Positions 1 through 35,999 of a stretch of DNA of 35,999 nucleotides are shown here, piece by piece; position 1 is the stretch's first letter; the number at the start of each line of letters is the position of its first letter. The position numbers and the translations under genes are program-made. The DNA lies in assembly GCA_018241185.1 (NCBI GenBank), contig JAFEEH010000130.1:1-35999 (forward strand). The letters run 5' to 3'. The stretch comes from Pseudomonadota bacterium. GTDB taxonomy: Bacteria > Pseudomonadota > Gammaproteobacteria > Burkholderiales > Burkholderiaceae_C. The notes beneath the pieces are model-generated. The model searched no databases, was not told the DNA's origin, and saw nothing but the letters and a program-made list of their open reading frames with translations.

Positions 1-124
1 GCAGACCAATCTAGAAAGAAGGAGAAGACCAAGAACTTATCCACACCGTGAGCCGCCAGGCTCGCAAAGAGGGTGGGTCAATATTCGATGGAAATGCCGG
101 GTCAGGATTCCATGGAAATCAACA
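1..124. mobile_element. Terminal part of an IS21-family insertion sequence (continues left of the window)
   Basis: Two imperfect direct copies of a motif of about 21 bp (GGGTCA, two variable bases, ATTC, then ATGGAAAT) lie at 75-95 and 99-119. The second is followed by CAACA ending near 124. Tandem transposase-binding repeats and an end in CA are typical of IS21-family termini, and I recognise this terminal sequence type from that family. Frame +1 from base 1 reads 16 lysine-rich codons to a stop at 49-51, which could be the tail of IstB; that part is weak. The element body, its other end and any target duplication lie outside the window. Confidence 0.6.
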
Positions 125-204
125 ACCAGGCTCTGAAAGGGCCCGGGCGGCGAGCACTGCGCCCTTTCTGGCGGTTTCAGCAGGTGTTGGGGAGACTGCA
201 GACA

Positions 205-645
205 TCAAACAACTCCGTGAGCTTCAAGATGTCGAACAGCAGCCAAGGCGTAAGCCGACTCAGCCTCTTCTGCCGTAGCAAAGCAGCCGATGTACTTCTT
301 CGAGAGGTAGACCTGGTAGGGGCGCCGCCGGCGTCGAACGAACGTCCAGCCGCGACCGGTGCCAGCGTTCATCACGCCAGCGAGCGACGTTTCCCTAGGA
401 TGGTTGGCCCGAGAGTCTTTCGCGTCTTGGCTGTGCGTGATGATCTCGACGTTCCCAAGTGCATAGGGACCGACATCACCGTGGCGCGCCATCACGAAGC
501 GGTCTTTTCCGATTCCACGCTGATCCAATTTTCCCGACGCTTGCCAGATCGCGAGCCACTGCTCGAACGTCAAATGCCACTCGATCCCGCGTCGAGCCGC
601 TGCGTTCTTTTGCATACGAAATGCGTTGGGGAGTAACTCTTTCAT
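205..645 (-). CDS. Phage AP2/HNH-like endonuclease (probable homing-type nuclease)
   Basis: This encodes 146 residues. The first half carries the pattern RFVMARHGDVGPY followed by GNVEIITH, which I associate with phage proteins annotated as HNH-like endonucleases. The last 50 residues resemble an AP2 DNA-binding domain: aromatic and basic strands, then YIGCFATAEEAESAY leading into a helix. AP2 fused to a nuclease is common in homing endonucleases. A classic H-N-H triad is not obvious, so activity is uncertain. It is the last visible gene of the leftward cro operon. It uses more A/T-ending codons than the backbone genes, which fits a mobile gene. The IS21-like end lies 80 bp past its stop. Confidence 0.6.
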   Translation of the reverse strand: MKELLPNAFRMQKNAAARRGIEWHLTFEQWLAIWQASGKLDQRGIGKDRFVMARHGDVGPYALGNVEIITHSQDAKDSRANHPRETSLAGVMNAGTGRGWTFVRRRRRPYQVYLSKKYIGCFATAEEAESAYALAAVRHLEAHGVV

Positions 646-877
646 GACTCACCGCCCTACCGCTTCGGCAGATCCAGACCTCATCCACACGAGCACCCGC
701 ACGCACCTGAGCACCAACCGCGACCCGGTGGGCATCAAGCCGGCGCAAGTCGTGCTGCGCATGACGCGCATGGAAATGCGGTGGCTGGATGGCGAGGTGG
801 CCGTGCGGTTCACAGGACGGGACATCGACGTGACGCCGCGCAGCAGCAAGTCGCGCCCGCCGCGGCATCGCGGATAG
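644..877 (+). CDS. Small ORF, alternative to the antisense ORF at 649-882
   Basis: This open frame of 77 codons has an ATG preceded by GGGGAG about 11 bases upstream. Its product is more protein-like than the antisense reading: the middle segment EMRWLDGEVAVRFTGRDIDV has alternating hydrophobic and charged residues, and codons such as CTG, GTG, ATC and GAC dominate. Against it, it would run opposite to the surrounding cro operon, and its ATG overlaps the ATG of the gene at 205-645 on the other strand. Both readings share the same wobble positions, so GC3 cannot separate them. Function unknown. Confidence 0.35.
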   Translation: MTHRPTASADPDLIHTSTRTHLSTNRDPVGIKPAQVVLRMTRMEMRWLDGEVAVRFTGRDIDVTPRSSKSRPPRHRG

Positions 878-882
878 CTCAT
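649..882 (-). CDS. Small ORF tiled between cro and the AP2/HNH gene
   Basis: This open frame of 77 codons fits exactly between its neighbours. The cro stop at 884 is followed one base later by this ATG, and its stop is followed three bases later by the next ATG at 645. That tight tiling is what a phage early operon looks like. The product is rich in Arg, Ser and Met and resembles no family I know, and its codon use is poorer than that of the antisense ORF at 644-877. At most one of the two is likely to be real. Confidence 0.3.
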   Translation of the reverse strand: MSYPRCRGGRDLLLRGVTSMSRPVNRTATSPSSHRISMRVMRSTTCAGLMPTGSRLVLRCVRVLVWMRSGSAEAVGR

Positions 883-883
883 G

Positions 884-1060
884 TCAGCCCCGGGCGGCCC
901 GCTTGGGCGGCTTCCGCAAGAACAGCTTGGGGAATTCGAGCTTCACCGCTGCGGGGATGCCGCGCTTGCACCAGTTGCCCACGCGGTGGACGCTGAAGCC
1001 CAGCTTCGCGGCAAGTTTGGTAGGGCCGCCGTGTGCCTGGATGAGTTCCGAATCGGTCAT
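884..1060 (-). CDS. Cro-like repressor
   Basis: A protein of 58 residues starting MTDSELIQAHGG. The segment GGPTKLAAKLGFSVHRVGNW is a compact helix-turn-helix of the Cro/YdaS type, and GNWCKRGIP matches the recognition-helix end usual in these proteins. It is divergent from the cI gene at 1141 across an 80-bp control region with two operator-like palindromes, the standard layout of a lambdoid immunity switch. It should open the leftward early operon. No Shine-Dalgarno sequence is visible, and the inferred transcription start is only about 3 bases before the ATG, so the message may be leaderless. Confidence 0.75.
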   Translation of the reverse strand: MTDSELIQAHGGPTKLAAKLGFSVHRVGNWCKRGIPAAVKLEFPKLFLRKPPKRAARG

Positions 1061-1140
1061 AGGAACGCCATTTTACACACTGTGTTTAATATTTCAACAT
1101 GGTGTTTTCACGCGGCGTTTAAGTGAGGCACAATGGCGTC
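1061..1140. promoter_or_regulatory. cI/cro divergent control region with two operators
   Basis: Leftward cro promoter: -35 TTGAAA (complement of 1092-1097), a 16-bp spacer, and -10 TAAAAT (complement of 1070-1075). Two related 11-bp sites, CACACTGTGTT at 1076-1086 and AACATGGTGTT at 1096-1106, have centres 20 bp apart, about two helical turns. The first fills the cro promoter spacer. They are the likely CI/Cro operators. A GAGG at 1125-1128 may serve translation of cI. Confidence 0.6.
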
Positions 1141-1524
1141 ATGCACCCCACGATCGAGCGCCTCATCAAGTTCGTGTACACGGCGTCAGGCATGCCGCCA
1201 AGCACCCAGCAGATGCTGTCCGCCCTGGGGGTATCGGCGGCAACCATGTCTAACTGGAAGACGCGCGGGATGTCGAAGGAAGGCGCACTACGCGCCGAGG
1301 CGGTCTACGGGTGTTCAGCCCATTGGCTGCTGACGGGGGAAGGGCCGGAGCAGGCGCATGCGGTCGGTTCGGCGGCACCGGTGGAATCGTGGCCATTCCG
1401 CCGAATCGACTACGCCAAGGTGAAGGCGCTCTCCCCTGCTCGGCTCGCAGAACTGGAGACGGCGGTGCTGATCGCGGCCGGGCATTTGGGGCTGGATGTC
1501 CGGGAATCGGACGACCGGCGGTAG
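1141..1524 (+). CDS. CI-like phage repressor without peptidase domain
   Basis: A 127-residue protein. Residues 1-70 form a CI-type helix-turn-helix (LSALGVSAATMSNWKTRGMS) followed by GALRAEAVYGCSAHWLLTGEG, the usual end of that domain in CI-like prophage repressors. The remaining 55 residues hold a short WPFRRIDY segment and a helix. The LexA/S24 self-cleaving peptidase domain of lambda CI is absent, so RecA-stimulated autocleavage is not expected and induction should need another signal; the antirepressor at 5866 is a candidate. The ATG at 1141 is preferred over the in-frame GTG at 1123 because the helix-turn-helix begins just after it. Confidence 0.75.
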   Translation: MHPTIERLIKFVYTASGMPPSTQQMLSALGVSAATMSNWKTRGMSKEGALRAEAVYGCSAHWLLTGEGPEQAHAVGSAAPVESWPFRRIDYAKVKALSPARLAELETAVLIAAGHLGLDVRESDDRR

Positions 1525-1609
1525 CCACGGCGTCAACTGGACGAGGCCGGCAGGCGGCGTCGCGCAGAAGTGAGGCGCGCCAAGCACAATTCGTGCCCAT
1601 CGGAACTTT

Positions 1610-1647
1610 CCGTTGATTGGCCAACACTAATCAAGGAAAATCAACGG
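1610..1647 (+). promoter_or_regulatory. Promoter with nested inverted repeats before the Panacea gene
   Basis: A perfect 9-bp inverted repeat CCGTTGATT (1610-1618) / AATCAACGG (1639-1647) has a 20-bp spacer. The spacer holds the palindrome TTGGCCAA (1617-1624) and a further AATCAA (1629-1634). TTGATT at 1613 and GAAAAT at 1636 are spaced 17 bp as a plausible -35/-10 pair, so the repeats overlap the promoter. This is the arrangement expected for autoregulation of a toxin-antitoxin operon. Confidence 0.5.
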
Positions 1648-1666
1648 CTACCGAGGCACCCCTCAC

Positions 1667-2230
1667 TTGGAACTCAATCGCAATCGCCTTCTCAACGCGG
1701 CGGTGTTCTTCTCTTCGAACACCAAGTACTGCGGCAAGATAAAGCTCTTCAAACTGCTTTATCTGCTGGACTTCGAGCACTTCAAGGCTACGGGTCGCAG
1801 TGTGACCGGCGCGGACTACTCTGCGTGGAAGTTTGGCCCTGTTCCCGATCAGATGAATGAGGAATGGGAGCATCCCGAAGAGGACTTTGATGCGGCACTT
1901 GAAATCGTGCCGGAAAAGGTGATCGATTTCGTTCGGGAGACCGTTCGACCAAAGGTCCACTTCGACGACAAAGAATTCACACCCCGACAACTTGCACTAC
2001 TCGAGAGGCTTTCGGCAGAACATCGAGACAGCCGGGCTCCGGAGATGATCGATGTGACCCACGCTGAGAACGGAGCTTGGGCGAAGGTGTGGCGGGGCGG
2101 AACGGGGCGTAACCAGCACATCCCATATGAGCTTGCCGTCGCAGATGATGACCCAAACCGGGAAGCCATCTTGAATCGTTCGAAAGCGGACCGGGACCAC
2201 CTTGCTGCAGTGCAGTACGTCGGCTACTGA
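1667..2230 (+). CDS. Panacea-domain (DUF4065) protein, probable antitoxin
   Basis: A 187-residue protein. Residues 8-75 carry the Panacea pattern: a helix, then KIKLFKLLYLLDFEHFKATG, then SAWKFGPVPDQMNEE. This domain is known as a versatile antitoxin domain paired with many unrelated toxins, and related proteins (SocA) act as adaptors. Here it is followed two bases later by a second gene on the same strand, which suggests a two-gene toxin-antitoxin operon. The start is a TTG at 1667 with GAGG ten bases upstream; no in-frame ATG lies near the domain start. Inverted repeats over the promoter suggest autoregulation. The pair sits after cI, a usual place for lysogeny-expressed cargo. Confidence 0.72.
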   Translation: MELNRNRLLNAAVFFSSNTKYCGKIKLFKLLYLLDFEHFKATGRSVTGADYSAWKFGPVPDQMNEEWEHPEEDFDAALEIVPEKVIDFVRETVRPKVHFDDKEFTPRQLALLERLSAEHRDSRAPEMIDVTHAENGAWAKVWRGGTGRNQHIPYELAVADDDPNREAILNRSKADRDHLAAVQYVGY

Positions 2231-2232
2231 CG

Positions 2233-2667
2233 ATGCCGCTCGCGGGCGAGGTTTGGCTCCACAGTCGGTACTATTTCGACAATGACACCGGGGCTTGGAG
2301 AAGCAAATTTCTTCTCGTTCTTGGCATGCACGGCGGGGATATCGTCTACCGTCTCCTGACGAGTAGGCGCTATGGACGCCCGCACTTTCCCCCCTGCTTT
2401 CACGGTGACCCTTACCCGGGGTTCTACCTTGGCGTGTTGGGCGGCCCACTTACGAAAGACAGTTGGCTCGACCTAAGGGAGGAGGACGACCTTGACCCGA
2501 ACTACTTCGTAAACAAGCAGGCGGCTGGTCTCCTCACTTACATCACGGCGCTGCCCACGCAACTTCTTTGCCCCGCCTTGCGATGTGCCGCACAAGCGCC
2601 TGATACCACCAAGCGCCAGGCAGCAGCGATGTACGCTACCAGAGCCCATCTCGGCTGCACAGACTAG
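2233..2667 (+). CDS. Putative toxin partner of the Panacea protein (possibly PemK/MazF-like)
   Basis: A 144-residue protein beginning two bases after the Panacea stop, so almost certainly cotranslated. The N-terminus GEVWLHSRYYFDNDTG, then KFLLVLG, a turn, and YRLLTSR is the strand order of the SH3-like barrel of PemK/MazF ribonucleases (GEVW at the start, LVL in the next strand, then a TSR-like strand). I see no catalytic residue that settles it. The C-terminal 45 residues look helical. The fold assignment is from pattern only; the toxin role is inferred from operon position. An intrinsic terminator starts at its stop codon. Confidence 0.55.
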   Translation: MPLAGEVWLHSRYYFDNDTGAWRSKFLLVLGMHGGDIVYRLLTSRRYGRPHFPPCFHGDPYPGFYLGVLGGPLTKDSWLDLREEDDLDPNYFVNKQAAGLLTYITALPTQLLCPALRCAAQAPDTTKRQAAAMYATRAHLGCTD

Positions 2668-2689
2668 CCCGCCATGCGCGGGCTTTTTT
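2666..2689 (+). terminator. Intrinsic terminator of the toxin-antitoxin operon
   Basis: A 7-bp perfect stem AGCCCGC / GCGGGCT with loop CATGC is followed by six T. It begins inside the stop codon of the upstream gene. Confidence 0.85.
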
Positions 2690-2732
2690 GCGCCTGGCGC
2701 CGCAGGTATGCTGTGGATCACTGGAGGTTGAG

Positions 2733-3032
2733 ATGCTCAAGCTGCTGGATACGGGATGGGTCGCATACAGGTTCGGGAAGTGGCGCTGGGTGCCCTACTT
2801 CGCTGCGGGCCTGGTGTTCATGGTGATCGGCTGGGCAGCCACTGAGATCCTCGCCGTCGTACAGTCCATGAATCCTGCGGGGGCCGATGCGGGCGTATCC
2901 CCTTGGCCTTTCGCACTGACCGCAGCACTGGCGTTGCTCTTGATGATCTACAGCGTGTGGCTGTGCTATGTCGACGGGGTGCGTGAGGACTACAAAAAGA
3001 GTGCCGAGCACTACCGGACGCACGGCTGGTAG
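2733..3032 (+). CDS. Small two-helix membrane protein, function unknown
   Basis: A 99-residue protein. The ATG at 2733 has a GGAGG six bases upstream, which decides it over the longer in-frame reading from 2688. Two transmembrane helices are evident: WVPYFAAGLVFMVIGWAATEIL and PFALTAALALLLMIYSVWL (residues roughly 20-42 and 58-78). A short charged tail ends EDYKKSAEHYRTHGW. It lies between two terminators and so is its own transcription unit. No family recognised. In a prophage, small membrane proteins of this kind may act in superinfection exclusion, but nothing in the sequence shows that. Confidence 0.65.
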   Translation: MLKLLDTGWVAYRFGKWRWVPYFAAGLVFMVIGWAATEILAVVQSMNPAGADAGVSPWPFALTAALALLLMIYSVWLCYVDGVREDYKKSAEHYRTHGW

Positions 3033-3040
3033 CCTGGTCA

Positions 3041-3077
3041 CCCCTACGTCCGGAAGCCAGCCGCGCGTGGGGTTTTT
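3041..3077 (+). terminator. Probable intrinsic terminator
   Basis: CCCC-T-ACG (3041-3048) can pair with CGTGGGG (3066-3072) with one bulged T, followed by five T. It lies between the convergent genes ending at 3032 and 3106. Confidence 0.55.
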
Positions 3078-3105
3078 CCGTAGGGGGCAGCTTGCAAGCT
3101 CACGG

Positions 3106-3369
3106 CTAAGGCGAAGGGTCGCTTGGGTCTAACCGACTCTGTTCAGCATCGATCCAAGCTTTCCCGGCCGCGATGACCGCCGCGTAAGCCTCATCGGGCG
3201 TGGAAAAGACTTCTCCAATCCGTGGGCCTTCATGGACAGCCTTCCCAGCTTTGTCCCTCACGCTGAAACCCAGTGCTTTGAGCTTTCCTTGGACTCCTTC
3301 AATCCTTGGGAAGATGAAGTGCCCACGGTATTCGTGACCATGGGACTTAGGCGGCTTGTTCGCATCCAT
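3106..3369 (-). CDS. Small prophage protein, function unknown
   Basis: An 87-residue protein beginning MDANKPPKSHGHEYRGHF. A conserved-looking core, KALGFSVRDKAGKAVHEGPR then IGEVFSTPDEAYAAVIAAGK, suggests two or three strands followed by a helix. I do not recognise the family. The longer in-frame extension upstream is rejected because it lies antisense to the gene on the plus strand and is Ser/Arg-rich. Its ATG overlaps the plus-strand ATG at 3368, so the two genes are divergent with no intergenic space if both starts are right. Confidence 0.5.
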   Translation of the reverse strand: MDANKPPKSHGHEYRGHFIFPRIEGVQGKLKALGFSVRDKAGKAVHEGPRIGEVFSTPDEAYAAVIAAGKAWIDAEQSRLDPSDPSP

Positions 3370-4039
3370 GGACCCGCTTGTACCACCGCTTGCACGACTG
3401 CACGGCATGCCTGAAGAACTACCCGACGTCGAGGCGCGGCGCGGCACCTCCAACCCCATCGCCGAGGCAGGCTCAGTTCTCGGCGCCCTCATCGAACTCT
3501 GGAGCGAATGGTTTCCAGAGCAAGACTTCCTGCAGAAATTTTTCAAGCCCATGTGGGACGATGAGAAGACCTCAGGAAGCGACCAGGTCGACCAGATTCG
3601 GGAGATCGAAGAACTGAAGGACTGGAACGGCGCCCCAATCACCGCCGCCGAGCGCGACGCGTTCGTCAAGATCGCCTTACTCATGGCGGCATGCGCGTTT
3701 GCGGTACAAGCCATGAAGGCTCCGAAGAATTCCTCGGCCGCATGGACCTATGCCATCGATGCGTCTAGATGGCTCGGCATCCTGCAGGGGTTTCACTCTG
3801 GTGTTGGTCGGGGCACCGCTGCCAGCGAGCTGGCGCGGCGCGGTGCAGACGCCGCGCACGCAGAGAATCGCGCGATGAAGGCGCTGGTCATTCAATGGTG
3901 CGACGACAACATGGCCGCGTTCCGCAGTATGGATGCCGCTGCACAGGCAATCGCTGGGACGTTGGTGCCCGTGACCTTTCGCACCGCGCGCGATTGGATC
4001 GGCGCCTGGAAAAAGCTACGGTCTGCCGGCAAACCGTAG
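3368..4039 (+). CDS. Prophage protein, function unknown
   Basis: Up to 223 residues. Candidate starts are ATG 3368, a later in-frame ATG at 3407 (MPEELPDVEARRG) and an upstream TTG at 3356; none has a good Shine-Dalgarno. The 3407 start would leave about 38 bp between this gene and the divergent gene at 3369. The protein looks mostly helical and soluble, with a hydrophobic helix IALLMAACAFAVQAM near the middle and a C-terminal FRTARDWIGAWKKLRSAGKP. No family recognised. It lies in the accessory stretch between cI and the Arc-gene block. Confidence 0.5.
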   Translation: MDPLVPPLARLHGMPEELPDVEARRGTSNPIAEAGSVLGALIELWSEWFPEQDFLQKFFKPMWDDEKTSGSDQVDQIREIEELKDWNGAPITAAERDAFVKIALLMAACAFAVQAMKAPKNSSAAWTYAIDASRWLGILQGFHSGVGRGTAASELARRGADAAHAENRAMKALVIQWCDDNMAAFRSMDAAAQAIAGTLVPVTFRTARDWIGAWKKLRSAGKP

Positions 4040-4344
4040 GCTCTGCAGGCACACCGGACGGGCGGCCGGCAAGCCGCTTTCACACACGACCCTGAGCGAC
4101 GAAAGTACGGACAGTCGCTCGTCTCAGCGACTTTCCAGTTACTCAAAAGTCGCCGATGAATCCCTCGCTTTCGTCCCGTCGCAGCCCTACCGTTGAGGGC
4201 ATGCACACGCGTCGGAAAACGTCAGACGAAAAGCAGACAGTCGCGGGCTTCCAATATTTCGAAGAGGCCGCGACGATGCGCGGCATGAAGATGCTGTGCG
4301 CATCGGTCAACAAGGAGTTCGAGTCCAGTGCCGTGGGTGCGATG
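4040..4344. other. Gene-free stretch with a hairpin
   Basis: No convincing gene is seen in these 305 bases. A perfect 7-bp hairpin AGTCGCT / AGCGACT (4113-4132, loop CGTCTC) followed by TT may be a weak terminator for the plus-strand gene before it. The words GAGCGACGAAAGT and CAGCGACTTTCC around it are related in inverted orientation. A plus-strand open frame from 4156 runs on antisense through the Arc-type gene and is rejected. Confidence 0.4.
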
Positions 4345-4764
4345 TCAGCGCTTCTTTTTTTTAGCGACTCGTTTCATGGGGGCCGCAGCCTCGCCGCCAA
4401 CCGTCCCGGGCCGATCGTGCCAAGCGGGTGGCCCACCGGAAATGTCACTCGTCGGCTCTCCGTCCTCGTACTGCCGGAAAAGTTGAGCAAGGACGAACGC
4501 GTGTTGCAGGCTCTGAGCAAGTTCACTGAACAGCTCTTTCGGCGTGCGCTCCGTCATCTCTCCAGTTGCATCAAAGCTCCGCACTATGCGCGGTGCCGGA
4601 ATGTACCCGTCAGGCACTACCAAGGCCTTTTCCAGCAGCGAAATCAACTCAGCGTTGTAGCTGCGTCCACTCGCTTTCGCCGATTCATGCACTTTGGCGT
4701 GCAGTTCCGGCGGCAACCTCAGGGCAGTCTTGATGAAATTGCTCTGATCGATGGATGTAGCCAT
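4345..4764 (-). CDS. Arc-family ribbon-helix-helix repressor with C-terminal extension
   Basis: A 139-residue protein. Residues 8-48 are an Arc/Mnt ribbon-helix-helix domain: a strand KTALRLPPELH, helix A KVHESAKASGRS, then YNAELISLLEKAL. The RLPPEL...SYNAE signature matches the Arc family of phage P22. The 90-residue extension ends in the basic run KRVAKKKKR. ATG 4764 begins directly before the domain, but the GGAGG before it is only one base away, so translation may begin differently. It is divergent from the Arc-type gene at 4860 across about 95 bp of repeats, and probably controls itself, its neighbour and the downstream antirepressor block. Confidence 0.72.
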   Translation of the reverse strand: MATSIDQSNFIKTALRLPPELHAKVHESAKASGRSYNAELISLLEKALVVPDGYIPAPRIVRSFDATGEMTERTPKELFSELAQSLQHAFVLAQLFRQYEDGEPTSDISGGPPAWHDRPGTVGGEAAAPMKRVAKKKKR

Positions 4765-4859
4765 GCCTCCATCATAGTCCCCACTGTCCTGTCGGAATTG
4801 CCTCCATTGTGGAGACATGGCTCTATGATGCCTTCATGCCTCCATGATGGGGACTCAAT
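4763..4859. promoter_or_regulatory. Operator region of the first divergent Arc pair
   Basis: Three direct copies of GCCTCCAT occur at 4765-4772, 4800-4807 and 4838-4845 (35 and 38 bp apart). An inverted pair CATCATAG (4770-4777) / CTATGATG (4823-4830) spans the interval, and CCATGATGG at 4842-4850 is nearly palindromic. The size and repeat density fit binding sites for ribbon-helix-helix repressors acting on both promoters. The repeats overlap the start of the leftward gene. Confidence 0.5.
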
Positions 4860-5048
4860 ATGAGAGCCGCGACTCAGATAAATTTTGTGAGAACAGCGCT
4901 TCGGCTACCGCCGGACTTGCATCGCGAAGTGCACGAATCGGCGCGAGAGAATGAGCGAACTTTCAACGGCGAGCTTATCCATCAACTCCGGCTGGCGTAC
5001 AGCCGCGATCCTCGCCCCATTGAGCGGCAACCGGAGGGTCGGCTGTGA
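4860..5048 (+). CDS. Small Arc-family ribbon-helix-helix protein
   Basis: A 62-residue protein that is essentially only the DNA-binding domain: strand FVRTALRLPPDLH, helix REVHESARENERT, then FNGELIHQLRLAYS. It is clearly related to the protein at 4345-4764 (TALRLPP, LH.EVHESA, F/YN.ELI), so the divergent pair looks like an ancient duplication. ATG 4860 has GGGGA seven bases upstream. Its stop lies 5 bp from the end of the convergent Arc-type gene at 5054. The layout recalls arc/mnt of the P22 immunity-I region. Confidence 0.72.
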   Translation: MRAATQINFVRTALRLPPDLHREVHESARENERTFNGELIHQLRLAYSRDPRPIERQPEGRL

Positions 5049-5053
5049 CGGCG

Positions 5054-5590
5054 CTATTCGCCGCCGGCGTGGGACCGGCGAAGCGACTTGGCCGAAGCCC
5101 AGGGATGGGGCTTTTGCAAGTTGTGCAACTGCACAACGCGTTTTGCCAAGGTCTCAATTTCCGTCGTCGTCAGCACCGAGGTCAGCGGCAGCGTCTCTAC
5201 GATTCGACTGAAATAGCTTTGCCGCTCTTCCTCTGTCCCTTGAATTCGAGGGCCACTGATGCCTTTAGCGAGTTCGGCCTTCGACGCGCTGATCACCGCT
5301 TCCCGACCCCCGAGATCCTCGACGCGCCGTCGGAGCAGCATCAGTTCATCGAGCAGCATCGCCTTGAGGATGGCCGCCCTATCGCGCGGATCCGAAAGCC
5401 CAATGGACACACCGATGCGTTGTTCACTGGTGGACGCCTCGTCTTCCGAGTCGAAGGATCCCTGCAGGCGATAGAGCAGTTCCGCGTGAAGGCTGCGACC
5501 GCTTGCCGCCGCAGCCTCCTGCACTCTTGCCTTCAACTCGTCCGGCATCCTCAAAGGGTAGCTTGGTGCTTGGTGTCGGTCTGTCGCCAT
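5054..5590 (-). CDS. Arc-family ribbon-helix-helix repressor with long C-terminal domain
   Basis: A 178-residue protein. The N-terminal ~50 residues match Arc: SYPLRMPDELKARVQEAAAA then SGRSLHAELLYRLQGSF. About 125 further residues look helical and charged, with a likely coiled-coil DELMLLRRRVEDLGGRE; this may mediate oligomerisation or antirepressor sensing, which is conjecture. ATG 5590 starts just ahead of the domain. It is divergent from the 57-residue Arc-type gene at 5675, repeating the long(-)/short(+) organisation of 4345-5048. No family match for the C-terminal part. Confidence 0.7.
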   Translation of the reverse strand: MATDRHQAPSYPLRMPDELKARVQEAAAASGRSLHAELLYRLQGSFDSEDEASTSEQRIGVSIGLSDPRDRAAILKAMLLDELMLLRRRVEDLGGREAVISASKAELAKGISGPRIQGTEEERQSYFSRIVETLPLTSVLTTTEIETLAKRVVQLHNLQKPHPWASAKSLRRSHAGGE

Positions 5591-5674
5591 AGCCAGATTG
5601 TGGACATCAAACAGAATCTCATCAAAGAATCTAATTGACATCCACGGACTGAGAATCTAAATTTCATCCACAGC
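5591..5674. promoter_or_regulatory. Operator region of the second divergent Arc pair
   Basis: AGAATCT occurs three times in the same orientation at 5613-5619, 5626-5632 and 5652-5658, with offsets of 13 and 26 bp (1x and 2x the same period). The region is bordered by an inverted pair TGTGGA (5599-5604) / TCCACA (5667-5672), whose flanks (cATcaaa and tttcAT) also agree. These repeats differ from those of the first Arc pair, which suggests that the two pairs have separate DNA specificities. Confidence 0.5.
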
Positions 5675-5848
5675 ATGAACACGACGAAGCAAATTAACCC
5701 GACGCCCGTGCGGCTGCCGCCTGAGCTCAAAGTGTGGCTGCAACACGAAGCAGTCGACCGGGAAGGCGGGAATCTGAACCGCGAGATCGTGCGGCGCCTT
5801 CAGCAGTCCCGCGAGCGGCAACTCGCGGCCCAGCAACCCAGCAACTAA
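5675..5848 (+). CDS. Small Arc-family ribbon-helix-helix protein
   Basis: A 57-residue protein, MNTTKQINPTPVRLPPELKV followed by WLQHEAVDREGGNLNREIVRRLQQSRERQ. The PVRLPPELK strand, helix A and NLNREIVRRL helix B are the Arc-type ribbon-helix-helix. No Shine-Dalgarno precedes the ATG. The stop is 17 bp before the antirepressor ATG, so the two probably share a transcript, the order expected if this protein limits antirepressor expression as Arc does for ant in P22. Confidence 0.7.
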   Translation: MNTTKQINPTPVRLPPELKVWLQHEAVDREGGNLNREIVRRLQQSRERQLAAQQPSN

Positions 5849-5853
5849 CCCGG

Positions 5854-5865
5854 GAACCCTAGCAA
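5854..5865 (+). promoter_or_regulatory. 12-bp direct repeat abutting the antirepressor start (copy 1)
   Basis: GAACCCTAGCAA ends on the base before ATG 5866. An identical 12-mer precedes the next gene at 6607-6618. It contains the rare CTAG word. Here there is no normal Shine-Dalgarno, so the site could be an operator, a translational control site or remnant duplication. Confidence 0.4.
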
Positions 5866-6552
5866 ATGACCGTCAACATCACCATCGCGTCGCGCCAGAT
5901 CGGCGACGACCTGACGCCCACCGTCAACGGCCGAGACCTCCACGCCGAACTCGGCGTGAAGAAGGACTTCACCGACTGGATCAAGGCGCAGATCAAGCGC
6001 GCCATGCTCGTGGAGGATCGCGACTACGTGAAGGTCCCCCAGAAGGGGGAGCTTTCCGCTACCGGCCAAGTGCGCCACGACTACCACCTCACCATCGAGG
6101 CATCGAAGCACATCGCCATGATGAGCGGAACAGCGCGCGGCGCGGAGGTTCGGGAGTACTTCTTGGAGTGCGAGCGCCGGGCCAAGGCGGCCGTGCCCGC
6201 GGTGAAGGATCCGCGCACCGCCGCCCTGATCGATGCGCTCGTCCGTCAAGACGCGCTCGAACAGGAGCAGGCCCGCCAAGCCACCGAGCTGGCCAGGCTG
6301 CAGGAGAACGTCGCGGTCATCGAGGCGCGCACGCAGCCCGAGAACAAGCACTTTACGGTGCTCGGCTATTCCAACCTGATCGGGCGGCCCGTCGACGCTC
6401 GCACGGCGGCCAACCTCGGCCGCAAGTGCGCCGCCCTGTCGCGCGAGAAGGGCCTGATCATCGGCGACGTGCGCGATGCGCGCTTCGGCACCGTGCACAG
6501 CTATCACGAGAGCGTTCTGCAGGAGGTGCTGGCCACGGCAACGAACTCCTGA
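5866..6552 (+). CDS. AntA/AntB-type phage antirepressor
   Basis: A 228-residue protein. Residues 10-107 match the AntA/AntB antirepressor domain: TVNGRDLHAELGVKKDFTDW, then EDRDYVKV, HDYHLTIEASKHIAMMSG and EVREYFLECERRAK. A helical linker (about 120-155) leads to a C-terminal domain with FTVLGYSNLIGRPVD, AANLGRKCAALSREKG and RFGTVHSYHESVL, a domain common at the end of prophage antirepressors. Such proteins inactivate phage repressors and so trigger lytic growth. Four Arc-type genes lie immediately upstream and the window's CI lacks a cleavage domain, which supports a role as the induction switch. The start has no usual ribosome-binding site. Confidence 0.8.
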   Translation: MTVNITIASRQIGDDLTPTVNGRDLHAELGVKKDFTDWIKAQIKRAMLVEDRDYVKVPQKGELSATGQVRHDYHLTIEASKHIAMMSGTARGAEVREYFLECERRAKAAVPAVKDPRTAALIDALVRQDALEQEQARQATELARLQENVAVIEARTQPENKHFTVLGYSNLIGRPVDARTAANLGRKCAALSREKGLIIGDVRDARFGTVHSYHESVLQEVLATATNS

Positions 6553-6564
6553 ACCACAAAAGGC

Positions 6565-6596
6565 GAAGCCCCGACGGCGGCAACCGACGGGGCTTC
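6565..6596 (+). terminator. Terminator-like hairpin after the antirepressor
   Basis: GAAGCCCCG (6565-6573) pairs perfectly with CGGGGCTTC (6588-6596). Only a short, interrupted T tract follows, so termination may be partial and the downstream genes may be reached by read-through. Confidence 0.5.
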
Positions 6597-6606
6597 TGTG
6601 ACCCAA

Positions 6607-6618
6607 GAACCCTAGCAA
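6607..6618 (+). promoter_or_regulatory. 12-bp direct repeat upstream of the 410-residue gene (copy 2)
   Basis: GAACCCTAGCAA is identical to 5854-5865. Here it is followed by GGAACCCGAATC and ATG 6631, giving a usable AAGGAA ribosome-binding site that the first copy lacks. Confidence 0.4.
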
Positions 6619-6630
6619 GGAACCCGAATC

Positions 6631-7863
6631 ATGACCGAGGTTAGCACGCGCCCACGTAAGGGCGCAACAACGGTAGCAAAGACCGCTACACCTGTCACCT
6701 CTTCCGCTACACCCGTTGCGGCGCCCGCGCCCGTCGAGGACCACGCCGCCGAGATCGCGTATGCGGAGGTCGCCGAGTTGTTGGACCAGGCCGCCGCCGA
6801 GGAAGGCCCCGAGGTCTACAGCGGCGAATCGGAGCGGCTGCTCCGAATGGGCGCGACCTTAGCCCGTAAGTTCGTGATCGGCGACCGCGATCACGAAGAG
6901 AGTGCCGAAAACTTCGCTTACGACATTGCGGCCCTGGTCCGCGCGTCGCGGCTGGTCCCTGGCGACGGTGAGTCCAAGAAACGCGCCGAGTTGCTGGAGC
7001 AGTGCGAACCGATTCTGCGCTCTCTGGTCGACGACAAAAGCGAGTCCATGTTCAAGCCGCTCGCCGCCCGCCCTCGACTGGACAACCACTGGGCGCCACC
7101 GACCATGGCCGCCAAGGTCGTCGGGGAGATGCGCCAGCACGTCCGCAACGCCGAGGAGTGCCAAGCATTGGCGCGCATCGCGATGACCGAGATCTGCGAA
7201 GCCATCTCCAACGCCAAAGGGCTGGCAAGTGGCATGGAGCCGGGTTCCGACCAGCACGCCTTGGTCCTGCACGCTGTCGCTCTGCTGGAAGCGCTGCCCC
7301 TGCGCGCCCTGAACGTCGGCACCACCCAGGAGGACGCTGAGGCTGTCTACGAAGGCATGCTGCTTCCGCTGGCCGTTCTGCGCGGCGCCGTTGCTTGTGA
7401 CGCCCAAACGAATGGCGCGCTGGCCGCGGTGGTGCGACAGGCCGACATCGCTAACAGCTCGCTCGACAGCGTACTTATGCAGCACCTGCCGCATGCCGAG
7501 TCCGAAGACGCACCCCCAACTCCCGATGAGAATGCGATCGCAGCCGCCGAGAACGTTCAGTGCCTGCTTCAGCAAGTCGAAGCGCTGCTGGATCAGGAGT
7601 CGTACAGCTCGGATGCTTTCTATGGGTGCCGCCGCTTGGTTCAGCAGGACAAGGAGCAGGCCGACGCGCTGATGGTGGATGCCCATACGCCGCCCACCCG
7701 GGACGCCATGTCCGACCTGACGTGTTCCATGGGCGTGTCTTTGGCAGTGCTCAAGAAGGTGAACGACGACACGACCGGCAATCTGGTCCTGCACTCGGCG
7801 GAAACTCTGCTTGGACTGGCTATCGATCGACTCGACGCCGCAGTGAGCGCGATGCCATGCTGA
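6631..7863 (+). CDS. Large helical prophage protein, function unknown
   Basis: A 410-residue protein with AAGGAA eight bases before the ATG. Residues 1-37 are a Thr/Ala/Pro-rich disordered-looking leader. The rest reads as all-alpha, with three loosely similar blocks ending in hydrophobic helices such as ALVLHAVALLEALPLRAL and NLVLHSAETLLGLAIDRLDA. That suggests degenerate helical repeats, perhaps a scaffold or binding protein. There is no signal peptide, membrane helix or recognisable catalytic motif. Its end overlaps the RNase HI start by 7 bases (ATGCTGA), so the two are translationally coupled and may act together. I do not recognise the family. Confidence 0.6.
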   Translation: MTEVSTRPRKGATTVAKTATPVTSSATPVAAPAPVEDHAAEIAYAEVAELLDQAAAEEGPEVYSGESERLLRMGATLARKFVIGDRDHEESAENFAYDIAALVRASRLVPGDGESKKRAELLEQCEPILRSLVDDKSESMFKPLAARPRLDNHWAPPTMAAKVVGEMRQHVRNAEECQALARIAMTEICEAISNAKGLASGMEPGSDQHALVLHAVALLEALPLRALNVGTTQEDAEAVYEGMLLPLAVLRGAVACDAQTNGALAAVVRQADIANSSLDSVLMQHLPHAESEDAPPTPDENAIAAAENVQCLLQQVEALLDQESYSSDAFYGCRRLVQQDKEQADALMVDAHTPPTRDAMSDLTCSMGVSLAVLKKVNDDTTGNLVLHSAETLLGLAIDRLDAAVSAMPC

Positions 7864-8306
7864 ACATCTACACCGATGGCAGTTGCTGGCCCAACCCCGG
7901 CACCGAAGGCGGGTGGTCGTTCGTCGTCTATGACCAGGGGCGCGAGGTTGCTGCGCGTTCGGGCAAGGCCGAGGGCTTCACCTCCAACAACCGGATGGAG
8001 ATGACGGCAATGCTGCGCGCCCTGATGTGGCTCGGCGACCGCCACGCCACCCTCCACACGGACAGCCAGCTCGTCGTCTACGGCCTCAACTCCTGGGCCC
8101 GGAAGTGGATGCGCAACGGCTGGATGCGCAAGGACAAGGTCACCAAGCAGATGGTGCCGGTCCTGAACGCCGACCTCTGGGAGGTACTGATGGTCGCCCG
8201 GATGGCGCAGCACCGGGTCGTGTGGGTGAAGGGGCACGCCGGCATTTTGGGCAACGTCCGGGCTGACGCGCTGGCCGAGGCCGCGCGCATGGGGGTGGCC
8301 GCATGA
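7857..8306 (+). CDS. rnhA: Ribonuclease HI
   Basis: A 149-residue protein that hydrolyses RNA in RNA:DNA hybrids. All the RNase HI catalytic residues are visible: D7 in IYTDGSC, E48 in NNRMEMTA, D69 in LHTDSQ, H127 in VKGHAG and D137 in RADALA. The basic stretch WARKWMRNGWMRKDK corresponds to the handle region that helps bind the hybrid. The length is that of the bacterial type I enzyme. The ATG overlaps the upstream stop. As a phage copy it may remove primers or R-loops during replication; the host should have its own rnhA elsewhere, so this one is probably phage cargo. Confidence 0.9.
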   Translation: MLNIYTDGSCWPNPGTEGGWSFVVYDQGREVAARSGKAEGFTSNNRMEMTAMLRALMWLGDRHATLHTDSQLVVYGLNSWARKWMRNGWMRKDKVTKQMVPVLNADLWEVLMVARMAQHRVVWVKGHAGILGNVRADALAEAARMGVAA

Positions 8307-8308
8307 CG

Positions 8309-8566
8309 TCAGAAATCGGTGGTCCTGAGCTCAAGCGGATTCAACCTCGTATAGACCGCATCGGGATCGAACTTCGACAGCACCTTCGCGCGAATCGCCT
8401 GCTCGTGTTGGACAAAGGCCTGCACCAACGATCCTCCCGAGGCGCCGTAGAAATCTTCCATGACTTCGCGGCTGACCTTCACAGGAAACGTCTGACCAGT
8501 AGGACCTTCCATGCGAAAGTTGAACCATTCGCCGTGGTCTTCAAGGTTGATGTACTCCGGCTCCAT
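8309..8566 (-). CDS. DUF1488-like small protein
   Basis: An 85-residue protein. The arrangement FPVKVSREVMEDFYGASGGS, then LVQAFVQHEQAIRAK and a C-terminal TTDF resembles DUF1488, a family of small proteins of unknown function common in Burkholderiales and their prophages. GGAG precedes the ATG by about 8 bases. It is convergent with rnhA (2 bp apart) and divergent from xis. The function is unknown. Confidence 0.55.
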   Translation of the reverse strand: MEPEYINLEDHGEWFNFRMEGPTGQTFPVKVSREVMEDFYGASGGSLVQAFVQHEQAIRAKVLSKFDPDAVYTRLNPLELRTTDF

Positions 8567-8628
8567 CGCGGCTCTCCGAGGGGGTGTGATGGGAAGTATG
8601 CCGAAAATAGCCGCCTGGAGAAACTGCG

Positions 8629-8871
8629 ATGACCCGCTGGATCACCATCGACAAGGCCGAGCAGGAGACGGGCCTTCCTGCCACCTTCTTCCACGAGCGC
8701 ACAGGAGTCTCCGGCACCTGGCCTGAGGGTAAAGTCTGGAAGTGGTTCGACGGGCGCAAGCTCATCGACCTGGAGGCGCTGTACGAGTTGATCGACCAGC
8801 GCCCGAGCATCGCCAGCAAGAGAGGCCGGAAGCCGAAATGGCAAGGCGCCCAGCAAAGCCAACCGGCGTAA
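8629..8871 (+). CDS. Excisionase-like DNA-binding protein
   Basis: An 80-residue protein, MTRWITIDKAEQETGLPATF then GTWPEGKVWKWFDGRKLIDLEALYEL. The pattern of a short helix, a wing built around a Trp-rich EGKVWKW segment, and a D-G-R-K-L-I-D-L-E finish is that of the small excisionase-like proteins encoded just before integrases of the Min27/DUF3596 type. GGAG lies ten bases before the ATG. The reading frame overlaps int by 34 bases, which implies coupled expression. It should bend DNA at the attachment site and steer recombination towards excision. Confidence 0.72.
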   Translation: MTRWITIDKAEQETGLPATFFHERTGVSGTWPEGKVWKWFDGRKLIDLEALYELIDQRPSIASKRGRKPKWQGAQQSQPA

Positions 8872-9944
8872 TCGTCCGCGACGCTCACCTGCAGATCGAC
8901 CTTCGTACCTACGGCTTCGGCAAGGAGCGGCTAGACCTCGCTCCGACGCCGGCCAACATCGCCTATGCCCAGCGGCTGCGGAACGAGATCCTGGGGAAGA
9001 TCGAGCGGGGCACGTTCGCACTGGCCGAGTACTTCCCCTCCAGCCCCAGGAGAAGCAAGGACGCGCCGAGCCTGACCGTGGGCGACCTGGCGCGCGAGTG
9101 GCTGAAGGTGAAGAAGGCCACGGTGAAGCACAGCACGGCCCACCACTACGAGCAGACCATCACCAGCAAGCACTTCGCCGAGGTGGACGGGATGCTGCTC
9201 GGGAACTTCGGGTTCCGGCAACTGCAGGACGCCCTGTCGAAGCTGCCGAAGAACCCGAAGACCTTCAACAACATCGCCACGGTCTGGCGGCAGATGCTGG
9301 AGTACGGCTTTCGCGCCAAGCTGGTGGCCGAGCCCCTGCACGACAGCGTGGAGATGCGGAAGTCTCAGCCCCCGGGGCCAGATCCGTTCACGCGGGAAGA
9401 GATCGCCCAGGTGCTGGCCAAGATCACCAGCGAGCGCGGGCGCAACTACTTCGACTTCGCCTTCTTCTCGGGCATGAGGCCGTCGGAGCTGATCGCGCTC
9501 AGGTGGAGCCGGATCGGGGACGGGACAGCGTCCGTGGACAAGGCGCTGACCCGCGGCCAGGAGGGGGAGGTTAAAAACTATCGGGCCAGGCTGGTCGAGC
9601 TCACGTCACGGGCGACGGATGCGCTGGAGCGGCAGCGTGCCATCACCGGCGAAGGCACGCACGTTTTCGTGGGGGAGGATGGCAAGCCCTACACCACCAC
9701 GGACGGCCCGCTAGACGCGTGGTGGAAGCCAGCCATTGCGGCCAGCGGCTTGAGGTATCGGGATGCCCGGCAGACGCGGCACACGTTCGCGACGATCTGC
9801 CTGATGGGAGGCATCACGCCTGGCTGGGTGGCCCGGCAGATGGGGCACTCGCCGGAGATGTTCTTCCGGGTCTACAGCCGGTGGATCGAAGGCGCGGACA
9901 AGGGGGCGGAGCGGAGAAAACTGGACCGCTTTCTCACAATGTAA
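8838..9944 (+). CDS. int: Tyrosine-recombinase phage integrase
   Basis: A 368-residue protein. Residues 1-60 match the arm-type DNA-binding (DUF3596-like) N-terminus, with IDLRTYGFGKERLDL. A core-binding domain follows at about 78-170 and the catalytic domain at 185-360. Catalytic residues visible are R214 (SGMRPSE), R314 (ARQTRHTFA), H337 (QMGHSPE) and the nucleophile Y346 (RVYSRW). The first His of the usual HxxR box is replaced by R311, as often in this subfamily. The ATG at 8838 lies inside xis and starts the recognisable domain. It probably integrates at the tRNA-Arg 1.4 kb downstream. Confidence 0.92.
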   Translation: MARRPAKPTGVIVRDAHLQIDLRTYGFGKERLDLAPTPANIAYAQRLRNEILGKIERGTFALAEYFPSSPRRSKDAPSLTVGDLAREWLKVKKATVKHSTAHHYEQTITSKHFAEVDGMLLGNFGFRQLQDALSKLPKNPKTFNNIATVWRQMLEYGFRAKLVAEPLHDSVEMRKSQPPGPDPFTREEIAQVLAKITSERGRNYFDFAFFSGMRPSELIALRWSRIGDGTASVDKALTRGQEGEVKNYRARLVELTSRATDALERQRAITGEGTHVFVGEDGKPYTTTDGPLDAWWKPAIAASGLRYRDARQTRHTFATICLMGGITPGWVARQMGHSPEMFFRVYSRWIEGADKGAERRKLDRFLTM

Positions 9945-9966
9945 AAAGGCTGCCATGGGCAGCCTT
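9941..9966 (-). terminator. Intrinsic terminator of the leftward Zeta module
   Basis: AAGGCTGCC (9946-9954) and GGCAGCCTT (9958-9966) form a perfect 9-bp stem with a 3-base loop. On the minus strand it is followed by TTTAC, which completes a run of five T with the end of the stem. It abuts the int stop, so it may also stop rightward transcripts, though the T tract is on the leftward side. Confidence 0.8.
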
Positions 9967-9987
9967 GTACGACGTGGAGCACACCGA

Positions 9988-10185
9988 CTAAGCGGCCCGC
10001 TGCCTCCGGGCCATTTCACGACGGATGGCCTCTGCGGAAGACATCAACTCGCGCTGCTCAGCCGCAGCCTTCGAGATGACGGCCGCATACACCTTACGTT
10101 TCTCCTCAGACGGAGCTTCACGTACAAAGCGCGAAAGAGGCGTGGTTTCCACCGCGATTTCAGGAGAACGGAATGGCCAATGCAT
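9988..10185 (-). CDS. Small protein coupled to the Zeta toxin, candidate antitoxin
   Basis: A 65-residue protein starting MHWPFRSPEIAVETTPLSRF. The second half, SEEKRKVYAAVISKAAAEQR followed by ELMSSAEAIRREMARRQRA, is predicted helical and strongly charged. The ATG is 9 bases after the Zeta stop, so the two are cotranslated, and a terminator lies just beyond. I do not recognise a family. Small helical proteins adjacent to kinase toxins are often antitoxins, but the order (toxin first) differs from epsilon-zeta and pezAT. The antitoxin role is inference. Confidence 0.5.
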   Translation of the reverse strand: MHWPFRSPEIAVETTPLSRFVREAPSEEKRKVYAAVISKAAAEQRELMSSAEAIRREMARRQRAA

Positions 10186-10194
10186 GGAAGGGTC

Positions 10195-10920
10195 TCAGCG
10201 GGTTGATCGAACGATGCTTTCGACTTCTGCGACTGAATATCTGAGCGGTGAGGCGTGGTTCAAGTCAGACACGTTCGCCAAGTACCGCCGGTTCGTGCCA
10301 TCGATGTCCTTCAAGAGTACATCAACCTTTATGGCGTTCCCGAACTTTACCTTCAAAGCATTAACCACATTTCGGGATTCGAAAAACTGTTGCACAAATC
10401 GGTCACCCGGAATGCGCCTGCCCTCTGTGAGCTCTCGATCTTGAACAAATTTCCAGGCCAGCGCCGGCTCTTGGTAGACGTACAAAACTTGAACGGCCCG
10501 GCCCTTCCGGATGCTCCGCTCCACGTTGCGCTCGGCGACGCCGTAGCTGGACATAGTTCCATCAAGCAAGAACGACTGTTTCTGCTCAAAGGCGAAGTCC
10601 AGTACCTTCTCAAGAAGGATTGAAACTGCATCTTGCACGAGCCAGGAGTTCGCACCCGTGTATCCCGGCACTGAGGCGCGGAACTCGTCTGGGTCAATCC
10701 GAAGAAACGGGCCGACCTCGCTCGCCAGCGCCTTCGCGGCCTCAGTCTTCCCCGCGCCGGGTGAGCCCGCCATGAATACGCTTACCGGCGAGTTTTCACC
10801 CGGGTATTTTTCTGGCTGGGTCAGCGCCCGAGCGAACGCCTTCTTGTTCTTTCGGGCCCAAGCGACTGCCGCATCGCGTAGAGCAGCATCCGCGGCTGAC
10901 AGTGGCGGCAACGTTGCCAC
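10195..10920 (-). CDS. Zeta-toxin family kinase
   Basis: A 241-residue protein. A Walker A motif GSPGAGKT (52-59) is followed by the Zeta-type RIDPDEFR (74-81), LLDGTMSSYG (118-127) and an arginine-rich EGRRIPGDRF (166-175) lid. These are the hallmarks of Zeta/PezT enzymes, which phosphorylate UDP-N-acetylglucosamine and related sugars and so poison cell-wall synthesis. The first 45 residues, before the kinase fold, are helical and could act in cis. The start is a GTG just after the stop of the upstream gene. It is the middle gene of a leftward three-gene unit between int and the tRNA. Confidence 0.82.
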   Translation of the reverse strand: MATLPPLSAADAALRDAAVAWARKNKKAFARALTQPEKYPGENSPVSVFMAGSPGAGKTEAAKALASEVGPFLRIDPDEFRASVPGYTGANSWLVQDAVSILLEKVLDFAFEQKQSFLLDGTMSSYGVAERNVERSIRKGRAVQVLYVYQEPALAWKFVQDRELTEGRRIPGDRFVQQFFESRNVVNALKVKFGNAIKVDVLLKDIDGTNRRYLANVSDLNHASPLRYSVAEVESIVRSTR

Positions 10921-10928
10921 TGGGACGG

Positions 10929-11237
10929 CTAATAGCGAGCCTGAGCAGGGAAGCGGCGCCCCAGCTCGCCGTCCTCACCCACGACAAGCCCTAAGCGGTC
11001 CCTGGTGGGCGCCGGCTTTTCACACGCTACGGCACCCATGCTCTTGGCGAGATCGATGGCTTCGGGAGTGAAGAACAACTCGACGTTGTCTGCCTGCAGA
11101 TCGTATCGGGAGAAAACCGCTCGGCCAGACCCAGGCCCAACGCCGATCATCGTTGCCATGAACGCCTGCATCACCCTCTGAGTTGGACCATAGGCATCTT
11201 GCCCGTTACCTAGATCCAATCGATACCAGCTAGCCAT
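10929..11237 (-). CDS. Small protein heading the Zeta module, function unknown
   Basis: A 102-residue protein starting MASWYRLDLGNGQDAYGPTQ. The ATG at 11237 has an AAGGAG eight bases upstream, which decides it over the in-frame extension to 11321. The content is mixed alpha/beta with a hydrophilic C-terminus ending RRFPAQARY. I do not recognise a family. It lies directly upstream of the Zeta kinase (8 bp between stop and GTG), the position of the antitoxin in epsilon-zeta and pezAT operons, but it shows no resemblance to epsilon or to a helix-turn-helix PezA. Confidence 0.55.
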   Translation of the reverse strand: MASWYRLDLGNGQDAYGPTQRVMQAFMATMIGVGPGSGRAVFSRYDLQADNVELFFTPEAIDLAKSMGAVACEKPAPTRDRLGLVVGEDGELGRRFPAQARY

Positions 11238-11325
11238 GAAGACTCCTTCAACTGACTCCGGACGCCGCCTTTTGTCCCGGCTTCGTCTCAGGTTGGGCGT
11301 TGTGTGAGCGAAATCAAGCACTTAC

Positions 11326-11362
11326 TGGTGCCCCCGACAGGAATCGAACCTGTATCTGCCCC
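11326..11362. other. Probable phage attachment site at the tRNA 3' end
   Basis: The tRNA 3' half marks the junction between phage-type genes on the left and conserved chromosomal genes on the right. Tyrosine integrases commonly use this part of a tRNA as the core. No second copy of the sequence is visible at 1-11325, so the other attachment site must lie left of the window. The exact core length cannot be set from one copy. Confidence 0.6.
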
Positions 11363-11400
11363 TTAGGAGGGGGCCGTTCTATCCATTGAACTACGGAGAC
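11326..11400 (-). tRNA. tRNA-Arg (anticodon CCT)
   Basis: The complement folds as a full cloverleaf: acceptor GTCTCCG / CGGGGGC, a D arm GTTC/GAAC, anticodon stem GCCCC/GGGGC with loop CTCCTAA (anticodon CCT, reading AGG), T arm ACAGG/CCTGT with loop TTCGATT, discriminator A and encoded CCA (11326-11328). Its 3' end faces the prophage, the usual orientation for integrase-mediated insertion at a tRNA. Confidence 0.95.
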
Positions 11401-11476
11401 GGGCGCGGCGACTTTAACCTACCGCGCATCTGGCATTCAGAAGTGCCTTGAAGGCGCTCGCAGCGGGCGCAGGCAG

Positions 11477-12244
11477 CTACTCTTTCGATAGCACCCCACC
11501 GCCTTCGCGCAAGGCCAGCACGTCGGTATGGAGCGACTGGGCCCAATGCCGGCGGTCGCGGCCATGCGGGTCCTGCGGCACACCGAAGCGCACCACGGCC
11601 TGCAGGGGTGGCGCGCTCAGCGTGCGCCAGAGCGAGCTGAGCAGCGTGTCGTCGTCGATGTAGCGTGGCGCGTAGCTCGGCTGGCCGCTCGCCTTGTCGA
11701 CGAAGCGCAGCGCCGCCGGCTGCACGGGCACGTTGGCCGAGATGGCGGCCTGCAGCAGGTTGGCATGGAAGGGCAACAGCACGCGGCCGTCGCTCGTCGT
11801 GCCTTCGGGGAAGACCGCGATGCGGTCGCCGTTGCGCAGCGCCTCGGTCATGTGGTGCACCACGCGCAACGCGTCACGGCGCTTCTCGCGTTCGATGTAG
11901 AGCGTGCCCGACCCGGTGGAGAGCGTGCCGATCAGGGGCCAGTGCCTCACCGCTGCCTTGGAGACGAAGCGTACATGCCGCGCCGCATGCAGCGTGACGA
12001 TGTCAAGCCAGGAGATGTGGTTGCAGATCAGCAGCACGGGCCCGCCCGCGGGACCCGCGGGCGGCGTGCCCTGCACGACGAGCTCGATGCCCAGCACTTC
12101 GAGCATGCGCCTCGCCCAGCGCTCGACATGCGCGGCGCGGTGCGCGTCGTCGAGCATCTCGAACTTCGTGCGGATGATCCACCAGCCGCGCAGTGCGTGC
12201 GCAACGGCCCGCAGCAGCTTGCCCAGGGCGCGGAGGAATCGCAT
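11477..12244 (-). CDS. 1-acyl-sn-glycerol-3-phosphate acyltransferase (PlsC family)
   Basis: A 255-residue protein that transfers an acyl chain to lysophosphatidate or a related lysolipid at the inner membrane. The HX4D catalytic motif is NHISWLD (H76, D81), and the acceptor-binding motif is FPEGTTSDG (145-153). A hydrophobic N-terminus (residues 1-24) should anchor it to the membrane. ATG 12244 is chosen because the upstream extension is Arg/Ala-rich and overlaps the preceding gene. It is the last gene of the leftward yqgE-ruvX-pyrRBC' cluster, 32 bp after pyrC'. The acceptor substrate cannot be told from sequence; it could be an ornithine-lipid or lysophosphatidate enzyme. Confidence 0.85.
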   Translation of the reverse strand: MRFLRALGKLLRAVAHALRGWWIIRTKFEMLDDAHRAAHVERWARRMLEVLGIELVVQGTPPAGPAGGPVLLICNHISWLDIVTLHAARHVRFVSKAAVRHWPLIGTLSTGSGTLYIEREKRRDALRVVHHMTEALRNGDRIAVFPEGTTSDGRVLLPFHANLLQAAISANVPVQPAALRFVDKASGQPSYAPRYIDDDTLLSSLWRTLSAPPLQAVVRFGVPQDPHGRDRRHWAQSLHTDVLALREGGGVLSKE

Positions 12245-12276
12245 GGGTTCGGGAAAGAAGAAGCGTGCAGGCCCGT

Positions 12277-13554
12277 TCAGCCCGCTTCGTGCACCAGTTG
12301 CCCGCCCACCAGCGTGGTGCGCACGCGGCCACGCATCGCGTAGCCGGCGAAAGGCGTGTACTTGCCCTGACTTCGCAGGGCCTCGGGCAGGACTTGCCAT
12401 TCGTCGTCGGGCGCGACGATGGCGATGTCCGCGGGCGCGCCCACCGTGAGCACACCGGCCACCGCACCGGCCAGCAGCTTCGCAGGTGCCGACGTCACGA
12501 CCTCAATGGCACGCTTCAAGCCCGCGCCGCTCTGCGCTCCCCACTGCAGCGCCAGCGGCAGCAGGAGCTCCAGGCCGGTGGCACCGGGCTCGCTCTCGGC
12601 GAAAGGCAGGGTCTTCGCATCGGCCTCGACCGGCGTGTGGTCGGACACCAGCGCGTCGATGGTGCCGTCGGCCAGTGCGGCCGAGAGCGCATCGCGGTCG
12701 CGCTGCTGGCGCAGCGGAGGCGACAGGCGGGCGCGGCTGTCGAAATAGCCGATGTCGGTGTCGGCCAGATGCAGCGAATTGATGCTGACGTCGCAGCTTA
12801 CCGGCAGGCCGGCCGCCTTGGCGTCGCGCACCAACTGCACGCCGGCCGCGCTCGAGAGGCGGCACAGGTGCACGCGCGCACCGGTGGATTTCATGAGCTC
12901 GAAGATGGTGAAGAGCGCGATGGTCTCGGCCGCCACCGGCACGCCCGACAGGCCCAGGCGCGTGGCCAGCGCGCCGCTCGCGGCCACGCCCTTGCCCAGG
13001 TCGCGGTCCTGGGGACGCAGCCACACGGTGTAGCCGAAGGTGCTGGCGTACTGCATGGCGCGCTGCAGCACCTGCGTGTTGGTCAGCGGCACCTCGGCCT
13101 GGCCGAAGCCGACGCAACCGGCCTCCGACAACTCGGCCATCTCGGTCAGCACCTCGCCCTTCAGGCCGCGCGTCAGGGCGCCCTGCGGGAACAGGCGCGC
13201 GCGCTGCAGCTTCTCGGCGCGGAACTTGAGCATCTCCACCAGGCCCGGCTCGTCGAGCACGGGGTCGGTGTCGGGCGGGCACACGAGGCTGGTCACGCCG
13301 CCGGCCACCGCAGCGGCCATCTCGCTCTCGAGCATGCCTTCGTGCTCGTAGCCCGGTTCGCGCAGGCGCGCCGCCAGGTCGACCAGGCCGGGCAGCACCA
13401 GGCAGCCGGTGGCGTCGATGGTGCGGTCCGCTCGGAAGTCGGTTGCTATGGTTTTGATAGCTGCCACCGCCCCATTGGCGAGCGCTACGGGCACTTTTTC
13501 ATCGAAACCCGAAGCGGGGTCGATGACGCGGCCGTTGGTGATGAGGATCTTCAT
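12277..13554 (-). CDS. pyrC': Dihydroorotase-like protein lacking metal ligands (PyrC')
   Basis: A 425-residue type-I dihydroorotase-fold protein. The conserved DxHxHLREPG is here DLAARLREPG: both histidines that bind the metal are lost (A61 and R63). CPPDTDP stands where active enzymes have a conserved NT.P motif. The sequence otherwise aligns end to end, including SDHTPV. Together these indicate the inactive PyrC' form known in Pseudomonas, which forms the scaffold of an aspartate carbamoyltransferase holoenzyme with PyrB. It lies directly downstream of pyrB. The active PyrC must be elsewhere. A dispersed repeat is embedded in codons 20-38. Confidence 0.85.
   Translation of the reverse strand: MKILITNGRVIDPASGFDEKVPVALANGAVAAIKTIATDFRADRTIDATGCLVLPGLVDLAARLREPGYEHEGMLESEMAAAVAGGVTSLVCPPDTDPVLDEPGLVEMLKFRAEKLQRARLFPQGALTRGLKGEVLTEMAELSEAGCVGFGQAEVPLTNTQVLQRAMQYASTFGYTVWLRPQDRDLGKGVAASGALATRLGLSGVPVAAETIALFTIFELMKSTGARVHLCRLSSAAGVQLVRDAKAAGLPVSCDVSINSLHLADTDIGYFDSRARLSPPLRQQRDRDALSAALADGTIDALVSDHTPVEADAKTLPFAESEPGATGLELLLPLALQWGAQSGAGLKRAIEVVTSAPAKLLAGAVAGVLTVGAPADIAIVAPDDEWQVLPEALRSQGKYTPFAGYAMRGRVRTTLVGGQLVHEAG
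13441..13497 (-). repeat. Copy of the dispersed hairpin repeat inside the pyrC' coding sequence
   Basis: GCTATGGTTTTGATAGCTGCC (two stretches, GCTATGGTTTTGA and TAGCTGCC, at about 13444-13464) followed by GCGCTACGGGCAC resembles the 3'-end repeats near 17826, 30351 and 34411, in opposite orientation. It is read in frame as part of VPVALANGAVAAIKTIATD. Confidence 0.45.
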
Positions 13555-13576
13555 GAAATGCCTAATTCGGACAGCC

Positions 13577-13681
13577 GAACGCAGAGGAAGCAAAGGCTTC
13601 GCAAAGGGCGCAGAAGGAACTCAAAAAGATTTCATCTGTCTTTTTTGCGTCTTCTGCGAAACCTCTGCGCCCTCTGCGTTC
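13577..13681. repeat. GCAGAGG-type dyad repeat between pyrB and pyrC'
   Basis: GAACGCAGAGG (13577-13587) and CCTCTGCGTTC (13671-13681) are a perfect 11-bp inverted pair. CGCAGAAG / CTTCTGCG form a second nested pair. A T-rich segment lies in the middle. A relative occurs at 32233-32284. It fills the 147-bp gap between the two pyr genes and could form a hairpin in the mRNA. Confidence 0.6.
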
Positions 13682-13701
13682 AAAGGTTTGCGTTCCCGAC
13701 T

Positions 13702-14664
13702 TCATGCTTCGTTTCCTGCGACGATTGACATGACCGCCATGCGGCACGCGATGCCGAAGGTCACCTGCGGCAGGATCACGCTCTGCTTGCCGTCGACCAC
13801 CTCCGAGGCGATCTCGACGCCGCGGTTGATCGGGCCGGGGTGCATCACGATCGCATCGGGCTTGGCCAGCTGCAGCTTCTCGGGCGTGAGGCCGTAGGTC
13901 TTGAAGTACTCCTGGCTCGAGGGCAGCAGCGCACCGCTCATGCGCTCGTTCTGCAGGCGCAGCATGATGACCACGTCGCAATCCCGAATGCCTTCTTCGA
14001 GCGAGTGGAAGACCTTGACGCCCATGGGCGCCAGGTCGCCGGGCACCAGCGTGCGCGGGCCGACCACGCGCACCTCGGCGGCGCCGAGCGTGGTGAGCGC
14101 ATGGATGTCGGAGCGGGCCACGCGCGAGTGCAGCACGTCGCCCACGATCGCCACCGTGAGGTTGCTGAAGTCCTTCTTGTAGTGGCGGATGGTGTACATG
14201 TCGAGCAGCCCCTGCGTGGGGTGTGCATGCCGTCCGTCGCCGGCGTTGATGACATGCACGTGCGGCGCAACGTGCTGCGCGATCAGGTAGGGCGCGCCCG
14301 ACTCGCTGTGCCGCACCACGAAGAGGTCGGCCGCCATCGCGCTCAGGTTGGCGATGGTGTCGAGCAGCGACTCGCCCTTGCTGGCCGAGGAGCGTGCGAT
14401 GTCGAGGTTGATGACGTCGGCCGACAGGCGCTTGGCCGCGATCTCGAAGGTGGTGCGCGTGCGCGTGCTGTTCTCGAAGAACAGGTTGAACACGCTCTTG
14501 CCACGCAAGAGCGGCACCTTCTTCACCTCGCGGTCGCTCACGCTCACGAAGTTGGCGGCGGTGTCGAGGATGTGCGTCAGGATGTCCCTGGGCAGCCCTT
14601 CGATCGACAGCAGGTGGATGAGCTCGCCGTGCTTGTTGAGTTGGGGATTGCGCTTGTAGAGCAT
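13702..14664 (-). CDS. pyrB: Aspartate carbamoyltransferase catalytic subunit
   Basis: A 320-residue protein. It joins carbamoyl phosphate and aspartate, the committed step of pyrimidine synthesis. The carbamoyl-phosphate site [13 protein letters not shown] (residues 62-74), [10 protein letters not shown] (147-156), and [10 protein letters not shown] (275-284) are all intact. The start overlaps the pyrR stop by one base (TGATG). No pyrI regulatory gene is present; the downstream PyrC' lacks its active site and is probably a structural partner, as in the Pseudomonas type of ATCase. Regulation may run through PyrR, encoded just upstream. Confidence 0.95.
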
Positions 14665-15164
14665 CAGGCGCTTTCCTTGACCTGCAGGCTGAGCACCCCG
14701 CTCTCGGCGCGGACGAGAGCGACGGACTGCGAACCGGGAATGTCGTCGATGTGCGCCGCAGCGAAGTCCGCGGCGATGGGCAGCTCCCGCCCGCCCCGGT
14801 CCACCAGCACGGCCAGCCGCACGCACGCCGGCCGGCCGAAGTCGAACAGCTCGTTGAGCACGGCGCGGATCGTGCGGCCGGTATAAAGCACGTCGTCGAG
14901 CAGCAGCACGTCGGCGCCGTCGATCTCGAAAGGCAGCGTGGTCTGGGCGCTGGCCGTCATGCCACGCTGGGCGAAATCGTCGCGATGCATGGCCGAGGAG
15001 ATCACGCCCGCCGCGCCGGGCAGCCCCAGGTCCTTTTGCAGGCGCTCGCCCAGCCAAGCGCCGCCGGAAGTGATGCCGACGAGCTTCGTGTCGGCGCGCA
15101 GCAGGTTCTTCACGCCAGCGAGCAGCTCGATGTAGAGCGCTTCGGCTTCGGGCATCGTCGTCAC
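14664..15164 (-). CDS. pyrR: PyrR: pyrimidine operon regulator / uracil phosphoribosyltransferase
   Basis: A 166-residue protein. The PRPP-binding motif [13 protein letters not shown] (86-98) and the flanking [12 protein letters not shown] are typical of PyrR. In Gram-positive bacteria PyrR binds pyr mRNA to attenuate transcription; here it is the first of three pyr genes. The start is a GTG at 15164 with GAGG eight bases upstream; it overlaps the ruvX stop by 4 bases (GTGA). An ATG three codons further in is less well placed. I see no clear anti-terminator leader at its start, because it is embedded in an operon. Confidence 0.92.
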
Positions 15165-15592
15165 GGGAGGGTCCTCAGGAATTGTTCAAGGATGATGCAG
15201 GCGCTGGCGGCATCGGCATCGCGCGCGCCGGCGGCCAGGGCTTCGGTGGTGCTGTAGCGCTCGTCGACCTCGTACACCGGCAACCTGAAGCGGCCGTGCA
15301 GTTGACGCGCGAAGCGCTGTGCGGCGCGCGTGTTGTCGTGCGCGGCGCCGTCGGGGTGATAGGGCACGCCCACCACCAAGGCGTCGGGCTGCCACTCGCG
15401 CACGCGGGCCTCGATCTGCGCGAAGCGGGCGTCGCCCTGTGCGGCGATCGTGCCCTGCGGGGTGGCCGTCTTCAGCAGCCGGTTGCCGCTGGCGACGCCG
15501 GTGCGCTTCTGGCCGAAGTCGAAGGCGAGAAAAGTCTGGAAATGGGACGGGACAGCAGAAGGAACGGTGTCGGGCATCGCCACACCGCTCAT
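15161..15592 (-). CDS. ruvX: RuvX/YqgF RNase H-fold nuclease
   Basis: A 143-residue protein (138 if the second ATG at 15577 is used). The family motifs are [31 protein letters not shown] and the C-terminal [14 protein letters not shown], which carry the RNase H-like carboxylates. YqgF is a putative Holliday junction resolvase and also takes part in 16S rRNA 5' maturation in E. coli. It lies between yqgE and pyrR, as in many betaproteobacteria, and overlaps pyrR. Confidence 0.9.
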
Positions 15593-15600
15593 GACTGCCC

Positions 15601-15642
15601 CCACGCCGCGCACTGCGTGGGGTCGCTGCCCCCCCAGGGGGC
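15601..15642. repeat. Two hairpins in the yqgE-ruvX gap
   Basis: CCACGC (15601) / GCGTGG (15620) and GCCCCC (15628) / GGGGGC (15642) form two adjacent stems in the 82-bp gap. Neither has a T tract. They may be a dispersed repeat or an mRNA processing or stability element. Confidence 0.4.
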
Positions 15643-15674
15643 CGAACTCGCTGGGGAGCGGCTCGGTGCTTCGT

Positions 15675-16286
15675 TCATGCGTGCCCCGCCTCGGGCGAGA
15701 GTTTCCACGCCTCCAGCCCCAGCAACGCCAGGGCCTTGTCGTAGCGCTGCTCGACCGGCGTGTCGAAGATGACGGCCGGATCGGCGCCCACGGTGAGCCA
15801 GCTGTTCTCGGCCAGTTCGGATTCGAGCTGGCCTTCTTCCCAGGCGGCATAGCCCAGCGTGACCAGCACCTTGCGCGGGCCGGAGCCGGTGGCCATGGCC
15901 TCGAGCACGTCCTTGGAGGTGGTCATTTCCAGCCCGCCGGGGATGGTCATGGTCGATGCGTAGACGGCATGGTCGGTGCCGGCGTCGTCGCCCTCTCCGG
16001 TGGCCACCACGGGCTCGTGCAACACGAAGCCGCGCTCGGTCTGCACCGGGCCGCCCTGGAACACCGGCGCATCGCCGAGGTCGGGCCGCGACAGGTGCAG
16101 CTCGACCTTCTCGAACAGGCCCCGGAGGTTGATGTCGCTGGGCTTGTTGATGATGAGCCCGAGGGCGCCGCGCTCGCTGTGCTCGCACAGGTAGACCACG
16201 CTGCGGCTGAAGGAGCGGTCTTCCAGCCCCGGCATCGCGATCAGAAAATGATGCGTGAGGTTGATCGGGGCAGAATCGGACGCCAT
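15675..16286 (-). CDS. yqgE: YqgE/AlgH family protein
   Basis: A 203-residue protein of the DUF179 fold. The signature stretches are LTHHFLIAMPGLEDRSFSRS, VVYLCEHSERGALGLIINKP and VFQGGPVQTERGFVLH. The biochemical role is unknown; the family is widespread, and AlgH of Pseudomonas affects alginate. The ATG at 16286 starts the conserved region. It overlaps the ATG of the divergent photolyase by two bases. It is the first gene of the leftward cluster. Confidence 0.9.
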   Translation of the reverse strand: MASDSAPINLTHHFLIAMPGLEDRSFSRSVVYLCEHSERGALGLIINKPSDINLRGLFEKVELHLSRPDLGDAPVFQGGPVQTERGFVLHEPVVATGEGDDAGTDHAVYASTMTIPGGLEMTTSKDVLEAMATGSGPRKVLVTLGYAAWEEGQLESELAENSWLTVGADPAVIFDTPVEQRYDKALALLGLEAWKLSPEAGHA

Positions 16287-17841
16287 GCCGCCGATTTTAC
16301 TGGCCGTCGACAAGACCTACCCCAAGGGCCTCATGTGGTTTCGCCGCGACCTGCGGGCGTACGACAACGCGGCGCTCTACCACGCGCTGCGCAGCTGCCG
16401 GCAGGTGCTGTGCGTGTTTGTGTTCGACACGGCCATCCTCGATGCACTGCCCGGCCAGGACGCGCCGTCGGGCGACGACGGCCTGCGCGCCGACCGCCGC
16501 GTGGAGTTCATCCGTGAATCGGTGCTGGCCTTGCGCGAAAAGCTGGAGGCGATGGGTGGCGGCCTGATCGTGCGCCATGGCTGCGCCGAGGACGAGATTC
16601 CCGCTCTGGCCCACGCACTGGACGTGCAGGCGGTGTTCGCCAACCGCGACGACGAGCCGGCCGCGCTCGCACGCGACGCACAGGTGTTTGGCGGCCTGGC
16701 CAATGCCGGCGTGAGCTTCCAGACCTTCAAGGACCAGGCGATCTTCGACCGCGACGAGGTCATGACGCAGGCCGGCGCGCCCTACACCGTGTTCACGCCC
16801 TACAAGCGCGCCTGGCTCGCCAAGGTCGACGATTTCTACCTGCGGGCCTACCCCATCGACCGCCATGCCGACGCGCTGGCGCCGGCGCCCGAGGGCCTCC
16901 GGGGGGCAGTCCCGTCGCTGCAGGCCATGGGCTTCGCGCCCACCAACCTCGGCGAGCTGGAACTGCCGCCTGGCACCGAAGGCGGCGCCAGACTGTTCGA
17001 GGGCTTCTTCGAGCGCATCGACCGCTACCACGTCGCGCGCGACTACCCGGCGGTGCGCGGCCCCAGCTACCTCGGCGTACACCTGCGCTTCGGCACGCTG
17101 TCGATCCGCGAGCTGGCCGGCACGGCCCACCGCCTTGCGCTCGGCGGTAACCAGGGCGCGGCCACCTGGCTCAGCGAGCTGATCTGGCGCGACTTCTACT
17201 TCCAGGTGCTCGCGCATCGGCCGGACGTGGCCGAGGGCAAGAGCTTCAGGCCCGAATACGACCGCATCACCTGGCACCACGGCAAGCATGCCGACGGCCT
17301 GTTCGCCGCCTGGTGCGCCGGGCGCACCGGCTACCCGCTGGTCGACGCGGCGATGCGGCAGATCAACGAGACGGGCTACATGCACAACCGGCTGCGCATG
17401 GTGGCCGCAAGCTTCCTGTGCAAGGACCTGGGCCTGGACTGGCGACGCGGCGAGGCCTACTTCGCCAATCACCTGAACGACTTCGAGTTCTCGTCCAACA
17501 ACGGCGGCTGGCAATGGGCCAGCTCGAGCGGCTGCGACGCGCAGCCCTACTTCCGCATCTTCAACCCGGTGACGCAAAGCGAACGCTTCGACCCCGAGGG
17601 CAAGTTCATCCGACGCTACGTGCCCGAGCTGGCGAAGCTGCCCGACAAGCTGATCCACGCGCCCTGGCTGGCTGCGCCGCTGGAACTGGAGGCCGCGGGC
17701 GTGACGCTGGGCGAGCACTACCCCAGGCCGGTGGTGGACCATGCCGAGGCGCGGGAGCGCACGCTGCAACGCTACGCCGTCGTGCGCAGTACAGCCCCTG
17801 TCGGCAAGCCAGCAGCACGCAAGACGCTACAAAAAACATAG
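16285..17841 (+). CDS. phrB: Deoxyribodipyrimidine photolyase
   Basis: A 518-residue flavoenzyme that uses blue light to split cyclobutane pyrimidine dimers. The N-terminal cofactor-binding domain begins GLMWFRRDLRAYDNAAL. The FAD domain shows EFSSNNGGWQWASSSGCDAQ and MRMVAASFLCKDLGLDW-like segments (here LRMVAASFLCKDLGLDWRRG). All class I landmarks are present. The start is uncertain: ATG 16285 coincides with the yqgE start, while an internal ATG at 16333 lies just before the conserved core. The last residues KTLQKT and the TAG stop come from the dispersed hairpin repeat, so the tail is not conserved protein. Confidence 0.92.
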   Translation: MPPILLAVDKTYPKGLMWFRRDLRAYDNAALYHALRSCRQVLCVFVFDTAILDALPGQDAPSGDDGLRADRRVEFIRESVLALREKLEAMGGGLIVRHGCAEDEIPALAHALDVQAVFANRDDEPAALARDAQVFGGLANAGVSFQTFKDQAIFDRDEVMTQAGAPYTVFTPYKRAWLAKVDDFYLRAYPIDRHADALAPAPEGLRGAVPSLQAMGFAPTNLGELELPPGTEGGARLFEGFFERIDRYHVARDYPAVRGPSYLGVHLRFGTLSIRELAGTAHRLALGGNQGAATWLSELIWRDFYFQVLAHRPDVAEGKSFRPEYDRITWHHGKHADGLFAAWCAGRTGYPLVDAAMRQINETGYMHNRLRMVAASFLCKDLGLDWRRGEAYFANHLNDFEFSSNNGGWQWASSSGCDAQPYFRIFNPVTQSERFDPEGKFIRRYVPELAKLPDKLIHAPWLAAPLELEAAGVTLGEHYPRPVVDHAEARERTLQRYAVVRSTAPVGKPAARKTLQKT

Positions 17842-17880
17842 CTGCCAGCGCCCGTCCCACGGGCGCTGGCAGCCGATTTG
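17826..17880. terminator. Repeat-derived bidirectional terminator between phrB and pilL
   Basis: A 15-bp perfect stem GCTGCCAGCGCCCGT (17841-17855) / ACGGGCGCTGGCAGC (17859-17873) has a 3-base loop, with an A-rich 5' flank and a T-rich 3' flank. The upstream part of the repeat (ACGCTACAAAAAACATAG) encodes the end of phrB. The symmetry suits termination from both convergent genes. Confidence 0.75.
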
Positions 17881-17894
17881 TTTCCGAGTTTCGA

Positions 17895-20800
17895 TCAGGC
17901 TTCGACCGCTGCCTCGGCGGCCGTGAACTGCCGCACCAGACGCAGCAACTCTTCTTCGGAGTAGGGCTTGCCCAGGTAGTGGTCCACGCCCAGCAGCTTG
18001 GCATGCTCGCGGTGCTTCTCGGCAATGCGCGAGGTGATCATCACGATCGGCAAGCCTTCCAGCGAGGCGTCGGCGCGGATGTTGCGCGCCAGGTCGAAGC
18101 CGTCCATGCGCGGCATCTCGATGTCGGACAGCACGACCGCCGGCCGCTCCTGCTGAAGACGCTCGAGTGCCTGCAGGCCGTCGGCGGCGAGCGCGACGCG
18201 GTAGCCCTCGCGCTGCAGCAGACGCTGCGTGACGCGCCGCACGGTGATCGAGTCGTCGACCACCAGGACCAGCGGAATCTGCGAGGGCGTGGCCACGGCG
18301 GCTTGCGCCGGCTCCGCCTGTGCGCCCGCAGCCGTCGCCGGTGCAGGGGTCACCACGCCGCCTGCCGCCTGCATCTGCAGCGCCTGCGCGCCATGCAGCG
18401 CGGCCAGCGCCACCGGGTTGTAGATCAGCGCCACCGCGCCCGAGGCCAGCACCGAAATGCCGGCCATGCCTGGCACCCGGGCCAGTTGCGGCCCGAGGTT
18501 CTTGACCACGACTTCCTGATTGCCCAGCACTTCGTCCACATGCAGGGCGACGCGCTGCGCCGCGCTTCGCACCACGACGACGGTGTTGGTCCTGCCCGGC
18601 GCGCGGGTGCTGCGCGACGAGGCCTGCAGCAGCGCGCCGGCCCAGTAGAACGGCACCTGCTCGCCGCCGAAGGCGTGGTGCTGCTCGAGGTAGGCCTTCT
18701 CCAGATCGGTGGCCGAGGTGCGCTGCACCAGTTCGACCAGATTCGACGGCACGCCGATGGAGGTCTCGCCGGCACGCAGCATCACCACGTGGGTCACGGC
18801 AGTGGTCAGCGGCAGCACCAGGCGGAACTCGGTGCCCTGCCCCGGTGCGCTGTGCGTCTCGATGCGGCCGCCCAACGCCGCCACTTCGGAACGCACCACA
18901 TCCATGCCGATGCCGCGACCCGCCAGCTCGGAGACCTGCGCGGCGGTCGAGAAGCCGGGCTTGAAGATCAGCTCGGCGGTTTCCTCGTCGGAGAGCGTCT
19001 GGCCCGCCTCGACCAAACCCAGGGCGCGGGCGCGCTGGAGGATGCGATCGCGCTGCAGGCCTGCGCCGTCGTCGCGGAAGCTCACCGACACGTCGTTGCC
19101 TTCGTGCCGCAGGTCGATGGTGATCAGGCCGGCCGCGTCCTTGCCGGCGCGCTCGCGCGCGGCGGCGTCCTCGATGCCGTGGGCCACGCAGTTGCGCAGC
19201 AGGTGCTCGAAGGCGGGCGTCATGCGGTCGAGCACGCCGCGATCCATCTCGATCGTGCCGCCGGTGATGTCCAGGCGCACCTGCTTGCCGGTGTCCTTGG
19301 AGGCCTGGCGCACGACGCGGTACAGGCGTTCCGAGATGCCCTCGAACTCCACCATGCGCGTGCGCAGGAGGCCGCGCTGCAGTTCGCGCGTCTGGCGCGC
19401 CTGTGCGGACAGGTCGTCTTCCGTCGCCTGCACCGTCTTCTGCAGCGTGCGCTGCACGGTGGCCACGTCGTTCACCGACTCGGCCATCATGCGGGTGAGT
19501 TCCTGCACACGTGTGAAGCGGTCGAACTCCAGCGGGTCGAAGCTCTGCTGCGTGTCCTTGGCCTGGGCCAGGCGCGACTGCATCTGGCTTTCGGCCTGCA
19601 CCTCGATGTCGCGCAGCTGCTGGCGCAGGCGATCGAGGTTGCCGGTGAGATCCACCAGCGAGCTGCGCAGCTGACCGATCTCGGCCTCGAGCCGCGAGCG
19701 CGTGATGATCACCTCGCCGGCCTGCGCCACGAGGCGGTCGAGCAGGTGGGTGCGGATGCGCACCGTCTGGCCCGAACCGGCGCGCGACTGGCTCAGCACC
19801 ACCGGCGCGGGCCGCGCGAGCGGCGCCACCGGCGCGTCGGCCGCAGGTTCCGGCGCGATGTCGGTGCCCGCTTCGGCGTCCGGCTCAGCGGCTCTGGCAA
19901 CGGGCGCCACCACGGCGTCGACGACGACGGCAGGCGCCGCGGGCGCGGCCGCCACCGCGGCGGCGGCGCGCTGCGCCAGCTCGGCCTGACCGGCACTGTC
20001 GGCCGCGCGCAGCGCATCGAAGGTTGCCTGCATCGTGTCGAAGCGGCCGATCAGCGCTTCGATGGCCGGGCGCTCGCCGGCATCGACGGCGATCGCCTCG
20101 ATCGCCGACTCCATGCGGTGTGCGCGTTCGCCCAGGCGCATGGCGCCGGCCAGGCGCGCACTGCCCTTGAGCGTGTGCAGCGTGCGCAGCGCCGAGGTGC
20201 GCTGGGCAGCGTCCTCCGGCCGCTGGGCCCAGGCGCGCAGGGCGCCCCCGAGCTGGGGCAGCAGTTCCGCGGCTTCTTCCTCGAACACGGGGAAGAGGTC
20301 GGGATCGACCGCATCGGACAGGTCGATCGCGTCTTCGGAATCCTCCAGCACCACGTCGGCGGCGGAGGCCAGGGGCGACTCCACGGCACGGACCGGCTCG
20401 GGCACCGCGGCGGCAGGCGGCTGGGGCTGTGCCGACGCGAGCGCACGCAGCGACTCGAGGACGTCGGCGCTCGGCTCCTTGAGGAAGCCGGCCGCGAATT
20501 GGTGCAACAGACGGCGCAGCTCGTCGGCAGCACTCACCAGCGCCGCGCCCTGGGCGGCGGTGCCCGGCCCCAGGTTGTGCAGGTGCTGCATCGCGGCTTC
20601 GAGCAGGCGCGCCATGCCGGACAACCCATGGAAGCCCACCGTGGCCGAACTGCCGGCCAGCGAATGGGCCAGGCCAATGGTGGCGTCGGGGATGCGCTCG
20701 TGCGGCTGCAGGGCCCATTCGCCGACATCGTTCGCCAACTGGCGTGACCATTCGTCGGCCTCGTTGAGGTAGACGTTGTAGAGCGCCAGGCCGATGCGCA

Positions 20801-23800
20801 GGGGGCCGATGACCTTGACCTGGTCCTCGGCGCTGACGGGGCTCAGGGGGGTGACGTTCGCGACTGCATCTGGCAGCGGTTCGGGCTGCCGTGCGGCCTC
20901 CGCGGGCGCATGCGCCACGTCGGGCACGGCCTCAGGCTGCTCGTCGATCGCGGACGGCTCGGGCTCGGATTCGGGCTCGGCCGGCACGGAAGGCGTCTCG
21001 CCGGGTGGCAGCGAGACGTCCACGGCGTCGCCGCGCGCCTCGGCGGCAGATGCCGGCGTTTCCGTGCTCTCCGCCTCGACAGGCTTCGCGGCTTCGCCCT
21101 CTGCCTCGACGGGCTCTGGCTCGGGCGTTGCCACGGGCGTGGCCAGTTCGAAGGACGCAAGCGCGGTCTCGGCGTAGGCGTCCTCGTGCGAGCGATCGGC
21201 CTTCCAGTCGGCCGGCAGCGCGAAGTCCAGCGGTGCCAGGTCGGTCTCGGCCAGCGGGGCCGGCTTCGGCGCGTCGTTGACGGCGAAGAAATCGATCGCG
21301 TCGCCGCCATCGAGGACCGTCGGCGCCGGCACGGCCTCGCCCTCGTCCATGAACTTGGGCAGGATGTCGGTGCTGGCGAAGTCGTCACCGTGCAGCGGCG
21401 CCTCGACCTCAACTGTCGCCGCGGCATCCGGCGCCGCGGTCTGCTCGGCCGGCGCGGGCGCAAGACTCAGGTCGAGGTCGAGATCCAGGTCGGGCAGCGT
21501 GGGCACGACGGGCGGCTCCGCAGCGATCTGCCGCGCCGCCACCGCCAACGCCGCCGCGTCGGGCACGGCCACGGGCGCAGGTGCCGCCTCGCCATCGCGC
21601 ACGGCCTCGGCCGCGGCGCGGAAGGGGCCGGCCTGCCAGGCGTGCGGCGTGCCGGCGGCGATCGCCTCGACCCACTGGGCGAAGTCGCGCAGCGCCTTGC
21701 CGGTGGCGGCGAGCAGCGCCGGCGTGGCCGGTTGCTGGTCGGCCAGCCAGGTGTTGAGCACCTGCTCGAAGGACCAGGCGGCCTCGCCGAAGTCCATCAG
21801 CCCCACCATGCGCGAACTGCCCTTGAGGGTGTGGAAGGCACGCCGCAGCACGGTGAGCTCACCCACGTCGTCGGGCTGCACGCCCAGGGCCGACACGGCC
21901 GCCAGGCCGTTGTGCAGCACCTCGCGCGCTTCGTCCAGGAAGATGTTCTGGAGGTCGTCTTCCTCCAGCTCGGTGACCTCGGTGTCGGGCAGCGCTTCCA
22001 GCGGTGCCGGCCCGGTGATCTTGCGCGTCCAGCTGTCGGCGGCGCGGCTGAACTCCTCCAGCGGCGAGGCCGGCTTGGCGGATTTCGCGGGCGCGGCGAG
22101 GGCCGCCAGCTTGGCGGCGATCTGGGCGTCCACCGCCTCGACACTGAGCACGGTGTCGGTGAGCGGGACCGGTCCCGACGAGGCCGCGGCCACGCCGTCG
22201 GCGCCGAGGCCGTGGATCGGCGTGCTGTCGTCGACCTGCCGGCCCATCAGCGGCTTGAGTTCGCCAGCCTCGGCATCGAACACGAACAGCCGCTTGGCCA
22301 GTGCCGGCTGGTAGCCCAGCATGTCGATCAGGAAACCCAGCGCGCCCAGGTTGTTGCCCAGCGAATCGAAGTCGCGGCTCTCGTCGGCGCTGTCGTTGGC
22401 CGTGAGGTGGTCGACGTTCTCGCGCATGCGCTGCACGGTCTGCGCCGCCTGCTCCAGGCCCAGCACGGAGAACACGCCGCGCATCTGCAGCAGTTGCCCG
22501 GGCACGGCGCGCAGCAGGCCCTTTTCATTCGGCCGGCGGAAGAACTGGTCGAGCGATTTCTCGAGCTCGGACAGGTGCGCGCGCAGCTCGTCGACCACGG
22601 TGCCCATGGTCTGGCGGTCGCTCACCCGGCGGTAGAGCTCCTCCATCCAGGGCTCGAGCGGCTCCGACTTGCCGCCTTCGCGGGCGCGTTCGATGCGGCC
22701 GGCGAGCTGGACCGTGCGCGCGGTGAGCTGCCGGTCCTGGGGGTCGAGGTCCTCGAAGGCTGCCTCCAGGTACAGCACCGAGGTGGCGACTTCCATCGCG
22801 AGTTCGGTCGATGGCGCGCGGCCCGAGCGCACCGACGCGTCGACGGCGTGGTTGAGGGCCTGCACCATGGGCCCGCTGGCCGGATGCAGCCTGCCGAGCG
22901 ATTCGCCAAGTTGGGCGAAGGTATCGGCCACCTGGCGCACACGCGTGATGTCGCCGCCGGACAGCGCCGACCACATTTCCTTGGCGGTCTCGATGCGCTT
23001 GCGCGCCTGCGCCAGCACGACCGGATCGAAGCGGCCGAACTGCGGCGTCGCATAGTCCACGTGCTCGAGGTTGGACACGCCCCAGGCCACGCGCACGGCG
23101 CGCAGCAGGGGCGCCTCTTCGCGCGGGGTGGGCACGGCCTGTGCGCAGAAGAAGAGCAGATCCTGGCCGAGCCGGTCGGATACCGTCGCATCGCCACGCG
23201 CGAGCGTGGTGTATTGCAGCAGCACGCGTGACGCGGCGCGTTTCACATACACATCGGGCGGCAGCAGCGAAAGTGCCAGCGCCTCGAAGAAGCCGGCCGC
23301 CAGCATCCAGAAACTGGCCACCTTGGGCTGGGGCACGCCCAGGCCCAGGCCCACGCACAGCGCGCACAGGCGACGTGCCGCCTGGTCGTCACCACTTTTG
23401 ACCACCTTGAGCACGTCGCGGTCGAGATGTGCCCGCACCGCTGGGTCGTAGACCATGGTGCGGTACGCGCCAGGCCGCGGCACCTCGGCCCACACCCAGG
23501 GGTAGACCCACAGGTCCGCCGGATGCACGCGCTCGTTGCCCACCAGTTCGAGCACGTCACGGTATTGCGGGAACAGCGCGACCGGCGACACCGACTTGCC
23601 CGCCAGCACCGCCTGCAGGAAGTCGGTGACGGCGAAGCCGGCGTGCTCGATCTTCTGCACCACGGCCTCGGTGCAGCGCGAGGGCTCGTCGATGAAGCTC
23701 TGCGCCGCGAATTCCATCGCGCCGAGCACCATGGCCGGCGCCGGGTGGCCCACCAGTTGCAAGGCCCCCACGGCCTGGTGCAACTGCTGGCGCGCCATGC

Positions 23801-23981
23801 GCAGCAGGCCCGTATCCAGCTCGGGCGCCTGGCCATGCTCGCGGGCATATCGGCGCAGGGATTTGCTCGCGCCTTCGAGCGACTTCTGGATCTCGCCGAT
23901 GACCCAGGCCAGCGGCCCGAGGTCTTCCGAGGCGGGCGCATTGCCCGCGACCGGGGCGGTGACAGGGGGGCGGATCGACAC
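17895..23981 (-). CDS. pilL: ChpA/PilL hybrid CheA-like histidine kinase for type IV pili
   Basis: A 2028-residue protein. The N-terminal ~690 residues look like a helical scaffold. Three Hpt domains follow: near residue 717 (FHTLKGSSRM), near 1107 (LAHSLAGSSATVG) and near 1270 (LHTLKGSARL), each with its phospho-accepting His. Long acidic Pro/Ala/Glu-rich linkers separate them. The CheA dimerisation/ATPase part is near 1450-1700 (RNCVAHGIED), then a CheW-like domain, and a C-terminal receiver near 1905-2020 (VVLSDIEMPRMDGF). It relays signals from PilJ to PilG and PilH. The start is a GTG, 21 bp after pilJ. Pseudomonas ChpA has more Hpt-like domains, so this is a simpler form. Confidence 0.93.
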   Translation of the reverse strand: MSIRPPVTAPVAGNAPASEDLGPLAWVIGEIQKSLEGASKSLRRYAREHGQAPELDTGLLRMARQQLHQAVGALQLVGHPAPAMVLGAMEFAAQSFIDEPSRCTEAVVQKIEHAGFAVTDFLQAVLAGKSVSPVALFPQYRDVLELVGNERVHPADLWVYPWVWAEVPRPGAYRTMVYDPAVRAHLDRDVLKVVKSGDDQAARRLCALCVGLGLGVPQPKVASFWMLAAGFFEALALSLLPPDVYVKRAASRVLLQYTTLARGDATVSDRLGQDLLFFCAQAVPTPREEAPLLRAVRVAWGVSNLEHVDYATPQFGRFDPVVLAQARKRIETAKEMWSALSGGDITRVRQVADTFAQLGESLGRLHPASGPMVQALNHAVDASVRSGRAPSTELAMEVATSVLYLEAAFEDLDPQDRQLTARTVQLAGRIERAREGGKSEPLEPWMEELYRRVSDRQTMGTVVDELRAHLSELEKSLDQFFRRPNEKGLLRAVPGQLLQMRGVFSVLGLEQAAQTVQRMRENVDHLTANDSADESRDFDSLGNNLGALGFLIDMLGYQPALAKRLFVFDAEAGELKPLMGRQVDDSTPIHGLGADGVAAASSGPVPLTDTVLSVEAVDAQIAAKLAALAAPAKSAKPASPLEEFSRAADSWTRKITGPAPLEALPDTEVTELEEDDLQNIFLDEAREVLHNGLAAVSALGVQPDDVGELTVLRRAFHTLKGSSRMVGLMDFGEAAWSFEQVLNTWLADQQPATPALLAATGKALRDFAQWVEAIAAGTPHAWQAGPFRAAAEAVRDGEAAPAPVAVPDAAALAVAARQIAAEPPVVPTLPDLDLDLDLSLAPAPAEQTAAPDAAATVEVEAPLHGDDFASTDILPKFMDEGEAVPAPTVLDGGDAIDFFAVNDAPKPAPLAETDLAPLDFALPADWKADRSHEDAYAETALASFELATPVATPEPEPVEAEGEAAKPVEAESTETPASAAEARGDAVDVSLPPGETPSVPAEPESEPEPSAIDEQPEAVPDVAHAPAEAARQPEPLPDAVANVTPLSPVSAEDQVKVIGPLRIGLALYNVYLNEADEWSRQLANDVGEWALQPHERIPDATIGLAHSLAGSSATVGFHGLSGMARLLEAAMQHLHNLGPGTAAQGAALVSAADELRRLLHQFAAGFLKEPSADVLESLRALASAQPQPPAAAVPEPVRAVESPLASAADVVLEDSEDAIDLSDAVDPDLFPVFEEEAAELLPQLGGALRAWAQRPEDAAQRTSALRTLHTLKGSARLAGAMRLGERAHRMESAIEAIAVDAGERPAIEALIGRFDTMQATFDALRAADSAGQAELAQRAAAAVAAAPAAPAVVVDAVVAPVARAAEPDAEAGTDIAPEPAADAPVAPLARPAPVVLSQSRAGSGQTVRIRTHLLDRLVAQAGEVIITRSRLEAEIGQLRSSLVDLTGNLDRLRQQLRDIEVQAESQMQSRLAQAKDTQQSFDPLEFDRFTRVQELTRMMAESVNDVATVQRTLQKTVQATEDDLSAQARQTRELQRGLLRTRMVEFEGISERLYRVVRQASKDTGKQVRLDITGGTIEMDRGVLDRMTPAFEHLLRNCVAHGIEDAAARERAGKDAAGLITIDLRHEGNDVSVSFRDDGAGLQRDRILQRARALGLVEAGQTLSDEETAELIFKPGFSTAAQVSELAGRGIGMDVVRSEVAALGGRIETHSAPGQGTEFRLVLPLTTAVTHVVMLRAGETSIGVPSNLVELVQRTSATDLEKAYLEQHHAFGGEQVPFYWAGALLQASSRSTRAPGRTNTVVVVRSAAQRVALHVDEVLGNQEVVVKNLGPQLARVPGMAGISVLASGAVALIYNPVALAALHGAQALQMQAAGGVVTPAPATAAGAQAEPAQAAVATPSQIPLVLVVDDSITVRRVTQRLLQREGYRVALAADGLQALERLQQERPAVVLSDIEMPRMDGFDLARNIRADASLEGLPIVMITSRIAEKHREHAKLLGVDHYLGKPYSEEELLRLVRQFTAAEAAVEA

Positions 23982-24002
23982 GTTGGAACTCGGCGGACGT
24001 TC

Positions 24003-26354
24003 TTAGGCGATCTTGAACCGCGACACGGACTGGCGCAATTCCTCGGCCATGTGCGACAGCTCGCGCACCTGTTTGGCCGTGGCGCGCGTGCCCTCGCCGG
24101 TCTGCTCGGTCACGGCGAAGATGTGCTGGATGTTGGCCGCCACCACGTTGGCCGACTCGGCCTCGCGCGATGCCGATTGCGAAATCTGCTCGATCAGGTC
24201 GGCCAGACGGCGCGACACGCGATCGATCTCCGACAGCGCCGTGCCGGCGTTGTCGGACAGCTTGGCCCCCTCGACCACACCCTGCGTGGAGCGTTCCATG
24301 GCGCCCACCGCGTCCTGCGTGTCGGTCTGAATCGCCTTCACCAGGGCCGAGATCTGGCGCGTGGCGTCTGCCGAGCGCTCGGCAAGGCGCTGCACTTCTT
24401 CCGCCACCACCGAGAAGCCGCGGCCGGCCTCACCGGCGGAGGCGGCCTGGATGGCGGCGTTCAGTGCCAGCACGTTGGTCTGCTCCGTGATGTCCGAGAT
24501 CAGTTCGGTGATTTCGCCGATCTCCTGCGAGGACTCGCCCAGGCGCTTGATCCGCTTGGAGGTTTCCTGGATCTGGTCGCGGATCGAGTTCATGCCGCCG
24601 ATGGCGTTCTGCACCGCGTGCAGGCCCGACTCGGCCGCCTGCAGCGACTGGCGCGCCACCGAGGCCGACTCCTGCGCCTGCGAGGACACGCCGTTGATGC
24701 GCTCGGCCATCGTCAGCACCGACTGACCGGTCTCGCGGATCTCGCGCAGCTGTTCGGTCGAGGCGGCCAGCAGTTCGGTCGAGGTGCTTTCCACCTGCGA
24801 CGTGGTGTGGGCCACACGGGTGGCCGTGTTCTGCACGTTGCCCACCAGCAGGCGCAGCTCTTCCACCGTGTAGTTCACCGAGTCGGCGATGGCGCCGGTG
24901 ATGTCTTCCGTCACCGTCGCTTCGTGCGTCAGGTCGCCTTCGGCCACCGTCTGCAGCTCGTTCATCAGGCGAAGAATGGCGGCCTGGTTGGCGGTGTTGA
25001 TGCGGTTCGCTTCCTCGCTGGCGCGCTCGGCTTCGAGCCGCTCCTGCTCGGCGGCAGCCGCGCGCACACGCCCTTCGCGCACCTGCACGAAGCCGATGGC
25101 GGCGGCCAGGCCCAGCGCGGCAACCGACAGCAGCACCAGCAGGGCCAGCGTGCCGGCGCCCAGGCCGGTGCGCTCGGACAGCTGGGTCTGCAAGGTGCCG
25201 AGCGCCAGGCGCAGCGGCTCGCTGTCGGCCAGGATGGTGGCCTGCGCTTCGCGCGCTGCCACCAGGCCCTGCAGGTTGCCCAGGATGGCGCCGGCCTGCG
25301 TGCGCGTCTGTTCGTAGGTCTTGAGGATCGCGTCGAGCTGCTCGCGGGTCTGGGCATCGCGCGTGCCGGGCAGGCGTTGCTGCGCGTTGCCGTCCAGCAG
25401 GCCCTTGGCGATTTCCTGGAAGCTGTTGAGGTCCTTGCCGAGCAGGAACACGGCGTCGGGGCTCACGCCTTCGACGGTGAGGAACTCGTTGGCGGACTTG
25501 CCGATGCGCTGCGTCAGCATCACGAGCTGCCCAGCCGCGGAGATCTCGGGCACCGAGGCGTTCTGCTGCATCTTCAGCGAGGCGATCGTCTCGGTCATCT
25601 CGAGCAGTTCGGACGACTGGCGGTTGATGGTGCGCAGCGCCGTGCCGACCTGCGTAAGGATCTGCTTCTGCGCCAGCACGACCTTGGCGCTGGCATCCGC
25701 GCGCTTGACCAGCGGCTGGATCTTCTCGAGTTCGGCGTCGTACTGCGCGCCCACACGCTCGAGCTGCAGGGAGTCGTCACCGTTGGCCAGACCGTTGACC
25801 CGGCGTGTCAGGTCGTCCGCGCTGTCCTTCACTTCGTCGAAGGCCGGGGCGCTGCCCACCAGCGCCTGCGAGATCGACTTGGCCAGGCGTTGCGACTGCA
25901 TCAGCGACTGGCCGGTGGCGGCCACCTGCTGGGCGAGACGCTCGGACCGGAGGATGGCGGAACCGGCCACCAGCAGCAGCAGCAGCACGGTCACGGCCAG
26001 CAGCACCGCGAGCAGGCGCTGCTGGCGGGCCGGCGTGGCGCGCTTGTCGGCGGGTGCTGGCTCGGCCGCGGCCGAAGCTGCGACGGCCGCGCCGGCCGTG
26101 GGCTCCGCCGGCGGCACCTCGGCAGGCTCGTCGACATGCCGGCTGGGCACGAAATCCGGCGGTACCTCAAAGGCGCTGGCGGCGGGCTCGACGGCAGGCG
26201 GCGTTTCACGCGGGATGTAGACGGTTCGCTCCTCGGGCGGCTGCACGGTCTCGGCGTTGTCGAGCACCAGCGAAGCGGTGCTGTCGGCCCGCACGGTCAC
26301 GCTGTCATCGCGGGCGGGCAGCAGCTTCTTGAACTTGTCGGCGATCGAGTTCAC
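24003..26354 (-). CDS. pilJ: PilJ type IV pilus methyl-accepting chemotaxis protein
   Basis: A 783-residue protein. The first 112 residues are a cytoplasmic Pro/Ala/Glu-rich tail, followed by TM1 (about 114-135, LLAVLLAVTVLLLLLVAGSA), a periplasmic helical PilJ-type sensor region, TM2 (about 397-423), a HAMP-like segment and the signalling domain, with the conserved tip near residue 645 (LNAAIQAASAGEAGRGFSVV). The GTG start has AAGGA six bases upstream. It should sense pilin or surface contact and control ChpA kinase activity. The long N-terminal tail is an addition relative to the usual short MCP start. Confidence 0.93.
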   Translation of the reverse strand: MNSIADKFKKLLPARDDSVTVRADSTASLVLDNAETVQPPEERTVYIPRETPPAVEPAASAFEVPPDFVPSRHVDEPAEVPPAEPTAGAAVAASAAAEPAPADKRATPARQQRLLAVLLAVTVLLLLLVAGSAILRSERLAQQVAATGQSLMQSQRLAKSISQALVGSAPAFDEVKDSADDLTRRVNGLANGDDSLQLERVGAQYDAELEKIQPLVKRADASAKVVLAQKQILTQVGTALRTINRQSSELLEMTETIASLKMQQNASVPEISAAGQLVMLTQRIGKSANEFLTVEGVSPDAVFLLGKDLNSFQEIAKGLLDGNAQQRLPGTRDAQTREQLDAILKTYEQTRTQAGAILGNLQGLVAAREAQATILADSEPLRLALGTLQTQLSERTGLGAGTLALLVLLSVAALGLAAAIGFVQVREGRVRAAAAEQERLEAERASEEANRINTANQAAILRLMNELQTVAEGDLTHEATVTEDITGAIADSVNYTVEELRLLVGNVQNTATRVAHTTSQVESTSTELLAASTEQLREIRETGQSVLTMAERINGVSSQAQESASVARQSLQAAESGLHAVQNAIGGMNSIRDQIQETSKRIKRLGESSQEIGEITELISDITEQTNVLALNAAIQAASAGEAGRGFSVVAEEVQRLAERSADATRQISALVKAIQTDTQDAVGAMERSTQGVVEGAKLSDNAGTALSEIDRVSRRLADLIEQISQSASREAESANVVAANIQHIFAVTEQTGEGTRATAKQVRELSHMAEELRQSVSRFKIA

Positions 26355-26388
26355 GGTCGGTCCTTCGGGATGTATGCGGGGCGCCGGC

Positions 26389-26922
26389 TCAGGCGCCGAT
26401 GCTCAGGAATTCGGGTTGTTGGGACAGCGACTGGAGGTTGATCTCCTGCCAGCGCTGGCCTGCGGCGTCGATGTAGGTGTGGCCCAGCCATGCGGGGGCA
26501 TCGGCCGCAGGCGCCTGCGAGCTCTTGAAGGCCTCGATGCCGCGCAAGCCGACCAGCCGGTCGATCAACAGCGCGCAGTTGACGTCCAGCGCTTCGTTCA
26601 GCGCGACCAGCCGCGACTGGGCGCGCGCCGATTCGGTGCTGGCCGGCGCCGGGCGCTCGCCGCCGGCAAAGGCCGACAACTGCACCACGCCATAGAGCCC
26701 GCCGCGCAGGTTGGCCACACCGAGGAACCACGGCAGGGTGTAGGGCACGGGCTGCGGTGCGGTCCAGGGGAAGATCTCCCCGGCCTGGCCCAGCGGGAAC
26801 AGGTATTTCGCCTCGCCGGCCTCGACGGCGAGCCAGGAGGCCGACACGCCCGAAGTGCGCGCGGCCTGCAGACGGCCCGCGAGCCGGGACTGGAACTCAC
26901 GGAGGGCTTCGCGGGTGGCCAT
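26389..26922 (-). CDS. pilI: PilI, CheW-like coupling protein
   Basis: A 177-residue protein of one CheW domain: FPLGQAGEIFPWTAPQPVPY, then PWFLGVANLRGGLYGVVQLS and CALLIDRLVGLRGIE. It should link PilJ to the ChpA kinase. It lies 19 bp after pilH and 34 bp before pilJ in the leftward operon. The GVANLRG.L motif is intact. Confidence 0.9.
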   Translation of the reverse strand: MATREALREFQSRLAGRLQAARTSGVSASWLAVEAGEAKYLFPLGQAGEIFPWTAPQPVPYTLPWFLGVANLRGGLYGVVQLSAFAGGERPAPASTESARAQSRLVALNEALDVNCALLIDRLVGLRGIEAFKSSQAPAADAPAWLGHTYIDAAGQRWQEINLQSLSQQPEFLSIGA

Positions 26923-26941
26923 GGAGGTGTCGCGCGGGCGC

Positions 26942-27307
26942 TCAGTTCAGCGCCTGGATCTTGGCCAGCAGCTCGGCCGGCTGCACGGGCTTGACGATGT
27001 AGTCGCGCGCGCCCTGGCGCATGCCCCAGACGCGGTCGGTTTCCTGGTTCTTGCTGGTGCACAGGATGATCGGCACCTGCGCGAACTCGGGGCTGCGTGC
27101 CAGCGCACGCGTGAGCTGAAAGCCGTTCTGGCCGGGCATCACCACGTCCATCAGGATGAGGTCGGGCCGGTCGGCCTCGAGCCGGCGCATGGCGTCGTCC
27201 GCGTTTTCGGCCGTCTGCACGGCGAAGCCGTTCTTCTGTAGCAGATCGGTGAGGAACATCAGTTCCGTCTTCGAGTCGTCGACGACGAGCACTTTGCGGA
27301 TGGTCAT
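26942..27307 (-). CDS. pilH: PilH, CheY-like response regulator
   Basis: A 121-residue single receiver domain. The acidic pocket is D10/D11 (VLVVDDSKT), the phospho-acceptor D54 (LILMDVVMPGQNG), and the switch residues T (ILCTSKNQETD) and K (YIVKPVQPAEL) are present. The ATG follows the pilG stop directly (TAAATG). In Pseudomonas the PilH homologue affects pilus retraction and phosphate flow. Confidence 0.9.
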   Translation of the reverse strand: MTIRKVLVVDDSKTELMFLTDLLQKNGFAVQTAENADDAMRRLEADRPDLILMDVVMPGQNGFQLTRALARSPEFAQVPIILCTSKNQETDRVWGMRQGARDYIVKPVQPAELLAKIQALN

Positions 27308-27703
27308 TTAGGCTTCCTGTTGGACGGCGCCGAACTGCTGCACGGCCTGCAGCAGCTGTTCTTTGGTGAAGGGTTTGGTGAGGTAGTCCTGCGAGCCGAC
27401 CATGCGGCCGCGGGCCTTGTCGAACACGCCGTCCTTGGACGACAGCATGACGACGGGGACGTGGGTGAAATGCGCGTTGCGCTTGATGATGGCGCAGGTC
27501 TGGTAGCCATCGAGTCGCGGCATCAGGATGTCGCAGAAGATCAGATGCGGCTTGTGGTCATTGACCTTGGAAAGCGCGTCGTAGCCGTCCTCGGCCAGCA
27601 GCACCTCGTGACCGCCCTGCTTCAGGAAGATCTCGGCACTGCGCCGGATGGTGTTGCTGTCGTCGATGACCAGCACCTTGAAACCTGACCCGTTCGTGCT
27701 CAT
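27308..27703 (-). CDS. pilG: PilG, CheY-like response regulator
   Basis: A 131-residue single receiver domain. Conserved residues are D14/D15 (VLVIDDSNTIRRSAE), D58 (LIFCDILMPRLDGYQ), the S/T position in VVMLSSKDG and K in YLTKPFTKEQL. It leads the pilGHIJ-chpA operon. Its homologue in Pseudomonas promotes pilus extension and cAMP production. The rubredoxin gene lies 80 bp upstream on the same strand and may be cotranscribed. Confidence 0.9.
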   Translation of the reverse strand: MSTNGSGFKVLVIDDSNTIRRSAEIFLKQGGHEVLLAEDGYDALSKVNDHKPHLIFCDILMPRLDGYQTCAIIKRNAHFTHVPVVMLSSKDGVFDKARGRMVGSQDYLTKPFTKEQLLQAVQQFGAVQQEA

Positions 27704-27783
27704 GGCACCAACTCCTCATCGATCACCACCTGGCGGACCGTCGCGCCACCACGGCGCGCGAGGCCCGGCCTTGTGCCATGCTG

Positions 27784-27954
27784 TCAGATCTCGACCATCT
27801 CGAAGTCTTCCTTGCGCGCGCCGCACTCGGGACAGGTCCAGTTCATGGGCACCTGATCCCAAGGGGTTCCGGGCGCAATACCATCCTCCGGCACGCCTGC
27901 CGCTTCGTCGTAGATCCACCCGCAAATCAGGCACATCCAGGTTTTCGTGTTCAT
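27784..27954 (-). CDS. Rubredoxin
   Basis: A 56-residue iron-sulfur electron carrier. Both metal-binding pairs are intact: [14 protein letters not shown] and [14 protein letters not shown] (CxxCG and CPxCG). The [15 protein letters not shown] segment is characteristic. It transfers single electrons in redox reactions such as alkane hydroxylation or oxidative stress defence; the partner is not evident here. It is divergent from the thiD-like gene and points into the pil operon. Confidence 0.95.
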
Positions 27955-28064
27955 CGCAGCTTACGAGCCTTGTACATAGAATGCAACGATTGTATCCAGA
28001 CGTCTCAAGCAATCCTGCCGAAGTCGTCTCAGAAACGCCACCATCCGGGGTTCATCCGGGCCGA

Positions 28065-29027
28065 ATGAATACGCACTTACTACCGCCCGAGGACCCGCCG
28101 GAGGCGGCCGATGTTAACGGGGCGCCGGACGACGACCCCACGTCCGACACCGAGGACGACGGCCGCCCGCCCTGTGTGCTGGTGTTCAACGCCAGCGACC
28201 CGAGCGGCGCTGGCGGGCTGGGGGCCGATGCCCTGGCGATCTCATCAGTGGGCGCCCACATGCTGGGCGTGGTGACGGGGGCCTACGCCCGCGACACTGC
28301 CGAAGTCTTCGATCACTTCGCCTTCGACGAGGAGCATGTCGCCGAACAGGCGCGTGCCATCCTGGAGGACGTGCCGGCCCAGGTCATCAAGGTCGGCTTC
28401 GCCGGCTCGCCCGACAACCTGAGCCGCATCGCCGAGACCGCCTCCGACTACCCCGAGGTGCCCGTGGTGGCCTACATGCCCAATCTGTCGTGGTGGAACG
28501 ACCAGGACATCGAGAGCTACCTCGACGCCTTCCAGGAGCTGGTGTTGCCGCAGACCGCGGTGCTGGTGGGCAACCACAGCACCCTGTGGCGCTGGCTGCT
28601 GCCCGACTGGTCGGGTGACAAGCCGCCCGGGCCGCGCGACATCGCCAAGGCAGCCGGCGAGCTGGGCGTGCCCTACACGCTCGTCACCGGCATCGTCCGG
28701 CCCGACCCCTTCATCGACAACGTGCTGGCGTCACCGCAGGCCGTGCTGGCCAGCGAGAAGTACGAGCGGCTCGAGGCCGTCTTCGCCGGCGCTGGCGAGA
28801 CGTTGTCGGCCGCATTGGCCGCCCTCCTGGCCACCGGCGCCGACCTCACGGCCGCCACGACCGAAGCGCTCGCCTACATGGACCGGTGCCTCGACGCGGG
28901 CTTCCGCCCCGGCATGGGCCACGTGCTGCCCGACCGCCTGTTCTGGGCCCAGCCCGAGGACGAGGGCGACGACGAAGGGCCGGCCGACACCGACTTCGCC
29001 CTGCCCGCGCACGACACCCGCCATTGA
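28065..29027 (+). CDS. thiD: ThiD-like hydroxymethylpyrimidine (phosphate) kinase
   Basis: A 320-residue protein of the ribokinase-like HMP-kinase family, which phosphorylates the pyrimidine part of thiamin. The core begins [20 protein letters not shown], matching the DPSGGAG.QAD signature. The last third has [20 protein letters not shown], the usual anion-hole region where DTF/GTGC-type residues occur (here AGAGE). The first ~36 residues are an acidic, low-complexity extension. Because the standard GTGCTLSAA motif is altered to GAGETLSAA, catalytic efficiency or substrate may differ. It lies 46 bp upstream of hemL on the same strand. Confidence 0.8.
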
Positions 29028-29073
29028 CCGCTGCTGCCGGCGACCGCCGCCGGCCCTCTTCTTCCTGCTTCCG

Positions 29074-30369
29074 ATGACCCCCACCGACGCCAACCTCCAG
29101 CTCTTCGACCGCGCACGCGCCGTCATTCCCGGCGGCGTGAACTCGCCCGTGCGCGCCTTCAAGGCCGTGGGCGGCACGCCGCGCTTCATCGCCCGCGCCC
29201 AGGGCGCCTACATGTGGGACGCGGCCGGCCAGCGCTACATCGACTACATCGGCTCCTGGGGGCCGATGATCCTGGGCCATGGCCACCCGGCCGTGATCGA
29301 CGCCGTGCAGCGCGCCGTGACCGAGGGCCTGTCCTTCGGCGCACCGACGGAGCGCGAGATCGAACTGGCCGAGGCCATCCTCGCGCTCGTGCCCTCGATG
29401 GAGATGGTGCGCCTGGTCAGCTCGGGCACCGAAGCCGCGATGAGCGCGCTGCGCCTGGCGCGCGGCGCCACCGGTCGCAAGCACATCGTCAAGTTCGAGG
29501 GCTGCTACCACGGCCATGCCGACGCGCTGCTGGTCAAGGCCGGCTCGGGCCTCGCCACCTTCGGCAACCCGACCTCGGCCGGCGTGCCGCCCGAGGTGGT
29601 GCAGCACACGCTCGTGCTCGAGTACAACAACCTGCAGCAGCTCGAAGAGGCCTTTGCGCTGCACGGCGCCGACATCGCCTGCCTGATGATCGAGGCCATC
29701 GCCGGCAACATGAACTTCGTGCGCGCCACGCCCGAGTTCGCACCCCGCTGCCGCGAGCTGTGCACGCAGCACGGCGCGCTGCTGGTGTTCGACGAGGTGA
29801 TGACGGGCTTTCGGGTCGGCCTTCGCGGCGCGCAGGGCGTCCTCGACATCAAACCCGACCTCACCGTGCTGGGCAAGGTCATCGGCGGCGGCATGCCGCT
29901 GGCGGCCTTCGGCGGGCCGCGCGCGATCATGGAACAGCTCGCGCCGATGGGCCCGGTCTACCAGGCCGGCACGCTCTCGGGCAACCCCGTCGCCACGGCC
30001 TGCGGCCTCGCGACGCTGAAGGAGATCGCCAAGCCCGGCTTCTACGAGGCTCTGGCCACGAAGACGCGCATGCTGGTCGACGGCCTGACCGCAGCCGCGG
30101 CCGCCGAAGGCGTGCCCTTCAGTGCCGACTGCGAAGGCGGCATGTTCGGCTTCTTCCTCCTTCCCGAGCTGCCGCAGAACTACACGGCCGTCATGAAGAG
30201 CGACAACGCGCGCTTCAACGCCCTCTTCCACGGCCTGCTCGAGCGGGGCGTGTACATCGCCCCCGCCCTGTACGAAGCCGGCTTCGTCAGCAGCGCCCAC
30301 ACCGACGCCGACATCGACGCCACCGTCGCCGCCGCCCGCGAGATCTTCAAGACGCTACAAAAACAATAG
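29074..30369 (+). CDS. hemL: Glutamate-1-semialdehyde 2,1-aminomutase
   Basis: A 431-residue PLP enzyme that makes 5-aminolevulinate for heme. [20 protein letters not shown] at the N-terminus, [11 protein letters not shown] (D240 for the cofactor) and the PLP lysine K268 in [12 protein letters not shown] are all present, as is TLSGNPVAT. The final residues KTLQKQ and the TAG stop lie in a dispersed repeat, so the natural C-terminus probably ended near AAREIF. A terminator from the same repeat follows. Confidence 0.95.
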
Positions 30370-30409
30370 CTGCCCGCGCCCGTCCCACGGGCGCTGCAGC
30401 CATTTTTCT
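30351..30409. terminator. Repeat-derived terminator after hemL
   Basis: GCGCCCGT / ACGGGCGC with a CCC loop forms the core stem (about 30375-30393), extended by GCTGC / GCAGC across a small internal loop, and followed by CATTTTTCTTT. The upstream bases (ACGCTACAAAAACAATAG) encode the hemL tail. It is closely related to 17826-17880. Confidence 0.75.
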
Positions 30410-30431
30410 TTAATAAAAACCGGCGCAGCGC

Positions 30432-30570
30432 GACATTCGCCGAGCGGCGTAGCGAGCGGGCGCAGGGCAAGGCGCACGGAGCGCAGGAACCGGAACGTAC
30501 TTCAGTACGTGAGGATTCCGAGCACCGCGCAACGCCGCCATGCGTCCGCGCAGTAGCCGAGCGGCGAATG

Positions 30571-30572
<2 letters not shown>
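30432..30572. repeat. 141-bp dyad element between hemL and purH
   Basis: The centre ACGTACT-TC-AGTACGT (30495-30510) is a perfect palindrome. The outer arms GACATTCGCC (30432-30441) and GGCGAATGTC (30563-30572) are perfectly complementary and symmetric about the same centre. Much of the sequence between also pairs (for example GGAA and TTCC near the centre). The right arm overlaps the purH stop codon. It could fold as a long hairpin and terminate both convergent genes. Confidence 0.7.
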
Positions 30573-32172
<1,600 letters not shown>

Positions 32173-32232
32173 GGGAGGTGGCTTGCTGTGAATGCGGGTT
32201 CGGACAACCGGGCGCAGGGGACGCAGAGGTTG

Positions 32233-32284
32233 CGCAGAGGACGCAAAAGAATGACCTGAAGAGGGTTCTTTTGCGTCCTCTGCG
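32233..32284. repeat. GCAGAGG-type dyad repeat between fis and purH
   Basis: CGCAGAGGACGCAAAAGAA (32233-32251) and its exact complement (32266-32284) form a 19-bp perfect stem with a 14-base loop. Neighbouring sequence repeats the ACGCAGAGG word. It is related to 13577-13681. It would form a strong hairpin in the fis-purH message. Confidence 0.7.
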
Positions 32285-32329
32285 TTGTCTTGGCTGTTTC
32301 TTCTGCGTCCGGTAGTCCGTATGAAAGGG

Positions 32330-32566
32330 CTACTTGATGATCCGGTGCTCGACCAGTTTCTTGCGCAGGGTGTTCCGGTTCAGGCCCAGCCACTGCGCGG
32401 CGCGCGACTGGTTGCCCTCGGCACGCAGCATCACGACCTCCAGCAGCGGTTTCTCGACCACGGTGACGATCATCTCGTACATGCCATCGGGCTCGGTGCC
32501 GCGAAGGTCGCGGAAGTAGCCCTCCAGGCTGGTGCGCACGCACTCCTCGATCTGTTTCTTGCTCAT
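32330..32566 (-). CDS. fis: Fis-family nucleoid-associated DNA-binding protein
   Basis: A 78-residue protein. The C-terminal helix-turn-helix [20 protein letters not shown] is the Fis signature, and the helical core [15 protein letters not shown] precedes it. It is shorter than E. coli Fis (98 residues), missing part of the N-terminal beta-hairpin, as is usual in betaproteobacteria. ATG 32566 begins the conserved region; an in-frame upstream extension is Arg/Pro-rich and rejected. It follows dusB by 64 bp, the conserved dusB-fis arrangement. Confidence 0.92.
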
Positions 32567-32630
32567 CTTCTTCGTTCTTGCAGTTCTGTCGGGTACCCGT
32601 CGACTGCAGCCGGCCCCAAGGCCACGCGGA

Positions 32631-33707
32631 TCAGGCCGCGCCGCTGCAGCTCTCCTCGAGTTCGTCGTTGTTGTCGTCTTCCCTGGATTCGTCACCGGCC
32701 GTGTCGGCCTGCACAGGCAGGCGCTTCATGCGCTCGCCCAGCGCGTCGAAGAAGGCGGCCACCGCCTCCCACTGCGCCTCGCAGTCCTCGATGCGGTTCA
32801 TCGCATCGCGAAAGGCCTCGCCGCCGGGCAACGCCCGCACGTACCAGCCGATGTGCTTGCGCGCCGTGCGCACGCCGCTGTAGTCGCCGTACAGCGCATA
32901 GTGCTCGCGCAGATGGTCGAGCAGCAGGCGCCGCACCTCGGCCACCAGCGGCGGCGCCATGTACTCGCCGGTCGCGAGGAAATGCCCGATCTCGCGGAAG
33001 ATCCACGGCCGGCCCTGCGCCGCACGGCCGACCATGATCGCGTCGGCCCCCGTCGCGGCCAGCACGTCGCGCGCCTTCTCGGGGCTGGTCACGTCGCCAT
33101 TGGCCACCACCGGGATGCGCACCGCGGCCTTGACGGCGGTGATGGTGTCGTACTCCGCATGGCCCTTGTAGCCCTGCTCGCGCGTGCGGCCGTGCACGGT
33201 GAGCATCTGCACGCCGGCGGCCTCGAAGTCGCGCGCCAGCTTCACGGCGTTGCGGTGGTCGTGGCTCCAGCCCGTGCGCATCTTGAGCGTCACCGGCACG
33301 CCGTGCGGCGCCGCGGCATCGACCACGGCCTGCGCGATCTCGAGCGCCAGCGGCTCGTCGCGCATCAGCGCCGAACCGGCCCACTTGTTGCAGACCTTCT
33401 TGGCCGGGCAGCCCATGTTGATGTCGATGATCTGCGCGCCGCGGTCGATGTTGTACTGCGCGGCCTCGGCCATCATGGCCGCGTCGGTGCCGGCGATCTG
33501 CACCGCGATGGGGCCAGGCTCGCCCTCATGGTTGGCGCGTCGCGACGTCTTGAGCGAACCCCACAGCTCCTTGCGCGAGGTCACCATCTCGCTCACCGCA
33601 TAGCCCGCACCGAGCCGCCGGCACAGCATGCGGAACGGGCGGTCGGTGACGCCCGCCATGGGCGCGACGAACAGCCGGTTGTCCAGCGCGATGGAACCGA
33701 TCTGCAT
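32631..33707 (-). CDS. dusB: tRNA-dihydrouridine synthase B
   Basis: A 358-residue FMN enzyme reducing uridine in the tRNA D loop. N-terminal LFVAPMAGVTDRPFRMLCRR, the catalytic cysteine C100 in INMGCPAKKVC, the phosphate-binding VPVTLKMRTGW and VHGRTREQGY, and NGDVTSPEKARDVL are all intact. The C-terminal ~30 residues are acidic (DESREDDNNDELEE), which is a lineage addition. ATG 33707 precedes the conserved start. A leader of about 70 bases carries a strong hairpin. Confidence 0.94.
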   Translation of the reverse strand: MQIGSIALDNRLFVAPMAGVTDRPFRMLCRRLGAGYAVSEMVTSRKELWGSLKTSRRANHEGEPGPIAVQIAGTDAAMMAEAAQYNIDRGAQIIDINMGCPAKKVCNKWAGSALMRDEPLALEIAQAVVDAAAPHGVPVTLKMRTGWSHDHRNAVKLARDFEAAGVQMLTVHGRTREQGYKGHAEYDTITAVKAAVRIPVVANGDVTSPEKARDVLAATGADAIMVGRAAQGRPWIFREIGHFLATGEYMAPPLVAEVRRLLLDHLREHYALYGDYSGVRTARKHIGWYVRALPGGEAFRDAMNRIEDCEAQWEAVAAFFDALGERMKRLPVQADTAGDESREDDNNDELEESCSGAA

Positions 33708-33726
33708 GGGAGGGGCGAGGGGTGGA

Positions 33727-33788
33727 GAAACAAAGACGCCGCCTCCGCAAGGTGGCAGCGTCTGCTGAAAAATGAGGCATCGATTGTA
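33727..33788 (-). promoter_or_regulatory. dusB promoter -10 and leader hairpin with U tract
   Basis: On the minus strand TACAAT (complement of 33783-33788) is a good -10 element. About 15 bases into the transcript, AGACGC..GCC pairs with GGC..GCGTCT (33734-33763), followed by TTGTTT. This is an attenuator-like hairpin in the leader of the dusB-fis-purH group, about 20-55 bases before the dusB ATG. No clear -35 was found. Confidence 0.4.
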
Positions 33789-33917
33789 GCCAGCGCCCAT
33801 TTCGGACACTGAAACGATTGGTACCCGCCGGCCCCCGGGGATGCACGGATTCCTCCCGCAGCGCGGCACCGTTTCCGACGTGGGCGGCGCCCGGGCGATT
33901 CCTATACTCCCGCACCC

Positions 33918-34391
33918 ATGCAAGCCTGGCTCGACTCACTCCTGGCGCTTCTCGCGCTCCCGCAGTTCGGCCTGTCGACGCTGTTCATCGTCGCGTTCAT
34001 CTCGGCCACGCTGTTGCCGCTGGGCTCGGAGCCGGCGCTGTTCGGCCTGCTCAAGCTCAACCCCGACATGTTCTGGCCCGCGATCCTCGTCGCGACCGCA
34101 GGCAACACCCTGGGCGGCGCGGTCGACTGGTGGATGGGCTATGGCGCGCACAAGGTGGCCGACAAGTACGCGCATTCGAAGCACCACATGCGCGTGCTCG
34201 CCTGGCTGGAGAAGCTTGGCCCCAAGGCCTGCCTGCTGAGCTGGCTGCCGGTGGTGGGCGATCCGCTGTGCGCGGTGGCCGGCTGGCTGCGGCTGTCGTT
34301 CTGGCCCTGCCTGGTCTACATGGCGATCGGCAAGTTCGCGCGCTACATCTGCATGACGGTGGCGCTGCTGTACCTGTGGCCGGACAAGTGA
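33918..34391 (+). CDS. YqaA/DedA-type inner-membrane protein
   Basis: A 157-residue membrane protein. Helices include LSTLFIVAFISATLLPLGSE, FWPAILVATAGNTLGGAVDW and the C-terminal FARYICMTVALLYL. The LPLGSE...GNTLGG.VDWW signature fits the YqaA branch of the SNARE-associated/DedA family, whose members are linked to lipid transport and membrane homeostasis. The role of YqaA itself is not established. A TATACT lies about 10 bases before the ATG, so the message may have a very short leader. Confidence 0.85.
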   Translation: MQAWLDSLLALLALPQFGLSTLFIVAFISATLLPLGSEPALFGLLKLNPDMFWPAILVATAGNTLGGAVDWWMGYGAHKVADKYAHSKHHMRVLAWLEKLGPKACLLSWLPVVGDPLCAVAGWLRLSFWPCLVYMAIGKFARYICMTVALLYLWPDK

Positions 34392-34410
34392 TCGAACGCA
34401 GCGCGTCGCT

Positions 34411-34470
34411 ATCGAAACCATAGCTGCTCGCGCCCGCCCGACGGGCGCTGCGGCCCGATTTGGTTCGAAA
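34411..34470. terminator. Repeat-derived hairpin between yqaA and the GST gene
   Basis: GCGCCCG (34430-34436) / CGGGCGC (34442-34448), extended by GCTGC / GCGGC, is preceded by AAACCATAGCTGC, so it belongs to the family at 17826 and 30351. It lies between convergent genes but outside both coding regions. Confidence 0.6.
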
Positions 34471-34473
34471 GAA

Positions 34474-35145
34474 TCAGCTCAGCAGTTCGTACGGGCCGCC
34501 GCGTTCCAGCGCGCGCTGGTAGGCCGGACGCGCATGGATACGCGCCAGCCAGGCCATGAGGCGCGGGCGCTTTTCGTTCAACCCCGCGCGCGCCTGCGCC
34601 GCCTCGATGGGGAAGCTCATCTGGATGTCGGCGGCCGTGAACGCGTCGCCGGCGAACCATGCGCCCTTGCCCAGTTCACCTTCCATGAAGTTCAGGTGGG
34701 TCGAGATCTGCGGCTGGATGAAGCTGGCCTTTGCCTTGGCCGCGATGCCGCGCGCGATGGGCTTGGCGAAGAAGGGCATCTTCGCCTTTTCGATCTGGTC
34801 GAACACCAGCTTGAGCAGCAGGGGCGGCATGGCCGAGCCCTCGGCATAGTGCAGCCAGTAGCGGTAGCGCACCGCCTCGGGCGAGCCGGCCGGCGGCGCC
34901 AGTCGGCCGTTGCCGTAGCGCTCCGTCAGCGTCTCCAGGATGGCGCCCGACTCCGCGAGCACCAGGCCGTCCACCGTCACCACCGGCGACTTGCCCAGCG
35001 GATGCACCTGCCGCAGCTCGGGCGGCGCCAGCATCGTCTGCGGGTGGCGCTGGTAGTGGACGATCTCGTAGGGCAGCTCGAGCTCCTCGAGCAACCACAG
35101 CACGCGCTGCGAACGGGAGTTGTTGAGGTGGTGGACAGTGATCAT
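34474..35145 (-). CDS. Glutathione S-transferase family protein
   Basis: A 223-residue protein. The N-terminal thioredoxin-like domain has NNSRSQRVLWLLEELELPYE, with S/N residues at the usual catalytic position, then HPLGKSPVVTVDGLVLAESG, the glutathione-binding cis-Pro and ESGAI motif. The helical C-terminal domain includes GDAFTAADIQMSFPIEAAQA. It conjugates or reduces substrates with glutathione; the natural substrate is unknown. ATG 35145 begins the conserved domain. Confidence 0.9.
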   Translation of the reverse strand: MITVHHLNNSRSQRVLWLLEELELPYEIVHYQRHPQTMLAPPELRQVHPLGKSPVVTVDGLVLAESGAILETLTERYGNGRLAPPAGSPEAVRYRYWLHYAEGSAMPPLLLKLVFDQIEKAKMPFFAKPIARGIAAKAKASFIQPQISTHLNFMEGELGKGAWFAGDAFTAADIQMSFPIEAAQARAGLNEKRPRLMAWLARIHARPAYQRALERGGPYELLS

Positions 35146-35259
35146 GGGCAAGACCTGGGCGGAAAAGCACGCATTGTCCGGCGCATCGCCCGCGCCTTCA
35201 TGCGGCGGTGCCGGCCGCCTACAGCCCACCGGACGCCAATCCGCCTAGGCTCTGCCCGA

Positions 35260-35999
35260 ATGAAGCGTGCCCACGCCCTCCTTCCTGCCCTGCTGCTCGT
35301 GCCGGCCCTCGGTGTCCACACCGCATCCCGCGCTGCAGAGCCTGAGGCGGTTTTCGCGCGCGCGTCCCCCTCCGTCTGGACGGTGAAAGCCGAGCTCGGC
35401 CCCGGCAAGGCGGCGATCGGGAGTGCCGTGGCCGTGCTGCCCGACCTGCTCGTCACGGCGTGCCACGTGGTGGGCTCGGCCACGCAGATCACCATCTCGC
35501 AAAAGGGCACACAGGCGCCCATCGGCCGCGTCACGCGCGACCCCGATCCCGCACGCGACCTGTGCGTGCTGAGCACCGACACGCCGGTCAAGCTCGCCAC
35601 GGTCGAGATTGCGCCGATCGACGGCGTGCGCGTCGGCCAGCGGGTGTACGCCATCGGCAGCCCCAACGGGCTGGAGTTGACGCTCAGCGAAGGGCTGGTG
35701 TCGGCGCTGCGGCCGAAGGCGCCCGGCGAGCTGCCCGCCATCCAGACCTCGGCTGCGATCTCCTCGGGCTCCAGCGGCGGCGGCCTGTTCGACGGCGGCG
35801 GGCGCCTGATCGGCATCACCGACAACATCTCACCGGGCGGCGAGAACCTGGGCTTCGCCTACCCCGCGCAATGGGTGGTGGAGCTGCCGCAGCGCATCGA
35901 CGCCGAGCGCGCGAAATGGCGCGCGCTCCTGCCGCGCGTGGGCGTGCCGGGCGCACCGAACGGCGAGGTGAAGGCTTCGGGCTACGCCGGCCTGAAGAA
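35260..35999 (+). CDS. Secreted trypsin-like serine protease (partial, runs off the window)
   Basis: 246 codons are visible with no stop. Residues 1-26 form a signal peptide (KRAHALLPALLLVPALGVHT followed by a SRAA-type cleavage region). The protease triad is H69 (TACHVVG), D100 (ARDLCVL) and S172 (SSGSSGGGLFD, the GxSGG motif with Ser at the x position). The layout resembles periplasmic HtrA/DegP-type enzymes, but a PDZ domain cannot be assessed because the sequence ends. Whether it is a protease or an inactive relative depends on the missing part. Confidence 0.85.
   Translation, partial: MKRAHALLPALLLVPALGVHTASRAAEPEAVFARASPSVWTVKAELGPGKAAIGSAVAVLPDLLVTACHVVGSATQITISQKGTQAPIGRVTRDPDPARDLCVLSTDTPVKLATVEIAPIDGVRVGQRVYAIGSPNGLELTLSEGLVSALRPKAPGELPAIQTSAAISSGSSGGGLFDGGGRLIGITDNISPGGENLGFAYPAQWVVELPQRIDAERAKWRALLPRVGVPGAPNGEVKASGYAGLK

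Follow-up and report, generated by a model that had tools for sequence, protein, structure and literature searches.

The immI switch of phage P22 (mnt-arc-ant) is a textbook example, described for the most part in a single phage group. In this switch, a longer ribbon-helix-helix (RHH) gene on the minus strand and a short RHH gene on the plus strand diverge from operators lying between their promoters, and a co-directional antirepressor gene follows the short one. A locus at 4345-6552 of the 35,999-base stretch of DNA analyzed here (the window) shares this anatomy. The single P22 unit is annotated with one Oarc and one Omnt, whereas the window has two units, in each of which one predicted operator is present three times. 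P22 Ant is built of P22_AR_N and P22_AR_C domains, whereas the window's Ant is AntA-type, and the long proteins of the window carry longer extensions than those of P22. In addition, P22 has the antisense RNA sar; a search for a sar-like feature at the junction between the last short gene (B2) and ant, a gap of 17 bp, found no minus-strand promoter-like site in 4200-6700, although a weak promoter could be missed by this search.

A partial parallel is offered by phage L, which has an orphan mnt homologue that lacks arc and ant (PMC8022706). The first (A) unit of the window likewise lacks an antirepressor gene of its own; unlike the phage L region, it keeps the long gene, the short gene, and the operators, and stands before a complete second (B) unit. 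In mainly open-access literature, searched by titles and abstract openings, no paper dealing with stacked immI units, or with the exchange of RHH/operator cassettes, was found.

Two divergent RHH pairs and an antirepressor gene

The gene order at 4345-6552 is (-)A1 (+)A2 (-)B1 (+)B2, followed by the AntA-type antirepressor gene ant. Long RHH proteins in the Mnt-like position are encoded on the minus strand by A1 (4345-4764; 139 aa from the likely ATG, longest ORF 157 aa, with a Lys-rich end) and B1 (5054-5590; 178 aa, longest ORF 195 aa), and short RHH proteins in the Arc-like position on the plus strand by A2 (4860-5048; 62 aa) and B2 (5675-5848; 57 aa). A1, A2, and B1 passed the Pfam Arc cut-off. 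B2 had no Pfam match; it was recognized as RHH by custom profiles (E 1e-16 and 9e-15, B2 being in the seed of both) and matched Arc-type PHROGs at 1e-5 and weaker. A profile built from 28 RHH sequences recovered the solved Arc and Mnt. These ORF and Pfam/profile calls bear out the alternating long/short divergent order of four RHH genes proposed in a first-pass annotation of this DNA, and the gene coordinates give the 17 bp between the end of B2 and the start of ant that it had claimed.

The ant gene (5866-6552, plus strand) encodes an AntA/AntB-type antirepressor of 228 aa, which scores as a member of this family (PF08346; 74.9 bits vs a cut-off of 27). The match spans residues 20-87, and the C-terminal half, which lies outside it, is conserved across 16 aligned relatives. 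The product probably wakes the phage. Its possible target is a candidate primary repressor, a CI-type HTH protein of 133 aa encoded at 1123..1524 on the plus strand, in which no peptidase domain was found.

The B pair shows the P22-type layout, with divergent long (-) and short (+) RHH genes and the antirepressor gene directly after the short one; the immI-like arrangement suggested in the first-pass annotation is thus supported by a gene order matching P22 mnt(-) arc(+) ant(+). Directly downstream of A2 there is no antirepressor gene; A2 instead converges on B1 across a 5-bp gap. The A pair may therefore act like an immI repressor pair, yet it is not a complete immI.

The long C-terminal extensions had been suggested to be sensors. 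The B1 extension is homologous to that of a protein whose RHH domain is of a different type (locus L029), showing that extensions are swapped between RHH subtypes. Two of 379 genomes contained relatives of this extension, including the genome of the window itself, and none were found for the A1 extension. A search with whole A1 in viral contigs returned one locus, a 25-residue match within a sugar-epimerase-looking protein. The predicted structures of A1 (mean pLDDT 59.8) and B1 (mean pLDDT 45.6) are both low-confidence. Because the extensions interchange between RHH subtypes and the models are of low confidence, the sensor reading is unsupported.

Predicted operators and their relation to RHH subtype

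Each pair had been assigned its own repeat set, three copies of GCCTCCAT for A and three of AGAATCT for B, and both sets hold. On both strands of the window, GCCTCCAT occurs only at 4765, 4800, and 4838, and AGAATCT only at 5613, 5626, and 5652, every copy lying inside the divergent promoter region of the respective pair. The A sites are better given as CTCCA-N3-TGGAG-like dyads at 4767, 4802, and 4840, which we designate predicted operators OA1 (CTCCATCATAGTC, 4767..4779, just upstream of the A1 start), OA2 (CTCCATTGTGGAG, 4802..4814), and OA3 (CTCCATGATGGGG, 4840..4852, upstream of the A2 start). The OA1 site recurs in six other loci (L018, L109, and L150-L153). At a spacing of 17 bp, the -10 of the A2 promoter is poor. 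A decayed A2 promoter was considered and not retained as a firm reading, because an element like CTCTATCAT recurs in L150 and L152 (CACTATCAT in L151), the window counterpart being CTCTATGAT.

The B sites are better given as three 20-bp elements, AGAATCT-N6-CATCCAC, at 5600, 5626, and 5652, spaced by exactly 26 bp. Predicted operator OB1 (5600..5619, minus strand) is an inverted, imperfect copy, and OB2 (5626..5645) and OB3 (5652..5671), both on the plus strand, overlap the -35 and the -10, respectively, of a sigma-70-like promoter for B2-ant (TTGACA-17-TAAATT, 5635..5663, plus strand; pattern score 10/12). Two promoter-like sites were counted in 2.5 kb vs 0.4 expected. By sequence anatomy, the predicted B sites thus lie between divergent promoters, as P22 operators do. 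As a sign of SOS control of the antirepressor, LexA boxes, which follow the pattern CTGT-N8-ACAG, were sought; at ≤1 mismatch this pattern was not above chance (8 matches in the window vs 10.2 expected), and one such match falls at 5581-5596, at the B1 start.

The best motif match of the A and B regions was reached in 0/400 dinucleotide shuffles. As the motifs were taken from these same regions, a fair test comes from the other loci. Across five RHH classes, 14/15 held-out regions matched their class motif at ≤1 mismatch, compared with 0/190 off-class comparisons. Six of these 15 regions (L104, L109, L113, L116, L129, and L133) were collected only once the motifs were on record, and all six matched at ≤1 mismatch; in four A-type loci added later, the mismatches numbered 1, 2, 1, and 0. 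A sixth class, YTRITLR, whose motif came from L011, was left out of the five-class table and fits less well: L135 has 6 mismatches, and L111, at 3/14 mismatches, is still the best among the other 41 regions. When this class is counted in, 14/17 held-out regions lie at ≤1 mismatch. Near-members of the B class (L110, L114, and L122) have 2, 2, and 4 mismatches, and the B operator matches partly mirror general DNA homology (73-79%). Assigning the operator simply by a K or an R residue proved too strict a rule, since L154 and L161 combine KTALR with a CTTCA motif. Taken together, the operator family mostly follows the RHH subtype of the long protein, which supports the earlier proposal of two pairs with different predicted DNA specificity.

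Related loci and origin of the stack

The survey comprised 52 pair-bearing loci, which are not a random sample. Such cassettes were found in Burkholderiales prophages as well as in viral contigs from IMG/VR, and the pairs precede AntA, Bro-N, ORF6N, P22_AR_N, KilA-N, or Rha genes; the P22 immI logic thus recurs as an exchangeable cassette before six antirepressor-type domain families. Of the 26 distinct pairs that were not found via ant searches, 16 were followed within 700 bp of the short gene by a Pfam domain of antirepressor type that exceeded the cut-off; the other 10 were not. A-type pairs precede an AntA gene in L152, a Bro-N gene in L151 (after one small ORF), and an ORF6N gene in L153. 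No antirepressor gene adjoins the pair in L150, and the gene at this place in L109 has no Pfam match. Could unrelated RHH genes, such as antitoxins, have come to lie in a row beside an antirepressor gene by chance? RHH proteins are widespread and PHROG annotation is noisy, with labels like 'partition protein ATPase', but the precise divergent pairing, the operators common to relatives, the pair layout in 52 loci, and the antirepressor-type genes downstream of 16/26 pairs make this highly improbable.

Looking for the same arrangement elsewhere, as had been suggested, yielded stacked pairs in two further loci, L018 and L153, hence in 3/52 with the window. L018 carries the same orphan A stack with a different B unit. 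The block had been described as a duplication of one pair. This was not borne out: for A as for B, the closer DNA relatives lie in other phages, which rules a duplication out, and no long repeat joins them. When 18 loci were compared, the window matched its relatives in separate blocks, namely the upstream gene (3488-4052), the A cassette (4649-4972; relatives L018 and L109), the B cassette (5438-5685 against L037-L040, 5532-5732 against L116), and ant (5705-6669). Between the window and L018, pS was about 0.80 for the A cassette vs 0.52 for ant, so that these parts have separate histories.

We therefore read each unit as a P22-immI-like cassette consisting of a long-RHH domain, three predicted operators, and a short-RHH domain, and the locus as a stack of two such units, a reading that we hold with high, if not complete, confidence. 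Since relatives of either cassette are found as single units in other phages, several of them before an antirepressor gene, the stack arose by recombination, and such switches appear to pass between related phages as interchangeable parts. A broader proposal, which we regard as speculative, is that temperate phages collect immI-type cassettes in series and keep the repressor pair of a previous class as extra immunity or as a second, independent trigger of one and the same antirepressor; a largely readable RHH-operator correspondence would define the immunity class, which would be exchanged as a block of roughly 200-320 bp, independent of the extension and of the antirepressor type.

Proposed wiring and the role of the A unit

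We favor, with some reserve, a model in which the locus comprises two stacked P22-immI-like switches of different specificity. In the window's own assembly, A or B operator arrays with several separate sites occur at this locus alone. The B unit would control ant directly: B1 (Mnt-like) would fill OB1-OB3 in the lysogen and close the TTGACA-TAAATT promoter, keeping B2 and ant off. If B1 drops, B2 (Arc-like) and Ant would be made; B2 would limit both promoters, and Ant would inactivate the main repressor of the prophage.

For the A unit, we tentatively propose read-through wiring, to which we give somewhat less than an even chance. A1 would keep the A2 promoter closed, as B1 would for B2-ant. 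Once A opens, a plus-strand transcript would run antisense through B1 and on into B2-ant, so that silence of ant would need both A1 and B1 and there would be two independent ways in. The sequence permits read-through from A2 to ant, because a pattern scan, which is crude and does not reach Rho-dependent termination, saw no plus-strand intrinsic terminator in 4354-6552. The same scan found none in the A2-B1-B2 stretch of L018. Ahead of the A unit, a terminator-like hairpin with a T-run (4335..4353, plus strand; a pattern only, with 2 found vs 2.4 expected in shuffles) would stop upstream plus-strand transcripts.

Alternatively, the A unit may be a leftover: an earlier immI cassette whose antirepressor gene disappeared as the B unit and ant were brought in by recombination, and which would now play no role in ant control. 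The missing antirepressor after A2 agrees with this, as do the separate histories indicated by pS and the GTGA context of the A2 stop, which resembles the 4-bp overlaps (offset -3) of many short genes with the next gene; moreover, the orphan mnt homologue of the P22-like phage L is called a possible remnant by its authors (PMC8022706). However, both A frames are intact, three A operators are still recognizable, and L018 has the orphan stack too, there combined with another B unit. The A RHH domains, with pN/pS of about 0.24-0.43 among the window, L018, and L109, also look selected. We thus consider a mere leftover possible but doubtful.

Rather unlikely, in our view, is a role of the A unit as extra superinfection immunity, in which A1 from the prophage would shut the antirepressor promoters of incoming A-type phages, so that two immI classes would be covered. 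There is a precedent, in that Mnt is stated to block arc and ant synthesis by superinfecting P22 (PMC7549136). A-type operators do stand before antirepressor genes in viral contigs (L151, L152, and L153). In the window's own assembly, no second multi-site A array was found. The rarity of stacks in the non-random survey speaks against this role.

As the operator class is often predictable from the RHH subtype, antirepressor-level heteroimmunity, that is, who silences whose antirepressor, becomes directly testable, and the stacked locus provides a natural test case of whether two specificities act on one antirepressor.

In a search for the left end of the prophage, 35 bases of the tRNA 3' end were found again on another contig, among non-phage-looking genes.

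Stacked RHH pairs before the antirepressor gene

Between 4345 and 6552, the window carries a long ribbon-helix-helix (RHH) gene on the minus strand (A1, 4345-4764), a short one on the plus strand (A2, 4860-5048), a second long one (B1, 5054-5590, minus) and a second short one (B2, 5675-5848, plus), followed by the antirepressor gene (ant, 5866-6552, plus), whose product is of the AntA/AntB type by Pfam. This order, proposed in the first-pass annotation, was borne out: A1, A2 and B1 passed the Pfam Arc cut-off, and B2, which had no Pfam match, was detected by profiles of this protein set and its relatives whose seed included B2 itself. The repeats described there, three copies each of GCCTCCAT and AGAATCT, are real and, on both strands of the 35,999 bases, confined to the two divergent promoter regions.

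Searches with ant gave matches in 8 of 399 family genomes (own genome included), at a further 8 genome-contig loci and at 19 viral-contig loci; together these were numbered L001-L035, some being the same place twice. Among L002-L035 (34 loci), a divergent RHH pair was present in 16, with two pairs in L018; the short RHH gene stood alone before ant in four (L003, L019, L023 and L027), and our own profile detected no RHH gene upstream of ant in 14. Thus, RHH pairs are frequent upstream of this ant without being universal. With a profile of 28 RHH domains, 128 of the 399 genomes gave matches (E 1e-4 or better), and 40 stretches from that listing were analysed with L002-L040, L063 and L073. After L012, L021, L022 and L031 were dropped as judged duplicates, 77 loci and the window remained, 16 without an RHH gene; 44 divergent pairs, two of them sequence duplicates, gave 42 distinct regions at 40 loci. 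A later A-type domain scan (RHH domains like those of the A unit) yielded 18 loci, of which 5 lacked a pair and 12 contributed 13 pair regions; its L149 is L018 again. Contig identity was judged by identical promoter regions alone, in the first locus set alone.

Stacked pairs occurred at 3 of the 52 pair-bearing loci, a non-random sample: the window, L018 and L153. In L018, the A pair is homologous to the window's, and the B pair and B operators differ; in L153, another pair, whose short gene was seen only at E 1e-2, lies upstream of the A pair with one gene in between. In two 399-genome surveys, which scored limited candidates and may miss short genes, four RHH matches within 2.5 kb were found, among the matches listed, only in the window's genome, and three in G268 and G376. 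We conclude that the stacked arrangement is real and recurring, and that the locus is a novel and rare variant on the theme of the P22 immI region.

Other arrangements were also observed. An HTH_3 gene and a short RHH gene precede the A pair in L109 (1570-2148 and 2191-2451, reverse-complement coordinates); an HTH_3 gene likewise adjoins a short RHH gene in L121 (2950-3384). The HTH_3 gene is divergent from the short RHH gene or lies beside it, apparently a further immI-like unit with an HTH protein replacing the long RHH protein. Beside antirepressors, RHH domains are fused to a GIY-YIG domain in L015 (3474-3911) and to T5orf172 domains in L027 (4303-5196) and L028 (4681-5133). The long protein of L017 (2672-3511) has an Arc domain at residues 2-44 and a weak RHH-type match at 50-73, and may comprise two tandem RHH domains.

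Correspondence between RHH class and operator

Motifs for five RHH classes were drawn from one region each, and the rest served as held-out test. With the classes defined after several tested regions had been viewed, the own-class motif was found at one mismatch or less in 14 of 15 held-out regions (L028 had two); off-class comparisons gave 0 of 190 at this level and 15 of 190 at two mismatches. The fairer test comprises regions obtained after class definition, and L104, L109, L113, L116, L129 and L133 all showed at most one mismatch. The later A-type regions had 1 (L150), 2 (L151), 1 (L152) and 0 (L153).

The rule is imperfect, and several cases contradict its strict form. In class YTRITLR, outside the five-class test, L111 had 3/14 mismatches, a fit surpassed among the 42 regions only by the training region, whereas L135 had six; their inclusion makes the held-out result 14/17. 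Near-members of the B class, scored as off-class, had two (L110, L114) or four (L122) mismatches. L154 and L161 carry the RHH string KTALR yet the CTTCA motif, and L151 fits CTTCA (one mismatch) better than CTCCA (two).

At four RTALR loci, operators are alike despite differing short-gene strands, indicating that operators follow the long protein. The three B elements (AGAATCT-N6-CATCCAC) keep a 26-bp register, likewise exact in L037, L038, L040 and L116. A single perfect CTCCATGATGGAG dyad, the A-operator consensus, lies elsewhere in the window's own genome (G000 contig 142, 11496-11512); further copies nearby were not found.

Cassette structure and downstream genes

When compared with 18 loci by blastn, the window fell into separate homology blocks: an upstream gene block (3488-4052), an A cassette shared with L018 and L109 (4649-4972), a B cassette shared with L037-L040 (about 5438-5685) and L116 (5532-5732), and ant with its flank, common to many loci (5705-6669). 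In the A and B blocks, the operators are accompanied by the RHH domain of the long protein and by the beginning of the short gene or its RHH-coding part; the long-protein extensions fall outside. When 54 sequences (with duplicates kept) were compared all against all, clearly different RHH types were seen within each of at least four extension families (L002, L018 A1 and L038; window B1 and L029; L011 and L039; L109 with L009 and L063), other extensions being mostly singletons. Between the window and L018, the A cassettes (pS 0.80-0.81) are more diverged than the ant genes (pS 0.52), which argues that the stack was not simply inherited along with ant. This cassette nature and the operator correspondence are the most useful outcome of the analysis.

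For 26 distinct pairs not found via ant, which leaves AntA loci from the ant searches outside the count, Pfam was run on usable ORFs within 700 bp past the short gene. Antirepressor-type domains above cut-off followed 16 of the 26: Bro-N in six (L038, L040, L116, L119, L122, L135), P22_AR_N, which P22 Ant combines with P22_AR_C, in four (L117, L118, L129, L134), Rha with or without KilAC in four (L104, L105, L110, L131), ORF6N in L037 and KilA-N in L133. Among the other ten, L111 had a weak Rha match under cut-off, L138 and L140 a CII-type regulator, and L039, L109 (following its A pair), L114, L132 and L136 no Pfam match in that range; L112 had no ORF for scanning, and a short ORF in L113 was left unscanned. 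An AntA gene follows the A-type pair of L152, and an ORF6N gene that of L153; in L151, one small ORF lies between the pair and a Bro-N gene. By reading, no antirepressor-like gene was seen beside the pair of L150.

Proposed working and prophage setting

The B unit has the same anatomy as P22 immI, where, as described in PMC11016777, Mnt represses arc and ant, and Arc represses mnt. B1 would keep the TTGACA-17-TAAATT promoter shut via predicted operators OB2 (overlapping the -35) and OB3 (overlapping the -10), and B2 would dampen the system once ant is on. The A unit has the immI pieces but, unlike P22 immI, no antirepressor of its own. The A2 and B1 genes converge, their stops 5 bp apart, and no intrinsic terminator was recognised, so the A2 transcript could cross B1 antisense and reach ant. 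The L018 equivalents converge likewise, 44 bp apart, with no recognised intrinsic terminator. Alternatively, the A unit might act in trans on superinfecting A-class phages, or might be a remnant. The A-pair domains look selected.

The 133-residue CI-type HTH protein, encoded divergently from a YdaS/Cro-like gene (884-1524; YdaS/Cro matches under Pfam cut-off), had no detected peptidase domain. Antirepressors of Gifsy prophages are reported in PMC10448788 to control short CI-type repressors without peptidase, and we infer that the window's Ant acts on this protein. A SocA/Panacea-domain protein (1667-2230) adjoins these candidate primary immunity genes. Downstream of ant, a 410-residue protein (6631-7863) had no match in Pfam (E up to 1), PHROGs or NCBIfam (E up to 0.01).

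The window is a complete contig (no. 34 of 269; genome 5.3 Mb) in which the prophage right end is recognisable by RNase H (7860-8306), excisionase-like (8629-8871) and integrase (8844-9944) genes. A zeta-toxin-like kinase gene (10195-10920) separates the integrase from a tRNA-Arg (11326-11400). A 35-base copy of the tRNA 3' end (11326-11360), 94% identical, lies on G000 contig 176 (16644-16678), and is perhaps the other attachment site or another element's scar.
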